Positions 1 to 64,000 of a DNA stretch of 64,000 nucleotides are shown in pieces (positions within the stretch are counted from its first letter, which is position 1; each line of letters opens with the position of its first letter). Origin of the DNA: Prevotella scopos JCM 17725 (GTDB taxonomy: Bacteria; Bacteroidota; Bacteroidia; Bacteroidales; Bacteroidaceae); the NCBI RefSeq assembly GCF_018127785.1, contig NZ_CP072389.1, forward strand, positions 682,001 to 746,000, in the 5' to 3' direction. The position numbers and the translations under genes were made by a program. The notes below the pieces were generated by a model. It was not told the origin of the DNA. It did no database searches and saw only the letters and a list, made by a program, of their open reading frames with translations.

Positions 1-17
1 TCAATAGATTCTGCCAT
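1..17 (-). CDS. 5' end of a gene leaving the window on the left
   Basis: Only the first five codons are visible: an ATG on the minus strand whose complement ends at base 17, reading M-A-E-S-I. A TACTTTTG box of the Bacteroidetes promoter type lies about 50 bp upstream on the same strand, which supports a real gene start. Nothing can be said about the product. Confidence 0.35.
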
Positions 18-68
18 TATCTTACAAATTAATATTATTGTACTATTATTTTCTTATTCTATTAATCG

Positions 69-76
69 CAAAAGTA
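69..76 (-). promoter_or_regulatory. -7 promoter box for the leftmost gene
   Basis: TACTTTTG read on the minus strand fits the Bacteroidetes -7 consensus TAnnTTTG. No convincing TTTG -33 box was found 19-21 bp further upstream, so this is a weak call. It faces the ATG at base 17. Confidence 0.3.
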
Positions 77-121
77 CAACATAAAAGCGTATGTAGCGAA
101 GAATAGTGTCTAAATTATATT

Positions 122-158
122 AAAAAAGTCCTTAAAACAATTGTTAAGGACTTTATTA
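122..158 (-). terminator. Terminator after the HU genes
   Basis: A 10-bp stem (AAGTCCTTAA / TTAAGGACTT) is flanked by A and T runs. It lies about 65 bp beyond the stop of the membrane HU gene. It could work in both directions. Confidence 0.7.
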
Positions 159-219
159 TATGATAATACTTGTATGAAACAAATAAGACCATGTTGTATC
201 TGAAATTTTTAAAACACAA

Positions 220-1575
220 TTACTTTCTATACTCTGGCCTTAATTCTACCTTTGGCACCTTCATAGTATCACCTGCCTGCATCGTTTTGCGGCCATTGAG
301 AACTTGGAAATAACCAACCATATCGGCTCCGAGTGTCTTACGACTATACTTCTCCATCGTCTGACCTTTCTTCAACACAACAACACGTTCTACACCAATG
401 ATATTGTAAGCACCATAACGAATACGTGGATCATGATTTAATGCTGCAAAAGAATCAACTTTTGCCACCTCTTCCTTTTCAGAATCCTTATGACTTGCTG
501 ATGCCGTTTTTGTTGTGTCTGCAGAGATCGTCTTGGTTCCAACTGAAGAATTATCATCAGTAGCATTCGCCTGTATAGCAACTTCTTTTGAATTCTTCTG
601 AGATTTAGTACTACCCATTCGCAACCAAAGAAAGACGCCAAGACATACTATTACTATAAATGCAATTAGAGCAACCTTCTTCAGCATACCATTTTCAGAA
701 CCATCAACATCATTATCTTCATCAGTAGGAGAAATACAAAGCTCTGAAGCTTTTGGTCGTTCAGTATCTTCTATGAAATCTTCTTTTATTGGCGTCACCT
801 TTTCTTCAGGAACCACAGCAATTGTATCTGCTACTTCTTCAGGTTTAATATCGCACTCTACGACTCCATCTTCTTCCTTTTTAGATTGACCTTGCAACTT
901 CTCTTCAACATTATTTGTTATAGAAGATTCCACTAGTGATTCTGAATTCACCTGTTTCTCTGTAGAAGATAGCGATTCTGTATCATCAATAGACTGGTTG
1001 TTTCGCTCAGGATTCTTTTCAATCTCAACAACGGGTTCTTCTTTTACAGAGATGATTTCAGCCTTATCTTCCTTCTCAGTTATAGTTTCTTTTTTCTGTA
1101 CTTCAGAGATTTCAACCCTAATTTTATCTTTCTTGCCAAGCACATTTTGTTCTTTATCAGAACTAATGACAGTAGAAAGCTCATTGACTTCCGTTATCTT
1201 AACTTCATCAGAAATTTCTTCGGCAGGAACACGCTCTAACTCCTCCGTATCAACACCATCATTGATAACAACTGTTTCGAACTGAGAGAAAGGCTTATTT
1301 ACAAGTTCTTTCATCACGATATCAGGAGTAAAACTTATTTTGTCATGCCCTTCTATTAGCACACGCTCACCCGTATTAACATTAACGCTCTCACGAGGCT
1401 TAACTGCTTGAACCTTAAAAGTTCCCAGTCCTTTAATCTTTACTTGATTACCACTTTTAAGTTCAGAGCTTATTATATTGAAAATGGCATCAACAAAAGC
1501 TGTCGCTTCTGCAGCAGAGAGATTGTATTGCTTAGCTAACGCATTTGTTATCTGTTGTATTATTGTCTTAGCCAT
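220..1575 (-). CDS. HU-domain protein with membrane anchor and LysM-like tail
   Basis: Predicted 451 aa. Residues 1 to about 94 form an HU/IHF fold, with the GLGTF motif and a DNA-contacting arm around PRESVNVNTGE. A long acidic, low-complexity linker rich in Glu, Val, Ser and Lys follows (about 100-290). Next comes one hydrophobic segment (about 297-319, starting LLKKVALIAF in outline and ending WLRMG). The C-terminal stretch from about 396 has LysM-like features: V-x-L-K-K-G-Q-T, an internal VLNGR and a closing AGDTMKVP. The expected topology is HU in the cytoplasm and the LysM-like part in the periplasm. The gene starts 8 bp inside the upstream HU gene and has a good GGAGG ribosome site, so the two are co-translated. 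The domain calls come from sequence pattern; the tethering role is inference. Confidence 0.85.
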   Translation of the reverse strand: MAKTIIQQITNALAKQYNLSAAEATAFVDAIFNIISSELKSGNQVKIKGLGTFKVQAVKPRESVNVNTGERVLIEGHDKISFTPDIVMKELVNKPFSQFETVVINDGVDTEELERVPAEEISDEVKITEVNELSTVISSDKEQNVLGKKDKIRVEISEVQKKETITEKEDKAEIISVKEEPVVEIEKNPERNNQSIDDTESLSSTEKQVNSESLVESSITNNVEEKLQGQSKKEEDGVVECDIKPEEVADTIAVVPEEKVTPIKEDFIEDTERPKASELCISPTDEDNDVDGSENGMLKKVALIAFIVIVCLGVFLWLRMGSTKSQKNSKEVAIQANATDDNSSVGTKTISADTTKTASASHKDSEKEEVAKVDSFAALNHDPRIRYGAYNIIGVERVVVLKKGQTMEKYSRKTLGADMVGYFQVLNGRKTMQAGDTMKVPKVELRPEYRK

Positions 1576-1861
1576 TTTCTTGTCCTCCCTTTCTTACGTG
1601 TCCTTTAATTGTCGCAGCTGGTTTGAAATTAAGAACTAACTTTGGAGGAACCAGCATACGCAAACCTGTTGAAGGATTAACCATCACACGCTCCATACGT
1701 TTCTTCACTTCAAACGTCCCAAAACCAACAACAGGAACAGGGTCGCCTGCTTCAAAGGATTTACCCATCAAGTCAATAACGGTTTTAACCATCTTCTGAC
1801 TTTCATCCTGTGTATATCCAGTTTTTACTGCTAATGCTGCAATGAATTCCTTATTATTCAT
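1568..1861 (-). CDS. HU-family DNA-binding protein
   Basis: Predicted 97 aa, the normal size for a single-domain HU/IHF protein. It has the VVGFGTFEVKKR core and the NPSTG arm with a Pro at the usual position for intercalation between base pairs. It lies downstream of rimO on the same strand, starts after an AGGAG site, and its last 8 bp overlap the membrane-anchored HU gene. The two HU subunits could form heterodimers; that is inference. Which paralogue (hupA/B or ihf) it represents cannot be told from the sequence. Confidence 0.93.
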   Translation of the reverse strand: MNNKEFIAALAVKTGYTQDESQKMVKTVIDLMGKSFEAGDPVPVVGFGTFEVKKRMERVMVNPSTGLRMLVPPKLVLNFKPAATIKGHVRKGGQENG

Positions 1862-1953
1862 TCTGTTCTCTCCTTTTATTCAAAAATTCAGAATCTATAA
1901 TCAAATTAATTCTAAGTTTTAATTTATAATTCAATATTATGAACTACAAACTA

Positions 1954-3255
1954 TCACTTAACAACCTCACCAAAAAGATCAAATTCATCGGAGTCTGTGA
2001 TACGAACATCATAGAAGTTACCAACTCGTAAAACCATCTCCTTCGATGGAATCAGTACTTCTGGGTCAACCTCTGGTGAACAGAACTCTGTTCGACCAAC
2101 ATAGTACTCACCTTCTTTTCGATCAATAATAACCTTAAATATCTTACCAACCTTTTCGGCTTCTAATTCCTCAGAGATTCCTTGCTGAATAGCCATCAAT
2201 TCATCCAAACGAGCCTGCTTCACTTCCTCTGGAACATCATCCTCGTAATGATTAGCACTATAGGTCCCTTCTTCTTCAGAATAAGAAAAGGCTCCCATAC
2301 GTTCAAAGCGGGCTTTAGTAACAAAGTCTTTTAACTCTTCAAAGTCCTCATCAGTCTCTCCTGGAAAACCAACAAGAAGAGTTGTGCGAAGATGTATGCC
2401 AGGAACACGACGACGTATTTCAGCTATCAAATAAAGCGTTTCTTGCTTGCTAACATGACGACGCATACGATTAAGCATGTGGTCAGAAATATGCTGAAAT
2501 GCAATATCTAAATATTTACAAACATTTGGTTTTTCTGCGATTACATCGAGAAGATCAAGGGGGAATTGGTTGGGATAAGCATAATGAAGGCGAATCCATT
2601 CTACTCCTTTAATATCTGCCATCCTTGAGATTAGTTCAGTGATATGGTGCTTACCATCGAGATCTACACCATAGTAAGTCAACTCTTGCTCAATAATCTG
2701 AAACTCTTTCACCCCTTGCCCTACAAGTCTTCGCACTTCTTCCAACACATCCTCTATAGGACGCGAATGATGACGACCTGTAATCAATGGAATTGCACAA
2801 TACGCACAATGACGATCACATCCTTCAGCAATCTTCACATAGGCGTAATGCCGTGGTGTCGTCAGATGTCTAACGCCATTACATGCAGGAACATCAGCCT
2901 TCCCTAGCTCATTTAGTAATTGCTTATAATTGAATTTTCCATAGAACTTATCCACTTCTGGTAGTTCTGCTTCAAGTTCATCTTTATATCTTTGCGAAAG
3001 ACAGCCCATAACATAAAGTTTATTAAGCTGTCCGTTTTTCTTTCTATTAATAAATTCAAGAATCGTATTGATGCTTTCTTCCTTTGCTGTTTCGATAAAA
3101 CCGCATGTATTGATAACCGCAATCTCACCTTGCGGACGTTCTGCATCATGCGTGCAATGAAAGCCATTTTCTTCGAATTGTTTCATCAGCAGCTCTGAAT
3201 CTACAAGATTCTTTGAGCAGCCCATGGTTACAATATCTATCTGATTTTTCTTCAT
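1954..3255 (-). CDS. rimO: Ribosomal protein S12 methylthiotransferase
   Basis: Predicted 433 aa radical-SAM enzyme that methylthiolates an aspartate of ribosomal protein S12. The N-terminal UPF0004 domain carries three cysteines (about C13, C51, C85) for the auxiliary iron-sulfur cluster. The radical-SAM motif CDRHCAYC lies at about 146-153, and a TRAM-like domain closes the protein. GCSKNLVDSE near the start is typical of RimO rather than MiaB. It lies between ftsY upstream and the two HU genes downstream, all on the minus strand. Confidence 0.96.
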   Translation of the reverse strand: MKKNQIDIVTMGCSKNLVDSELLMKQFEENGFHCTHDAERPQGEIAVINTCGFIETAKEESINTILEFINRKKNGQLNKLYVMGCLSQRYKDELEAELPEVDKFYGKFNYKQLLNELGKADVPACNGVRHLTTPRHYAYVKIAEGCDRHCAYCAIPLITGRHHSRPIEDVLEEVRRLVGQGVKEFQIIEQELTYYGVDLDGKHHITELISRMADIKGVEWIRLHYAYPNQFPLDLLDVIAEKPNVCKYLDIAFQHISDHMLNRMRRHVSKQETLYLIAEIRRRVPGIHLRTTLLVGFPGETDEDFEELKDFVTKARFERMGAFSYSEEEGTYSANHYEDDVPEEVKQARLDELMAIQQGISEELEAEKVGKIFKVIIDRKEGEYYVGRTEFCSPEVDPEVLIPSKEMVLRVGNFYDVRITDSDEFDLFGEVVK

Positions 3256-3322
3256 TCGCTCTTTGTTTGGTGATAGGTGTTAAATGTTAATGAATTGCAT
3301 AAATAGAATGTAATATCAATTC

Positions 3323-3352
3323 ATCAACACCCAACATTCAACACCCAACACT
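3323..3352. repeat. CAACATTCAACACC-type intergenic motif
   Basis: The rimO-ftsY gap contains the 19-bp motif CAACATTCAACACCCAACA (3332-3350). It recurs with one mismatch at 12402-12420 after the PBP1A gene. The A/C-rich strand repeats ACACCCAACA on both sides of the motif, and a partial inverted counterpart lies just upstream (about 3268-3295). No function is assigned. Confidence 0.5.
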
Positions 3353-4303
3353 CTATTTAAATAGGCTATCTACAAACTGCACTTTATCAAAGAGTTGCAG
3401 ATCTTCCATACCTTCACCTAAACCTATATATTTTACTGGGACCTTCAGTTGGTCGCTAATACCTATCACAACTCCACCTTTAGCTGTACCATCGAGTTTC
3501 GTGATGGCAAGTGAGGTGATCTGTGTTACTGCAGCAAATTGGCGTGCCTGTTCAAAAGCGTTCTGTCCTGTACTTCCATCAAGTACCAATAAAACTTCAT
3601 GTGGAGCCTCAGGAACAACCTTCTTCATTACATCCTTAATCTTCTTCAGCTCATTCATCAAGCCTATCTTGTTATGTAGGCGACCAGCCGTATCGATAAT
3701 TACAACATCTGCTCCATTTGCTTTGGCACTCTGCAACGTATCAAATGCCACACTCGCAGGGTCAGCTCCCATCTGCTGTTTTATAACTGGTACACCAACA
3801 CGGTCACCCCAAATCTGAATTTGCTCAACAGCAGCAGCACGGAATGTATCGGCAGCACCAAGATAAACCTTCTTTCCAGCCTGCTTAAACTGCCAAGCAA
3901 GTTTACCAATCGTTGTGGTCTTACCAACTCCATTTACACCGACAACAAGAATTACGTATGGATGTGTTTCCTCTGGGAGTGTCCACTCTCCATTATCGCC
4001 AGTATTATTTTCCGTAAGTAATGCTGTTATCTCACTCTTTAGAATTCCATTTAGTTCGCTTGTAGATACATACTTATCTCGAGAAACGCGCTCCTCAATA
4101 CGACGGATAATCTTTATGGTTGTGTCAACACCAACATCAGATGTAACGAGTATTTCTTCAAGATCGTCTAAAACCTCGTCATCAACCTTTGACTTCCCAG
4201 CCACTGCACGCGCCAATTTTGAGAACACATTTACTTTTGTCTTCTCAAGACCTTTGTCAAGCGTTTCCTTCTTCTTTTTTCCGAATAAATCGAATAATCC
4301 CAT
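3353..4303 (-). CDS. ftsY: Signal recognition particle receptor
   Basis: Predicted 316 aa SRP GTPase that receives ribosome-SRP complexes at the inner membrane. A short basic N-terminus (GLFDLFGKKKKE) leads into the helical N domain. The G domain has the P-loop GVNGVGKTTT (about 122-131), DTFRAAA, DTAGR and TKLDGTAKGG. It lacks the long acidic A domain of the Escherichia coli protein, which is usual in this phylum. A strong promoter lies just upstream, and rimO and the HU genes follow. Confidence 0.97.
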   Translation of the reverse strand: MGLFDLFGKKKKETLDKGLEKTKVNVFSKLARAVAGKSKVDDEVLDDLEEILVTSDVGVDTTIKIIRRIEERVSRDKYVSTSELNGILKSEITALLTENNTGDNGEWTLPEETHPYVILVVGVNGVGKTTTIGKLAWQFKQAGKKVYLGAADTFRAAAVEQIQIWGDRVGVPVIKQQMGADPASVAFDTLQSAKANGADVVIIDTAGRLHNKIGLMNELKKIKDVMKKVVPEAPHEVLLVLDGSTGQNAFEQARQFAAVTQITSLAITKLDGTAKGGVVIGISDQLKVPVKYIGLGEGMEDLQLFDKVQFVDSLFK

Positions 4304-4322
4304 ATAATTAGCTAATTTGTTG

Positions 4323-4354
4323 CAAAGATAATAAAAAGTTGACGAAAAAGCAAA
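4323..4354 (-). promoter_or_regulatory. Promoter of ftsY
   Basis: On the minus strand TTTG, 20 bp, TATCTTTG matches the Bacteroidetes consensus. It lies about 20 bp before the ftsY start codon. Confidence 0.75.
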
Positions 4355-4562
4355 TTTGCTTTACATCACAATGTAAATTAGTGTTTTTCAACGATTATTT
4401 CTCATACAAGTTAGTTAAATTCTCAACAATGGCTTATAAACAACTCTCTAATTGTCTTATAAAGATGTACAGGTGCTTAGCATCAAAAAGGTGAACGGTG
4501 AATGGTGAATAGTAAACACAACAAGTATTGACATTATACAATATGGAATAGATCATCACTAT

Positions 4563-4613
4563 TAAAAGAGCAAACAAGCATCACTTACATCTTAAGAAAT
4601 ACTTGTTTACTCT
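4563..4613 (-). terminator. Terminator after the MFS gene
   Basis: A 12-bp stem with one mismatch (AGAGCAAACAAG / CTTGTTTACTCT) is followed on the minus strand by CTTTTAAT. It lies about 95 bp past the MFS stop. The remaining bases between ftsY and the MFS gene (about 4360-4706) show only AT-rich sequence with a short GTGAATGGTGAA motif near 4498. Confidence 0.55.
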
Positions 4614-4706
4614 GCCGATATTTTTTATTTACACTTGGCATTTTCCCACAATACAGTTTGGTATGCAGGTTTACAAGCGGCTATCGATGGTGATTTTTAG
4701 TAGAAA

Positions 4707-5882
4707 TTACCGATGCTTATGTTTTACGTACCAACTATGGATGAATGTATCATACAATATCAACGAAACAGCCAAGACTCCAAGGCATACCCACAAGATA
4801 AGCGGTTGCTCCATATTAAATAAACCATACGAAAGGAACAATCCTGCACCAATTCCAGTCTCCCATGCTAGTAAAAACGTACTTTGGCTGGTTCCACGTT
4901 GGCAATGATCAGACATTTTAATAAAAAATAGCAAGAATCGACTACCTATTAATCCTACTCCTAAACCAATAAGAATTGGAACGACATAACTAACGCTTTC
5001 CTGATTACGATTAATCATGAGTAGTATTGCAATTCCAATCACTATCATCCCTGTTGTCGCTTCGCTGCGTAGATCAGCATCAGCAAAGACAAAACGCTCA
5101 GCGAGGATGGCTATAACAAAGCCTACCATTAACATTCCATAAAAGCGTGGTGAATGCTCTATGCTTAATAGGACTCCGAGAACTGTCGTAATAAGGGCTA
5201 CATTAACAAAAAGCCAATGACTTCCTTTCAAGAGAAAACGATCGCATGAAAAACGAGAAAAGTCCTCACTTGGCATACGAAATGGAAATCTTATTAAGTT
5301 GACAAACACAAAAGAGATGCCCAAAAAGATACAAGACAAAAGAATCACCGAAGGAAAACTCATAGTCTTATACACCATGATACCTGCTAAGGGTCCTAGT
5401 GAAATTGCAAAACGTCCAAACCATGTAGCTGTATGATTTGCTTCTGTTCGATGAACTGCCTCTACCGTATCGATAATTAATGTACTAAGAAGTACCAGTT
5501 GTGACAATCCATAGAATGCACCTTGTACAAAACGAAGTAATACGAGCAATGAATAATCAAAGGAATGATATGGGAGATTGGTCAAATAATATAGTACACC
5601 TGTGACAGCCAACAACAATAAAGTTGAGACATTGAAGACGTTTTTGCGACGAAAGCGTTGAACAAGATAACCTGAAAGACTACCAAAAAGATAAATTCCT
5701 ATAAAGAAGACACCCATTACCAAAGCAATCTGAAACATTGAATACCCCCTATCAATCATACGCATGGGCATGGTAGCAACAAGCATATAAGAAGACATAA
5801 CTAATAGGAGATTAGCCATCGCCAACAACCAAAAATGCTTATTCCACAATCGAACGTGAATAGGTATATTTTGAGTGTCCAT
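4707..5882 (-). CDS. MFS transporter
   Basis: Predicted 391 aa with about twelve hydrophobic segments, the size and pattern of a major facilitator superfamily permease. A basic loop after the second segment (YLVQRFRRKN) fits the motif-A position. The substrate cannot be read from the sequence; drug or metabolite export is the usual guess for this type. It stands alone, with a terminator downstream and panB upstream in the same direction across a 150-bp gap. Confidence 0.85.
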   Translation of the reverse strand: MDTQNIPIHVRLWNKHFWLLAMANLLLVMSSYMLVATMPMRMIDRGYSMFQIALVMGVFFIGIYLFGSLSGYLVQRFRRKNVFNVSTLLLLAVTGVLYYLTNLPYHSFDYSLLVLLRFVQGAFYGLSQLVLLSTLIIDTVEAVHRTEANHTATWFGRFAISLGPLAGIMVYKTMSFPSVILLSCIFLGISFVFVNLIRFPFRMPSEDFSRFSCDRFLLKGSHWLFVNVALITTVLGVLLSIEHSPRFYGMLMVGFVIAILAERFVFADADLRSEATTGMIVIGIAILLMINRNQESVSYVVPILIGLGVGLIGSRFLLFFIKMSDHCQRGTSQSTFLLAWETGIGAGLFLSYGLFNMEQPLILWVCLGVLAVSLILYDTFIHSWYVKHKHR

Positions 5883-6032
5883 TTTTATTTTAACCTGAAT
5901 TTAATTGTTATGAGTTATAATATTGAATTATGTAAAGCAAACGAATTATACTTGTACAATCCAATTGTCTCTCTATTTAGATGATATAAATGAATCTGCT
6001 CTTAAACTTGTAGGTTTTCACATCAACAAACT

Positions 6033-6851
6033 TTAATACGACTCTGTTTCAGAAGGGAAGCTCGTATCCTTTACACACTTGATATACTCTTGCACACCCT
6101 CCGTCATACACTTTTTGACATTTGCAAATTGACGAAGGAACTTAGGTTTGAATCCATCTGTCATTCCAAGAGCATCTGCATAGACAAGTACCTGACCATC
6201 TGTTCCATTACCTGCACCTATACCTATGGTGGCAGCTTTAACCATTGAAGTGACTTTTGTAGCCAATGCTGCAGGTACCTTTTCAAGGGTAATGGCACTA
6301 ACCCCAACTGCGTCAAGTGCAAGTGCGTCTTCTATAAGTTTTTCAGCTTCTGCATTATCTTTTGCTCGAAGTCCATAACCACCAAACTTATGAATACTTT
6401 GCGGAGTAAGTCCGAGATGACCAATAACAGGTATACCTGCATCAACAATTCCTTTAATTGTATCTGCAATCTCTTTACCTCCCTCCATTTTAATTGCACT
6501 AGCACCTGTCTCTTTTATAATACGGATAGCGTTACGAATTCCTTCCTCTCGGCTGACCTGATATGAGCCAAATGGCATATCACAAACAACAAGACAACGC
6601 TGACAGGCACGTACAACAGAACGCGCGTGATAAATCATCTGATCAACTGTAACAGGTGTAGTATCCTGATTACCTGCCATCACGTTAGACGCAGAGTCGC
6701 CAACAAGAATACTATCTATCCCTGCAGCATCAATAATAGCTGCTGTTGTGAAATCATAAGCAGTCATTTGAGTAATCTTCTCACCTGTCGCCTTCATTTC
6801 CAATAATGTCTTCGCAGTTACTTTCTTCTTATCCGTTGTTAAATATCCCAT
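6033..6851 (-). CDS. panB: 3-methyl-2-oxobutanoate hydroxymethyltransferase
   Basis: Predicted 272 aa enzyme that makes ketopantoate from ketoisovalerate and methylene-tetrahydrofolate, the first step of pantothenate and coenzyme A synthesis. It has the PanB signatures DSASNVMAGNQDTTPVT, MPFGSY, KMEGG, GHLGLTPQS and GIGAGNGTDGQVLV. The ATG at 6851 is chosen over an in-frame GTG two codons upstream. It has its own promoter inside the end of the preceding HAD gene. No panC or panD lies nearby. Confidence 0.96.
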   Translation of the reverse strand: MGYLTTDKKKVTAKTLLEMKATGEKITQMTAYDFTTAAIIDAAGIDSILVGDSASNVMAGNQDTTPVTVDQMIYHARSVVRACQRCLVVCDMPFGSYQVSREEGIRNAIRIIKETGASAIKMEGGKEIADTIKGIVDAGIPVIGHLGLTPQSIHKFGGYGLRAKDNAEAEKLIEDALALDAVGVSAITLEKVPAALATKVTSMVKAATIGIGAGNGTDGQVLVYADALGMTDGFKPKFLRQFANVKKCMTEGVQEYIKCVKDTSFPSETESY

Positions 6852-6930
6852 ATTCACTTTTATCGTTCAAAGCGCATAACTTTCTATACGTATTTCAATA
6901 ATCTATACCTTTGCTTTTTGTTTTGGGCTG

Positions 6931-6961
6931 CAAAGTTACTTCTTTTTAATGGTCTAACAAA
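6931..6961 (-). promoter_or_regulatory. Promoter of panB
   Basis: On the minus strand TTTG, 19 bp, TAACTTTG. The -33 box lies inside the last codons of the HAD gene, so panB can be transcribed independently of it. Confidence 0.65.
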
Positions 6962-7569
6962 GTAAAACCCTTATAATTAAAAATTACTTCCTTTGTAAAA
7001 GGCTTTAATTCAGATATAGAGTTGGTAGTTGCAAGACCTATTACACGTGCTCTTGATGCTATACCTGAGCGTAAACCATTGAAACTATCTTCAAAGACAA
7101 CGCACTCTTGGGGTGATACATCAAAACGTGCGGCCGCTTTGAGATAACAATCTGGTGATGGTTTGCTTTCTTCAAAATCTTCTGAAGTGAGAATTTCATC
7201 GAAATAGTCTTTGAACTCTGGATGTTTCTTATAAACATTCTGCATCTTCTCAAGGTTAGAACTTGTGACAACTGCAGTCTTTATACCTTTACTTCTGATA
7301 TTTTTTATAAAATATTCAAAACCAGTAATATAAATGAAAGGCATGTTATGTTCAAATTCATTCAATTCTTTGGTAATTTCTTCTTGCTTATCTAGTTCCC
7401 CAGCGAAGTATTTATCATAGATCTGCACCAATGTTTGTCCTTTTATATCATGAGCAAAATTAGGTATAGTAGGACAATATTTTAGACCAACATTATGCCA
7501 AAACTTCGTATATATGGGTTCTGTATCAAACACGACACCATCTAAATCAAACAAACAAGCTTTTACCAT
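6946..7569 (-). CDS. HAD-family phosphatase, beta-phosphoglucomutase-like
   Basis: Predicted 207 aa haloacid dehalogenase hydrolase. Motif I is DLDGVVFDTEP (the first Asp is the nucleophile), motif II is VVTSSN, motif III is the Lys of KPSPDCY, and motif IV is FEDSFNGLRS. The helical cap inserted after motif I is typical of subfamily IA (PGMB/YcjU/sugar-phosphatase group). The exact sugar phosphate is unknown. It is divergent from the lipoprotein gene, with a shared symmetrical promoter region between them. Confidence 0.88.
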   Translation of the reverse strand: MVKACLFDLDGVVFDTEPIYTKFWHNVGLKYCPTIPNFAHDIKGQTLVQIYDKYFAGELDKQEEITKELNEFEHNMPFIYITGFEYFIKNIRSKGIKTAVVTSSNLEKMQNVYKKHPEFKDYFDEILTSEDFEESKPSPDCYLKAAARFDVSPQECVVFEDSFNGLRSGIASRARVIGLATTNSISELKPFTKEVIFNYKGFTLLDH

Positions 7570-7607
7570 TCTATCCTTAATTAATTATTGTTATTATCTA
7601 TATTATG

Positions 7608-7636
7608 CAAAGTTACAAAAACTTTTCGTAACTTTG
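7608..7636. promoter_or_regulatory. Symmetrical divergent promoter region
   Basis: CAAAGTTAC, 11 bp, GTAACTTTG forms a perfect 9-bp inverted repeat. Each arm is a TAnnTTTG-type -7 box pointing outwards, one to the HAD gene and one to the lipoprotein gene. No TTTG -33 boxes were found at the usual distance. The repeat could also bind a regulator. Confidence 0.5.
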
Positions 7637-7646
7637 TCGATTGTAT

Positions 7647-8417
7647 ATGATAAAGAAGTTATTTACAACGTTTGCCTTTTCGGCGATTCTATTTCTCTTT
7701 TTGAGTAGTTGTGGGCATAAGGCTACTACGCCAAAAAAGTTGGATGTACAAACAGCTGTGGTTTCTGTTGACACCATAGCACGTCTTTCGGATGCAATAC
7801 AATGTCATGTTCATATTGATTTTACCTATCTGAAAGGAAATAAGTATGACGCCATAAACGATTCACTACTAAGAATGGGGCTTTTACAACCCGACTATTT
7901 CTCAATCAACAGCGAAAAGCTTGCTCCTCAAACAGCTATTCCTGCTTTTGTTCGTCAATACATTAAGGATTATATGGACATTGCACAGCTTATTCGTCAA
8001 AAAGAGAAAGATAAGAGCAAACTCATTGGTGAATTAACGATTAAAACGGAATTAAAAGCTGCTATGGGCAACTACATTACTGCACTATCTCATATAGCCA
8101 TCAACAATGGTAACGGACAACAAACCAAATATACGATTGTACGTAACTTTAATTCTCAAAATGGACATCTAGTCACACTACAGGAACAATTCGGTGATGA
8201 CTACAAAGAACAATTAACAAAAGAAATAATTAAACGTTTAGCCGATAAAGAGAAGCTTGAAAATGACGATATAGTAGGCTTACAAACAAGAGGTTACTTT
8301 GTAGGAATACCCCCCTACCCAGCAGAAAACTTTATCCTCACTGATGATTCGACAGTGTTTATCTATACACCTGGTGAAATTAATCAGAATGAAGTTAGAG
8401 TGTCGATTGATAATTAA
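7647..8417 (+). CDS. DUF3298-type lipoprotein
   Basis: Predicted 256 aa from the ATG at 7647; an in-frame TTG two codons earlier is less likely. The N-terminus has a hydrophobic signal followed by the lipobox LSSC, so the protein should be lipid-anchored. The C-terminal part (FILTDDSTVFIYTPGEI) matches the DUF3298/RsiV-like pattern, in which a beta-rich domain closes with a F-x-Y-x-P-x-E-I motif. The function is unknown. It is the first gene of a plus-strand run that continues into rsmG. Confidence 0.8.
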   Translation: MIKKLFTTFAFSAILFLFLSSCGHKATTPKKLDVQTAVVSVDTIARLSDAIQCHVHIDFTYLKGNKYDAINDSLLRMGLLQPDYFSINSEKLAPQTAIPAFVRQYIKDYMDIAQLIRQKEKDKSKLIGELTIKTELKAAMGNYITALSHIAINNGNGQQTKYTIVRNFNSQNGHLVTLQEQFGDDYKEQLTKEIIKRLADKEKLENDDIVGLQTRGYFVGIPPYPAENFILTDDSTVFIYTPGEINQNEVRVSIDN

Positions 8418-8469
8418 AGAAGGCATTTCACTCTATCTAGTATCCACCAATCCCAATACACAAAAGATT

Positions 8470-9093
8470 ATGATTGAAATAATAAAGAAATACTTTCCTC
8501 ATCTTACTCCCAAACAGGAAGAACAATTTGCCGCTCTTGATACATTGTATCACGATTGGAATGCAAAAATCAATGTTATCTCTCGCAAAGACATTGATAA
8601 TCTCTATGAACATCACATCCTCCACTCATTGGCGATTGCTAAGCGAATAAATTTCCGTGAAGGTACAAATGTTCTTGACTTTGGTACTGGTGGGGGCTTT
8701 CCGGGTATTCCACTTGCTATTCTCTTTCCGGAAGCTAACTTCAAACTCATTGATGGCACAGGAAAGAAAGTAAGAGTAGCTCAAGAAGTAGCTCACGCAA
8801 TCGGTCTTGATAATGTTCTCCCAGCTCACTTACGTGGAGAAGAAGAAAAAGGTAAGTTTGACTTCATCGTGTCACGTGCGGTTATGCCACTTTCTGATTT
8901 GATGAAGATTGTCAAAAAGAATATTGCATCAGATCAACATAACGTCTTGCCAAATGGCGTAATTGTTTTAAAAGGTGGTAACCTTGATGAAGAACTGAGA
9001 CCATACAAGAATATAGCTGATAAGACAGAACTATCACAATGGTTTGATGAAGAGTGGTTTAAGGAGAAATACCTAATTTACGTACCCGTATAA
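8470..9093 (+). CDS. rsmG: 16S rRNA (guanine-527-N7) methyltransferase
   Basis: Predicted 207 aa from the ATG at 8470. The long upstream extension of the open frame overlaps the lipoprotein gene and is not conserved-looking. The N-terminal helices lead to YHDWNAKINVISRKD and HHILHSLA, and the SAM site is VLDFGTGGGFPGIPLAI, all classical GidB/RsmG motifs. VSRAVMPL is also typical. The enzyme methylates G527 of 16S rRNA near the decoding site; its loss is known to give low-level streptomycin resistance. Confidence 0.96.
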   Translation: MIEIIKKYFPHLTPKQEEQFAALDTLYHDWNAKINVISRKDIDNLYEHHILHSLAIAKRINFREGTNVLDFGTGGGFPGIPLAILFPEANFKLIDGTGKKVRVAQEVAHAIGLDNVLPAHLRGEEEKGKFDFIVSRAVMPLSDLMKIVKKNIASDQHNVLPNGVIVLKGGNLDEELRPYKNIADKTELSQWFDEEWFKEKYLIYVPV

Positions 9094-9146
9094 CTTTCCC
9101 CATATTATCACATCATTATCAACCATCTAACTCACAGTTTACATTT

Positions 9147-9791
9147 ATGCTTAACATCCAGACTTTTCAGGTAAACCCTCTCCAAGAGAACTGTTACGTC
9201 GTCAGTGACGAGACAAAGGAATGTGTTATCATTGATTGCGGAGCATTAACTACAAGCGAACAAAAAACAATCATTGATTATATCAAAAAAGAAGAACTAA
9301 GCCCTGTACATAATCTTGGGACGCATGGACACCTTGACCATCACTTTGGAGACGCAGCACTTCTGACAGCTTTCAACCTTCTACCTGAAGTTGAAGAGAA
9401 CGATGCTGTCTTTATGAACAACCCAAAGCAGGCCGCAGCACAAATGTTGGGTATGGTTCTCGACTATGATTTACCTGCCGGTGATTTAAAGCTTGGAGAG
9501 AATAAGACTATATCTTTTGGTTCTCATACCTTCAAAGTGATGCATACGCCAGGACATTCGGGTGGTTCTGTGTGTTTCTATTGTGCAGAAGAAAATGTCC
9601 TCTTCTCTGGCGACACACTGTTCAAGGGTAGTATTGGACGTACTGATTTCCCCGGGGGAAATATGTTCCAGATTATCAGTAGCCTTCGAGAACTAGCACA
9701 ATTACCTGATGCCACAGTTGTCTATCCAGGCCATGGTCCACAGACTTCTATAGGCTTCGAACTTGCTCATAATCCATACATGGATCGTTAA
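9147..9791 (+). CDS. MBL-fold hydrolase, glyoxalase II-like
   Basis: Predicted 214 aa metallo-beta-lactamase-fold protein. The metal-binding motif is THGHLDHHFGD, and further metal ligands lie in HTPGHSGGSVCFY, FSGDTLF and YPGHGPQT. The size and motifs fit the YcbL/glyoxalase-II-like group, which splits thioesters such as hydroxyacylglutathione or related metabolites. The substrate is not certain in a bacterium that may lack glutathione. It lies between rsmG and ruvC in the same direction. Confidence 0.88.
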   Translation: MLNIQTFQVNPLQENCYVVSDETKECVIIDCGALTTSEQKTIIDYIKKEELSPVHNLGTHGHLDHHFGDAALLTAFNLLPEVEENDAVFMNNPKQAAAQMLGMVLDYDLPAGDLKLGENKTISFGSHTFKVMHTPGHSGGSVCFYCAEENVLFSGDTLFKGSIGRTDFPGGNMFQIISSLRELAQLPDATVVYPGHGPQTSIGFELAHNPYMDR

Positions 9792-9809
9792 AACAAATAA
9801 ACCCATAAA

Positions 9810-10385
9810 ATGAAAACAGAAAGTTCAGGACCTGAAAAGATACTACTCGGTATTGACCCTGGCACAAATGTCATGGGGTATGGTGTCTTGCGTGTCTGTG
9901 GGAACAAAGCTGAACTTGTTGTTATGGGTGTTATTGACATGCGCAAGGAGAGTGATGTGTATCTCAGATTAGGAAGGATATTCGAGCGCGTAACAGGAAT
10001 CATCGACGAATACTTACCCGATGAAGTTGCTATTGAAGCTCCTTTCTTTGGAAAGAATGTTCAATCCATGCTGAAACTAGGACGTGCACAAGGTGTTGCT
10101 ATAGCGGCAGCAATCAACCATGATGTACCAATCCAAGAGTATGCACCGTTAAAAATAAAAATGGCAATCACAGGCAATGGTTCTGCATCAAAGGGACAAG
10201 TGGCTGGTATGCTACAAAAGCTTCTACACCTACGTGATGATCAAATGCCTCACTTTATGGATGCTACTGATGCTGTTGCTGCTGCTTATTGTCATTTTCT
10301 ACAGATGAGCCGTCCAGCAACTGACACTAAACATTATGGCTCTTGGAAAGACTTTGCACGAAAGAATGCTGACAGAGTGAGATAA
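9810..10385 (+). CDS. ruvC: Holliday junction resolvase RuvC
   Basis: Predicted 191 aa endonuclease of the RNase H fold that cuts Holliday junctions with RuvAB. The four acidic catalytic positions can be seen: D in LLGIDPGT, E in VAIEAPF, and the two Asp in [30 protein letters not shown] is a family signature. It starts 18 bp after the MBL gene. ruvA and ruvB are not in the window. Confidence 0.96.
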
Positions 10386-10495
10386 ATAAGCGTTGAAACA
10401 GTTTCATTGACTTACATAGAACATCAATAATTAAATCCAAAAAATCTATAATAACAAAAGAAATTAAAACAACACATGGAATTAAAATAGAACGT

Positions 10496-11011
10496 ATGAA
10501 ATATAAGATTATAACAATTTCATTTCTTCTTGTATCTGTATTTACAGCAAATGCACAGCAGGAGCGAGTCTCTAAACAACTCTATACAAATGCATACAAG
10601 ATTGCAACGGATAGGAATGAAGATATAAATGTTCGCAAAGCAGCTTCATTTAAAGTAGATGCAATCACCTATCTAAATATGCGTACACTGATGGCTATCG
10701 TTGATACGACAAAGCATCTATCTAATAAAGAAATTGTACATCTCAATGCTCAACTTGACTCCATGGCTTATTACATGCATGAGTATGTCAACCTCTTCAC
10801 AAAAGAATACACACGTTCAGACAAACAAAAAAGAAAAGAACAAATTTTCAAGATATTCCGTGATGCAAGTATCAACCATCCGCTCTACAATGACCCCGAC
10901 AAGAGTCTTGTCTTGGTATATTTCAATAGCGATGACTACCTTACACAGTTCTCTCTTGATACCAATTGGGTTGCTGCACTTGCTGAAGTAAAGAAAAAGT
11001 TGGTAGAATAG
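10496..11011 (+). CDS. Secreted protein of unknown function
   Basis: Predicted 171 aa. A clear signal peptide ends near TANAQQ, with signal peptidase I cleavage likely after ANA. The mature part is mostly helical and charged, with no family recognised. The repeated LNMRTLMAIVD / LNAQLDSMAYYM segments look like helical-hairpin sequence. It lies after ruvC, 110 bp away, and before another unknown gene in the same direction. The role is unknown. Confidence 0.72.
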   Translation: MKYKIITISFLLVSVFTANAQQERVSKQLYTNAYKIATDRNEDINVRKAASFKVDAITYLNMRTLMAIVDTTKHLSNKEIVHLNAQLDSMAYYMHEYVNLFTKEYTRSDKQKRKEQIFKIFRDASINHPLYNDPDKSLVLVYFNSDDYLTQFSLDTNWVAALAEVKKKLVE

Positions 11012-11060
11012 TCTTATGCTAAAAGAAGAAATAAGTATTCAATAATTAAAACTTATCATT

Positions 11061-11606
11061 ATGCAAGACGAACAATTAAGGTATCCATTCGAGGAAAAAT
11101 TCAAAGAAGATTTAGCTACATATCTACAGGAGAAAGACCTAATAGACAAGATGTTACCTGACACACCCGATTTGGAAGAAAAATGGGTGACTATTGCTGA
11201 AGCCTATCTTCCCGATGGCATGCGAGAGTTTGCTACCTACCCTACTGTCTCACTTGGCTGGATGATGTATATTGGTATGGCCTTAGCTAAATACTGGGAT
11301 GAGGATTGGGAGCTATATAATAAGGTGGAAAACCTCTATACCTACTTGCGTGAACGAATTGACTTCGATCACATGGATGACTATATCTGCGAAAAAGTAC
11401 TTCTCCTTAGTCCCAATGAAAGAAAAGAAATATCAGATATCGTAGCAAAATGTGCGGCTCGCACAAATAATCTGCTTCGTCATTTACCAATTGAACCGGG
11501 TAGCCGTAATGCCTTCCAAGCTTATGTTGCTGTACTCCACCAACTTTACTATATGGGTGCTGCCATGCAGTTGAAACGTATGGGATACCACATGACAAAA
11601 ATATAG
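11061..11606 (+). CDS. Conserved-looking cytoplasmic protein of unknown function
   Basis: Predicted 181 aa, without signal peptide or membrane segment. It is acidic and largely helical, with a Trp/Tyr-rich middle (LGWMMYIGMALAKYWDEDW). No domain was recognised. It sits 49 bp after the secreted unknown and is the last gene of the plus-strand run. A long non-coding stretch follows. Confidence 0.75.
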   Translation: MQDEQLRYPFEEKFKEDLATYLQEKDLIDKMLPDTPDLEEKWVTIAEAYLPDGMREFATYPTVSLGWMMYIGMALAKYWDEDWELYNKVENLYTYLRERIDFDHMDDYICEKVLLLSPNERKEISDIVAKCAARTNNLLRHLPIEPGSRNAFQAYVAVLHQLYYMGAAMQLKRMGYHMTKI

Positions 11607-11735
11607 TTTCATTCTGTAGTAGGAAATAGGGAGATGAATTACACAATAAGTTAATGATACCCCCTCCAAAACTTTGGAATAACCAAGCCTCCAAAAGCAG
11701 ACAGAAAGTTTCACATAATACAAAAGAGAGCTTTA

Positions 11736-12001
11736 TTCTAAGTGGCTCTACAAAGAATCATATGGGTAATTCGTCATAGAGCCTAAAAATATTGTCAAAA
11801 AGTATAGCCGCCAACTCCAAATTGACTTTAGTTTTAATACGCTAAACTCACATTAAATCCCTACCCTTCCATATACAGCAATAATATTAACCATCCGCAC
11901 ATGTGGTGCATACCATCCGCACCATTTGTGCTAAGCACCAGCACCACACGTATGGAATATCAATACCCACCCCATACAATGCGTTATAGAGCCTTCTAAG
12001 T
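11736..12001. repeat. 8-bp target duplication flanking MITE copy A
   Basis: TTCTAAGT occurs at 11736-11743 and again at 11994-12001, directly abutting the two ends of the element in between. Confidence 0.85.
11744..11993 (-). mobile_element. MITE-like element, copy A (250 bp)
   Basis: A non-coding element with inverted ends (GGCTCTACAAAG at the left, CGTTATAGAGCC at the right). Read on the minus strand, it aligns along its whole length with the element at 36844-37123. The left end carries a nested inverted copy of the terminal sequence, so the first 40 bp can fold into a hairpin. The middle has GGTGC-rich units around TGCTTAGCAC. A perfect 8-bp duplication flanks it. No transposase is encoded, so it would need one in trans. 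The GGCTCT ends and 8-bp duplications resemble ISL3-type elements; that family link is inference. Confidence 0.85.
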
Positions 12002-12401
12002 GTCTGTCAGTTTTAATATCTAATATTTTATGTTGTAACACAACGAGTTACGCACCTACTACAAGTGACAAAAATAATAGTAACTTAAATTTATCAATTG
12101 TTCATTAAAACGAGTCGGCTAATTGACATAGATACTCTTCTAGCCTTTCCGATTATGAAGTAATGAATTTTATACCGAGAATTTATAGGGTTTAAGAAAG
12201 TACTCACAGAGTCACAGAAGTGTACCGAGGTAAATGATATTACATTGAGATGCCGACAGCAAAATGAGCTACAGAAGCCGTAGCGTGCAGGCTGCTAGCA
12301 CTTTTAGAACACCTTTAGATTCCTTCAAAATATCAGTGACAATGTAAATCTTCGATGAGATTACTAAGAGGAAGTAGAATACACTGGAGAACATTATCAC
12401 T
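12002..12401. other. Non-coding stretch between MITE copy A and the tandem repeat
   Basis: About 400 bp with no credible ORF, RNA gene or promoter pair that I can see. Together with the MITE and the tandem repeat it makes up the 0.9-kb gap between two convergent genes. Confidence 0.5.
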
Positions 12402-12510
12402 CAACATTCAACACCTAACATCCTACAAAGCTACACATCATCATCCGACGTTCAACGCCTAACACCGAATAAAGTGCACATCATCATCCAACATTCAATA
12501 CCCATCACCT
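12402..12510. repeat. 43/44-bp tandem repeat, about 2.5 copies
   Basis: Unit starts lie near 12402, 12446 and 12489. Each contains CAACATTCAACACC or a close variant and ends with a CATCATCATC run. The array stops just before the PBP1A stop codon. The core motif is shared with the rimO-ftsY gap at 3332-3350. Confidence 0.65.
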
Positions 12511-12512
12511 GT

Positions 12513-14816
12513 TTAAAAGTACTCTTCTTGTATGCCATTTACATTGATAGTGTCAGCTGTCTGACAAGGGTTAAACTTAGCAGGAATAGCAAACTTCTTA
12601 CCTTGGTTGTAACCTAATCGCTTGTCAGCATAGACACGTTGCATAAAGTAAGCCCATACTGGAAGTGCTGTTGTAGCACCTTGTCCGATTGAAGTATGAT
12701 CGAAATGGATATCACGATCCTCACCCCCTACCCAACAGCCACTGACAAGCTCTGGGGTAATACCCATAAACCATCCATCCGAGTTATTATTTGTTGTACC
12801 CGTCTTTCCACCAATATCAGCCGTTAGGTGGTAAGCATAACGCAAACGACTACCGGTACCACCTTGAATAACTGCCCGCAACATATCAATCATTTGATAA
12901 GAGCTAACCTCTGAGATAACCTCTGTCATCAATGGTTGGAACTTAGCTATGACGTTACCATGACTATCTTCAATCTTTGTTACAAAGAGCGGAGCACAAC
13001 GAATACCTCCATTAGCAAAAGTAGTGTAAGCACTTACCATCTCTCCAACGGAAGCTTCACAAGGTCCAAGACATAACACAGGACTTGTGTTCTTATCAAT
13101 ATCTGGATTGTTCAATCCGAAGTCATGCAGAATATTTACAAACTGAGAAGGACCGAGAAGATTAATCAGATAAGCTGATATCCAGTTATTAGACTGTTGT
13201 AAACCCCATCGTAAAGGGACTTCTTGACCATAACGGGCACGAGAGCCATTACGAGGTGTCCATCCGCCATAGGTACGCTGTACGTTTGGAGCGAGCGTAC
13301 AAGGAGTCATACCATTCTGCATAGCAAGTGCATAGAGGAATGGTTTGATTGTTGAACCAACCTGACGACGTCCCCCCATCACAACATCATACTTAAAGTG
13401 CTGATAATCTATATCACCTACGTAAGCCTTAACAGCTCCTGTTTGTGGATCCATACTCACAAAGGCAGAACGAAGGAACGACTTATAATAACGTATCGAA
13501 TCGATAGGCGTCATCACCGTATCTATATCACCATGGTAAGTGAAAAGTGTCATCTCATGAGGTGTACGGAAACTACGTTTGATCTCTTCAGGTGTAGCCC
13601 CTTGCTCTTTCAGACGACGATAGCGTACAGTCTGACGACATGAACGATTCAAAATCTCTTTTATCGTACGACGAGAAATATTCGATGAGAATGGTGCATT
13701 CTTCTTAAAACGCATCGCAAGGTTGAACTGTGACTGCAAGTATCCACCCACATGCTTGCGAACAGACTCTTCTGCATACTGTTGCATACGCGTATCAAGG
13801 GTTGTATAAATACGCAGCCCATCAGTATTCACGTTATAAGGTTCGCCATTTCGTTTTGTATTTTTATTACACCAACCATAAAGAGGGTCCTGCTCCCAAG
13901 CGATAGAATCAAGTACAAACTGACGATTCTGCCATGTTTGGTAATCCTCACGCTCAGGCTTCTTAGCCATCATATACTGACGGAGGAAAGCCTGGAAATA
14001 GTCGCCAGCACCACTCACTGGTTTTGGTTTGGTGAAATGAAGTCCCAGAGGACGCTGTGAAAGTTCTTTGTACTCAGCATTCGTTACATACCCCGATTTC
14101 ACCATCTGCATCAATACTACATTACGGCGCTGTAAACAACGCTCTGGGTAGCGTAGTGGATTGAACATTGAAGGGTTCTTACAAAGTCCCACTAACATAG
14201 CAGATTCTGTCACAGATAACCTACGTGGTTCTTTATCGAAATAAACATTAGCAGCGCGTTTGATTCCTACAGCATTATGTAGGAAATCAAAGTAGTTGAA
14301 ATACATTGCTAGAATCTCTTCTTTCGTAAAGTGACGTTCCAACTTCACGGCTATAATCCACTCAATAGGCTTCTGCAAAAGGCGTTCTACTGTGCTATGT
14401 GCCTTCTCTGAAAAAAGCTGTTTAGCAAGCTGCTGTGTGATTGTTGAACCACCTCCAGCACTTGCCTTTCCCATCACGCCACGCTTCACAACAGCACGTC
14501 CAAGAGCTATAAAGTCAATACCAGAATGTTCATAGAAGCGTTCATCTTCTGTAGCAACAAGCGCATGTACAAGATGTGGCGATAGTCCATTATAGTCGAT
14601 TGCCACACGATTATTGTTATCTGCGTTCCAAGTACCGATAAGTTGCTGATCTGAAGAATAGACTTGCGAAGCAAACTTATCTATAGGGTTAGACAATTCA
14701 TCCATATCAGGCATGTACCCTACCCATCCGTTCCATACAGAGATGAAGAATACGAAGACCAAGCCCAATACGGCAAGAAGTGTCCCCCAGAGGAAATGTA
14801 CAAAGTGTCTTCTCAT
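12513..14816 (-). CDS. mrcA: Penicillin-binding protein 1A, bifunctional
   Basis: Predicted 767 aa class A PBP. After a short cytoplasmic start and one membrane anchor (about 10-28), the GT51 transglycosylase domain has EDERFYEHSGID (about 90) and GGSTITQQLAKQ. The transpeptidase domain has the Ser-x-x-Lys of GSTIKPF (about 487), SNN and KTGTTNN (about 672). It polymerises and cross-links peptidoglycan in the periplasm. The ATG at 14816 is chosen; the longer frame begins with a TTG that is itself part of the promoter -7 box. It is divergent from pyrB. Confidence 0.96.
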   Translation of the reverse strand: MRRHFVHFLWGTLLAVLGLVFVFFISVWNGWVGYMPDMDELSNPIDKFASQVYSSDQQLIGTWNADNNNRVAIDYNGLSPHLVHALVATEDERFYEHSGIDFIALGRAVVKRGVMGKASAGGGSTITQQLAKQLFSEKAHSTVERLLQKPIEWIIAVKLERHFTKEEILAMYFNYFDFLHNAVGIKRAANVYFDKEPRRLSVTESAMLVGLCKNPSMFNPLRYPERCLQRRNVVLMQMVKSGYVTNAEYKELSQRPLGLHFTKPKPVSGAGDYFQAFLRQYMMAKKPEREDYQTWQNRQFVLDSIAWEQDPLYGWCNKNTKRNGEPYNVNTDGLRIYTTLDTRMQQYAEESVRKHVGGYLQSQFNLAMRFKKNAPFSSNISRRTIKEILNRSCRQTVRYRRLKEQGATPEEIKRSFRTPHEMTLFTYHGDIDTVMTPIDSIRYYKSFLRSAFVSMDPQTGAVKAYVGDIDYQHFKYDVVMGGRRQVGSTIKPFLYALAMQNGMTPCTLAPNVQRTYGGWTPRNGSRARYGQEVPLRWGLQQSNNWISAYLINLLGPSQFVNILHDFGLNNPDIDKNTSPVLCLGPCEASVGEMVSAYTTFANGGIRCAPLFVTKIEDSHGNVIAKFQPLMTEVISEVSSYQMIDMLRAVIQGGTGSRLRYAYHLTADIGGKTGTTNNNSDGWFMGITPELVSGCWVGGEDRDIHFDHTSIGQGATTALPVWAYFMQRVYADKRLGYNQGKKFAIPAKFNPCQTADTINVNGIQEEYF

Positions 14817-14834
14817 AATTGTGAAAATATTATG

Positions 14835-14865
14835 CAAAGATAATGTAAATCAATGGATAAGCAAA
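14835..14865 (-). promoter_or_regulatory. Promoter of the PBP1A gene
   Basis: On the minus strand TTTG, 19 bp, TATCTTTG. It ends about 18 bp before the chosen ATG, which rules out the earlier TTG start. Confidence 0.75.
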
Positions 14866-14979
14866 ATAAATAGATATTTTTTTATTATAGGTGGATATTT
14901 CCCATTCTATAGTTCGTTGATTAGAAAATAATAATGTACCTTTACCAACAGAAAAGAACTAAAACATCACAAAACAAAT

Positions 14980-15927
14980 ATGGGAAAGCATAACTTTGTG
15001 AATATCCAAGGGTTAGATCGTGAGCAACTACTCTATCTCATAGAGATGGCTCAGGAGTTTGAGAAACATCCAAACCGAGAGCTACTTAAAGGTAAGGTTA
15101 TCGCAACACTCTTCTATGAGCCTTCTACACGTACCCGACTTAGTTTTGAAACAGCAGCTAACCGACTCGGTGCACGTGTTATCGGCTTTACCGATGCAAA
15201 GGTTTCAAGTGTTAGTAAAGGTGAAACTCTGAAAGACACCATCCTCATGGTATCTAACTATGCAGATGCTATTGTTATGCGACATTACATAGAAGGTGCA
15301 GCACAATATGCTTCAGAAGTGGCACCAGTCCCTATTATTAATGCTGGTGATGGTGCGCACCAACATCCTTCACAATGCTTGCTCGACCTTTATACGATTA
15401 ATCAGACACAAGGAACATTAGAGAACTTAAACATCTATCTCGTTGGTGATCTTAAATATGGTAGAACAGTTCATTCTCTTCTTATGGCCATGCGTCATTT
15501 CAACCCAACGTTTCACTTTATTGCACCAAAGGAACTTGCTATGCCAGAGGAGTATAAGGTGTATTGTCGTGAACATAATATTCACTTTGAAGAATATGAA
15601 GATTTCACACCAGAAGTAATTGCTAACGCAGATATTATCTATATGACACGCGTTCAGAAAGAACGTTTCTCTGACTTAATGGAATATGAGCGTGTGAAGA
15701 ATGTTTATATTCTTCGTCGTGACATGCTCTCATTGGCTCGTCCAAACATGAAGATTCTTCATCCGCTTCCACGTGTAAACGAGATTGCTTACGATGTTGA
15801 TGACAGCCCACATGCTTATTATATCGAACAGGCTCGTAATGGTCTTTTCGCTCGTGAAGCCATCTTCTGCCATTGCCTTGGTATATCTATGGAGGAAGTA
15901 AAAAACGATAAGACAATTTTGGAATAA
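14980..15927 (+). CDS. pyrB: Aspartate carbamoyltransferase, catalytic subunit
   Basis: Predicted 315 aa. It joins carbamoyl phosphate to aspartate in the first committed step of pyrimidine synthesis. The carbamoyl-phosphate site [13 protein letters not shown] is intact, as are the HPSQ motif ([15 protein letters not shown]) and HPLPRVNEI of the aspartate domain. The regulatory subunit gene lies about 0.5 kb downstream, separated by a small lipoprotein gene. Confidence 0.97.
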
Positions 15928-15949
15928 TAACTTTATCATTTTTACGAGT

Positions 15950-16369
15950 ATGAGTAAATTTAAAAAGAGTACGTTTGCCGCTTTGCTACTAATGCTTTTG
16001 ACCACCATATTCAGCTGTGAACTAAACTCTGAAGATGGTCGTTGGGATCCTATGAAATGGACTTCGAACCGACAAGGAGACCCAAGAAATATTACTGCTA
16101 CAGCAGAAGGAGGAACTTATCAATTAAAATGTACCAACTATAGGGGACCATGGATTAATAGCGTTACATCTGCAGACACAACCATCTATGGTTTAAGTAA
16201 AGAGCAAGATTTTCATCATATTCAATATGATTGGTACGATGTATTAGCAAAAGAGAATACTTTTTATATTACTCTCCTCCCCAATACAACTGGCAAAGAA
16301 CGCAAGTTGTCCATTGTTGTAACAGCAGGTGATATCTTTGATTATATAGAAGTGACACAAAACAAATAA
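15950..16369 (+). CDS. Small lipoprotein with BACON-like domain
   Basis: Predicted 139 aa. The signal sequence ends in the lipobox IFSC. The mature domain of about 110 aa ends with NTTGKERKLSIVVTAG...YIEVTQNK, the pattern of a BACON-type beta-sandwich repeat, and begins with a TATAEGGTYQL strand typical of that fold. BACON domains are common in surface proteins of Bacteroidales that bind glycans. It sits 22 bp after pyrB and about 100 bp before pyrI, in the same direction. The function in that position is unknown. Confidence 0.78.
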   Translation: MSKFKKSTFAALLLMLLTTIFSCELNSEDGRWDPMKWTSNRQGDPRNITATAEGGTYQLKCTNYRGPWINSVTSADTTIYGLSKEQDFHHIQYDWYDVLAKENTFYITLLPNTTGKERKLSIVVTAGDIFDYIEVTQNK

Positions 16370-16471
16370 AAATAGACTCATAATGCCTATGAGTGAACAA
16401 AGAAAACTGCCCACAAACACCCTGTCAGGCATTCCTTCATATTAAGGAGACGGAGTGAGGTTCATATCATT

Positions 16472-16927
16472 ATGTCAAAAAAAGAACGTTTGGTAGCTGC
16501 CATAGAGAGCGGCACCGTTATAGATCATATTCCAGCAGAGAAGACTTTTCAAGTTGTGAACCTATTACAGCTCCAGAAGCTCTCCACACCTGTCACTATT
16601 GGTTTCAACTTCTCATCGAAGATGGTAGGCACAAAGGGAATCATCAAGGTGAGCGACAAGTTCTTTACCGATGATGAAATCTCCCGTTTGTCGGTCGTGG
16701 CACCGAACGTGGTGTTGAACATCATTAATGACTATGAAGTGGTAGAGAAGAAGAAGGTTGTGACACCGGACGAGCTTCGGAGCATTGTTAGATGCAATAA
16801 CCCAAAGTGTATCACTAATAATGAACCAATGAATACTATCTTCCACGTTGTTGATAAAGAACATGGTATTCTTAAATGCCATTACTGCGATAAAGAGCAA
16901 GACATGGAGAAGGTTGAACTTGTGTAG
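16472..16927 (+). CDS. pyrI: Aspartate carbamoyltransferase, regulatory subunit
   Basis: Predicted 151 aa, full length. The N-terminal allosteric domain ([19 protein letters not shown]) binds nucleotides. The C-terminal zinc domain has four cysteines in C-x4-C (CNNPKC) and C-x2-C (CHYC), which contact the PyrB trimer. Its presence implies CTP/ATP-responsive pyrimidine control. Confidence 0.96.
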
Positions 16928-16935
16928 AATACCAG

Positions 16936-16967
16936 TTGACGAGAAGACAAGTTTACGAGTAGACAAG
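16936..16967. repeat. 16-bp tandem duplication after pyrI
   Basis: TTGACGAGAAGACAAG is followed directly by TTTACGAGTAGACAAG (14 of 16 identical). It lies in the 429-bp gap between pyrI and the MATE gene. Confidence 0.45.
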
Positions 16968-17110
16968 TTGCTTGTTTAAAGAGTAATAAGTTGATAAATT
17001 AAAATGCTGTATATTAGCAATTTAATTGTCATAATTAAAGCTAAATATAACAATATATTTTATAAGTTATAGACTTGTTTATTCTCCGCAAATACGCTCT
17101 CTTCCAAATT

Positions 17111-17190
17111 ATTTTCATGAAAAAAAATATTTATTTACGTGAACAGAAATATTTTTTTTCATGAAAATAAATATTTCTCCTTATGAAGAT
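17111..17190. repeat. 22-bp AT-rich palindromic repeat array, locus 1
   Basis: Three to four units of about 22 bp, with consensus near TTTTCATGAAAANAAATATT plus TA. Unit centres are TTCATGAA, TACGTGAA, TTCATGAA and TTATGAAG, evenly spaced. The same unit with the same spacing occurs at 58128-58200. No ORF crosses it. Confidence 0.7.
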
Positions 17191-17356
17191 AAATTAAGAC
17201 TAACTTAGTATAACCATTAAGACAAATGCTATTACACGTTTTATTAACCTACAAATCATTGCATAACAAATAGGTTTTCTCATTTTTTTTTCGTACATTT
17301 GCAAGCATAGTATAAGGATGAATTATATTCATTCATAGACAAGTAATAGAATTTTG

Positions 17357-18730
17357 ATGGACAATAAGAATGCAACTTTAGAGTTAGGCACAAAACCTAT
17401 TGGTAAATTACTGGTACAATATGCCTTTCCTGCAATTATTGCTATGATAGCAGCCTCACTCTATAATATTGTAGATCGGATATTCATTGGTCAGATTGTT
17501 GGACCAATGGCTATATCAGGCTTGGCAATTACTTTCCCTTTTATCAACCTTGGTGCAGCCTTTGGCGCAGCAGTAGGAATTGGAGCCTCAACAACTATCA
17601 GTGTGAAACTAGGTCAGCGCGACTATGAAACAGCTGAGAATATTCTTGGAAATACAGTAACACTGAATTTAATCATAGGAAGTTCTTTCGGAATCATTTG
17701 CCTTATCTTCCTCGACCCAATCTTACGATTCTTTGGCGCTAGTGACGCCACAATCCCATACGCTCGTAGTTTCATGGAAGTAATCTTGGCCGGTAATGTC
17801 ATCTCACACATGTATTTTGGTATGAATGCTGTACTTCGTGCGGCTTCAAAACCACGTCATGCAATGATGGCAACGATTTTTACGGTCCTGATGAATATTA
17901 TTTTAGACTTTATCTTTATTAGACTTTGGGGCTGGGGTATTCGTGGCGCTGCTTTCGCAACTGTGCTGTCACAAGCTTTAGCATTATGCTGGCAGATGAA
18001 GCAGTTTACCAATAAAAATGAGATACTACATCTTAAACGTGGAATCTACCGACTAAAAAAGCATTTAGTAGAAAATATTATTTCTATTGGTATTTCTCCA
18101 TTCTTGATGAATGTATGTGCTTGCATAGTGGTCATTTTTATGAACAATCAACTTGTCAAATACGGTGGTGATATGGCTGTTGGAGCATTCGGCATAGCTT
18201 ATAGTGTGGCTATGATTTTTGTAATGTTTATCATCGGTTTAGACCAAGGTATGCAACCTATTGCAGGATATAACTATGGTTCACAGCAGACCGATAGACT
18301 TATGCGAGTATTGAAACTTACTATCTTTGCTGCAATAGGAATAATGGTAGTGGGTTGGCTAATAGCTCATTTAGCTCCATATTTCTGTGCCCGTATGTTT
18401 ACAAAGGATCCAGAATTAATTCGCCAAGCAATTAAGGCTATTCAAATAAACATGATGATGTACCCAATTGTAGGATTCCAAATGGTAGTAACTAACTTCT
18501 TCCAGTGTATTGGAAAAGTGAAGATAAGCATCTTCTTGTCGCTCTCACGCCAACTACTCTTTTTAATCCCATTTCTTATCATTCTACCCCAATTTTTCAA
18601 ATTAGATGGTGTATGGGCATCATTGCCTTCAAGTGACTTCTTGGCATCATTAGTTGCAGCCATCATTATGATGGCCTATATGCGTCGATTGAAAAGACAA
18701 GGGGTGAATAATCAAAAGTCAAACTCATAA
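17357..18730 (+). CDS. MATE-family efflux transporter
   Basis: Predicted 457 aa with about twelve membrane segments in two similar halves, the layout of MATE (NorM/DinF) antiporters that export drugs or metabolites with sodium or protons. The N-terminal part PIGKLLVQYAFPAIIAMIAASLYNIVDRIFIG is typical in outline, with the second half repeating the pattern near FGIAYSVAMIFVMFIIGLDQG. The ATG at 17357 is chosen over a TTG one codon earlier. A TACATTTG -7 box lies at 17294-17301. It is followed 15 bp later by the cytidylate kinase-like gene. Confidence 0.92.
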   Translation: MDNKNATLELGTKPIGKLLVQYAFPAIIAMIAASLYNIVDRIFIGQIVGPMAISGLAITFPFINLGAAFGAAVGIGASTTISVKLGQRDYETAENILGNTVTLNLIIGSSFGIICLIFLDPILRFFGASDATIPYARSFMEVILAGNVISHMYFGMNAVLRAASKPRHAMMATIFTVLMNIILDFIFIRLWGWGIRGAAFATVLSQALALCWQMKQFTNKNEILHLKRGIYRLKKHLVENIISIGISPFLMNVCACIVVIFMNNQLVKYGGDMAVGAFGIAYSVAMIFVMFIIGLDQGMQPIAGYNYGSQQTDRLMRVLKLTIFAAIGIMVVGWLIAHLAPYFCARMFTKDPELIRQAIKAIQINMMMYPIVGFQMVVTNFFQCIGKVKISIFLSLSRQLLFLIPFLIILPQFFKLDGVWASLPSSDFLASLVAAIIMMAYMRRLKRQGVNNQKSNS

Positions 18731-18745
18731 ATTAAGAATCTAAAT

Positions 18746-19366
18746 ATGAAAAAGAAACTAATCATAAACGTTGGTCGCCAAATAGGAAGCGGTGGTCGTA
18801 TCATAGCAAGAATGCTTGCTGATGAATTTGATTGTCAGTTCTACGACCGTGAGATTCTAAATCTTGCAGCGAAAGAAAGTGGCTTCTCTGAAAAATTCTT
18901 TGAACAAAACGATGAACAGAAAGGGTTTATGAAAGGAAATTTCCACATACATCTTCCGCTCATAGGAGACAATAACTTCTATAAGAGTAACTTCTCACAG
19001 GAAAGTCTTTATCAGTTCCAAAGTGATGCTATTCGTGAAGCAGCTAAGCAGAACCCACGTTGCGTATTTGTGGGTAGAACAGCTGATTATGTATTACGTG
19101 ATAATCCCAATACTATCAATATCTTTATAACAGCTTCAATGGACACACGCATAACAAATGTTTGTGAGCGACAGGGATGTACGAGGCAGGAAGCACGTAA
19201 GATTATTGAAAGTGGTGAAAATGAGCGTGCTAAATATTACAACTATTACACTACTAAGGTGTGGGGACATGCAGAAAGTTATGACCTATGTATTGATGCA
19301 AGTATTTTAGGTTTAGAACAGACAAAGGAGTTGATAGCAGATTTTATCAAAAGAAAAGGCTTTTAA
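18746..19366 (+). CDS. Cytidylate kinase-like protein
   Basis: Predicted 206 aa. A P-loop-like GRQIGSGGRIIARML and the DREIL segment match the cytidylate kinase-2/AAA group rather than canonical Cmk. VFVGRTADYVLRD and MDTRITNVCERQGCTRQEARK fit the nucleotide-kinase lid region. It may phosphorylate a nucleotide or a related small molecule; the substrate is not proven. Its stop overlaps the next start (TAATG), so the two genes are translationally coupled. Confidence 0.82.
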   Translation: MKKKLIINVGRQIGSGGRIIARMLADEFDCQFYDREILNLAAKESGFSEKFFEQNDEQKGFMKGNFHIHLPLIGDNNFYKSNFSQESLYQFQSDAIREAAKQNPRCVFVGRTADYVLRDNPNTINIFITASMDTRITNVCERQGCTRQEARKIIESGENERAKYYNYYTTKVWGHAESYDLCIDASILGLEQTKELIADFIKRKGF

Positions 19367-19875
19367 TGAAACAAATCGGAATAATCTCTGACACCCACGG
19401 ATACTGGGATAATAAATATGAATACTATCTTGGCGAATGTGATGAGATTTGGCATGCAGGTGATATTGGTTCCTTAGAAGTTGCGGATAAGTTTGAGGCT
19501 CTGAAGCCTATCTTCCGTGCTGTTTGTGGGAATATAGATGATTACACTATGCGTAACCGATACCGGGAAATCTTACGTTTTAAATGTGAGGATGTAGATG
19601 TATTACTAAAACATATCGGTGGTTATCCTGGACGATATGATCGTTCGGTACAAAGTATGCTTTATGCGTCACCCCCGAACCTCTTTGTTGATGGACACTC
19701 ACATATCCTCAAGATACAATTCGACAAGACACTAAACCTACTTCACATAAATCCTGGTGCTGCGGGGCTACGCGGTTGGCATAAAGAAAGAACGTTAGTG
19801 AGATTAACCATTGACGGAAGTAAGTTGACTGATTGCGAAGTTATCACATTAGGGAATAAACAAGCCGTCATATAA
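19366..19875 (+). CDS. YfcE/MJ0936-type metallophosphoesterase
   Basis: Predicted 169 aa. The metal-binding motifs are in order: SDTHGYW, HAGDIG, GNIDD and DGHSHILKI, with a final HINPGAAG. This is the calcineurin-like fold of small phosphodiesterases (YfcE/MJ0936). The physiological substrate is unknown. It is coupled to the preceding kinase-like gene by a one-base overlap. Confidence 0.9.
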   Translation: MKQIGIISDTHGYWDNKYEYYLGECDEIWHAGDIGSLEVADKFEALKPIFRAVCGNIDDYTMRNRYREILRFKCEDVDVLLKHIGGYPGRYDRSVQSMLYASPPNLFVDGHSHILKIQFDKTLNLLHINPGAAGLRGWHKERTLVRLTIDGSKLTDCEVITLGNKQAVI

Positions 19876-19956
19876 AAATCTGATCTAAATTGTAATAAAA
19901 GAAAATGATTACAATAAAGATTATTAGAACTGATAATAATTTTAAACAATATAGAT

Positions 19957-21111
19957 ATGAAAACTTATTTAGTAACTGGTGCTGCCGGATTCATCGGAGC
20001 TAACTACATTAAGTATTTACTTCATAAGAAGTATGTGAATGAAGACATCAAAGTTATTATCCTCGATGCACTGACTTATGCAGGTAACCTCGGTACAATC
20101 AAGGATGATATTGATGATGAGCGTTGTATCTTTGTGAAAGGTGACATCCGTGATCGTGAATTAGCTGACCAACTCTTTGCAAAATATGACATTGACTATC
20201 TTGTAAACTTTGCAGCTGAAAGTCATGTTGATCGTTCTATAGAAGATCCACAGTTGTTCCTATCAGTAAACATCCTTGGTACTCAGAACCTCCTGGATGC
20301 TGCACGTCGTGCATGGGTGACAGGTAAGGACGAGCAGGGTTATCCTACATGGAAGGCTGGCAAGCGGTATCACCAAGTATCAACAGACGAAGTTTATGGT
20401 TCTTTAGGCGCTGAAGGTTACTTCACCGAGCAGACTCCACTCTGCCCACATAGCCCCTACTCTGCCAGCAAGACAAGTGCTGACCACTTCGTCATGGCTT
20501 ATCATGACACTTATCACATGCCAATCAGTATCACTCGTTGTTCTAACAACTATGGGCCTTACCACTTCCCAGAGAAATTGATTCCACTGATTATCAATAA
20601 CATCCTCGAAGGAAAGAAACTTCCTGTCTATGGCGAAGGTTTGAATGTTCGTGACTGGCTATATGTAGAGGATCACTGTAAGGCTATCGACATGGTTGTA
20701 CGTGAAGGTCGTGAAGGTGAAGTTTACAATGTTGGTGGTCATAACGAGATGAAGAATATCGACATTGTTAAACTCACGATCAAGACTATTCACGACATGA
20801 TGGCAGAGGATAAGAACCTTCGTAACATCCTCAAAAAACAGGTGAAAGATGCAAATGGTGATATCGACATCAGTTGGATAAATAACGACCTGATTACCCA
20901 TGTTCCTGATCGTCTTGGTCATGATGCACGTTATGCTATTGACCCAACGAAGATTAAGAATGAGTTGGGTTGGTATCCTGAAACAATGTTTGCAGAGGGT
21001 ATCGTGAAGACAATACGCTGGAACTTGGAACATCAGGATTGGATTCAAGAGGTAACTTCTGGTGACTACCAAAAGTACTATGACATGATGTACACTAAAA
21101 AAGGAAGATAA
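19957..21111 (+). CDS. rfbB: dTDP-glucose 4,6-dehydratase
   Basis: Predicted 384 aa short-chain dehydrogenase that turns dTDP-glucose into dTDP-4-keto-6-deoxyglucose. It has TGAAGFIGANY (NAD site), STDEVYGSLG with the catalytic Asp-Glu pair, and YSASKTSADHF with Tyr and Lys. FAAESHVDRS is a family signature. It opens a plus-strand group with a 3,4-ketoisomerase, an acyltransferase and a sugar aminotransferase, pointing to a dTDP-3-amino-3,6-dideoxyhexose. RmlA is not in the window. Confidence 0.95.
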   Translation: MKTYLVTGAAGFIGANYIKYLLHKKYVNEDIKVIILDALTYAGNLGTIKDDIDDERCIFVKGDIRDRELADQLFAKYDIDYLVNFAAESHVDRSIEDPQLFLSVNILGTQNLLDAARRAWVTGKDEQGYPTWKAGKRYHQVSTDEVYGSLGAEGYFTEQTPLCPHSPYSASKTSADHFVMAYHDTYHMPISITRCSNNYGPYHFPEKLIPLIINNILEGKKLPVYGEGLNVRDWLYVEDHCKAIDMVVREGREGEVYNVGGHNEMKNIDIVKLTIKTIHDMMAEDKNLRNILKKQVKDANGDIDISWINNDLITHVPDRLGHDARYAIDPTKIKNELGWYPETMFAEGIVKTIRWNLEHQDWIQEVTSGDYQKYYDMMYTKKGR

Positions 21112-21201
21112 AGAAATTATCCTACACTCTCGTCTGCTTTCTTGAACAATGGCGAGGGTGTGAATGCGCTCATAATCAAAACATAGACAACACATTTTCA
21201 A

Positions 21202-22383
21202 ATGAAGAGAATCTTGTTATTAGGCTCAGGCGAACTGGGCAAGGAGTTCGTTATTGCTGCTAAACGTGCTGGACAATATGTCATTGCGTGCGATAGTTAT
21301 GAGAATGCACCAGCCATGCAGGTTGCTGATGAATTCGTAGTGATAGATATGCTTGATGCTACAGCACTCGACACCGTTGTAGAAACATATCAGCCTGACC
21401 TCATCATTCCCGAGATTGAAGCGATTAGAACAGAGCGTCTGTTTGATTACGAAGAGCGTGGAATACAAGTTGCGCCATCTGCACGTGCTGTAAACTTCAC
21501 AATGAACCGTCGTGCTATACGTGACCTTGCTGCACAAGACTTGGGATTAAGAACTGCCAAATACTTCTATGCCAAAACATATGACGAGTTCAAGGTAGCA
21601 GCCGACGAGATTGGTTTTCCGTGTGTTGTAAAACCTTTGATGAGCTCAAGTGGACATGGTCAAAGTTATGTTCACAATAATGAAGAGCTTGAAGAAGCCT
21701 TTCAGAATGCCATGGAAGGTGCACGAGGCGATGTAAAGGAGGTTATCATTGAAGAATTTATTGAGTTTGATAGTGAGTTTACGCTACTCACAGTAACACA
21801 GAAAAATGGTCCAACCCTATTCTGTCCACCTATCGGACACATCCAAAAGGGGGGCGATTATCGTGAGAGCTGGCAACCATACGCCATCTCAGAAGAGTCA
21901 TTACGTCAGGCGGAGCATATTGCTTACGAAGTAACACGCGCACTTACAGGATATGGTATTTGGGGAGTTGAGTTCTTTCTAACAAAGAAAGGAGAAGTAA
22001 TATTCTCAGAACTGTCTCCTCGTCCACATGATACAGGTATGGTAACACTGGCTCACACAACAAACTTCAACGAATTCGAGCTTCATTTCCGTGCGGTAAT
22101 GGGACTTCCAATCCCGGCAATCCACCTTGAACATGCAGGTTGTTCGGCTGTTATTCTCTCTCCAATTGAGACTAATAAACCATTATTATACAATCTATTA
22201 GATGCATGTAAGGAAGATCGGACACGTTTACGAATCTTCGGAAAACCAATTGCCCACGTTGGTCGCCGCATGGGAGTTGCACTATGCTATGGAGAAGTTG
22301 GAACTGATATGAATACACTTCGTGATAAGACGAAACGTGTTGCAGCTACCGTTCTAGGTACAGATCCATATATGAATAAATAA
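21202..22383 (+). CDS. purT: Formate-dependent GAR transformylase
   Basis: Predicted 393 aa ATP-grasp enzyme. It formylates glycinamide ribonucleotide with formate and ATP in purine synthesis. Visible are [51 protein letters not shown] and the ATP-grasp metal motif in [15 protein letters not shown]. The length is normal. It lies between rfbB and the ketoisomerase gene of the sugar group; there is no other purine gene here. Confidence 0.95.
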
Positions 22384-22409
22384 CTTTCAAAAGTCAATAG
22401 ACGATAAGA

Positions 22410-22835
22410 ATGAAAGAAACAGAAGCTTCAATAGGAAAGATTATCTCCTTACAAAAGATGGTTGACCCACGTGGTAACCTCTCTATTGCTGAGGGAATGA
22501 AGGATATTCCTTTCAACATTTCTCGTGTTTATTGGACATACGATGTACCTTCAGGTGCTTGCCGTGGTGGTCATGCCCATAAACATTGCCGAGAATTCAT
22601 CATTGCTGTTAGCGGTTCCTTTACGGTTACCCTCGATAATGGACGTGATAAGCAATCTTTTCTCTTGAATCATCCTTATCAAGGACTCTTAGTTGAGACT
22701 GATACCTGGCGTACGCTCGATGATTTTTCATCAGGTGCCGTATGCCTTGTTTTGGCAGAAGATCCTTTTGAAGAAAATGATTATATCCGTGAATACACAG
22801 AGTTTCTTAACTATAAGTGTTCTAAGAAAGGATAA
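22410..22835 (+). CDS. dTDP-4-keto-6-deoxyhexose 3,4-ketoisomerase (FdtA/WxcM-like)
   Basis: Predicted 141 aa cupin. The start (IISLQKMVDPRGNLSIAEG) and the His cluster in RGGHAHKHCREFIIAVSG match FdtA/QdtA/WxcM C-terminal-type sugar isomerases. These move the keto group from C4 to C3 of dTDP-4-keto-6-deoxyglucose. It fits between rfbB and the aminotransferase. FdtA and QdtA give different stereochemistry and cannot be told apart here. Confidence 0.88.
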   Translation: MKETEASIGKIISLQKMVDPRGNLSIAEGMKDIPFNISRVYWTYDVPSGACRGGHAHKHCREFIIAVSGSFTVTLDNGRDKQSFLLNHPYQGLLVETDTWRTLDDFSSGAVCLVLAEDPFEENDYIREYTEFLNYKCSKKG

Positions 22836-22914
22836 AAGTTAAACTATAAATTTGACATAAAAGAATAAAAGAAGATAGTTTAGAGCATCTTCTATTATTC
22901 AATCCTAAAATATA

Positions 22915-23874
22915 ATGTTTGAAGTAAAGCAATACACGCAAGAACAAGCACAAGCGTGGAACGAGTTTATTGAGGATTCACGACAAGGAACATTCCTCTT
23001 CAACCGTTCCTATATGGATTATCATGCCGATAGATTTCAGGATGCTTCGCTGATGATTTATCGAAAAGGACAGCTCTATGCACTCTTACCTGCTAATCGT
23101 TTAGGCGACATACTTTACTCTCATCAAGGATTGACTTACGGTGGACTTATAACAAAGAAACAGGCTACTACAGCTGAGATTTGTGAGGTCTTTATAAGGA
23201 TTAACAAATATCTTTATAACTCAGAGATACAAAGAGTTGTATATAAACCTACTCCATGGATATACCATTGCTATCCTGCAGAAGAAGACCTTTATGCTAT
23301 TATCAATATATGCCATGCCCAGCTGATGGGTCGTGATGTATCAAGCACAATTCCTTTTATTTCAAGAATGAAGTTTAAAGAAATTCGTCGCAGAGGAATT
23401 AAAAAGGCTATACATGCTGGAGTTACTGTTCGTGAGAGTAAAGACTTTGCAACTTTTTGGGATATTCTCGATAAGAACCTCACCAATAAGTATGCTACTC
23501 ACCCTGTACACTCCCTTGAAGAGTTAATTTTACTTCACAGTCGGTTTCCTAACTCAATTAAACTATTCATGGCATACAATGACAAAGAGATTGCTATTGG
23601 GGGGACAATCATTTATGAGATGCCGCAGGTAGTTCATACTCAATACATCTCAGCTTCCCCTGAAGGGAAAAAGATTGGAGCCCTCGACCTCCTATTTGAC
23701 TATATTCTTAATAATGTATATGCCAATCATAAGGGCTACTTTGACTTTGGCAAGAGTACAGAAGAACAAGGAAAGGTTCTTAACGAACCACTTATTTTTC
23801 AAAAAGAAGGCTTTGGAGGACGTGGCGTTTGCTACGACTGTTATACATGGGAAACAAAGTCTAATATAGAGTAA
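22915..23874 (+). CDS. FemAB/GNAT-like acyltransferase
   Basis: Predicted 319 aa. The start ([23 protein letters not shown]) and the second half ([18 protein letters not shown], then [12 protein letters not shown]) match GNAT-fold proteins of the FemAB/peptidoglycan-bridge type. Similar proteins are often next to sugar aminotransferases. From the context it may N-acylate the amino sugar made by its neighbours. The acyl donor is unknown. Confidence 0.75.
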
Positions 23875-23920
23875 TGCAAGAGTTCCGAGCATAAGCAGTG
23901 CACTTCATAAAAGAATAAAC

Positions 23921-25018
23921 ATGATAAACTATCTCTCACTTCAAAAAATAACAGCATTACATGAATCAGAGATTACTACAGCTGTTAATCAGGTACTACG
24001 TTCTGGCTGGTATCTGCAGGGGGAGCATATAGCTTTATTTGAAAATAATTATGCACAATACATTGGTACAAAGTACTGTGTAACATGTGGTAATGGGCTT
24101 GATGCACTCTGTCTTATCTTCCGTGCCTATATAGAATTAGGACTTCTCAAAGAAGGAGACGAGGTCATTGTGCCTGCTAATACTTACATCGCGACAATCC
24201 TATCCATCACCGAAAACCATCTTACCCCTATCCTTGTAGAACCGGATATCAACACTTTAGAGATTGATGAGAAACAGATTGAACAAGCTATCACCTCTCG
24301 TACACGTGCCATTATGCTTGTACACCTTTATGGAAGATGTGCCTATATACCTTTCATTGGCGACATTTGTAAACACCATAACCTCTTACTGCTCGAAGAT
24401 AATGCGCAAGCGCACGGCTGTCACTTTGGTAACAAACGTACAGGGAGTCTAGGGACTGCTGCAGCGCATAGCTTTTACCCTGGTAAGAATCTTGGTGCCT
24501 TAGGAGATGCAGGAGCTGTGACAACCGATGATGAACAATTGGCACAAACCATCCGTTGCCTTGCAAACTATGGTTCTGCACGTAAATATGAGTTTACTTA
24601 CAAGGGAAGAAACAGTCGTATGGACGAGATCCAAGCTGCTGTGTTGAACGTGAAACTACCTTATCTTTACAAGGAAAATCAACGTAGAAAATACATTGCA
24701 AAAGCTTACTTTGAGGGTATTAATAACCCGCATATAACATTAATAAAGGATAATGACAGAGATAATGTTTATCATATCTTCCCTATTCTCTGTCCTTCTC
24801 GCAATCGTTTACAACAATATCTAAAAGAAAACGGCGTTGAAACAATGATACACTACCCCATTCCACCACATCAGCAACAAGCATATGAAGAATGGAATAG
24901 ACGTCATTATCCTATCACAGATTTAATCCATCAGCAAGAACTATCTCTTCCTTGCAACCCTACCATGACTGATGAAGAAGTTCATGAGATCATTAACTGT
25001 ATCAATAAGTATCAATAA
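23921..25018 (+). CDS. DegT/DnrJ-type sugar 3-aminotransferase (FdtB-like)
   Basis: Predicted 365 aa PLP enzyme. The catalytic Lys lies in [17 protein letters not shown], and EDNAQAHG supplies the cofactor-binding Asp. [12 protein letters not shown] and HYPIPPHQQ are typical of FdtB/QdtB-like enzymes that add an amino group to C3 of dTDP-3-keto-6-deoxyhexose. It completes a minimal dTDP-Fuc3N or dTDP-Qui3N route with rfbB and the ketoisomerase. Confidence 0.92.
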
Positions 25019-25032
25019 AACTAATATAACGT

Positions 25033-26505
25033 ATGAGAAAAATCACCTATATCACCTCTACATTTGTTGCGCTAATGATGTTGAATGCACAATCTGTAAG
25101 TGCTGAGAATATCAATGATATACCAGCTAATCAACTTACTTGCCCAGCAGATGCTGTTACCTTTACATCAAAACGCCCTAAAGAAGCCGAGCGTCTTTTC
25201 CATTCTGATGCAGTTGAGAAAGAAATAAAGGATATTGTAAAGAAATTAACAAACAAACGTTTGGCATGGATGTTTGAGAATTGCTTCCCCAATACACTCG
25301 ATACCACTGTACACTATGGTGAAGATGCCGATGGAACACCTGACACATACGTTTATACAGGTGATATTCCTGCGATGTGGCTTCGCGACTCGGGTGCACA
25401 AGTGTGGCCATACGTACAGTTGGCTAGCAAGGATAAGAAACTAAAGAAGATGCTTGCTGGAGTTATCAATCGTCAATTCAAGTGTATAAACATCGATCCA
25501 TACGCTAATGCTTTTAATCATTATCCAGATCCAAATGGCCGATGGATGACTGATGAAACTGATATGAAACCAGAGTTGCACGAACGTAAGTTTGAGATTG
25601 ACTCACTTTGCTATCCTATCCGTCTCGCTTATGAATATTGGAAGATAACAGGTGATACAAATGTCTTTGGACCAGAATGGATTAAAACAGTAGAAAATAT
25701 ACTCAAAACATTCCGCACGCAACAGAAGAAAGATGGTAGAGGAACCTACAAGTTCTTACGTGTCACGGACCGTGCACTCGACACAATGAACAATGCAGGA
25801 TGGGGTGCTCCCGTTAAGCCAATAGGTTTGATAGCTTCAGCTTTCCGTCCTTCTGACGACACAACAACCTTGCAGTTCCTCGTACCTTCGAACTTTATGA
25901 CTGTTTCTTCACTTCGCAAAGCAGCAGAGATTTTGACCAAGGTAAATAAGAATACAGCGCTTGCAGCACAATGTACTGACCTTGCCAACGAAGTTAGTGA
26001 TGCCTTAAAGAAGTATGCAGTATATGACCATCCTAAATATGGGAAAATATATGCTTACGAAGTTGATGGCTTTGGAAGCTATTTCCTGATGGATGATGCT
26101 AACGTACCAAGCCTCTTGGCAATGCCTTATCTTGGTGATGTTAGTATAGACGATCCAATCTATCAGAATACTCGCCGTTATGTATGGAGCGAGGATAATC
26201 CTTATTTCCATCGTGGAAAGGCTGGAGAAGGAATTGGGGGACCACATATTGGCAACGATATGATATGGCCTATGTCAATCATGATGCGCGCTTTCACGTC
26301 AAAAAATGATGATGAAATACGTCAATGTATTGAAATGTTGATGAATACTGATGCTGGCAAAGGTTTCATCCATGAAAGCTTCTATAAGGATGATGCTAAC
26401 AACTACACACGCGACTGGTTTGCATGGCAAAATACATTGTTTGGTGAACTGATTATTAAGTTGGTAAGTGATGGTAAACTAGACTTGCTCAACAGCATAA
26501 AATAG
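25033..26505 (+). CDS. GH125 exo-alpha-1,6-mannosidase
   Basis: Predicted 490 aa. A signal peptide ends near SVSAEN, so the enzyme is exported. Motifs of glycoside hydrolase family 125 include GDIPAMWLRDSGAQVWPY near 115, NPYFHRGKAGEGIGGPH and HESFYKDD...TRDWFAWQN. The family removes alpha-1,6-linked mannose from the non-reducing end, for example from N-glycans or fungal mannan. It starts 14 bp after the aminotransferase but is probably functionally separate. Confidence 0.92.
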   Translation: MRKITYITSTFVALMMLNAQSVSAENINDIPANQLTCPADAVTFTSKRPKEAERLFHSDAVEKEIKDIVKKLTNKRLAWMFENCFPNTLDTTVHYGEDADGTPDTYVYTGDIPAMWLRDSGAQVWPYVQLASKDKKLKKMLAGVINRQFKCINIDPYANAFNHYPDPNGRWMTDETDMKPELHERKFEIDSLCYPIRLAYEYWKITGDTNVFGPEWIKTVENILKTFRTQQKKDGRGTYKFLRVTDRALDTMNNAGWGAPVKPIGLIASAFRPSDDTTTLQFLVPSNFMTVSSLRKAAEILTKVNKNTALAAQCTDLANEVSDALKKYAVYDHPKYGKIYAYEVDGFGSYFLMDDANVPSLLAMPYLGDVSIDDPIYQNTRRYVWSEDNPYFHRGKAGEGIGGPHIGNDMIWPMSIMMRAFTSKNDDEIRQCIEMLMNTDAGKGFIHESFYKDDANNYTRDWFAWQNTLFGELIIKLVSDGKLDLLNSIK

Positions 26506-26585
26506 ACCATTATTAAGTACGGTGTAGAGATATTTGAGAAGTTATCAGATAAAAATTAAATGTTCACACCATTTAACATTTTATA

Positions 26586-26617
26586 TTTGGAAATATAACA
26601 AGATTTAGATATCTTTG
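26586..26617 (+). promoter_or_regulatory. Promoter of the small-RNA candidate
   Basis: TTTG, 20 bp, TATCTTTG, an exact fit to the Bacteroidetes promoter consensus, facing a non-coding stretch that ends in a strong terminator. Confidence 0.75.
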
Positions 26618-26623
26618 CATCGT

Positions 26624-26716
26624 GTTTTTCATGGTATTAGATTATTAAGGTTAGAAGATTAGTTGTCGTGAGACAAGTAATCTTTCAGTCCCAGACCAAC
26701 AGTCTGGGACTTTTTA
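26624..26716 (+). ncRNA. Small-RNA candidate, about 93 nt
   Basis: It lies between an exact-fit promoter and a strong terminator, with no ORF. Inside, bases 26655-26684 can form a 13-bp stem with one mismatch, capped by a GUGA tetraloop (core TTGTC-GTGA-GACAA). The start is taken as 7 nt after the -7 box. The promoter-to-terminator layout resembles what has been described for the Bacteroidales-1 RNA class, but I could not test a covariance model. A related GUGA hairpin occurs in the candidate at 47227-47481. Confidence 0.55.
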
Positions 26717-26718
26717 TT
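26688..26718 (+). terminator. Terminator of the small-RNA candidate
   Basis: A 9-bp GC-rich stem (GTCCCAGAC / GTCTGGGAC) followed by TTTTTATTTTT. Confidence 0.85.
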
Positions 26719-26888
26719 TTTAATATACTTTGACTTTATTGTCTTAACAAATCGAAATAATAAAGCCCTGAAAAACCTCATTAAGTATAGAAGATGATGC
26801 TTTTGTTAGCTTCTAAAAGAGAAACATCATTTAGGATTTGTAACAAAAAATTACACTTCATAGATAAAACAAGATTTTATAGTACGAT

Positions 26889-26927
26889 AAAAGAGCCAGT
26901 TTTCGATTGCAGAACTGGCTCTTTTGT
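26889..26927. terminator. Bidirectional terminator
   Basis: A 13-bp stem (AAAAGAGCCAGTT / AACTGGCTCTTTT). It lies about 110 bp past the YihY stop and could stop transcription from both sides. The bases between the small-RNA terminator and this hairpin show no ORF. Confidence 0.75.
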
Positions 26928-27035
26928 TATGTTATCATATTCGTTTGGAAGAGAATATCAGATGGTTTAGTGTTACAATATTATCCTTCTCAAAAGACAA
27001 TCAACGAAGTATACCACTAAATCCAATATAATCCT

Positions 27036-28382
27036 TTAATTCTCTGAATAACTTATTAGTTCTTTAATATTGATTGATTTCAACTCTTTAAGATAAATCT
27101 CGCGTATACTTCTCACCCTATTATATATGTCATTGTTCCATGCTTTTTTAGGAGAGAAACCTAAAAGCGCAAAATCAAATGCTGGAGTAGATTCTAAACG
27201 AGCAATCATTTCACCTACAGTTATGTTATTTGTATCGTGCGTAGGCGTATAAGTTACTTCATCAGAAGTAGGTGAAAAGTTCTCCGAGATGAGATTGACC
27301 TCTTTTAATCTATAGAGAATATCCGTCATCACACGAATAGGAATATGCGTTTCAGACTTTATTTGCAATGCAGTCTGAGGCTTTTGGTCATTTGCAAAAC
27401 GTTGACAGATATGGCTCAATACAGTCGCACACAGTATTAAAAGGTCATTATGACATATTTCTTCTGTATCTATCAGACACTCATAGTACTCTAAATTTTG
27501 ATTAAAATAACAGAGTTCTGCACAGAATAGACAGATATACCACGATGCAAGTATCCACAACATAAACAGTGGAAGTGCTGCAAACGAACCATAAATGGCA
27601 TTATAACTTGTAAGAAAAATCTGTCCATGTATATAAACCGCTTGTAAGCAAAGCATAGCGATACTGGCTATCATCGCAGGAGCAACTGTCTTCGTAATCT
27701 TAACCTTCGCATTGGGCATGAAAACATAAAGCACAATGAACATAAGGGTAAGGATAGACCATGGCACAAGATAACGAAGTGAAAAGCTCGCAATAGTTCC
27801 GAGAAAGCGCAAACCATTTAGATTCTCTACAAAGCTATAGAAATAGATGCTAAGTCCTGAAAGAATGATAATGCTAATAGGTACGAGAAACATTAAAGCC
27901 GTATAATCTATGACTATCCTACTAAGAGAGCGACTATCTTTAACCTGCCATATATTATCAAAAGCAGTCTCTACCGTTCTAATCAGAGAGAAAACACTAT
28001 AAAGCATTATCATCAGTCCTATTCCGATAAAGAGTCCAGTCTTAGCATGAACAAGGTAAGACTGCGTAAGCTTTAACAGCCAAGTAGCCGCTTCGGGTTG
28101 TGCAGACAACATTTCACGAAATTGTTTTTCGAGAAACTGCCCAAAACCAAAGCCATTTGCAATAGCAAAAATCATAGATGCTATGGGCACGATTGCCATT
28201 ATCATAGAAAACGAAAGTTGTGCCGTGAAAGCAGCATGATCGCGCACAAAAAAGAATTTGACAGTAAGATAAAACTTCTGAAGCTGTTTGATTAGCATAT
28301 TTCTACGCTTTGAACTATGCTCAGTTTTCATGAACATACCAACAGTTAAGAAGTACTTAATCCTTTCTATATCTATCTTCAT
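27036..28382 (-). CDS. YihY/BrkB-family membrane protein
   Basis: Predicted 448 aa. A cytoplasmic start of about 45 residues leads to six to seven membrane segments with family motifs: RDHAAFTAQLSFSMIMAIVP, FDNIWQV and IYGSFAALPLFMLWILASWY. The C-terminal 160 residues are soluble and include a winged-helix-like stretch (KSETHIPIRVMTDILYRLKE). The family was once named ribonuclease BN, but that is not its proven role. Its function is unclear; transport or envelope integrity is suspected. Confidence 0.88.
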   Translation of the reverse strand: MKIDIERIKYFLTVGMFMKTEHSSKRRNMLIKQLQKFYLTVKFFFVRDHAAFTAQLSFSMIMAIVPIASMIFAIANGFGFGQFLEKQFREMLSAQPEAATWLLKLTQSYLVHAKTGLFIGIGLMIMLYSVFSLIRTVETAFDNIWQVKDSRSLSRIVIDYTALMFLVPISIIILSGLSIYFYSFVENLNGLRFLGTIASFSLRYLVPWSILTLMFIVLYVFMPNAKVKITKTVAPAMIASIAMLCLQAVYIHGQIFLTSYNAIYGSFAALPLFMLWILASWYICLFCAELCYFNQNLEYYECLIDTEEICHNDLLILCATVLSHICQRFANDQKPQTALQIKSETHIPIRVMTDILYRLKEVNLISENFSPTSDEVTYTPTHDTNNITVGEMIARLESTPAFDFALLGFSPKKAWNNDIYNRVRSIREIYLKELKSINIKELISYSEN

Positions 28383-28699
28383 TATGGTTTCTTATTTCAG
28401 AAAAAAGTAGGAGTTATTATGCAAACTTAATAAAAAAAAGCGAAATTAGCAACAATTACACCTATTAATAATAATAACACTAACGAGATTCATTCAAAAC
28501 AATAAGTCTACTTTAGTTACTTCTTCTCATCATCTTGTAAAGTTAATAATCCTCGTCTTGTAATAAAAATTCGTATCCTTAATTTTAAACAAGGCTTGAT
28601 AGCGTTCGAATTAAGGCTCAATTGGCATCCAAAAGACGCCCTTTTGCGATGCTGTTAACGCCCTTTTGAAGGCTAATTAAGCACCTATTACCAAGCACT
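28383..28699. repeat. Intergenic stretch with 11-bp direct repeats, next to the IS3 element
   Basis: No gene is visible. ACGCCCTTTTG occurs at 28636-28646 and at 28658-28668, 22 bp apart, inside a block (about 28600-28690) that looks like a dispersed Prevotella-type intergenic repeat. That impression comes from memory of similar genomes and is not tested. Confidence 0.4.
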
Positions 28700-28928
28700 T
28701 GACTATGCCTAAATTTACTTCACACTTTTCTGGTTATTGTTACTAAATTGGTTTACACATTTTTTACTTGCTTCCTGAACAGCTTTACACCCCCATGGAA
28801 ACTTTACTGATTCGCTTTACATAGTCATAAATCTTGACAATGAAGTCTGAACGTGTGTAGCACATGTTCAAAGTTAGTATTTTTCCTTCAACTTACAAAA
28901 TTTAATACCATGAAACGCACAGAAACCC

Positions 28929-29807
28929 TTATGCTACATTGCAGTGCTTTTCTCTCATTTGTCTTGGCGTAAGCATGCCGTTGCTCATATGGGGTCTCTT
29001 ATTGTTGTAGAAGTCTATGATACCAGCAATAGTGCATCGTGCATCATCGAGGTTCTTCGGTCGTTTCATGTGGTAGAGCCACTCTTGCTTTATTATTCCG
29101 TTCACTCTTTCGGCGATTGCATTATCTGTAGGGTTGTAGTCTTCAGTCATGCTTATGCCCGAGTGTATACTCTCCAGCCTTGCCACGTAGGCGTTGCTGC
29201 AGTATTGAACCCCACGATCAGAGTGGTGCGTCATCAGCGAGAGATTCATACCCTGTGAATGTTCTATTGCCATGTCTAGGGCAGCAAGCGTATTGACAGC
29301 CTGCAGACTGTCAGAAAGCTTCCATCCGATTATCTCATGAGTGAATGCATCGGTTATGAGGTGAAGATAGACCACACCATCCTCAGTATCTATATATGTG
29401 ATGTCTGCTACCCAGAGTTGTGCAGGACGTGTAAGAACCATTCCTTTTGCCGTGTTCTTATACTTGAAATAGTTGTGATTGGAGTTCGTGGTGTGGCGAC
29501 ATCTGGATGGCTTCAGCATAAGGTGATGCTTGTGCATTAGCTGGTAGAACCTGTCGCGCCCAAGCATTAAGCCAGGATAGATATCCATAAGCATGTGCAA
29601 AAGTTTCTGTGCACCTATTCGAGGAGCATCTGCACGAACATCCATTACTGCACGTACGACAATTTTCTCAGTAAGTTTACGATGCTCCCTCTTCTCTTTA
29701 CTCACAGAGTAATAGCCTTCACGAGTCTTGCCAAACAGTCCACTCAGCAGCCCAATTGATAAACAAGGGTTGCTGACTCGAAGGCTGTCTACTGCTTGGC
29801 GCCAGCT
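28929..29807 (-). CDS. IS3-family transposase OrfB (made as OrfAB by -1 frameshift)
   Basis: The rve/DDE integrase domain is intact: D in WVADITY, D in HHSDRGVQY, E in NAIAERVNG. A GTG-started frame at 29705 would lack the N-terminus. In the same frame the sequence is open up to the A7 run at 29807-29813 and encodes KSWRQAVDSLRVSN...LFGKTREGYY, typical of the HTH_21 region at the start of OrfB. It is therefore expected as an OrfAB fusion. Confidence 0.92.
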   Translation of the reverse strand, partial: SWRQAVDSLRVSNPCLSIGLLSGLFGKTREGYYSVSKEKREHRKLTEKIVVRAVMDVRADAPRIGAQKLLHMLMDIYPGLMLGRDRFYQLMHKHHLMLKPSRCRHTTNSNHNYFKYKNTAKGMVLTRPAQLWVADITYIDTEDGVVYLHLITDAFTHEIIGWKLSDSLQAVNTLAALDMAIEHSQGMNLSLMTHHSDRGVQYCSNAYVARLESIHSGISMTEDYNPTDNAIAERVNGIIKQEWLYHMKRPKNLDDARCTIAGIIDFYNNKRPHMSNGMLTPRQMREKHCNVA

Positions 29808-30187
29808 TTTTTTAGCAAATCCTCACCATATTCCTTACTGCTTATCTCTATGACTTTCATCAAACCTTGATTGCGAAGTTCAGAATACTCCAAAGCTTTC
29901 TTCAAATTCGATACTTGTTCTTCAAGCTCTTCCTCACGAGTTAGAGGGGCTTTCTCCATAGCTTTCTTACTACGCATAGCTTTTAATTTAGTAATAATAT
30001 CATGCGACAAAGATAGCTTTTTTTCATCTAAATCATACTTTTTTTGCCATTGATAAAAGCTGGCACTATTAATGCCGTACTTACGACAGATGAAATTAAT
30101 TGACACTTCTGATGAGTAATACTCACGAAGTAAAGTGAGAATAAAGTCCTCACTGAATGTTCTGTGTTTAGAATGTTTACTTCCCAT
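29789..30187 (-). CDS. IS3-family transposase OrfA
   Basis: Predicted 132 aa. An N-terminal helix-turn-helix (EDFILTLLREYYSSEVSINFICRKYG in outline, then NSASFYQWQKKY) is followed by a leucine-zipper-like coiled coil (EEELEEQVSNLKKALEYSEL). It ends just after the slippery A7 run at 29807-29813, where a -1 shift would join it to OrfB. Confidence 0.9.
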   Translation of the reverse strand: MGSKHSKHRTFSEDFILTLLREYYSSEVSINFICRKYGINSASFYQWQKKYDLDEKKLSLSHDIITKLKAMRSKKAMEKAPLTREEELEEQVSNLKKALEYSELRNQGLMKVIEISSKEYGEDLLKKAGAKQ

Positions 30188-30384
30188 TTTGAATTTTAAA
30201 TGTTAAAATGATGTGAAGTAAATCTGCTATAAGACAACTTTTATAATTAACTGATAGTCTGTTAGTTGCAAAGGTCCATATTAAAACTTTTATTTTGTTT
30301 ATTTAAAGCAAATCTACTCAGCTTTTTGTAAATATTTTTTTTGCAAGGCAAAGACAGCTATCAATGTAGATTATAAGAAGCAAA

Positions 30385-30441
30385 TAAAACAGCGCATACA
30401 GTTAATCTAACATTTAGTTTAACCCTATGCGCTGTCTTTTA
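30385..30441 (-). terminator. Terminator after the MBOAT gene
   Basis: A 10-bp stem (ACAGCGCATA / TATGCGCTGT) with A and T runs on its two sides. It lies about 15 bp past the MBOAT stop and probably works in both directions. Confidence 0.75.
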
Positions 30442-30454
30442 TATCAAGAGCGAA

Positions 30455-32002
30455 TTAGAACTGGAAGTAAATAAATGGCTGTATATCAGAACTCTTTACC
30501 TGCATAATAATAAAGATAACAATCGTAATTGCAATTGCAGAGAGTAAGACACCACCCTTCTCTAAGATACGAACACAACGGTTTTGCCATGAGTCTGGAA
30601 TCCAATGCGTAAGAAGCGCAAATATCATCAGTAAGAATACATACTTATACCCCATGAAGACGTCAGGAAGTACGGAAGGATTGAACTTCGTAAACATTTG
30701 CTTTACCATAACCCACACTGCATCAAAGTCCTTGCAACGGAAGAACAACCATGTGAAACAGAGAACGTGGAAAGTAATGAATACTGAAATAAACCGACGA
30801 AGACCAGAGGGATGATAACGACGATCGTGCTTCAAAACAGTCTGAGACCAGAACTTATGTACACAAACCAATGCACCATGCAAGACACCCCAAACAATGA
30901 AGTTCAACGAAGCTCCGTGCCAAAGACCGCAAGCCGTCATAGCCACCATCTGATTGAAATACATGCGAAGTGTTCCCTTCTTGTTTCCACCAAGTGAGAT
31001 ATAGACATAATCACGAATCCAAGTAGAGAGCGAGATATGCCAACGACGCCAGAAATCAGTCATGGAATCGGCTGTAAGCGGTGCATTGAAGTTCATTGGA
31101 ATCTTAAATCCAAGCAGCAATGCAATACCAATTGCCATATCAGAATAGCCAGAGAAGTCGCAGTAAATCTGAATACAGTAGCCATAAAGACCAAGAAGAA
31201 CCTCGCCACCAGAGAAGAGCGTTGGGTTGTCAAAGATACGATCTACAAAGTTTTGTGAGATATAATCAGAGATAACCGCTTTCTTAAAGAGACCAATGAT
31301 AATAAAGAATACTCCTTGAGCAAACATTTCACGGCTGATATGTAACGGCTTGCGAATCTGTGGACCGAAGTCTGTTGCACGCGTAATCGGACCAGCAAGA
31401 AGTGTTGGGAAGAAGCTGACGTAGAACGCATAGTCAAGCAATGACTCCATTGGCTCAGCCTTCTTTCTGTATATGTCTACAACGTATGAAATTGTCTTAA
31501 AGGTGTAGAAGCTAATTCCTACTGGTAAGAAAATATCCCAAGGTTGGAAGTTTCCACCAATCATCTGTGTAACCATTCCAGCAAAGAAGTTGGTATATTT
31601 AAAGTAAGCCAATAATCCAAGGTCTATCAACAATGTCAAAGCCAACCACAACTTAGGATGCTTTCCCTTAGCAACACGTCTTGCAATATAGAAGTCGCTG
31701 ACAGTTACGATAAGTAATAATAGGAAATAGAAGCTACTACTCTTATAAAAGAAATAATAAGAGAAGAGCGTGACAAAGAAAAGTCTTCCATCCACCTTGT
31801 TTCGCAGGCAGTAATAACCTATCATAAAGACTAGGAAGATAAAAAGAAACGCTCCTGAAGAGAAAAGCAGTGGTTCGCGTGGATTGTAAAGAAATATATC
31901 AGCAACCTTTGCAAAATCAAGGCTTGAGACATACGACTCAATACTCTGTAAGAAATTTTTTAATATAGCCATGAACTGACTAAAGAAATAACTTATTTCC
32001 AT
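30455..32002 (-). CDS. MBOAT-family O-acyltransferase (AlgI/PatA-like)
   Basis: Predicted 515 aa with about eleven membrane segments. It has LFFRCKDFD and the membrane-bound O-acyltransferase motif around WHGASLNFIVWGVLHG (catalytic His), and DFWRRWHISLSTWIRDY, a signature of the AlgI/PatA/DltB-like group. It should pass acyl (usually acetyl) groups across the membrane to a glycan. The SGNH protein just upstream is the expected partner. The acceptor is unknown. Confidence 0.93.
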   Translation of the reverse strand: MEISYFFSQFMAILKNFLQSIESYVSSLDFAKVADIFLYNPREPLLFSSGAFLFIFLVFMIGYYCLRNKVDGRLFFVTLFSYYFFYKSSSFYFLLLLIVTVSDFYIARRVAKGKHPKLWLALTLLIDLGLLAYFKYTNFFAGMVTQMIGGNFQPWDIFLPVGISFYTFKTISYVVDIYRKKAEPMESLLDYAFYVSFFPTLLAGPITRATDFGPQIRKPLHISREMFAQGVFFIIIGLFKKAVISDYISQNFVDRIFDNPTLFSGGEVLLGLYGYCIQIYCDFSGYSDMAIGIALLLGFKIPMNFNAPLTADSMTDFWRRWHISLSTWIRDYVYISLGGNKKGTLRMYFNQMVAMTACGLWHGASLNFIVWGVLHGALVCVHKFWSQTVLKHDRRYHPSGLRRFISVFITFHVLCFTWLFFRCKDFDAVWVMVKQMFTKFNPSVLPDVFMGYKYVFLLMIFALLTHWIPDSWQNRCVRILEKGGVLLSAIAITIVIFIIMQVKSSDIQPFIYFQF

Positions 32003-32029
32003 CTTATTCTATGTTGTACTAATAGGTAT

Positions 32030-33433
32030 TTATTGTTCTGTCAAGTTTTCACGTCTTAAATAATTCTTCTGTCCTGCTACGATAGACTTGAAGATACGCT
32101 CGCTGACATATTTACCACCTTTATAATTAATATGTACATAATCTTTCGTTCCCATGCTCTGTTCATCTACAATACGCATCATTGTTCCAGGACCACCCAT
32201 AGCACGGAAGAGATTATAGAAACCTACATGACAATCGGCTGCAAGCTGTTCTTGATATCCAACCAACATCTCAACGCCCTTCATCGTACCATCAGGTGAA
32301 GTCTTTGAGCCACGGTCAGGACTACTAACAATAAGAATGCTCGTTTCAGGGAAACACTTGTGGAAGAGGTCTACAACAAGCTTCATGTTAGCCATATACT
32401 TCTTCAATCGCTCAGGCGTTGTCTCTGCATCTACAGCATTGACACCAAACTGAAATACAATAAGATCATACGGACGAACAAGAGCAAATTCCTTCAACAT
32501 CTGCTCTGGAAGTTTTGCCAATGTTGTTCCAGAAGAGCCACGCATACTAAAGTTATCGAGTACGATACCTTCACGTCCTTCTTGTGACGTACCAAAGAGA
32601 ATTGTGTTAGAACCATTCACCTTAATAGTTGCATGAGAAGTAACACCATCCATCTTTACAGCTTGTATTGCTGCCGATGGATTGACACGCTGTGTACTTG
32701 TCTTACCACCATCAATCTCAAAGGTTACGTTTGCACCTCCCTTTGAACGAAGATAAAGCCAGGTGCTTGCCCATTTTTCAGTGCGACTGTAGTCATGAGA
32801 CAATGAAAAAGGAGCATAAGACATAGTAGCTTGTCCATTCATTGTGTAATAACGCTCAGCAATACCAGCCTGATTGACATCATAACTTGCAGGCTTCTTA
32901 ACCATGTGTTCAGTAAGACCCGTAAACTTATTCTCAACGGTATGTTTGTATTGATCTAGATCGTTACCAGCATCAATCCATCCTACACCATAACCGCCAT
33001 AATATTTCTGGAGATCTTCACGTAAGTCAGCTAAAAGGATGTCACCTTCGATAAATGAATCACCAAAATACGCAATACGCACTGGACGACCAACTGCCTG
33101 TTTCTGAGCCAAAAGATTAAGTTGACCATAGAAATGGTCAAGTCCACCAGGCTTTCCAGCAGAATAGTCAACGATTCGCTCTGTACCTTTAGGCCATTCT
33201 TCCTTAAAGTCAATCACATTTCCTTCTTTATCATAGGCTACTACCGTTGAAGGCTTTTTAGGTGACGGGATCACCTCCTCAAGCACTTTCTTCTTTCGTG
33301 CTAAATCACTTAAAATATCTATCTCACGAAGTTTCGTGTCACCTATTTTAAAGGTTGGAAGAAAATGAAGCAAGAAAAGGAACAATGCAACCAACAATGT
33401 CAGCAGCAGTGTCTTATATGTATTATCTTTCAT
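32030..33433 (-). CDS. SGNH/GDSL-family acyl-transfer partner
   Basis: Predicted 467 aa. One N-terminal membrane anchor (about 8-25) puts the rest outside. The SGNH motifs are the Ser of AYFGDSFIEGD, an NxxD-like FGVNAVD, and YVHINYKGG with the His. The family is like AlgJ/AlgX or PatB, which place or remove acetyl groups on polysaccharide or peptidoglycan. It is 27 bp from the MBOAT gene, so the pair is very likely one operon. Confidence 0.87.
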   Translation of the reverse strand: MKDNTYKTLLLTLLVALFLFLLHFLPTFKIGDTKLREIDILSDLARKKKVLEEVIPSPKKPSTVVAYDKEGNVIDFKEEWPKGTERIVDYSAGKPGGLDHFYGQLNLLAQKQAVGRPVRIAYFGDSFIEGDILLADLREDLQKYYGGYGVGWIDAGNDLDQYKHTVENKFTGLTEHMVKKPASYDVNQAGIAERYYTMNGQATMSYAPFSLSHDYSRTEKWASTWLYLRSKGGANVTFEIDGGKTSTQRVNPSAAIQAVKMDGVTSHATIKVNGSNTILFGTSQEGREGIVLDNFSMRGSSGTTLAKLPEQMLKEFALVRPYDLIVFQFGVNAVDAETTPERLKKYMANMKLVVDLFHKCFPETSILIVSSPDRGSKTSPDGTMKGVEMLVGYQEQLAADCHVGFYNLFRAMGGPGTMMRIVDEQSMGTKDYVHINYKGGKYVSERIFKSIVAGQKNYLRRENLTEQ

Positions 33434-33504
33434 CTATTATTTATCTTTTACCTAAATGTATATCTAAGATATTGCATTTTCACACAATATACAGACTATT
33501 AACT

Positions 33505-34140
33505 TTATGATAATGTAAGCGTACTCAATTCTTCATCCAATAATTCAACACCTTTCAATGTACAAAAAGCGCGAATAAAGAATAACATACCAACATGTGC
33601 TAGTTCCTTTACATCATATTCTTTATAAAGGTACTGACTCATGATTGATTCTTGTAATGCGCCAGTAAGTTTACGTACAATTTGATAGTTTACATTAGGA
33701 AGGAACAAACCTTCACCTATACCACGCTGAATAAAAGCATTTGCATCAGTCTCCCGTTCATCATGTAACCTACGCACATAAGAAAGCAACTCTGGATACT
33801 TATGAATTTCTTCAAAAAAAAGAGGGTTAATATGACTAAACTCTTCAATACGGAAACGACAGATTTCTGCAATTATATTGATCACATTCATTCCCGTTTC
33901 GATGATTTCATCCATCCTACGTTTTTCTCTCAAACCATCCTGTCGAACAACTTCAAAAAGAAGTTCTTCCTTATTGCTATAGATCTCATAGAGTGTACGT
34001 TTTGAAATCTTGAGTTCATTAGCAATGTCATCCATCTTCACACTCTTTATTCCATTCTTATGGAAAAGTTCAACGGCAGTAATGAGAATTTTCTCTTTAA
34101 GTTCTTGCCGATAAGTGGTTTCTGTTGCTGTACTTTGCAT
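33505..34140 (-). CDS. TetR/AcrR-family regulator
   Basis: Predicted 211 aa. The N-terminal helix-turn-helix has ITAVELFHKNGIKSVKMDDI and ISKRTLYEIYSNKEELL, as in TetR regulators. The C-terminal ligand domain is not recognisable. It lies upstream of the SGNH-MBOAT pair in the same direction and is divergent from maeB; either could be its target. The 120-bp gap to maeB carries a TAATTTTG box facing this gene. Confidence 0.92.
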   Translation of the reverse strand: MQSTATETTYRQELKEKILITAVELFHKNGIKSVKMDDIANELKISKRTLYEIYSNKEELLFEVVRQDGLREKRRMDEIIETGMNVINIIAEICRFRIEEFSHINPLFFEEIHKYPELLSYVRRLHDERETDANAFIQRGIGEGLFLPNVNYQIVRKLTGALQESIMSQYLYKEYDVKELAHVGMLFFIRAFCTLKGVELLDEELSTLTLS

Positions 34141-34260
34141 TAAACTTTATTTTTGCGCAAAATTACAAAAAACTTTCATAATGCCATCTGTTTTAGAGTG
34201 GATTTTATTAACTTTGTCAGTTGAAAATACATTTTTGTAATATAAAGGAAAAAGATAATT

Positions 34261-36552
34261 ATGGTCAAGGTAACAAAAGAAGCCGCTCTGGAATATCATA
34301 GCAACGGCCGTCCTGGCAAAATCGAAGTAAAGCCAACAAAGCCTTATAGCACACAGTCAGACCTCAGTCTGGCTTATTCACCTGGTGTGGCATACCCATG
34401 TTTGGAAATCCAACAGAATCCTGACGACGTATATAAATATACAGACAAAGGCAATTTGGTTGCCGTTATCAGTAATGGTACTGCTGTATTAGGTCTCGGT
34501 AATATCGGAGCTATGAGTGGTAAACCAGTTATGGAAGGTAAGGGTTTATTGTTCAAGATTTATGGTGGTATTGACGTATTCGACATAGAACTTGACGAAC
34601 AAGACCCAGACAAGTTCTGTGAGGCTGTAGAAAAGATTGCATCTACCTTCGGTGGTATCAACCTTGAAGATATAAAAGCGCCTGAGTGCTTCGCTATTGA
34701 AGAACGCTTAAAGCGCACGCTCGACATTCCTGTTATGCATGATGATCAACACGGAACAGCTATCATTTCTGCTGCCGGTTTGAAGAATGCTTTGGAAGTG
34801 GCGGGTAAGAATATTGCTGACGTTAAGTTAGTGGTAAATGGTGCTGGCGCAGCAGCTATTTCATGTACAAAGTTATATGTAGCGTTGGGATTGAAGAAAG
34901 AGAATATTATTATGCTTGACTCAAAGGGCGTGATTACCTCTGATTCAAAGAATTTAACTCCACAGAAAGCCCTCTTTGCAACTGATCGACGTGACGTTCA
35001 CACCTTAGAGGAAGCAATTAAAGGTGCAGACGTATTTGTCGGATTATCAAAGGGTAATATCCTGACACAGAACATGATCCGTTCAATGAACGAGAATCCT
35101 ATTGTCTTTGCATTGGCTAACCCTGTTCCAGAGATATCATACGATGATGCTATCGAAGCACGTCCTGACGTAATCATGTCAACAGGTCGCTCTGATTACC
35201 CAAATCAGATTAACAATGTTATCGGTTTCCCATATATCTTCCGTGGGGCTTTGGATGTTCATGCGAAAGCAATCAATGAGGAGATGAAGATGGCTGCTGT
35301 TTTTGCTATTGCTGATCTAGCAAAACAAACAGTGCCTGACGTGGTGAATGAGGTTTATCATGTAAACGACCTCACATTCGGTCCTAAGTACTTTATTCCA
35401 AAGCCTGTTGACCCTCGACTAATAACAGAAGTTAGTGCTGCTGTAGCTAAGGCAGCAATGGATAGTGGAGTTGCTCGCACACCAATCAAAGACTTCAAAG
35501 AGTACAAGCAGAGACTACTCCAAATGTTAGGACAGGAAACAAAGCTGGCAAATTCACTCCACGCAACTGCGGCTAAACATCCACAGAGAATTGTATTTGC
35601 TGAAGGTGGACATCAGACAATGATGAAGGCTGCTGTACAGGCAAAACAAGAAGGAATCTGTATTCCAATACTTTTGGGAAACCCAGATCGTTTGAATCGC
35701 GTTGCCAACCGTTTAAAGCTTGATATCTCAGATATTGAGATTGTTGACATGCGTGCTGATAAAGAGCAGGGACGTCGTGCCACCTATGCTAAACACTTAG
35801 CGGAGAAGCGTTCACGCGAGGGTTATACCTTTGAAGAGGCATACGATAAGATGTACGAACGTAACTATTTTGGTATGTCTATGGTTGAAAATGGTGATGC
35901 AGATGCGTTTATCACAGGACTTTATACCAAATATAGCAATACAATTAAGGTAGCAAAGGATGTGATTGGTATTCGCCCAGAGTATAAATACTTTGGTACT
36001 ATGCACATCCTAAACACGAAGAAAGGTGTATATTACATAGCAGATACGCTCATCAATCGTCATCCTGACGCAGAGGTATTAACTGATATGGCAAAACTAT
36101 CTGCCAGTTCCGTTAGATTCTTCAATGATAAACCTGTTATTGCTATGCTCTCCTACTCTAACTTTGGTTCAGATAAGGAAGGTTCTCCATTGAAGGTACA
36201 TACCGCTGTCGAGCAGCTACAGAAGGAATATCCTAAGTTGGCCATTGATGGTGAAATGCAGGTTAATTTCGCACTAAATAAAGAATTACGTGATGAGAAA
36301 TTCCCATTCACTCGTCTGAAGGGATTAGACGTCAACACGCTCATCTTCCCAGACTTGTCTTCTGCGAATAGTGGCTACAAACTCTTACAGGCTTTAAGCC
36401 CTGATTCAGAGGTGATTGGTCCTATCCAAATGGGTCTGAACAAACCTATTCACTTTACTGATTTTGAATGTTCTGTTCGCGACATTGTGAACATAACGGC
36501 TGTTGCTGCTATTGATGCTTACGTTGAGAAAATAAAAAAAGAGGCACTATAA
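34261..36552 (+). CDS. maeB: NADP-dependent malic enzyme with phosphotransacetylase-like domain
   Basis: Predicted 763 aa. The malic enzyme part (about 1-425) has [17 protein letters not shown], the metal/substrate region HDDQHGTA and the NAD(P) site [11 protein letters not shown]. The C-terminal part (about 430-763) is phosphotransacetylase-like (RIVFAEG at its start), a known regulatory fusion that usually lacks Pta activity. It decarboxylates malate to pyruvate and gives NADPH. A TAACTTTG box lies upstream at 34209-34216. Confidence 0.96.
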
Positions 36553-36612
36553 CACATGTAGAAGATAAACACTTGTTAGTATTTATCCCCTGTTATCATA
36601 TTTGACAATATC

Positions 36613-36664
36613 TCCCACACCATCCCACTTTCTTCTTTGATTGGGATAGTGTGGGATTTTTCTG
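36613..36664 (+). terminator. Terminator after maeB
   Basis: A 15-bp stem with one imperfect pair (TCCCACACCATCCCA / TGGGATAGTGTGGGA) followed by TTTTTC. Confidence 0.85.
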
Positions 36665-36835
36665 TACTATATTAGTTGAGGAAGTGTATGGAAGAGAATG
36701 AATTCCTTATCGGCTCAGTAAGAAAAAAGATGAGATAACTCATAAACTAAATTTACTATCATTTATAAGTGGTACTTAATTACTATATTTCAGTAAGATG
36801 CATGGAATGTTAAAAATGACAGCAAACAAAAATTA

Positions 36836-37131
36836 AACTTTACGCCTCTATAACGAATCGTGTGGGTTGTGTGTTAATATTCAACACGTGTGGTGCGAGT
36901 GCTTAGCACATGTGGTGCGGGTGCTTAACACTAATGGTGCGGATGGTATGCACCACATGTGCGAAGGGTTAACTCCATTGCAGTATATAGAAGGGTAGAG
37001 ATTTAATGTGAGTTAAACGTATTAAAGCTAAGTTCAATTTGGCGTTGTCTTTAGTTCGAGGCTATACTTCTTGACTATATTTAGGCTCTATAACGAATTA
37101 CCCACATGAATCGTTATAGAGCCAACTTTAC
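36836..37131. repeat. 8-bp target duplication flanking MITE copy B
   Basis: AACTTTAC occurs at 36836-36843 and 37124-37131, directly abutting the element. Confidence 0.87.
36844..37123 (+). mobile_element. MITE-like element, copy B (280 bp)
   Basis: The same element as at 11744-11993, in opposite orientation. The ends are imperfect inverted repeats of about 23 bp (GCCTCTATAACGA... against GGCTCTATAACGA...). The right end (37084-37123) is a hairpin made of the terminal sequence and a nested inverted copy. The middle has three 22-bp units beginning TGGTGC; copy A has two, which explains most of the length difference. It is non-coding. A perfect 8-bp duplication flanks it. Confidence 0.87.
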
Positions 37132-37276
37132 TTGTAGATTGCGTAAAGAACCCACTCTCACTTCGAAATACTTTTCACTCCTGAGTTTAGAGTTCAATAT
37201 CCAGCCTAAGAAAACTGCTCAACCACTCAACTCCACACATTCAACTTGTAAACTTTAAGACATACGTGAAAGGCAT

Positions 37277-37312
37277 AAAAAAGGCTATAGGAATACCTAT
37301 AGCCTTTTTATT
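37277..37312 (-). terminator. Terminator of the rpmB-rpmG-DUF4295 operon
   Basis: A stem of at least 11 bp (AAAGGCTATAGG / CCTATAGCCTTT) flanked by A and T runs, 20 bp past the DUF4295 stop. Apart from this, the maeB terminator and the MITE, the 0.78-kb gap shows nothing else. Confidence 0.85.
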
Positions 37313-37330
37313 GATTATATCTTTATAGAA

Positions 37331-37489
37331 TTAATTCTTAAAGAAATCCTTGACAGCCTCATTTGGGACCATCTGCTCATCGAAGATGTAAGCACCAGTC
37401 TTTGGGCTCTTAACCATCTTGATAACCTTTGAATATGCGCGACCATCCGTAGAACCTTCGTGGAGGGTAGCGACCGCTTTCTTTGCCAT
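37331..37489 (-). CDS. DUF4295 small protein
   Basis: Predicted 52 aa: it begins MAKKAVATLHEG, has MVKSPKTGAYIFDEQMVP in the middle and ends DFFKN. This matches the short DUF4295 proteins found after rpmB and rpmG in Bacteroidetes. It lies 44 bp after rpmG and is part of the same operon. A ribosome-related role is suspected from the context but not known. Confidence 0.88.
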   Translation of the reverse strand: MAKKAVATLHEGSTDGRAYSKVIKMVKSPKTGAYIFDEQMVPNEAVKDFFKN

Positions 37490-37533
37490 AGTTTATCTGT
37501 TTTAACTATTAACGATACTCTTTACGAGCGTGC

Positions 37534-37722
37534 TTACTTAATCTCCTTGTGAAGGGTAACCTTCTTAAGAACAGGGTTATACTTCATAAGTTCAAGACGC
37601 TCTGGAGTATTCTTACGATTCTTTGTTGTTACGTAACGGCTTGTACCAGCCACACCACTATTCTTCATCTCGGTACATTCCAAGATAACTTGGACTCTGT
37701 TTCCTTTAGCTTTCTTTGCCAT
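37534..37722 (-). CDS. rpmG: 50S ribosomal protein L33
   Basis: Predicted 62 aa. It has the L33 core, VQVILECTE and [23 protein letters not shown] in outline. It lacks the zinc-binding CxxC pairs, so it is the zinc-independent type. It follows rpmB by 5 bp. Confidence 0.96.
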
Positions 37723-37727
37723 GATAT

Positions 37728-37991
37728 TTAGTCTCCTATTACCTTAATGTCCTTCCAGTCAACATAGCCCTTTGAAACAGCCTGCTTAAGTGCTGCATCA
37801 AGACCTACCTTGTTAATAAGACGAAGACCAGCAGCGCTAATCTTCAGCTGAATCCAGCAAGCCTCCTCTACATAGTAGAACTTCTTGCTGAAGAGGTTGA
37901 CGTCAAAGCTTCTCTTTGTACGATGCTTTGAGTGAGACACGTTACAACCTATCTGTGCCTTCTTTCCTGTGATTTGACAAATCTTAGACAT
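37728..37991 (-). CDS. rpmB: 50S ribosomal protein L28
   Basis: Predicted 87 aa from the ATG at 37991; the longer frame enters the leader. [27 protein letters not shown] is typical in outline, and the C-terminal segment [16 protein letters not shown] is conserved. First gene of the rpmB-rpmG-DUF4295 operon, with a strong promoter 52 bp upstream. Confidence 0.95.
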
Positions 37992-38042
37992 TTCTATCTT
38001 TGTTTTGTGATTCGTTAATTGATACCTATTCCAAACAGGGTG

Positions 38043-38073
38043 CAAAATTACAAAAAAGTTTCAAATAAGCAAA
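38043..38073 (-). promoter_or_regulatory. Promoter of rpmB
   Basis: On the minus strand TTTG, 19 bp, TAATTTTG. It leaves a leader of about 45 nt before rpmB. Confidence 0.75.
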
Positions 38074-38098
38074 ACTTTTCCCAGGATAATTGCTAAAA

Positions 38099-38620
38099 TT
38101 AATCTTTTTTGTGCGTCTGCTCACTCTTATCAACGATGTCATTAAGAAAATCGAGCATCAAACGAATAGCCTTGTTAGTTGCGATAGCAAGATTGATATC
38201 ACGTCCAAAATCTTCTGTTAGTTTAAAAGTTCTAATTTCAGAACGATTACCATAAGCTAACCAAATTGTACCAACAGGATTCTCACTCGTTCCTCCACCT
38301 GGACCAGCAACGCCTGTGGATGCAATTGCAAAATCAACTCCAATGGCATTGATAGTACCCAACACCATTTCACGTGCGACCTCTTCTGACACAGCTGTCT
38401 TTTCTTCAAGCACTTCGTGAGAAACGCCAAGAAGTTTTTCCTTAACTTCATCTGTATAAGCTACGACACCACCTTTATAATAATCAGATGAACCAGGGAT
38501 AGCTATGATAGCTTCACTGATACGACCACCTGTACAGCTCTCTGCTGTACCAATTGTATATCCTGATGCATAAAGGATGTCACCAATTTGACGTGAGATT
38601 ATCTTACTTTCAAAATCCAT
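38099..38620 (-). CDS. CinA C-terminal-type amidohydrolase
   Basis: Predicted 173 aa. It has TAESCTGGRISEAI, GSSDYYKGGVVAYTDEVKE and STGVAGPGGGTSENPVGT, the motifs of the CinA/PncC domain that deamidates nicotinamide mononucleotide. The N-terminal MoaB-like domain of full CinA is missing, so it is a stand-alone PncC-type protein. It lies between rpmB and tsaD. Confidence 0.92.
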   Translation of the reverse strand: MDFESKIISRQIGDILYASGYTIGTAESCTGGRISEAIIAIPGSSDYYKGGVVAYTDEVKEKLLGVSHEVLEEKTAVSEEVAREMVLGTINAIGVDFAIASTGVAGPGGGTSENPVGTIWLAYGNRSEIRTFKLTEDFGRDINLAIATNKAIRLMLDFLNDIVDKSEQTHKKD

Positions 38621-38656
38621 AATCTTATTTTTTTGTGAGAAACTAATATTCTATTG

Positions 38657-39688
38657 TTATTCAAATGTAACCTTACTGAACACAGGAATATCCATCTCTG
38701 TGAAATCTTTATCTTTATATTTGAAGTTTCCTACGCTAGCAATCATAGCAGCATTGTCAGTTGTATAACTAAACTTAGGAATGTAAATCGTCCAACCATA
38801 ACGCTCAGCATGGTCTTTGAATGCATTACGAAGCCCATTATTAGCTGACACACCACCCGCAACAGCCACATGCTTTATACCTGTCTCTTTTACGGCCAAA
38901 CGCAACTTCTTCATAAGTATATCAACGATGGCATGCTCAAGACTTGCTGCAATGTCTTCTTTATGATGCTCGATAAAGTCTGGATCTTCCTGTACCCACT
39001 TTCGCATATTGTACAAGAAGGATGTCTTGAGACCTGAGAAAGAGTAATCGAAACCAGGAACATTAGGTTCTGCAAACTTATAAGCTAATGGATTACCCTG
39101 TCGAGCCAGTTTGTCAATGATAGGACCACCTGGATAACCAAGCCCCATAACCTTCGAACACTTATCAATTGCTTCACCTGCGGCATCATCAATAGTCTGA
39201 CCAAGTACCTCCATATCATTATAGGCATTTACCTTAACAATCTGAGAATTACCACCAGATACCAAGAGACAGATGAAAGGGAATGGAGGCATGTGGTTAT
39301 CATCATCATTTTCTTTGATAAAATGAGCCATGACATGTCCTTGCAAATGATTTACCTCAATCATTGGAATATTTAATGAACGGGCAAAACCTTTAGCAAA
39401 GTTCACACCGACCAAAAGACTCCCCATCAACCCGGGACCGCGTGTAAAGGCAATGGCTGAAAGCTGTTCCTTCGTAATTCCAGCACGCTTCAAAGCCTGA
39501 TCAACAACAGGAACAACGTTCTGCTGGTGTGCTCTTGAAGCAAGCTCAGGAACAACTCCTCCATATGCTTTATGTACCTCTTGTGAGGCTGTAACGTTAC
39601 TGAGGATTACACCATTCCTCAATACGGCAGCACTTGTATCATCACAACTGCTTTCTATACCTAATATATAAATATCTTCTTTTTCCAT
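38657..39688 (-). CDS. tsaD: tRNA N6-adenosine threonylcarbamoyltransferase
   Basis: Predicted 343 aa ASKHA-fold protein of the Kae1/TsaD family, which with TsaB and TsaE puts the threonylcarbamoyl group on A37 of ANN-reading tRNAs. Motifs: GIESSCDDTSAAV, the metal-binding His pair in VNHLQGHVMAH, LLVSGGNSQI and GGVSANNGLR. It is 36 bp from the cinA-type gene and 36 bp from map, so the three may be an operon. Confidence 0.96.
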   Translation of the reverse strand: MEKEDIYILGIESSCDDTSAAVLRNGVILSNVTASQEVHKAYGGVVPELASRAHQQNVVPVVDQALKRAGITKEQLSAIAFTRGPGLMGSLLVGVNFAKGFARSLNIPMIEVNHLQGHVMAHFIKENDDDNHMPPFPFICLLVSGGNSQIVKVNAYNDMEVLGQTIDDAAGEAIDKCSKVMGLGYPGGPIIDKLARQGNPLAYKFAEPNVPGFDYSFSGLKTSFLYNMRKWVQEDPDFIEHHKEDIAASLEHAIVDILMKKLRLAVKETGIKHVAVAGGVSANNGLRNAFKDHAERYGWTIYIPKFSYTTDNAAMIASVGNFKYKDKDFTEMDIPVFSKVTFE

Positions 39689-39724
39689 TTTCAGTTAGAT
39701 TATCTCCTATGAGAATTTATGACA

Positions 39725-40585
39725 TTAGTGTGTCAGAACCTCCAATCCGTGTTCTGTCATAACGAAGGTATGTTCCCATTGTGCAGAAGGTTGCTCATCA
39801 CCTGTGATGACTTCCCATCCATAAGGATCATCTGCATCAATAAAGACTTTCCATGTACCCATATTAATCATTGGTTCGATAGTGAACACCATACCAGGAA
39901 CCAATAACATACCAGTTCCTCTGTTACCATAGTGAACAATGTCAGGTTGTTCGTGGAATTCAAGACCTACGCCATGACCACAGAGGTCACGAACGACGCC
40001 ATAGCCATTCTTCTCTGCATGCTTCTGAATGGCATGCCCAATATCACCTACAAAAGAGTAAGGCTTAGCAGCTTCAGCACCAATTTCAAGACACTCCTTT
40101 GCAACACGTACTAAACGTTCCTTCTCAGGAGTTGTCTTTCCTATAATAAACATACGACTTGCATCTGCATAATAGCCATCCACAATCGTCGTCATATCAA
40201 CATTGATAATATCGCCTTCTTGAAGTACATCTTCTTTCTTTGGCACACCATGACATACAACCTCATTGATACTGGTACATACGCTCTTTGGATAGCCTTC
40301 GTAATTCAAGCAGGCTGGAATAGCATTATGATCCTTACAATACTGCATACAGATATCATCAATCTCCTGTGTATTCATGCCTGCATGGATAGCTTCTGCT
40401 ACAGCATCCAAACATCCCGTATTGACTATACCACTCTTTCGGATACCTTCAATCTGCTCAGGTGTCTTAATCATATCACGTGTAGGAACGAGTTTGCCCT
40501 TCTTCTCAAACTCTATTATCTTTAAATCCATATCGGTTGGCTCTTGTCCAGGAAGACAATGCCATCTTCTTTTCTTCAACTGCAT
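39725..40585 (-). CDS. map: Methionine aminopeptidase
   Basis: Predicted 286 aa. The five metal ligands of the pita-bread fold are in place: the Asp pair in INVDMTTIVDGYYAD, His in GHGVGLEFHEQP, Glu in TIEPMI and the C-terminal Glu in WEHTF. NEVVCHGVP marks the type-I family. The first 40 residues (RRWHCLPGQEPTD) are an extension compared with the E. coli enzyme. It removes the initiator methionine from new proteins. Confidence 0.95.
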   Translation of the reverse strand: MQLKKRRWHCLPGQEPTDMDLKIIEFEKKGKLVPTRDMIKTPEQIEGIRKSGIVNTGCLDAVAEAIHAGMNTQEIDDICMQYCKDHNAIPACLNYEGYPKSVCTSINEVVCHGVPKKEDVLQEGDIINVDMTTIVDGYYADASRMFIIGKTTPEKERLVRVAKECLEIGAEAAKPYSFVGDIGHAIQKHAEKNGYGVVRDLCGHGVGLEFHEQPDIVHYGNRGTGMLLVPGMVFTIEPMINMGTWKVFIDADDPYGWEVITGDEQPSAQWEHTFVMTEHGLEVLTH

Positions 40586-40793
40586 ATCATCAATTTAATC
40601 TTTTTGCCAACATAAAGCAACCTACTGCAAGATAACGAGTATCCATTATGTACAGTATTGCTTAGTTAATGCAAAAGTACTATAATTCAAAGACCTAACA
40701 AAATAAATCAAGTCCTTTCTTACTGAACTGTCAGATATATGAAAGACTTTTTACAAAAGAGTGTCTGCCACGTCTGTTTATAGAAACTCGTTG

Positions 40794-43541
40794 TTAATCA
40801 AAAAGGTTGAGTTTATTCTCTCTTGCCTTGCTTAAAGACAACACCTTCTGTTGTTGTTCCTTATAGCCTGCTCGCAACTTCTCGTATGTTGCATCAAGCT
40901 CTTCACAGAAATGACCACGCTCTTTTTCGTTAAGCAATGCCGCAGCAATAGATGGGTTGACTGAAGCATCCTTTACCCATACAACAGGAGCATCGTATAA
41001 CGGAGCTATCTTCAATGCAACGTGAAGTTGAGAGGTTGTTGCACCACCAATCATCACTGGAATCTGCAATCCAGCTTCCTTGAAAGCTACAACACTATTA
41101 ACCATCTCTTGAAGACTCGGTGTAATCAAACCAGACAGACCAATCAGGTCAACTTTCTCTTCCTTCGCTTTTTTGATAATCTGATCTGCTGGCACCATAA
41201 CGCCCAAATCAATTACTTCATAGTTGTTACAAGCCATCACAACACCCACAATATTCTTTCCTATATCGTGAACATCGCCCTTTACAGTAGCCAATAGTAC
41301 CTTTCCGGCAATAGCCTTACCATCAACCTTCTCCTTTTCAATATATGGTTGAAGGATAGCTACAGCATCTTTCATGGTGCGGGCAGTCTTGACAACCTGT
41401 GGTAAGAACATCTTACCAGCACCGAACAAGTCGCCTACTTCGTTCATACCCTGCATCAAAGGACCTTCAATAATGTTCACAGCGTGTGGATACTTCTCCA
41501 ATGCTTCATGAATATCCTCATTCAAATAGGTTGAAATACCCTTGCGTAGTGCATATTTTAATCTATCTTCCAACGCTTCATTACGCCATGCTTCCTGCGC
41601 TACTTCCTGCGTAGCACCACCATTCTTTTGTGCTTCTTTTTCCTCAAGAATCTTGTTAGCCAGTTCAATCAGTAATTCGTCGGCTCCCTCTACCCTATCC
41701 AGAACAACGTCTTCAATTATCTTCAGATGGTCTTCTGGGATATCGGCGTATGTCACTTTGGTAGCTGGATTGACAATACCAAAGTCCATACCCACCTGAA
41801 TGGCATGATAAAGGAATACGGCATGCATCGCCTCACGGATATAGTTATTACCTCGGAAACTAAATGAAAGGTTACTTACACCACCGCTGACATGAGCACC
41901 AGGTAAGTTTTTCTTTATCCATTCGGTAGCACGTATGAAGTCGACAGCATAGCTGTTATGCTCCTTCATTCCCGTACAAATAGCAAGAATATTAGGGTCG
42001 AAGATAATATCCTGAGGTGGGAAACCCACTTTCTCGGTAAGAATCTTATAAGCTCTATTAGCTATCTCGATACGACGCTCATAGCTTGTTGCCTGTCCCT
42101 CTTCATCAAAGCACATCACAACAACAGCTGCTCCAAATCGTAGCACATCCTTTGCATGCTGAATAAAAGTTTCTTCACCTTCTTTCAAAGAAATAGAGTT
42201 GACAATTGCTTTACCCTGTACACACTTCAAAGCAGACACAACTACTTCCCAATCAGATGAGTCAATCATCAACGGAACACGGGCAATCTCTGGTTCTGAT
42301 GAAATCATATTGACAAAATGGGCCATCTCATCTTTAGCTTCCAACAGACCATCGTCCATATTGATATCTAATACCAACGCACCATCATCCACCTGTTTAC
42401 GAGCAATGGTCAATGCCTCCTCATAGTTCTTTTCTTTTACTAAGCGAAGGAACTTGCGACTTCCTGCAACATTACAACGCTCACCAACGTTTACAAATGA
42501 TATTTCTGGGGTCAATCGGAACTGCTCAAGCCCAGAAAGAATCATCTCCTTTGGCGCATCAACAGGTATATGAGGTTTCTTTCCTTCAACAACTTTTACG
42601 TAGCCAGCAATGAACACTTCCGTTGTACCACAACATCCACCAATGATATTTACAAGCCCTTCATCTACAAATGAAGCCATCTCTGGCACCATGATTTCAG
42701 GAGTTTCATCATATTCTCCCATTGAGTTTGGCAAACCCGCATTTGGATGAATGCTTATATAATAAGGTCCTTTAGCGGCTAACTCCTTCAAATAAGGGCG
42801 CATCTGTTCTGCTCCAAACGAACAGTTAAGACCAACGGAAAAGATAGGATAAGACGATACGGACGCAAGGAAGGCATCAAGTGTCTGACCGCTAAGCGTT
42901 CTACCAGACAAGTCGGTAATAGTCACTGACAGCATAATAGGTAAATCGACACCCGCCTTCTTCATCTCTGACAATGACGCATCAATTGCTACTTTAGCAT
43001 TAAGCGTATCAAAGATAGTCTCAATCAAGACAGCATCAATACCGCCTTCTATCATCGCTGCCACCTGTTCACTATAAGCATCAAAGAGTGCATCATACGT
43101 AAGGTCACGCTTAGCCGGGTCGCTTACATCAGGCGACATCGAACAAGTTTTGTTTGTAGGGCCAATACTACCTGCGACATAACGAGGTTTTTCTGCAGTC
43201 GAATATTTATCAGCACACTGTCGTGCAAGCTTCGCTCCTGCATAGGCTATATCACGAGAGAAGTTTTCCATGTGGTAATCCGCTTGTGAAATGCGCTGTG
43301 CAGAGAAAGTGTTTGTACTGATAATATCAGCTCCTACCTCTAAATAACGACAATGAATATCCTCAATGATATCAGGACGTGATAGGTTCAACATATCATT
43401 ATTACCCTGATAATTGAGCATCTGTAGGAGTTCAAGATTCCCACGGAAATCCTTTTCCGTCAGGTTGTAACCTTGAATCATGGTACCCATTGCACCATCT
43501 AAAATCAGTATTCTATCTTTAATGTTATCCCTTAGCTTCAT
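40794..43541 (-). CDS. metH: Cobalamin-dependent methionine synthase, without activation domain
   Basis: Predicted 915 aa. Order: homocysteine domain (about 1-325, zinc ligands in GLNCSFG and GGCCGTT), pterin-binding domain (about 340-610), and cobalamin cap plus B12 domain (about 650-895, GDVHDIGKN with the cobalt-ligating His). The C-terminal AdoMet activation domain of the roughly 1,230-residue E. coli enzyme is absent. Reactivation must use a separate protein not in this window. It follows smpB by 8 bp. Confidence 0.95.
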   Translation of the reverse strand: MKLRDNIKDRILILDGAMGTMIQGYNLTEKDFRGNLELLQMLNYQGNNDMLNLSRPDIIEDIHCRYLEVGADIISTNTFSAQRISQADYHMENFSRDIAYAGAKLARQCADKYSTAEKPRYVAGSIGPTNKTCSMSPDVSDPAKRDLTYDALFDAYSEQVAAMIEGGIDAVLIETIFDTLNAKVAIDASLSEMKKAGVDLPIMLSVTITDLSGRTLSGQTLDAFLASVSSYPIFSVGLNCSFGAEQMRPYLKELAAKGPYYISIHPNAGLPNSMGEYDETPEIMVPEMASFVDEGLVNIIGGCCGTTEVFIAGYVKVVEGKKPHIPVDAPKEMILSGLEQFRLTPEISFVNVGERCNVAGSRKFLRLVKEKNYEEALTIARKQVDDGALVLDINMDDGLLEAKDEMAHFVNMISSEPEIARVPLMIDSSDWEVVVSALKCVQGKAIVNSISLKEGEETFIQHAKDVLRFGAAVVVMCFDEEGQATSYERRIEIANRAYKILTEKVGFPPQDIIFDPNILAICTGMKEHNSYAVDFIRATEWIKKNLPGAHVSGGVSNLSFSFRGNNYIREAMHAVFLYHAIQVGMDFGIVNPATKVTYADIPEDHLKIIEDVVLDRVEGADELLIELANKILEEKEAQKNGGATQEVAQEAWRNEALEDRLKYALRKGISTYLNEDIHEALEKYPHAVNIIEGPLMQGMNEVGDLFGAGKMFLPQVVKTARTMKDAVAILQPYIEKEKVDGKAIAGKVLLATVKGDVHDIGKNIVGVVMACNNYEVIDLGVMVPADQIIKKAKEEKVDLIGLSGLITPSLQEMVNSVVAFKEAGLQIPVMIGGATTSQLHVALKIAPLYDAPVVWVKDASVNPSIAAALLNEKERGHFCEELDATYEKLRAGYKEQQQKVLSLSKARENKLNLFD

Positions 43542-43549
43542 TCTATTAC

Positions 43550-44029
43550 TTAATAATGTTTCTTTGCCCGATCCATCTCTCGTCGATCTTCCTTCTCTTT
43601 TAGTGTTTGTCGTTTGTCGTATTCTTTCTTACCTCTTGCCAATGCTATGTCAACCTTTGCTCGTCCGTTCTCATCGATAAAGATAAGTATTGGGATGATA
43701 GTAAAGCCAGGAGTCTTTGATTCAGACTCAAGGTTGCGTATTTCTTTTCGGTTTAATAGGAGTTTTCGGGGGCGTTTTGCCTCATGATTGGCATACGACC
43801 CATAGAAGTAAGGCGATATGTTCATCCCCTGAACCCACATTTCACCTTTTGTTATATAGCAGTAAGAATCAACCAATGAAGCCTTACCAGCACGGATAGA
43901 CTTTATCTCAGTACCAGTAAGGACAATACCTGCTGTGTAAGTATCAACGAAGAAATATTCAAATGAAGCTTTCTTGTTTCTTATCTGTACAGGAGATTTT
44001 TTTCTTTTTTCTTGTTGTTCTTTATTCAT
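43550..44029 (-). CDS. smpB: SsrA-binding protein
   Basis: Predicted 159 aa. It binds tmRNA for rescue of stalled ribosomes. Motifs: [34 protein letters not shown] and a basic C-terminal tail with [19 protein letters not shown]. It overlaps the upstream DUF4375-like gene by 4 bp and precedes metH closely. The tmRNA gene is not in the window. Confidence 0.96.
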
Positions 44030-44532
44030 TCTTCAATTGTTGCAAAATTCTCAATATGGTCATCAATATAAGCTGCAATCATGGCAGTCCATCGTTCCTC
44101 ATTGACCACAAATTCATCATCAAACTCATCAAATTCTGGCATCTGCTCATATAAAGCCATGAAATCTTCATCAGATTCAACAGCTTCAATCGCCTCGTGA
44201 TACTTTTCGTAATATTTCTTTCCATGGCGGATGTGTGTGTATAGCTCACGAATCCCCCAGTTACGCATAGCAACTGCAAAAGGATTCTTGAAGATAAACG
44301 CTCCATAACCATTATATATCAATTGAACATAACCGCCATCCATCACTTCTTGATGAAGATAACTCCATGCCAACAGTGTTATCTGATCAGCATTCAGTTG
44401 CTGCATAGTCTCCAATGTCAGCTTATTATCTATTGCATTGCCAATGGCATCAACAAAGACCTGAACAAAACTGTCCATTCCTTCTTCAACAGCTTTACGT
44501 ATATCGCTATCTTTTACTTTGACGTCAATCAT
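44026..44532 (-). CDS. DUF4375/DMP19-like protein
   Basis: Predicted 168 aa, soluble and acidic. [24 protein letters not shown] resembles the DMP19/DUF4375 core, where a helix is followed by an N-G-G-F/Y-x-Q pattern. The C-terminal part has many Asp and Glu. Function unknown. It overlaps smpB by 4 bp (ATGA), so the two are translationally coupled. Confidence 0.78.
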
Positions 44533-44717
44533 TAATCATTTTATTTTTAAACAATGAATAAACTATATGAGCAAGGCAGAAGAAGCATACAGCTTATTTG
44601 CCAAGTATTGATTTTTATACTTTGCAAACTTACATAAAATTATTTGATTTCATGCTTGTAGAATAAAAAAGTTGAGATTACAACACAAACCAACTATCTA
44701 AAACAACAAATATCTCG

Positions 44718-44747
44718 CTCTAATCCCTCCTCTCGAAGGGATTAGAG
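44718..44747. repeat. Hairpin after the secreted unknown gene
   Basis: An 11-bp perfect inverted repeat (CTCTAATCCCT / AGGGATTAGAG) 13 bp past the stop. It lacks a clear T run, so its terminator role is doubtful. Confidence 0.45.
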
Positions 44748-44759
44748 AACGATTATCTT

Positions 44760-46241
44760 CTATTTTTTTGCATAATCTGCAATAAGTTGTTGTAGTCCTT
44801 CTTTCGTACGAGTGTCATACTTAGCGGCATCCATACTTGGAGTATCCAGATATTCAGCCGTCAGTTTTATTCTTATCTTCTCACTTCGTGTACCTAATAA
44901 GGCTTTATCGCCAAGATAGATAGCTCCATTTCTGTCCTTCAACTTCAAATATAGTTCGTCTTTATCTAATGGATGTTGCAGAATATAATTGCCTTTTCCA
45001 TCGGTAAAGAGAACCTCGAAGAACTGCGAATGACGTGTTCCGATATTGATAGAACTGCTGCCACCAGCATTTCTTAACGCACTGTCTTTTGATCCCTTTG
45101 TACCGATATAGGTCTTACCACCAGCATAGACGGTTACGTTGTCAGCCGCCTTGAATCTCTGTTCAGTATTGCCGTTTGCATCATTACGTGTTAGTTTTAC
45201 AGAAGAACCCATTGCCGGAGCATCAAGATCGAGGATTCCACTGGTGCCTTTACCCATCTTCTTTTCAATAGACTCATAGATGATGGTGATGTTTCCCTCG
45301 TGTGTCGTGCCATCAGCAAGTACCACCTTACCAGGCACATTATAGATGTTCACGGAAGCTTTTTGGGCATCGTTCACCAACTGTTGTTCTTCCTCAACAG
45401 CCTGTTGTTCCTCTGCCTTAGCCTTGTTAGCCAGTCGCTGCTTGATGTCCTCCGTCATATCTCCCAATGTATAGCCGTTTGCAAGCAGTTTAGACACCAT
45501 ACGATGTGCCATCTCGTTCTCAGAGAGTTTAAATGCCGTCTTGTATTCTAAGAAAGGAAGTTTCCTATCATCACAGGTTGTTATATTGCTGAAATTCTCG
45601 CTGTTAGTCCACGAACTCAGTTTTATTTCGGCAACTTGGTTGCCCATGCGGTCCTTAATATAATAGTTTCTTTTGCCCAATGATGGTTCATTGACAAGAA
45701 CCTTACCCACCATCACCTTATTGATGATAATGTCGCCATCGTCATTGATGAAGAAAGGATGCTGTGCCGTAAATTCTTCATCGTCTTTCTCCATCTTTTT
45801 AACAACGGTATAGATGCTGTCCCATTTTGCAGAGAAAGGGCATGAACCCTGTGCGAAGAGGTTAGCAATGATAGATTTCTTGATGCCGTTCACCGCGAGG
45901 AGATTGGGTTTGCTATCTAACAGTTTGTAAGCAAAAAACTTCGTATTGGACAGAACTATCCTATCTTGCGGATCAGGTAATTCAAAGACTGCGCCCTCAG
46001 GCGATATAAACTTAAGCCAATCTTCTGGTGCGCTGACACCTTGTTTCGTCTTATTGGTAATGAAAAATGTAAGAACTTGCTGCCCATCAAGTGTAGACAA
46101 TTCGCACGTTCTTTTATCTTCTTTTAGAAGCGCTACTGGTGTTCCATTAAGTAATACCGCTCCTTTCTTTATTTTCATATCCTGGGCATGTGTGGAAAGC
46201 ACCATGAAGCTGGCGATGAAGCCTAATACTATTTTCTTCAT
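44760..46241 (-). CDS. Large secreted protein of unknown function
   Basis: Predicted 493 aa. A signal peptide ends near STHAQD. The mature part is beta-rich in its two halves, with a charged Lys/Ala/Glu/Gln-rich helix (about 270-300) between them. No family was recognised. A TATCTTTG box lies at about 46275, upstream on the same strand. Neighbours are the DUF4375-like gene downstream and the IS1380-type remnant upstream, so the context gives no clue. Confidence 0.8.
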   Translation of the reverse strand: MKKIVLGFIASFMVLSTHAQDMKIKKGAVLLNGTPVALLKEDKRTCELSTLDGQQVLTFFITNKTKQGVSAPEDWLKFISPEGAVFELPDPQDRIVLSNTKFFAYKLLDSKPNLLAVNGIKKSIIANLFAQGSCPFSAKWDSIYTVVKKMEKDDEEFTAQHPFFINDDGDIIINKVMVGKVLVNEPSLGKRNYYIKDRMGNQVAEIKLSSWTNSENFSNITTCDDRKLPFLEYKTAFKLSENEMAHRMVSKLLANGYTLGDMTEDIKQRLANKAKAEEQQAVEEEQQLVNDAQKASVNIYNVPGKVVLADGTTHEGNITIIYESIEKKMGKGTSGILDLDAPAMGSSVKLTRNDANGNTEQRFKAADNVTVYAGGKTYIGTKGSKDSALRNAGGSSSINIGTRHSQFFEVLFTDGKGNYILQHPLDKDELYLKLKDRNGAIYLGDKALLGTRSEKIRIKLTAEYLDTPSMDAAKYDTRTKEGLQQLIADYAKK

Positions 46242-46473
46242 ATTGTTTATTAAAGTTTAATATTAAAATGATTTGTTTGCAAAGATAACCTTTTTCTTGA
46301 TTAATTCCTTAATTCCGCAGCACTTTTTCTTGTGAGATGATTTTGTGTATTGAGATGTCTTTTTGCCTCTACTTGTGATAGAAAGCGAGCTTAGGCTGGA
46401 ATTTGTCCTTGCAGGCGCATACAATCCCCCACCCAAGCCAATGGGGAATGTGAGAATCATAAAGAAATGCTGT

Positions 46474-47140
46474 TTATTCAAGGAAAACTTCAGAGTAGTA
46501 TGCTTTATTGGTATAAAGGTTCAGAACGTTCTTCCTTCCAGTGCGCACCCATTTTGCTGGTACGCTGACAAAATGTAGAATAAAGGCTTTCAGCCTACTT
46601 GTCTTTTTCAACGGCTTGACCTTTTCGCTGATACGACGAACGAGATAGAGATAGAAGTTCTTCAGCATGGCGGTAACCATCATGAAAACCATGTTCTCAG
46701 CCATAAAGGAAAAGGGCAGATGCGACCATCCAAAGTCATTGTTCTGTATGTCGAAGTTCTTTTCGCTTACTCCACGCTCATTGTAGAATGTAATGATGTC
46801 TTTTTCTGTAGATGTCCAGTTGTTGGCGAGGATACAGCTGTATGTGTATATCACTCCGAACATTTTCGTCTGTTGCTTGCCCTCCTTGTCTTTCAAGGGA
46901 CTATGCTGTACAACAAGCCTGTATGACTTTCCATCGATAAGGTTGTCCATGCTGATAGAGGTAACATCGCATTTCTCATAACCAACTTCAATGCTCTTCC
47001 ATTCTTTCAACTGTCGGAACTCCTCGTGTCGGCTGCCACAGTTGGCAGCACGTATATAGAAGGTGTTACAGCGCTGTTCTACGGTTTGGATGATTTCCTT
47101 TGAGAACGACCCACAGTCAGCACGGAAACTTATGAAGGAA
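46474..47140 (-). pseudogene. IS1380-type transposase, C-terminal remnant
   Basis: The frame 46474-47010 continues upstream in frame to about 47133 and encodes ISFRADCGSFSKEIIQ, the motif with the second catalytic Asp of IS1380-family transposases. FGWSHLPFSFMAENMVFMM near the end is the conserved C-terminal block. Beyond about 47140 an in-frame stop and unrelated sequence follow, so the N-terminal half is lost. It cannot be active. Confidence 0.8.
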
Positions 47141-47212
47141 CATCATTAGCCTATCGAAATTATGCATGCCTCTGATTATAAATGCAAAACTAACCTACAT
47201 CATTAATAGAGA

Positions 47213-47264
47213 GACTGAAAAATAAAATTAAAGGGCACAGCAGATATTTGCTGTGCCCTTTAAT
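47213..47264 (-). terminator. Terminator of the second small-RNA candidate
   Basis: A 16-bp stem (ATTAAAGGGCACAGCA and its complement) followed on the minus strand by TTTTATTTTT. Confidence 0.85.
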
Positions 47265-47481
47265 ATCCACATTTCTGTGAAAATTGAGCTTGATTTTTGG
47301 TTCGCGCCTCACGGCGTTCCCCAATCATCTTGCATCATTGTTATCCTTTAATCAATCTTCTTATTACCTTAACTAAACCTATTTAGCTTTAACCTGAACA
47401 ATCTCTTTTGTTCTACCTTAAAATATAACTAAAAACCTAAATCTATTACTACTAACCTAAACAATCTATATTTGTCTTTTG
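47227..47481 (-). ncRNA. Small-RNA candidate, about 250 nt
   Basis: It lies between an exact-fit promoter (47488-47519) and a strong terminator, without an ORF of note. At 47306-47317 a CGCC-GTGA-GGCG hairpin has the same GUGA loop as the candidate at 26624-26716; GATTGG and CC...ATC could extend the stem. The 5' half has repeated AGGTT/TAGATTTAGG-type segments. It is not recognised as tmRNA, 6S or RNase P RNA. The class is unknown; the Bacteroidales-1 type is one option. Confidence 0.5.
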
Positions 47482-47487
47482 ACGATG

Positions 47488-47519
47488 CAAAGGTACTACT
47501 GTTTGCGAACACAACCAAA
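47488..47519 (-). promoter_or_regulatory. Promoter of the second small-RNA candidate
   Basis: On the minus strand TTTG, 20 bp, TACCTTTG, an exact consensus fit. Confidence 0.75.
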
Positions 47520-47673
47520 TTTTTTCATGATAATTCTATACGAACATAATGTTTATTGATATAAATCAAGCGTCATGCTTAGAGTAATTAAAGAGGAAAA
47601 CAGAATTGATAGATGTACTATAACCTATCTACAAGAGGAGTAAAGCTATATTATATTAAGATTTAGGCAAATA

Positions 47674-47712
47674 AAAATGTTGGAACACATAAACAATGCA
47701 TTCCAACATTTT
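47674..47712 (-). terminator. Terminator after prs
   Basis: A 12-bp stem (AAAATGTTGGAA / TTCCAACATTTT), about 47 bp past the prs stop. It is likely bidirectional. Confidence 0.75.
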
Positions 47713-47758
47713 TTGATAATCCCTCACAAAGGAAAGTAGCCCTTTGCGTTACACCTTA

Positions 47759-48697
47759 TTATATGAGGTACTGACTTGAGATACTCTCATTGTTTAATAC
47801 ACGATTGATTGTCTCTGCAAACATGTCAGCTACAGAAATCTGCTTTACTTTTGAACAACGAGCTGTGTATGGGATAGAATCTGTGAAAACCAACTCTTCC
47901 AAAGCAGAAGCCTCAACACGTTCTGTTGCAGGACCACTCATTACACAGTGAGAAGCAATAGCACGTACGCTCTTTGCACCAGCTTCCTTCATAACATCAG
48001 CAGCCTTAGTGATTGTTCCAGCTGTATCAACCATATCATCAACGATGATAACATTCTTGTCTTTCACATCACCAATAATCTGAATTGTGTCAACAACATT
48101 AGCACGTGCACGTGTTTTGTTACAGAGTACCAGAGGACACCCCAGATACTTTGCGTAAGTATTAGCACGCTTAGAACCACCAACATCAGGACTAGCAATA
48201 ACGAGATCCTTTAAGTGAAGGCCCTGAACGTAAGGCAACAAAACACCACTAGCATAGAGATGATCAACAGGCACATTGAAGAAACCTTGAATCTGGTCAG
48301 CATGTAAGTCCATTGTTATCAGACGATCGATACCTGCGACACTCAATAAGTCTGCCACTAACTTTGCACCAATGCTAACGCGTGGTTTATCTTTACGATC
48401 CTGACGTGCCCATCCGAAGTAAGGCATGACAGCAATAATGTGACGGGCAGACGCACGCTTAGCAGCATCAATCATCAGGAGAAGTTCCATCAGGTTGTCA
48501 GAAGTTGGAAAAGTACTCTGTACAAGGAAGACATCCTTACCACGAATACTCTGTTCATAGGAAACCACAAACTCCCCATCAGAGAAGCGTGTCATTACCA
48601 AATTGCCAAGCGGACAGCCAAGACTGGCACAGATTTTTTCAGCAAGGTATCTGGTCTTTGTACCAGAGAATACCAAAAAAGAGTTATTTTCACTCAT
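47759..48697 (-). CDS. prs: Ribose-phosphate pyrophosphokinase
   Basis: Predicted 312 aa from the ATG at 48697; the longer frame runs into the neighbour. It makes PRPP for nucleotide, His and Trp synthesis. Motifs: FSDGEFVVSYEQSIRGKDVF in outline, MPYFGWARQDRKDKPR (catalytic loop), MDLHADQIQGFF and the PRPP site VIVDDMVDTAGT. It lies 55 bp downstream of the thiamine-phosphate-synthase-like gene in the same direction. Confidence 0.95.
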   Translation of the reverse strand: MSENNSFLVFSGTKTRYLAEKICASLGCPLGNLVMTRFSDGEFVVSYEQSIRGKDVFLVQSTFPTSDNLMELLLMIDAAKRASARHIIAVMPYFGWARQDRKDKPRVSIGAKLVADLLSVAGIDRLITMDLHADQIQGFFNVPVDHLYASGVLLPYVQGLHLKDLVIASPDVGGSKRANTYAKYLGCPLVLCNKTRARANVVDTIQIIGDVKDKNVIIVDDMVDTAGTITKAADVMKEAGAKSVRAIASHCVMSGPATERVEASALEELVFTDSIPYTARCSKVKQISVADMFAETINRVLNNESISSQYLI

Positions 48698-48752
48698 TTC
48701 TTTTAGTTGTTTATATTGATAACGTATAAATCTTTTATAAGTCTCTGCATGA

Positions 48753-49361
48753 CTAACAGAGAGCACGTAACTTACGGAAGTAATTGACAATTAAACTAAA
48801 ATTCTGTTCACTATGGATGCAGAACTTATCCCATAAGTCGTTTCTAATCACTACTCCGCCAAAGTCAAGCTCACGCAAAATGGGAATGTCATCCATCGTC
48901 ACTCCACCCATAGCATAAACATGACGACCAAAAAGTCCTTGTCTGTAGGCTTCATCGAGTTCAAGGTCAGAAAGGACACGTTCCTCCTGCGATGATTGTT
49001 CATGAGGTTGATGAATATTTTTCAGAAAGACATAGTCGGATTTCTTCTTCATACCTTTCAATTGCATCACATCATCACATGTCCGACTGACAGAACCACG
49101 ATAACCACGAGGCACTGCAACACTTGAATTATCCAGATGGATACCACCTAAATAAAACTCATCCTTCATATTAAAATGCTGGTGTAATGTGATTTTACGA
49201 TGATACTCAGAAGGTAGAAGCGTAAGAAGACGCTCAAAATAAAGTGGGGAAGAATCTGCCTTCGAGATGTGCAAACTATCAAGTCCTTCCTCGAAAAGCA
49301 TACTCAAAATTTTATCTTCTTCCACAAAAAACGTGGACTTAGTCATGATGACCAGTTTCAT
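48753..49361 (-). CDS. Thiamine phosphate synthase-like protein
   Basis: Predicted 202 aa TIM-barrel protein of the ThiE/TenI type. Visible are LDSLHISKAD at the start, GGIHLDNSS and YAMGGVTMDDIPILRELDFGGVVIRND near the phosphate site in outline. The usual pyrophosphate motifs are weakly kept, so it could be a TenI-like protein or a ThiE variant. It has its own promoter just upstream. Confidence 0.8.
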   Translation of the reverse strand: MKLVIMTKSTFFVEEDKILSMLFEEGLDSLHISKADSSPLYFERLLTLLPSEYHRKITLHQHFNMKDEFYLGGIHLDNSSVAVPRGYRGSVSRTCDDVMQLKGMKKKSDYVFLKNIHQPHEQSSQEERVLSDLELDEAYRQGLFGRHVYAMGGVTMDDIPILRELDFGGVVIRNDLWDKFCIHSEQNFSLIVNYFRKLRALC

Positions 49362-49382
49362 TTCTTTACTTTATTTGTAATG

Positions 49383-49414
49383 CAAAGGTAGAGATTATTT
49401 CCCATAACTGCAAA
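49383..49414 (-). promoter_or_regulatory. Promoter of the thiE-like/prs unit
   Basis: On the minus strand TTTG, 20 bp, TACCTTTG, about 22 bp before the start codon. Confidence 0.75.
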
Positions 49415-49434
49415 TTTTTCCTTATATTTGCACT

Positions 49435-50601
49435 ATGAAAATAAATCCATTAACATACGCCGAAGTTTCCCGCCCAATGTATGTGCTAGAAGAGGCAAGA
49501 CTCAGAGAAAACCTAAACCTCATTGCTCACGTAGCAAAAGAGGCTGATGTTGAGATTATTCTTGCTTTTAAGGCATACGCTTTGTGGCGCACCTTCCCTA
49601 TTTTTCAAGAGTATATCAAGGCTACAACAGCATCGTCACTCTATGAGGCTCGCTTGGGCTTTGAAGAATTTGGATCGCCTACACACACCTTCTCACCAGG
49701 CTATACCGATTATGAAATTGATGAAATAGCTCATTGTTCGTCTCATCTTGTCTTTAATTCTTTGACACAATACGAGCGTTTCCACGTTCGTGCCAAAATT
49801 GATAACGAGAAGTTGAGTTATGGTCTGCGTGTGAATCCAGAATACTCGGAAGTAGAAACATTGATTTACAATCCATGCGCACCAGGGACACGCTTTGGAA
49901 TCGCAGCTGACAAACTACCAGAGACACTGCCGAACGACGTAGAGGGTTTTCATATTCATTGCCATTGTGAAAGTGGCAGCGATGTTTTCGAACGTACATT
50001 AACACACATAGAAGAAAAGTTTGCCAAATGGTTTCCTCAGCTGAAGTGGATTAACTTCGGAGGGGGACATCTCATGACACGTAAAGACTATGACGTTCCA
50101 CGACTGATTCGCGTACTTCAGAGGTTCCGTAAACGTTATCCGTGGCTCAAAGTCATTCTCGAACCTGGTAGTGCTTTTGCCTGGCAAACAGGACCATTGG
50201 TAGCACAAGTAGTTGATGTAGTTGAAGATCATGGTATTAAAACAGCCATCCTCAATGTTAGTTTCACCTGCCACATGCCTGACTGCCTAGAGATGCCATA
50301 CCATCCTGCCGTTCGCAATGCAATCCTTGCAGATGAAGATGGTACAGCAAAGGGAGAACATACATACCGCTTAGGAGCAAACAGTTGCCTTAGTGGTGAC
50401 TGGATGGGATCATGGACTTTTGACCATGCACTGCAGGTTGGCGAAAACATTATCTTCGAAGACATGCTTCATTATACAACTGTTAAGACAAACATGTTCA
50501 ATGGTATTAGTCATCCAGCCATCGCCCTACTCCATACTGATAACGAACTAGAAATGTTACGAGAATATACTTACGAAGATTATCGTGACAGAATGGACTA
50601 A
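49435..50601 (+). CDS. nspC: Carboxynorspermidine/carboxyspermidine decarboxylase
   Basis: Predicted 388 aa PLP enzyme of the alanine racemase fold III. The cofactor Lys is in ILAFKAYALW. Other family marks are GYTDYEIDEI, NPEYSEVETLIYNPCAPGTR in outline, GFHIHCHCESG, INFGGGH and LEPGSAFAW. It gives spermidine or norspermidine from the carboxy form. The partner dehydrogenase is not in the window. A TATATTTG box ends only 4 bp before the ATG. Confidence 0.95.
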   Translation: MKINPLTYAEVSRPMYVLEEARLRENLNLIAHVAKEADVEIILAFKAYALWRTFPIFQEYIKATTASSLYEARLGFEEFGSPTHTFSPGYTDYEIDEIAHCSSHLVFNSLTQYERFHVRAKIDNEKLSYGLRVNPEYSEVETLIYNPCAPGTRFGIAADKLPETLPNDVEGFHIHCHCESGSDVFERTLTHIEEKFAKWFPQLKWINFGGGHLMTRKDYDVPRLIRVLQRFRKRYPWLKVILEPGSAFAWQTGPLVAQVVDVVEDHGIKTAILNVSFTCHMPDCLEMPYHPAVRNAILADEDGTAKGEHTYRLGANSCLSGDWMGSWTFDHALQVGENIIFEDMLHYTTVKTNMFNGISHPAIALLHTDNELEMLREYTYEDYRDRMD

Positions 50602-50658
50602 TGGCATAGTATTTGCAATGGATCACGCAAATAAACATATAAAACAAGAGAAGATAAT

Positions 50659-51354
50659 ATGGCATTTATAGACTATTACAAGATACTTGGCGTTGACCGC
50701 AATATTCCACAGAATGAAGTTCGTGCAGCCTATAGAAAGCGCGCGAAACAGTTTCACCCAGACTTACACCCAAACGATCCGAAGGCTAAGGCTAAATTCC
50801 AAGCGTTGAGCGAGGCGTTTGAGGTAATTGGTGACCCTGAGAAGCGAGCGAAATATGATAAGTATGGTGAGCAGTGGCGTAATGCCGATGCTTACGAGAA
50901 CGCTGGAGGCTTCGGTAGAGCACAAGGCAACCCGGGTGGCGACAATCCATTTGGTGGATTCGACTTTAGCAGCTTTGGCGGTGGAGGCGGTGGCTTCAGT
51001 AGTTTCTTCCAAGACCTCTTCGGAGGTGGCGGCGGCCGTCGTACGTCAGGATTTAACACGGGCAGGTCGCGCAACCAACAGCCTTTGGGACAGATGGAAG
51101 CCAATGTTGGCATTGACCTTTACACAGCTCTGTTAGGTGGCGAGATTATCATTCAACTCGCTGGAGGCAAAAAGATTAAGTTGAAGGTTAAACCTCTGAC
51201 ACAAGGTGGAACAAAGGTACGTTTGCGTGGTAAGGGTTACGATCGTGGTGATGGTACATTCGGCGACCTCATTATCACCTACAATGTGAAGCTTCCAGAA
51301 CATCTCACTGAACATCAAAAAGAACTTATTGAACAGATGAGACGCGAAGGTTAA
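50659..51354 (+). CDS. DnaJ-type co-chaperone (CbpA-like)
   Basis: Predicted 231 aa. The J domain (about 4-68) has HPDLHP, which stimulates DnaK. A Gly/Phe-rich linker (about 85-145) follows, and then one C-terminal beta domain (GIDLYTALLGGEI...GDLIITYNVKLPEHL). It lacks the zinc-finger domain of DnaJ and is shorter than E. coli CbpA, with a single substrate domain. It could be a curved-DNA-binding-type co-chaperone. Confidence 0.93.
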   Translation: MAFIDYYKILGVDRNIPQNEVRAAYRKRAKQFHPDLHPNDPKAKAKFQALSEAFEVIGDPEKRAKYDKYGEQWRNADAYENAGGFGRAQGNPGGDNPFGGFDFSSFGGGGGGFSSFFQDLFGGGGGRRTSGFNTGRSRNQQPLGQMEANVGIDLYTALLGGEIIIQLAGGKKIKLKVKPLTQGGTKVRLRGKGYDRGDGTFGDLIITYNVKLPEHLTEHQKELIEQMRREG

Positions 51355-51374
51355 TAAGAAACAATAAGTTATAT

Positions 51375-51415
51375 AAGGAACTTTTACTCTATGTAGAAGT
51401 TCCTTTTTTATTTTA
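51375..51415 (+). terminator. Terminator after the DnaJ-type gene
   Basis: A 9-bp stem (AAGGAACTT / AAGTTCCTT) followed by TTTTTATTTT, about 20 bp past the stop. Confidence 0.8.
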
Positions 51416-51595
51416 TAAGATTTCAATAGGTTTCGAAAACATGCCCACGAGGGACTCATTGTTCTTTATAGATTGCTTTACCCAAAGTATATATCAACCA
51501 AGTGTAACAAATTGAATACGTAAGCCTATCCTATCCACACATAACAGGACAAGAAAAAGAAAAAGTCTTACTTCTTTTGTCTGAATATTTTTTAG

Positions 51596-51603
51596 TATCT
51601 TTG
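51596..51603 (+). promoter_or_regulatory. -7 promoter box of the interrupted GH109-type gene
   Basis: TATCTTTG about 57 bp before the ATG at 51660. A TTTG lies 16 bp upstream, a shorter spacing than usual. Confidence 0.45.
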
Positions 51604-51659
51604 CATCATATATAACAAAGATAGATATAAATTTACCAATAAACAAATAACTAAAAACA

Positions 51660-51700
51660 ATGAGTATCAGAAGATCAATAGCTACTGCATTTATTCTTAG
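51660..51700 (+). pseudogene. 5' fragment of the GH109-type gene, cut off by the IS
   Basis: The ATG and 13 codons (MSIRRSIATAFIL) form the start of a signal peptide. The frame is broken by the IS1634-type element at 51701. Joining this fragment to the sequence after the IS, with one TTAG copy, restores the frame and gives MSIRRSIATAFILSSLLLPS, then KVLAQF. Confidence 0.85.
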
Positions 51701-53804
51701 CCCAAGTTTAACCCCCACTTTCGCCTATTCCTGGCAGTCATCGTACTTTCCTCGTTTTTCTTATGGGCTCTGTGTCCTACAAATTTTATTCTTTTTGTAT
51801 GGTGAGTGTTTTAAGTTCAACTTATCGTATATCTGTTTTGCTTGCTTCGAAGGACTACTACATTGGCGCATCTCGATGTTCTCACCTAATGGATTCTTCC
51901 CTTTTGTTGTGACGAGCTTCTGGGTGCTCATACGTCGTACAATCTCGGTCCAGTAACAGGATTCTCCTTCTCGTTTTAATTGACAGCGGATGGTGTTTAC
52001 CACCCAATAGGCTAATAAACCGAAGAAGAGGTGTGCGTCGCTTCGCTCATCTTTCTGATGATAGATAGGACGGAGGTTGAGGTCATTCTTTAGTTGCCTG
52101 TTTGTACATTCTATCTCACGAATGAGATTGTAGTATTCCCATGTCACACGCTCATCAAGTGTCCTGATATTGCTGCGGAGGAAGTAGACTCCGTGACCGG
52201 ACTCCATTGCCGAGAGGTCTTTTATCTCCCAGTCTACGCGCAGCATCTGCTTGGGTTTCTTCTCATCTTTTATGTAGCTTATCTGATAGAACTTCGCTAT
52301 AGATGGGTACTTCTGTATGGCACGTCCTGTACGTTCAACAACCTTTTCATAGGTTTTTGTTCCACCTTTCTTGGAGATTCCATCGTTTATTCTCTTCAGT
52401 TCCATCTCAAAACGCTCTCTCCAGACCCTGTTCATAGACGACTCTGTCATAGCTTTCGAAGGAGATGTTATTTCGAGATAATAATCCTTGTCATCTTCTG
52501 TCTTAACCTCTTTCAGCGTTATTTTCTGCCGACGGGCATCCATTACCGTAACACTCTTGTTATCATCACTGAGCGTATAGTCCTTCATCTTTGTACGGGA
52601 TACGCAGAGATAATTGTAACCTTTTCTTTTGATCAGCTCCAAGTTCTCTTCCGTGGCAACACCTGCATCCATGACAACGAGCGTATCTTTTGTCCGTGAT
52701 GGATTCCTCTTTGCTAACGTATCAATCATATTGGGCAGAGACTTAGGGTCTGCTGTATTACCCTCCAAGATAGAAGAATAACGTATAAAACCTTCTTTAT
52801 TGATACATAGTGCAAGTACAAGTAGCTTACAGTCAGAGCGTTTTTCTTTTGATCGGCCGAACTTGGCCTTGTTGCTGTTACGCTTGCTGCCCTCGAAATA
52901 GAAGTTGGTTAAGTCGAAGAGCATCAACTTGTTGTCTATATTAAAGAGATCGTCAGTAACGTTGCACAGATGACGCTCTAACTGTTCCTTTAGTTCATAT
53001 AATTTGTCAGTGACTTTATACAGAGAATTGATTCCTGGTGTCCAGCCAGGAACTCCACTATAAAGTTCACCAGCAGCCGAGTTATCACGCAAATAATAAT
53101 AAGACGAACGTTCAGAAACAGCATATACTGTGCGAACAATCAATGCTGACAAAGCTGTGTGTATTGTATTCTCCGTCCAGCCGTTTTTGCGCAGGAAACC
53201 CTCTAATTGCAGTTTGTCTATCGTCTGCTTGCAGAGCCACTCAGCACCGACATTCCTTGCGTCAGTATATTTTGCCGTCTCAAGGTCAACGTAGTTCTCA
53301 TATTTTCTCAGCGACTTCTGCTCTTCCTTGTTAAACCTATCAATTCCACCTTCGTTCTCCATACGGCTCCACCATTCATCAGCCTTTACCTGTTCAATAG
53401 GAGTAAGTCCGTCAAGATGTTCCTTGAAAAGCGAGGGTGTACTTCTGTTTTTGAAGCGTTCGGTAAGTGCGTATGCAATTTTTCGAACCTGTACGGCTGT
53501 AAGTGAAGGCTCGAACCCGATGTTCAACAGAATTAGCGAATGTACATGACCCTGCACGTCACGATATGACTCCTTAATGCGATAATAAGGAGCCATGTCG
53601 CCTGTTGCAGGGTTGAATCGTGTCTGTACATTTGCGTGCATGAGTGCAAAGTAACAAAATAATTTTGATATGACGGTGTCCTACAAATCAGATTTTACTC
53701 CTCGTTACAATACCCTATGCCTGATTATCAGTCTTTTATGAAATTAATACCACATAAAACATCCCGAAAATTTATGAAAAATATTTTTACCGGTTAAACT
53801 TGGG
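51701..53804 (-). mobile_element. IS1634-type insertion sequence (2,104 bp)
   Basis: Perfect 13-bp terminal inverted repeats CCCAAGTTTAACC. TTAG flanks both ends (51697-51700 and 53805-53808). It carries one transposase gene in the opposite direction to the interrupted host gene. Intact ends, duplication and ORF suggest a recent insertion. Confidence 0.9.
51761..53641 (-). CDS. IS1634-family transposase
   Basis: Predicted 626 aa DDE enzyme. The catalytic positions are likely D in MLFDLTNFYFEG, D in LVVMDAGVATEENL and E in REIECTNRQLKNDLNLRPIYH. NTADPKSLPNMIDTL and ERSDAHLFFGLLAYWV are typical of the IS1634 branch of IS4-like transposases. The length is normal and the frame is intact. Confidence 0.92.
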   Translation of the reverse strand: MHANVQTRFNPATGDMAPYYRIKESYRDVQGHVHSLILLNIGFEPSLTAVQVRKIAYALTERFKNRSTPSLFKEHLDGLTPIEQVKADEWWSRMENEGGIDRFNKEEQKSLRKYENYVDLETAKYTDARNVGAEWLCKQTIDKLQLEGFLRKNGWTENTIHTALSALIVRTVYAVSERSSYYYLRDNSAAGELYSGVPGWTPGINSLYKVTDKLYELKEQLERHLCNVTDDLFNIDNKLMLFDLTNFYFEGSKRNSNKAKFGRSKEKRSDCKLLVLALCINKEGFIRYSSILEGNTADPKSLPNMIDTLAKRNPSRTKDTLVVMDAGVATEENLELIKRKGYNYLCVSRTKMKDYTLSDDNKSVTVMDARRQKITLKEVKTEDDKDYYLEITSPSKAMTESSMNRVWRERFEMELKRINDGISKKGGTKTYEKVVERTGRAIQKYPSIAKFYQISYIKDEKKPKQMLRVDWEIKDLSAMESGHGVYFLRSNIRTLDERVTWEYYNLIREIECTNRQLKNDLNLRPIYHQKDERSDAHLFFGLLAYWVVNTIRCQLKREGESCYWTEIVRRMSTQKLVTTKGKNPLGENIEMRQCSSPSKQAKQIYDKLNLKHSPYKKNKICRTQSP

Positions 53805-53812
53805 TTAGTAGC

Positions 53813-55312
53813 TTGCTCTTACCATCGAAAGTATTGGCTCAGTTCAACTGGCCATACAAGGTGACCAACGGAAAAGCTGTAACAGAAGTACCACAACGTG
53901 CTGCAGGACAAAAGAGTGCATTAAACATGGCCACACCTAAACTAAAGACTGTGCGCGTAGCGTTTGTTGGACTTGGAATGCGTGGGCACGACGCTGTAGA
54001 ACGCTGGACACATATCCCAGGTATTCAGGTAATGGCGCTTTGCGACCATGAGCGTGACAGAGCTGAGAGATGTCAGGAATATCTGCATAAGGCAAGCATG
54101 CCAGCAGCCGACATCTATTATGGTGAAGATGGATATAAGGAACTTTGCAAACGTAAGGACATTGACCTTGTTTATATAGCTCCAGACTGGAAACATCATT
54201 TCCCTGTGGCTAAGGAAGCTCTAAACAACGGCAAACATGTGGCTGTAGAGGTACCGGCAGCCATGAACCTGTCAGAAATATGGCAACTCATTGACCTCTC
54301 TGAGAAGAAGCGCTTACATTGTATGATGCTTGAAAACTGCTGTTATGACTTCTTTGAGTTGAACTCACTGAATATGGCACAAAAGGGAGTCTTTGGGGAA
54401 GTCCTCTATGTTCAAGGCGCTTATCGTCACGAATTATCTCCATACTGGGATGCATATTGGAAAAAAGATGCACAAGACAAACTCGGTTGGAGACTAGAAT
54501 ATAACCAGAAATTCCGTGGTGATGTCTATGCCACTCATGGCTTAGGCCCTATAGCTGAAGTACTGAATATTCACAGAGGTGACAAGATGAAGACCCTCGT
54601 GGCAATGGACACGAAATCTGTCAATGGTAAGAAATTGGTTGAGGATCGAACTGGCAAACCTTGCACTGAGTTCCGTAATGGCGATCAGACAACAACACTT
54701 ATCAGTACTGAAAACGGAAAAGTCATTGAGATTCACCACAACGTAATGACGCCACAGCCTTATAACCGAATGTATCAACTTACAGGTACAAAGGGATTTG
54801 CGAACAAATATCCGTTTGAAGGCTTCGCACTTTCATCTGATGAATTGAAGAAGTCTGGTGTTACACCATCATCTGACAATCTTTCTGGACATTCATACCT
54901 TTCAAACGTTGATGCAAAGGCTTTAGTAGAGAAGTATGAAAGTCCTATCGTTGCCAAGTATGAAAAGCAAGCAAAAGAAGTTGGCGGTCATGGCGGTATG
55001 GATTTCATCATGGACTCGCGTTTAGTTTATTGTTTGCAGAATGGACTTCCTTTGGATATTGATGTTTACGACTTGGCAGAATGGTGCTGCCTAGCAGAGT
55101 TGGGGTCAATATCTATGGACAATGGTAACATTCCTGTAGAAGTGCCTGATTTCACACGTGGACAATGGAATGAGGTTAAAGGATTCCACCATGCTTACGC
55201 TTCTCCAGCTGATGAGGCACAAGCTGCCAAAGACGCAATGGACTTCACTGCTAAGTTAAAAGAAAAAGGTAAGAAGTACTGGGAGAAGGCTGAGAAGGCT
55301 GCAAAGAAGTAA
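53813..55312 (+). CDS. GH109-type Gfo/Idh/MocA protein, 5' end disrupted by IS
   Basis: Predicted 499 aa open frame that lacks its own start; the first ATG is at 53927, after the signal peptide. The NAD site is VAFVGLGMRGHDAVERW, and EVPAAMNLSEIW, YRHELSPYWDAYW and THGLGPIAEVLNIHRGDKM match GH109 NAD-dependent alpha-N-acetylgalactosaminidases. It could also be another Gfo/Idh/MocA oxidoreductase. The native protein would be exported or lipid-free periplasmic. In this genome it lacks its promoter and most of its signal peptide, so it is probably silent or cytoplasmic. Confidence 0.88.
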   Translation: MLLPSKVLAQFNWPYKVTNGKAVTEVPQRAAGQKSALNMATPKLKTVRVAFVGLGMRGHDAVERWTHIPGIQVMALCDHERDRAERCQEYLHKASMPAADIYYGEDGYKELCKRKDIDLVYIAPDWKHHFPVAKEALNNGKHVAVEVPAAMNLSEIWQLIDLSEKKRLHCMMLENCCYDFFELNSLNMAQKGVFGEVLYVQGAYRHELSPYWDAYWKKDAQDKLGWRLEYNQKFRGDVYATHGLGPIAEVLNIHRGDKMKTLVAMDTKSVNGKKLVEDRTGKPCTEFRNGDQTTTLISTENGKVIEIHHNVMTPQPYNRMYQLTGTKGFANKYPFEGFALSSDELKKSGVTPSSDNLSGHSYLSNVDAKALVEKYESPIVAKYEKQAKEVGGHGGMDFIMDSRLVYCLQNGLPLDIDVYDLAEWCCLAELGSISMDNGNIPVEVPDFTRGQWNEVKGFHHAYASPADEAQAAKDAMDFTAKLKEKGKKYWEKAEKAAKK

Positions 55313-55334
55313 TAGACAATTAAAAACAATACAC

Positions 55335-55380
55335 AACAAATGTCGTAACGCTCTTCCGAACGTTACGGCATTTGTTTAGA
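55335..55380 (+). terminator. Terminator after the GH109-type gene
   Basis: A 16-bp stem with one T/G pair (AACAAATGTCGTAACG / CGTTACGGCATTTGTT) and a TTTAG tail. It is probably shared with the convergent gene at 55417. Confidence 0.75.
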
Positions 55381-55416
55381 CTGAAAGCATTTGAATACAG
55401 CCTACTAATAAAAGCT

Positions 55417-56490
55417 TTACTTCTTTAAAGCTAGGTTATAGTTGTAATATTCAGTCTTACCTGTTATATCCTCAATTACCTCAATAAAAGGAGGGAAGTT
55501 TACATCTTCATGCTCAACAATTCCCTTTGTTTCTAAAATCTGAAGGTTTGATGTAGGAGCAAGATAAGTGTCAAGTTCAAAAAACTGTCCAAGCCAAATG
55601 AAAGTCTTACGAATCTTATGAATTGACTGACGATAAGGGTCTGCCTGACGCATCATTGACTCATAGAGGTTGTTATCAATCTGTCGTTCGGTAACAATCT
55701 GCTCATTGTTCGGTAAGGTTTTCTTCGTTGTACGAACATTTACCGAAACACCATTCAGCGTACGACGCCGTAAGCGCACCTCGCTACGAGGATCTGAAGT
55801 AAGATAAGTCTGTCTGATATCACTCTCGATAGCATAAGGAATCTCACCCGTCAAACGAACGATATATTTACGTTCTTCAACCACCTGCTGAGGTATCTCC
55901 AAGACATTAGAAATCTCTTGAAGCACACGCTTAATCTTAGTATCAAAATTCTCGTGATTGTTGATTACACGCAAGTGCGGATGTTCCGACCAAGCTTGAA
56001 TAACTTTCTTATCCATTTCACGTGCAAGCTCAAGCCCTTCTGTACGTTCAGCATTATTAGCAGTGGTATAGAACTGTTCTGCTCCATCCGCAGCACTCAC
56101 AAGGTGAAGAACTGCATCATAACGAGCACGAAGTTCTTCAGAAGAAGTACTGACACCAGCCGTAATCTCTTTCCACATCTCTGGCTTCATATAAGCAGAG
56201 ATATCCATTGTACCACGATCACATACTATAATCGTAGGTTTATCAATGGTCTCCGCCATACGCGTAAACTTATCTTCCAAAGCAAGCTGAACCTCCAATG
56301 TAGCCTTCTCTCCTTCATAGAAGAACGCAGCATTATCTGTAAGATAATCCATACCCGCCTGAGAGAAGAGCGTTGGAACTTCAGGAATGATAAACACCTT
56401 ATAACCAAGACTTGAGAAATGCTCAATAATCTTGACAAGTGCAGTTGTTTTTCCGGCACAAGGTCCGCCGGTAAGTACAATTCGTTTCAT
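55417..56490 (-). CDS. P-loop ATPase fused to a CYTH-like domain (TTD14-like)
   Basis: Predicted 357 aa. The N-terminal half is a kinase-like P-loop domain: GGPCAGKTTAL, PEVPTLF and VCDRGTMD. The C-terminal part (about 205-355) has alternating Glu/Arg/Lys strands (EERKYIVRLTGEIP, SEVRLRRRTLNG, TERQIDNNLYE) as in CYTH/triphosphate-tunnel domains. The same order is known from the animal protein TTD14 and from uncharacterised bacterial relatives. Substrate unknown. It is downstream of rplI in the same direction with a terminator between. Confidence 0.8.
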   Translation of the reverse strand: MKRIVLTGGPCAGKTTALVKIIEHFSSLGYKVFIIPEVPTLFSQAGMDYLTDNAAFFYEGEKATLEVQLALEDKFTRMAETIDKPTIIVCDRGTMDISAYMKPEMWKEITAGVSTSSEELRARYDAVLHLVSAADGAEQFYTTANNAERTEGLELAREMDKKVIQAWSEHPHLRVINNHENFDTKIKRVLQEISNVLEIPQQVVEERKYIVRLTGEIPYAIESDIRQTYLTSDPRSEVRLRRRTLNGVSVNVRTTKKTLPNNEQIVTERQIDNNLYESMMRQADPYRQSIHKIRKTFIWLGQFFELDTYLAPTSNLQILETKGIVEHEDVNFPPFIEVIEDITGKTEYYNYNLALKK

Positions 56491-56496
56491 AATGAC

Positions 56497-56532
56497 TAAA
56501 AAATCCCCTCCACCCGAAAGTGAAAGGGATTA
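56497..56532 (-). terminator. Terminator of the rpsF-rpsR-rplI operon
   Basis: A short stem (AATCCC / GGGATT) around a CCTCCACCC/AAGTGAAA loop, followed by TTTTTT on the minus strand, about 45 bp past the rplI stop. Confidence 0.6.
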
Positions 56533-56576
56533 TTATCTAACATTACTGCTTTACAGTGCAAAATGTCAATATAAAA

Positions 56577-57104
56577 TTACTCAGCTGCTGGAGTTTCCTC
56601 CTCAGCTACAGGTGCCTCTGCTGGCTGCTCTACTGGAGCCTCCTCAACAGCAGGTGCTGGCTGGTTCTCTGCAACAACAGTTACTGGAACCTTAACCTCA
56701 ACCTCCTTGTGGAAGTGTACAGTAGCCTCAGATGTGCCAACCTTCTTCATATCGCGCATTGTAACGATCTTACGATCGATTTCAATACCACGCTTAGCAA
56801 GTTCCTCAACAACAGTAGCTGCATTTACTGAACCATAAGTTACGCCTGTAGCAGATACCTTAGTTGCAATAACAAGCTCTACACCATCCAACTGAGCAGC
56901 TTTCTTCTCTGCCTCAGCCTTGAGAGCTGCGAGCTTAGAAGCCTGCTGCTTCAAGTTTTCAGCCAACTGCTTCTTAGCAGATGGTGAAGCGATAACACCC
57001 TTACCTGTTGGGATGAGATAGTTACGACCGTAGCCGCTCTTTACATTAACGATATCGTTCTTGTATCCAAGACCGATAAGATCTTCTTTCAGTATAATTT
57101 CCAT
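56577..57104 (-). CDS. rplI: 50S ribosomal protein L9
   Basis: Predicted 175 aa. The N-terminal domain has EIILKEDLIGLGYKNDIVNV and GYGRNYLIPTGKGV in outline, then a long linker helix (KKQLAENLKQQASKLAALKAEAEKKA) and the C-terminal domain. The tail (about 148-175) is a low-complexity Pro/Ala/Glu/Val stretch beyond the normal end at about 148, an acidic extension of unknown use. Last gene of the S6-S18-L9 operon. Confidence 0.95.
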   Translation of the reverse strand: MEIILKEDLIGLGYKNDIVNVKSGYGRNYLIPTGKGVIASPSAKKQLAENLKQQASKLAALKAEAEKKAAQLDGVELVIATKVSATGVTYGSVNAATVVEELAKRGIEIDRKIVTMRDMKKVGTSEATVHFHKEVEVKVPVTVVAENQPAPAVEEAPVEQPAEAPVAEEETPAAE

Positions 57105-57119
57105 CTATTGACCTCCTTT

Positions 57120-57389
57120 TTACTTCATCAAATCGGTTACATAAGGAAGGAGCGCAATCTGACGAGCACGCTTAACAGCCTGTGCCACACGGCGCTGATA
57201 CTTCAAAGAAGTACCTGTGATACGACGAGGAAGAATCTTACCCTGCTCGTTGAGGAACTTCTTCAAGAACTCGCCATCCTTATAGTCGATGTACTTAATA
57301 CCGCTCTTCTTGAAACGGCAATACTTCTTCTTCTTAGTATCGATAGAAGGAGCGGTCAAATAACGGATTTCTGATTTCTGCTCTGCCAT
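57120..57389 (-). CDS. rpsR: 30S ribosomal protein S18
   Basis: Predicted 89 aa. It has [41 protein letters not shown] in outline and ALLPYVTD, all typical of bS18. It lies 15 bp before rplI and 2 bp after rpsF. Confidence 0.96.
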
Positions 57390-57391
57390 GA

Positions 57392-57736
57392 TTAAGCCTC
57401 CTTTTTAGCTGCCCATTTAGCACGACGCTTTTCAGCATAAGCTGCAGAATACTTGTCCTGCTTAACGGTGATGTAACGAATAACCTTCTCGTCACGACGG
57501 AAGCCGGTCTCGAGAGTGTCGATAACTGATGGTTCTGCGTTGAACTCCAACAATGCGTAGAAGCCAGATGACTTCTTCTGGATGTTGTAAGCCAACTTCT
57601 TCAGACCCCAGGCCTCCTCGTTCAAGATCTCAGCGCCATTGTCGGTGAGCAATTTCTTGAATTTAGCGACCGTTTCCTTCATCTGTTCATCAGACAAAAC
57701 GGGAGTCAAAATGAAAACGGTTTCGTATTGATTCAT
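57392..57736 (-). CDS. rpsF: 30S ribosomal protein S6
   Basis: Predicted 114 aa. It has [34 protein letters not shown] and [14 protein letters not shown], as in bS6, which forms a dimer with S18. It opens the S6-S18-L9 operon and has a strong promoter about 60 bp upstream. Confidence 0.96.
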
Positions 57737-57793
57737 ACTACTTAAAATATAAAATTGTGAATTAAATTACACCTGCTTTCGCAAAATGCAGTG

Positions 57794-57825
57794 CAAAAGT
57801 AGTAATTTTTATGCAACTGACCAAA
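57794..57825 (-). promoter_or_regulatory. Promoter of the rpsF operon
   Basis: On the minus strand TTTG, 20 bp, TACTTTTG, an exact consensus fit. It leaves a leader of about 50 nt. Confidence 0.78.
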
Positions 57826-57872
57826 TATTTTTTGTACATTTGCACCAATAAATAGTATATTTACACTTTTGT

Positions 57873-58076
57873 ATGAAAAGATATATCAAATACTTAGGTA
57901 TTGCAGACATTATTTTAGGACTGCTTCTGTTCGCACTCCATGTCATTCTCCACTTCAATGGGAATGAGCTTCTTTTCGGTGGACTAGCACTGGTCTTGAG
58001 TGGAGTTGTGTTATTTGTAAGAGCTGAACGTTTAGCGTCATTCCAATCTTCAAATGAGGAAGAAAAGAAGGATTAA
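57873..58076 (+). CDS. Small membrane protein
   Basis: Predicted 67 aa with two hydrophobic segments (about 8-26 and 34-49) joined by a short loop, and a charged end. No family is recognised. A TACATTTG box lies at 57835-57842, upstream on the same strand, which supports expression. It is divergent from rpsF. Confidence 0.65.
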   Translation: MKRYIKYLGIADIILGLLLFALHVILHFNGNELLFGGLALVLSGVVLFVRAERLASFQSSNEEEKKD

Positions 58077-58085
58077 TCATCGTTT

Positions 58086-58224
58086 ATATCAGTAAAAGAA
58101 ACAACCATTATCGAATTATCTTCACGACAAGAAATATTTATTTACGTGAACAAAAATATTTATTTTCATGAAGAAAAATAATTATTTTCGTGAAAATAAT
58201 TCGGTTGTTATCATTTACTATAGG
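58086..58224. repeat. 22-bp AT-rich palindromic repeat array, locus 2, with inverted flanks
   Basis: Four units of about 22 bp (58119-58205) of the same type as at 17111-17190, with centres TTCACGAC, TACGTGAA, TTCATGAA and TTCGTGAA. The array is flanked by an imperfect inverted repeat (ACAACC...GAATTATCTTCACG on the left, its near complement on the right), so the whole block can fold into a long hairpin. No ORF crosses it. It fills most of the 297-bp gap between the small membrane gene and rnz. Confidence 0.7.
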
Positions 58225-58373
58225 ATTTCAGCACTCTAATACAAGTCCAGAAGCTGATTATTCGCAACCTTAGAAGCCTCTATCATATAATAAGTACGGG
58301 TATATGCTACCTCTCTTATTTGTACAACATTAAAATCGGTAGATTGCATCAAAAACAATTCATACAAACCTAC

Positions 58374-59288
58374 TTATATATCAAATATTGCACCCTCTTG
58401 TGTCAGAAAGCTGTTAGGGAAGATTTCTTTTGCCTCCTCTAACAACTGTTGTTCATTGCCGTAACGTGCAGAGTAATGCCCTAAAAGAAGTTTCCCCACA
58501 GACGCATCTCGGGCCACCAGTGCAGCTTGCTCAGATGTGCTGTGCCAATAAAGACGAGCACGATCAGCATCTTGTGCTGCGTATGTACTTTCGTGATAGA
58601 GTGTACTTACGTTTTTTACAAGATTATATAGAGTTTTAATATATCGTGTATCAGAGCAATAAGCATAGCTACGAGCAGGTGCGGCAGGAGTTGTTAGCCT
58701 ACTATTAGGAATCACATCACCATCTTGTGTTACCCAATCAGCCCCAGCCTTTATATTATTAATCTGACTGATAGGAATATGATAAAAGTCTATCATGTCA
58801 CGACGAATATGTGGTAGTGTTGGTTTCTCACGGAACAGATAGCCACAACAGTCAATACGATGCTGCAAAGGGATTGTCTCGATCGTAAGACTTTTATCCT
58901 CATAAATCACCTTATTCTGCTTAGTGTTAACGGCATGAAAAACCACTTTAAACTCCAGACCTTGACAGAAGAAGTTCAGTGTCTGACTAAGAATTGGTTC
59001 AAAATCAGCTGGGGCATAGATATGGAGTGGTGCTGTGCGTCCCGTCATACCAAAGGTTGAAATCATACCTGGCAAACCAAAACAATGATCCCCATGCAGA
59101 TGACTGATAAAAACAGCAATAATCTTTGAGAAGTGTACATGTGATTTACGAAGTTGTATCTGCGTACCCTCTCCGCAATCAATCATAAAAAGCTTCTCCC
59201 TAAGTTCTACAATTTGGGAAGAAGCATTATGTTGTAAAGTTGGTAACGCACTACCGCAACCAAGAATATGCACTTTGAATGGTTCCAT
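58374..59288 (-). CDS. rnz: Ribonuclease Z
   Basis: Predicted 304 aa MBL-fold tRNA 3'-endonuclease. The metal motif is SHLHGDHCFGLPG, with GCGSALPTLQHNASSQ at the start, CSDTRY, YHESTYA and LLGHYSARY near the end. It cuts the 3' trailer from tRNA precursors that lack an encoded CCA. The length is normal for the short form. Confidence 0.95.
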   Translation of the reverse strand: MEPFKVHILGCGSALPTLQHNASSQIVELREKLFMIDCGEGTQIQLRKSHVHFSKIIAVFISHLHGDHCFGLPGMISTFGMTGRTAPLHIYAPADFEPILSQTLNFFCQGLEFKVVFHAVNTKQNKVIYEDKSLTIETIPLQHRIDCCGYLFREKPTLPHIRRDMIDFYHIPISQINNIKAGADWVTQDGDVIPNSRLTTPAAPARSYAYCSDTRYIKTLYNLVKNVSTLYHESTYAAQDADRARLYWHSTSEQAALVARDASVGKLLLGHYSARYGNEQQLLEEAKEIFPNSFLTQEGAIFDI

Positions 59289-59396
59289 ATTATCCTATCA
59301 ATCACTTTTCACCCCACCCTAATGAAGAGCAAAGTGAAGAGATTAGATTTCTTATAATAGTCGTTACGGATTCTATAGTGAGAATGTTGCTAACAC

Positions 59397-59954
59397 TTAT
59401 TTCCCTCTCGTAAATACAAAAATACCAGCCTTGTTCTCCAAAGACAGCGTGTCAGCTCCAAGATTATCGACATCAAACGTATCTTTTGACAGAACCAATT
59501 TACCATTCCATATCTTCCATTCTGTCCAAGGATTCTTCTCTGACTGCAAGCTTGAAGTAACAGTTCCACCTTCTTTAATCTCAAAGTTGCGATCGAGACT
59601 TATCCAGTTACCCAACAATGAAGTAAGGTTAATAGCAGAGCGCATGAAGTTATCACCATACTCTTTATAACCAATGACGGCGAAACGATCACCATTAATC
59701 TTTCCACCCTTCACAACATCAGCAGTGTCGTCTGGGTTCACGAGATATTCAAGTGTATCGCCATTGTCTGTGAGCAAAACAATTGAATTCATACCGCCAT
59801 CAACCATAGTGCCATAGATAGTACTATCGTTTGTCGCTACAGAGTCCTCAGCCTCACCAGTTTCAGTCATAACTGACTTAGTTTTATTATCCTTGCAAGC
59901 TATGACCATAGCAAGAATAAACAAAGACATGATAAAATAAAAGCTTTTTCTCAT
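59397..59954 (-). CDS. Lipocalin-like lipoprotein
   Basis: Predicted 185 aa. The signal sequence ends in the lipobox VIAC. After an acidic spacer the domain has short beta strands, including LLGNWIS and WKIWNGKLVLSKDTF, as seen in lipocalin-like proteins of Bacteroidales. The ligand is unknown. It lies between mazG upstream and rnz downstream, all on the minus strand. Confidence 0.78.
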   Translation of the reverse strand: MRKSFYFIMSLFILAMVIACKDNKTKSVMTETGEAEDSVATNDSTIYGTMVDGGMNSIVLLTDNGDTLEYLVNPDDTADVVKGGKINGDRFAVIGYKEYGDNFMRSAINLTSLLGNWISLDRNFEIKEGGTVTSSLQSEKNPWTEWKIWNGKLVLSKDTFDVDNLGADTLSLENKAGIFVFTRGK

Positions 59955-59983
59955 ATTTAAATTTCTTAATGACTATGATAATG

Positions 59984-60907
59984 TCAACTGTTAGCAGCCT
60001 TCGCCTGACTCCAGAGTTCATCCATTTCTGCAAGAGTCAAATTCTTTATCGTAACTCCCTTAGCTTTAGCTGCTTCTTCGATATAGTTAAACCGTTTAAT
60101 AAACTTTTGATTCGTGTATTCAAGAGCATTATCAGGATTGAGATGATAGAGACGAGCTGCATTGATAACTGAGAACAAAAAGTCGCCAAGTTCCTCTGTT
60201 GAATGTTCCTTATCTTCTTTCTTCAACTCGTCCTTTAGTTCACCTAACTCTTCATACACCTTATCCCACACCTGTTCTTTTTCTTGCCAATCAAAGCCAA
60301 CATTGCGTGCTTTGTCTTGAATACGATAGGCCTTTATAAGACTGGGCAGAGAATCAGGAACACCAGAAAGTACCGAAGTGTTACCATCACGTTCACGTTG
60401 TTTACGCTGCTCCCATGTTGATTCTACCTGAGAAGCGGTATTTGGAGTAGATGAATCGAGATTGTTATGTGTCTGCTGTTCTTCATCTTTGTAAACAACC
60501 TGTCCTGCAGCATTGATTGTCATATCTGTTCTTGTCACGCTCCATCCCACCCAGTTGATAAAATCATGTCTGAACATAAGCTTATCAGATTGTGCATTGC
60601 AGACATCAGCAACATCAAATTCACCCTTTTCCTCACCAAGCAATGAATAGAAGATAACGTGTTCCATGACGTCGCCAAGTTCCTTACAGATATTCTTTGA
60701 ATCGTTCTTCAAAAGTGCATCTGCTAATTCAAAAGTTTCTTCAATCGTGTTGGGACGAAGGCTTTCGTTGGTTTGTTTTCTGTCCCACGGGCATTCCTTT
60801 CGGAGTCTTTCCTGAATGTCTAAAAGTCGGGCAAAAGCTTTCAGTTTTTCTTCTTTAGTATGCAAAGTCTTGATGTTTAAGTTAAACATAAACGTTAAAG
60901 TACCCAT
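59984..60907 (-). CDS. mazG: Nucleoside triphosphate pyrophosphohydrolase
   Basis: Predicted 307 aa. Two MazG domains are seen, with [22 protein letters not shown] in outline (EExxE metal site) and [17 protein letters not shown] in the second. Between them lies an insertion of about 45-60 residues (around 110-165) rich in Thr, Gln and Asn, so the protein is longer than the usual 260-270. It breaks down non-canonical or excess NTPs. A later in-frame Met six codons on is a possible start. It is divergent from valS. Confidence 0.93.
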
Positions 60908-60926
60908 CAGAGTACTATTATTGATG

Positions 60927-60964
60927 CAAAGATACGCTTTTTAGGCGGATTTTTTGTACTTTTG
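60927..60964. promoter_or_regulatory. Divergent -7 boxes of mazG and valS
   Basis: TATCTTTG on the minus strand (60927-60934) faces mazG, and TACTTTTG on the plus strand (60957-60964) faces valS. They are 22 bp apart and point outwards. No clear TTTG -33 boxes were found at standard spacing. Confidence 0.5.
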
Positions 60965-61009
60965 CATCGTAATTTTAATGATAATAAAGAAATAATAATA
61001 TACAAGACA

Positions 61010-63703
61010 ATGGAATTAGCAAGCAAGTATGATCCACAAATAGTGGAATCAAAATGGTACCAGTATTGGCTGGACAACAAGCTTTTCAGTTCTAAGCCTG
61101 ATGGCCGTGAGCCTTACACCGTGGTTATTCCACCACCAAACGTAACAGGTGTGCTTCACATGGGTCACATGCTGAACAATACTATTCAGGACATTCTGGT
61201 AAGACGTGCCCGCATGGAGGGTAAGAATGCTTGCTGGGTTCCAGGTACAGACCATGCAAGTATTGCTACAGAAGCAAAGGTTGTAGGTCGCCTCGCTGAG
61301 CAAGGTGTAAAGAAGACCGACCTTACACGTGAGCAGTTCCTTGAGCATGCATGGGACTGGACACATGAACATGGTGGTATTATCCTCAAACAGTTGCGCC
61401 GACTTGGTTGTTCCTGCGATTGGGATCGTACAGCTTTTACAATGGATGACATCCGTAGCAAGAGTGTTATCAAGGTGTTCTGCGACCTCTACAAAAAGGG
61501 TTACATTTATCGGGGTGTTCGCATGGTTAACTGGGACCCACAAGCTCAGACCGCTCTTTCTGACGAAGAGGTAATCTACAAGGATGAGCATTCTAAGCTT
61601 TATCACCTTAAATATTATGTTGCTGATGACGACCAAACAAAGGTTGAACGCAAGGATGAAGGCAATGTAATGCATAAGGATGAGAAAGGCTACTATGCTG
61701 TTGTGGCCACTACTCGTCCAGAGACTATCATGGGTGACTCTGCTATGTGTATTAATCCAGAGGACGTTAAGAACACCTGGTTAAAGGGTCTTCGCGTTGT
61801 TGTTCCATTGGTAAACCGTGTGATTCCAGTAATTGAAGACTCATACGTTGATATCCAGTTCGGTACTGGCTGTTTAAAGGTTACACCTGCTCACGACGTT
61901 AACGACCATGCACTTGGTCTAAAGCACGGATTGGAAACAATTGATATCTTCAACGATAATGGTACTATCTCTGAGGCAGCTGGCCTATATGTAGGTCAGG
62001 ATCGTATGGATGTACGCAAGCAGATTTCAAAGGATTTGGAAGCTGCAGGACTAATGGAGAAGGTTGAGGACTATGACAATAAAGTGGGTTACTCAGAGCG
62101 TACGCACGTACCTATTGAGCCAAAGCTTTCTACACAATGGTTCTTAAAGATGCAGCACTTTGCTGATATCGCCCTCGCTCCAGTCATGGACGACGATATT
62201 GAGTTCTATCCAAAGAAATATAAAAACACTTATCGTCACTGGTTAGAGAATATCAAAGACTGGTGTATCAGCCGTCAGTTATGGTGGGGTCATCGTATTC
62301 CTGCTTACTACTTCAAAGATGCAGAAGGCAAGAATGCTACAGTTGTGGCAGAAACTACAGAAGAAGCTTTGAAGTTGGCACAGGAGATTAATCCTTCTGT
62401 TACAGCTGCCGACCTTGAGCAAGAGAGCGATTGTATGGATACTTGGTTTTCAAGTTGGTTGTGGCCTATCTCTGTCTTCGATGGTATCAACAACCCTGAC
62501 AACGAAGAAATCAACTACTACTACCCTACTAGCGACCTCGTTACAGGTCCAGACATTATCTTCTTCTGGGTAGCACGTATGATTATGGCTGGCTATGAGT
62601 ATCGTGGAAAGTTCCCATTCAAGCATGTTTACTTCACTGGTATCGTACGTGATAAACTTGGTCGCAAGATGAGTAAGAGTCTTGGTAACTCACCAGACCC
62701 AATCATGTTGATTGAGAAGTATGGTGCTGACGGTGTTCGCATGGGTATGATGCTATCTGCTCCTGCAGGCAACGACATCCTCTTCGACGAGACACTTTGT
62801 GAGCAGGGACGTAACTTCAACAATAAGATTTGGAATGCATTCCGCCTCGTTCAAGGTTGGGAGACAACTGATGCCGAGCAGCCATTGGCAAACAAGATTG
62901 CTGTTGAATGGTTCGAAGCGAAGTTGAAGGAAGTAAATGCTGAGATGAACGAGCAGTTCAAGAGCTATCGTATTTCAGAGGCTTTAATGACTGTTTACCG
63001 CCTCTTCTGGGACGAGTTCTCAAGCTGGTACTTGGAGATGATTAAGCCAGAATATGGCAAACCAATCGACAAGCTCACCTACGAATCAACCCTTAAATTC
63101 TTCAATTCACTCTTGAAGATGTTGCACCCATTCATGCCTTTCATTACTGAAGAGTTGTGGCAGCACATCTATGAGCGCAAGGAGAACGAGAGCATTATGC
63201 GTGATGAACTCAAACTTGACGCACCAAGCAAGGAGGAATTAAAGCTCATCGATGCCATCGAGCAGGTTAAGGCGATTGTCAGCGGTGTTAGAACCGTACG
63301 CAATCAGAAGAACATCGCCCCAAAGGTTGAGCTCGACTTGAATGTAATCGGTCAGAACAAATACGAGGCTTATAACAGTGTGATCATTAAGATGGCTAAC
63401 TTGAAGGCGATTGAGGTGGTAGCTGAAAAGAGCGGTGACGCATCTGGTTTCATGGTAGGTACCGATAGTTTCGCTGTGCCAGTGGGTGACTTGATTGATA
63501 TTGCAGCTGAGATTGAGAAACAGGAGAAGGAGCTCAAGCATCTTGAAGGCTTCCTCACAGGTATCAAGAAGAAGCTCTCAAACGAGAAGTTCGTATCAAA
63601 TGCACCTGAAGCTGTTATCGAACGTGAGCGCAAGAAGCAAAGTGACTCTGAGGAAAAGATTGCAGCTTTGAAAGCAAGTCTTGAGGAATTAAGAAAGAAA
63701 TAA
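61010..63703 (+). CDS. valS: Valine--tRNA ligase
   Basis: Predicted 897 aa class I synthetase. The ATG at 61010 is chosen; the longer frame starts with a TTG inside the promoter. It has [15 protein letters not shown] (HIGH type), the CP1 editing domain with [12 protein letters not shown], and [12 protein letters not shown]. The anticodon domain and a C-terminal coiled coil ([20 protein letters not shown]) complete it. The length is normal. Confidence 0.97.
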
Positions 63704-63713
63704 CCTATTATCT

Positions 63714-63741
63714 CTTTGGCTAATGAATTCATTAGCCAAAG
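63714..63741. repeat. 28-bp perfect palindrome after valS
   Basis: A perfect palindrome with half-site CTTTGGCTAATGAA, starting 10 bp past the valS stop. It may be part of the valS transcript end or an operator-like site. There is no T run. Confidence 0.5.
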
Positions 63742-63758
63742 CGTTATAGTACATATAA

Positions 63759-63796
63759 AAATAAAGAGGAATGCCTTTGCGTTCCTCTTTATTTGT
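63759..63796. terminator. Bidirectional terminator between valS and the next gene
   Basis: An 11-bp stem (ATAAAGAGGAA / TTCCTCTTTAT) with flanking A and T runs, between two convergent genes. Confidence 0.8.
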
Positions 63797-63798
63797 TT

Positions 63799-64000
63799 TT
63801 ATTCATAATCATCTACCACATTATTAATAAAGTCCATCATAGGCTTACCCGTCTTGCAGATTTGTTTTAACTGTTCAAGCCAGCCATCACCCTCGAAGAA
63901 ATCATCAGAGACTTTAACCCAGCAGCAGTAATCCTTCATTCGAAGATACTCAAGATGCTCATAATCCTTTGGGAATCCCTTTGGAACAGTTTTTAAGGCA
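63799..64000 (-). CDS. DUF2461-like protein, C-terminal part (cut by window end)
   Basis: The visible last 66 codons give ALKTVPKGFPKDYEHLEYLR, then MKDYCCWVKVSDDFFEGDGW, and end FINNVVDDYE. This is the pattern of the C-terminus of DUF2461/TIGR02453-type proteins (LKxxPKGF, HxxxxYLxxK, F). The start lies beyond base 64000. Function unknown. Confidence 0.75.
   Translation of the reverse strand, partial: ALKTVPKGFPKDYEHLEYLRMKDYCCWVKVSDDFFEGDGWLEQLKQICKTGKPMMDFINNVVDDYE

Follow-up and report, generated by a model that had tools for sequence, protein, structure and literature searches.

To our knowledge, the way in which the chromosome is held and segregated in Bacteroidota has been little studied. 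The protein described here, HU2, shares with the HU/IHF nucleoid proteins a common HU fold, the PF00216 domain and membership of a dimer-forming family, but differs from them in a long membrane-anchored extension and, in Bacteroidales, in lacking the proline at the tip of the beta-arm, as does one stand-alone HU of the same genome. This arm-tip proline is typical of DNA kinking and does not strictly define HU or IHF. Burroughs, Kaur, Zhang and Aravind reportedly proposed in 2017 a role in chromosome partition for HU-CCDC81 proteins that carry a SPOR domain. Such a protein is encoded in the same genome (L035:713-1747, contig C1 near 763 kb), with HU-CCDC81_bac_1 and HU-CCDC81_bac_2 (PF18174, PF18175), a SPOR match of 23.3 bits against a cut-off of 21, and hydrophobic stretches at residues 22-40, inside the first HU domain, and 194-212, between HU and SPOR. 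These proteins share with HU2 the HU domain or domains, a membrane-type segment and a C-terminus of peptidoglycan-binding type, but they combine two tandem CCDC81-type HU domains with SPOR where HU2 combines one PF00216 HU domain with LysM. In HU2 Pfam gave no PF18174, PF18175 at 25.6 bits, under its cut-off of 35, and no SPOR match at E <= 10, its tail being LysM-like. The notion that in Bacteroidetes an HU protein may be attached to the cell wall has, in general terms, probably been put forward before.

The polar landmark proteins HubP, FimV and TspA offer a likeness of another kind. As described in excerpts of two papers, HubP and FimV have a periplasmic LysM domain, one membrane helix and a large acidic cytoplasmic region; HubP is linked to the chromosome through ParA1, and its LysM domain is needed for placement (PMC8789113, PMC12918733). 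Compared with what these excerpts describe, HU2 likewise has LysM, one helix, an acidic region that would be cytoplasmic and a putative chromosome link. However, its order is opposite, with LysM C-terminal and the HU domain at the cytoplasmic end, and Pfam found no TPR or FimV domain in it at E <= 10. By analogy HU2 may work like HubP, but without a TPR or FimV domain it is not a member of the HubP/FimV group. In Bacillus subtilis, RacA and DivIVA connect DNA to the membrane and influence how the chromosome moves, RacA being a helix-turn-helix protein that reaches the membrane via DivIVA (PMC6593407, excerpt). RacA differs from HU1 and HU2 in not being an HU protein, and the excerpt names no wall-binding domain for RacA-DivIVA. 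Among the matches listed in a search of the open-licence PMC literature, titles and abstract openings describe no HU-LysM protein, and the listed matches describe neither the HU1/HU2-LysM unit nor its age or asymmetry.

Results

The window, a stretch of 64,000 nucleotides from Prevotella scopos JCM 17725, carries near its start two overlapping genes on the minus strand. HU1 (1568-1861) encodes a 97-residue HU protein (PF00216, E 7.8e-23) with a proline at its arm tip (VNPSTG), and HU2 (220-1575) encodes a protein of 451 residues that combines an HU domain, a transmembrane helix and LysM. The stop of HU1 and the start of HU2 overlap by 8 bp (1568-1575), as the ORF coordinates show, in agreement with the first-pass annotation of the window, which had described HU2 as coupled to an HU gene by this overlap. 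A Shine-Dalgarno-like GGGAGGA (1583-1589, minus strand) lies within the end of HU1, 7 bases 5' of the HU2 ATG, and its position fits translational coupling from HU1 to HU2 if the motif works as such. HU2 is no chance frame, since homology at E <= 1e-3 holds for 7877 of the 7999 candidates scored, although many of these may share the HU domain only, and every one of the 120 homologues listed covers the query by 100%. The full coverage of the 120 listed matches and the long ORFs found in many genomes also rule out an assembly error. Upstream of the pair, on the same strand, are genes for a RimO-type radical SAM protein and an FtsY-type SRP GTPase, and downstream, mostly past the window, are genes for a MoxR-type AAA ATPase, DUF58, VWA/BatA and TPR proteins (all named from their families, the upstream ones by Pfam). 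The MoxR, DUF58 and Bat-type VWA/TPR genes, from window positions 1-17 onward, follow the pair on the same strand and possibly form an aerotolerance-type operon.

The N-terminal HU domain of HU2 (residues 7-93; 1297-1557, minus strand), which would be cytoplasmic, matches PF00216 at E 4.3e-22, with 78.6 bits against a cut-off of 22.4. It matches HU/IHF structures, the best being 2iie at 2.6e-11, and the AlphaFold model gives the HU fold with its beta-arm (element order H-H-E-E-E-E-E-H, pLDDT about 90). The arm tip reads VNVNTG (residues 64-69; 1369-1386, minus strand), with Val66 at the position where HU1 has proline. An acidic disordered linker follows (about residues 97-295; 691-1287, minus strand), and residues 95-299 hold 57 D/E versus 24 K/R with pLDDT mostly below 50. 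A single transmembrane helix (residues 296-321; 613-690, minus strand) is modelled with pLDDT about 90 and contains the only hydrophobic segment of a Kyte-Doolittle scan (residues 300-318, mean 2.74). Behind it, a second linker that would be periplasmic (about residues 322-389; 409-612, minus strand) has pLDDT below 50 at 329-364 and a helix at 368-379. The intact HU fold, the acidic linker of about 200 residues and the one membrane segment, all claimed earlier from the letters, are thus borne out by these searches, counts and the model. NCBIfam also gave SAG1386_EF1546 for residues 298-369 (3e-4; 20.8 bits, cut-off 80), which was rejected as arising from the membrane segment and the residues beside it.

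Assignment of the C-terminal LysM domain (about residues 390-445; 241-408, minus strand) needed a family profile, because on the window protein alone Pfam gave no PF01476 match, whether it was run with the full sequence at E 10 or with the tail at E 1, and NCBIfam gave no LysM. Among relatives, PF01476 is reported for 10 of the 25 family tails (E <= 1, the best at 4e-5) and for 3 of the 21 full-length proteins (E <= 0.01), the scores in both cases not being set against the cut-off. A profile of the family tails matched 22 PDB sequences at E <= 1, with E. coli Kbp as the best (1.2e-12); "LysM" appears in the molecule names of nine of them, and others, such as Kbp, LytE and Ecp6, are LysM proteins too. 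The AlphaFold model of residues 377-451 shows a beta-alpha-alpha-beta fold with a mean pLDDT of 87, and LysM structures are among its best matches. Mitoribosome and phage baseplate chains stand near the LysM rows in both the Foldseek and the VIA-align lists, a chromodomain also in the former, and by these scores of the tail alone the family is not named. On profile and model together, the C-terminus of HU2 is a LysM fold that would putatively bind GlcNAc-containing glycans. Kbp is cytoplasmic and binds potassium, and since it is the best PDB match, LysM does not prove wall binding. The first-pass annotation of a LysM-like tail therefore has a mixed outcome: the blank Pfam result on the window protein, taken alone, comes close to overturning it, whereas the Pfam matches of relatives, the profile and the modelled fold uphold it. 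Alignments of Prevotella-type tails (47 of 77 plus the window protein's) and full proteins (51 of 64 plus the window protein) also show a conserved stretch around GAYxIxG ahead of LysM. In Prevotella dentasini (L056) the HU2 frame stops before the tblastn match ends and its tail is unlike LysM, which may be a frame break or an assembly fault.

The sidedness of HU2 was assessed by counting K+R in the 15 residues that flank the helix at each end. Among Prevotella-type proteins, 40 of 77 have more K+R on the N-side and 20 have fewer, with 17 ties, which is a weak bias. In the Bacteroidales set the N-side is richer in 16 of 21 and poorer in 3, and in Balneolaceae it is richer in 25 of 27 and poorer in 1. 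Sign tests gave 0.013, 0.004 and 8e-7 in the same order, on relatives that are not independent. The counts were made without the window protein, without L056, L107 and L109 (77 of 80) and without L001 and L012 (21 of 23), the segment of L012 lying just below the scan threshold. The window protein itself leans slightly the opposite way, with 1 K/R and 6 D/E in the 18 residues before the helix and 3 K/R and 1 D/E in the 16 residues after it. Because of the K+R bias and the single hydrophobic segment, an orientation with HU inside and LysM outside (N-in/C-out) is likely for the family, with the window protein leaning slightly against it. The topology first predicted for HU2 is therefore favoured by its relatives, but not by its own flanks.

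The distribution of HU2 was followed with a profile of 21 of 23 order-level proteins, leaving out L006, which is cut at the locus end, and L015, which has an unresolved start. Within the same family (Bacteroidaceae), 141 of 151 genomes match this profile at E <= 1e-12, some over part of its length only. In the order it matched 40 of 198 genomes at the same threshold, a few of them through short HU-only or tail-only matches, and in the class 10 of 296 at E <= 1e-20, all ten in the same order. A phylum sample gave 105 of 296 at 1e-12, mostly short HUs, and its long HU2-type frames were confined to the own family (3 genomes) and to the family f142 (30 genomes, counted from the listing), with a locus for examination in 27 of the 30. 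One f142 protein is 93% identical to a protein of Gracilimonas sediminicola (Balneolaceae, NCBI phylum Balneolota), from which we infer that f142 as a whole is Balneolaceae. The searches scored few first-look candidates per genome, which makes absences soft. The order HU-linker-helix-LysM, as originally proposed, is kept well beyond Prevotella.

By profile search every one of the 129 loci has HU1 beside HU2 and on its strand, counting 22 from Bacteroidales, 80 named Prevotella-type ones and 27 from Balneolaceae; plain tblastn found HU1 at 79 of the 80 named loci and missed it at L056. These loci were fetched for holding HU2, so the counts mean that HU2 was never seen without HU1 and do not imply the reverse. 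In 91 of 129 relatives the overlap of the two genes is 1, 4, 8 or 11 bp, and nine computed overlaps of at least 136 bp were taken as mis-picked starts. All 80 named loci have rimO upstream, and 54 of them have moxR downstream in the same orientation as the pair; moxR is not near the pair in the other 26, one of which, L054, ends too early to tell. With flanks of about 1.5 kb, 8 of the 22 Bacteroidales loci show rimO and 15 show moxR, and neither gene was found in the 27 Balneolaceae loci. A wider view of four Bacteroidales and four Balneolaceae loci shows other genes flanking the pair (names assigned by eye). An account of the adjacency by a shared operon only is weakened by these varied neighbours, several of them named by eye. 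HU1 looks like a co-inherited partner of HU2, judging from gene order.

A tree of HU domains was built from the pairs of the window, Bacteroidales and Balneolaceae, 10 of the 80 Prevotella-type pairs and two stand-alone HUs of the genome, over about 90 columns; 120 domains remained after two HU2 rows were dropped for having over 12 gaps. All 60 HU1 fall in one clade (support 0.88) and all 58 HU2 in another (0.95), and each clade holds both Bacteroidales and Balneolaceae. This is moderate evidence that the HU1/HU2 division of labour predates the split between the two groups, or that both genes were transferred together; it is only moderate because the tree has two outgroup HUs and about 90 columns. 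The earlier label of HU1 as a normal HU is too simple, since HU1 groups with other HU1 proteins and not with the genome's two stand-alone HUs, which are the sole outgroup; an ordinary HU was rejected on this tree, with its outgroup of just two. A role for HU1 as dimer partner of HU2 fits both the adjacency and the two-clade tree.

The two proteins also differ in their arms. All 129 HU1 carry the arm-tip proline, as do all 27 Balneolaceae HU2, and no HU2 row of the two Bacteroidales sets shows it (0 of 22 and 0 of 80); nine of the 102 Bacteroidales HU2 rows are gapped at this column, probably through a start picked too late, and were scored as not proline. Mean net arm charge for HU1 is +4.7 in Bacteroidales, +4.2 in the Prevotella-type set and +3.6 in Balneolaceae, and for HU2 +0.9, -0.3 and +0.5. 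Over the whole domain, mean net charge of HU1 is +0.07 in Balneolaceae versus +6.9 and +3.5 in the other two sets, and because it is about neutral a strong DNA grip is ill-suited to Balneolaceae HU1. The arginine at arm position 58 of HU2 is kept in 20 of 22, 76 of 80 and 27 of 27 proteins. A stand-alone HU of the genome itself, L026 (C1 near 622.6 kb), also has an arm tip without proline, so this loss is not special to HU2. Bacteroidales HU2 may not bind DNA, because it has no arm proline and a near-neutral arm. The asymmetry agrees with a heterodimer in which HU1 is the DNA-gripping half, but also with an HU2 that no longer binds DNA.

Discussion

These data are read most economically as an HU1/HU2 dimer that is anchored in the wall and keeps DNA at the envelope. 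HU proteins fold as dimers, and for this reason HU2 would pair with HU1, presumably co-translated with it. HU1, with its basic arm and proline, would give most of the DNA grip and HU2 the anchor; the acidic linker would serve as a long, DNA-repelling spacer, and the helix would place LysM in the periplasm, where it would grip peptidoglycan. Such a complex would keep DNA near the envelope, for nucleoid positioning or for timing segregation with division. A comparable logic, seen in the HU(CCDC81)-membrane-SPOR protein of this genome and in HubP and FimV, speaks for this reading. We are inclined, by a little, to believe that the asymmetric dimer is a tether of nucleoid to peptidoglycan, the kind of link that the first-pass annotation had surmised for HU2, and that this wall-anchored complex is the product of an old two-gene unit.

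One challenge to this reading concerns what the HU domain of HU2 does. The HTH-type domain of RodZ binds MreB, and HU2 might similarly have lost DNA binding and become a protein-binding module on a wall-anchored scaffold, with HU1 as a separate ligand or adaptor. We regard this as unlikely, although the absence of the arm-tip proline from all 102 Bacteroidales HU2 rows (nine gapped) and the near-neutral arm speak for it, as does the resemblance of the acidic linker to the protein-recruiting acidic region of HubP, as given in the excerpt (PMC8789113). Against it, all 27 Balneolaceae HU2 carry the proline, the arm arginine 58 is kept (20/22, 76/80, 27/27), and every locus examined also encodes an HU1 with a basic arm.

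The gene neighbourhood suggests that HU1/HU2 could instead be a membrane-bound regulator, which reads the state of the envelope via LysM and controls nearby genes such as a Bat-type operon. Such a role would be in keeping with moxR, which comes right after the pair in the same orientation at 54 of the 80 named loci, and with the DUF58, VWA/BatA and TPR genes that follow in this genome. However, moxR is missing near the pair in 26 of the 80 (L054 ending too soon), in 7 of the 22 short-flanked Bacteroidales loci and in all 27 from Balneolaceae, and the HU family, IHF excepted, binds with little sequence specificity; we give this explanation little credence. It seems just as improbable to us that LysM lies in the cytoplasm, or binds a target other than peptidoglycan as Kbp does, which would leave HU2 attached to the membrane with no wall tether. 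Kbp is the best PDB match of the tail, and the window protein has more K/R after the helix than before it, but the family K+R bias points to N-in, and a single helix after an N-terminal domain of cytoplasmic type leaves the C-terminus outside.

Returning to the wall-anchored dimer, a wider proposal can be made, which we offer tentatively and find possible rather than probable. Bacteroidales and Balneolaceae may share an ancestral, dedicated nucleoid-to-wall tether, a heterodimer of HU1 as the DNA-kinking half and a wall-anchored HU2 half, the latter without the kinking proline in Bacteroidales; a cell would have it alongside an HU(CCDC81)-SPOR tether and would anchor its chromosome directly to peptidoglycan at two kinds of site. 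A direct DNA-to-peptidoglycan link within one protein would be unusual. Should this be true, bacteria throughout a mainly gut and oral family have made a wall anchor out of HU, a nucleoid protein that is very common.

Two minor observations concern the spread of HU2 among the sampled genomes. The genus g304 gave no HU2 match in five of six genomes (G526, G545, G562, G577 and G588), while G599 has one. At G663:C1:2776858-2777912 the HU2 match is split over two ORFs of 178 and 203 residues, possibly a broken or divided gene.
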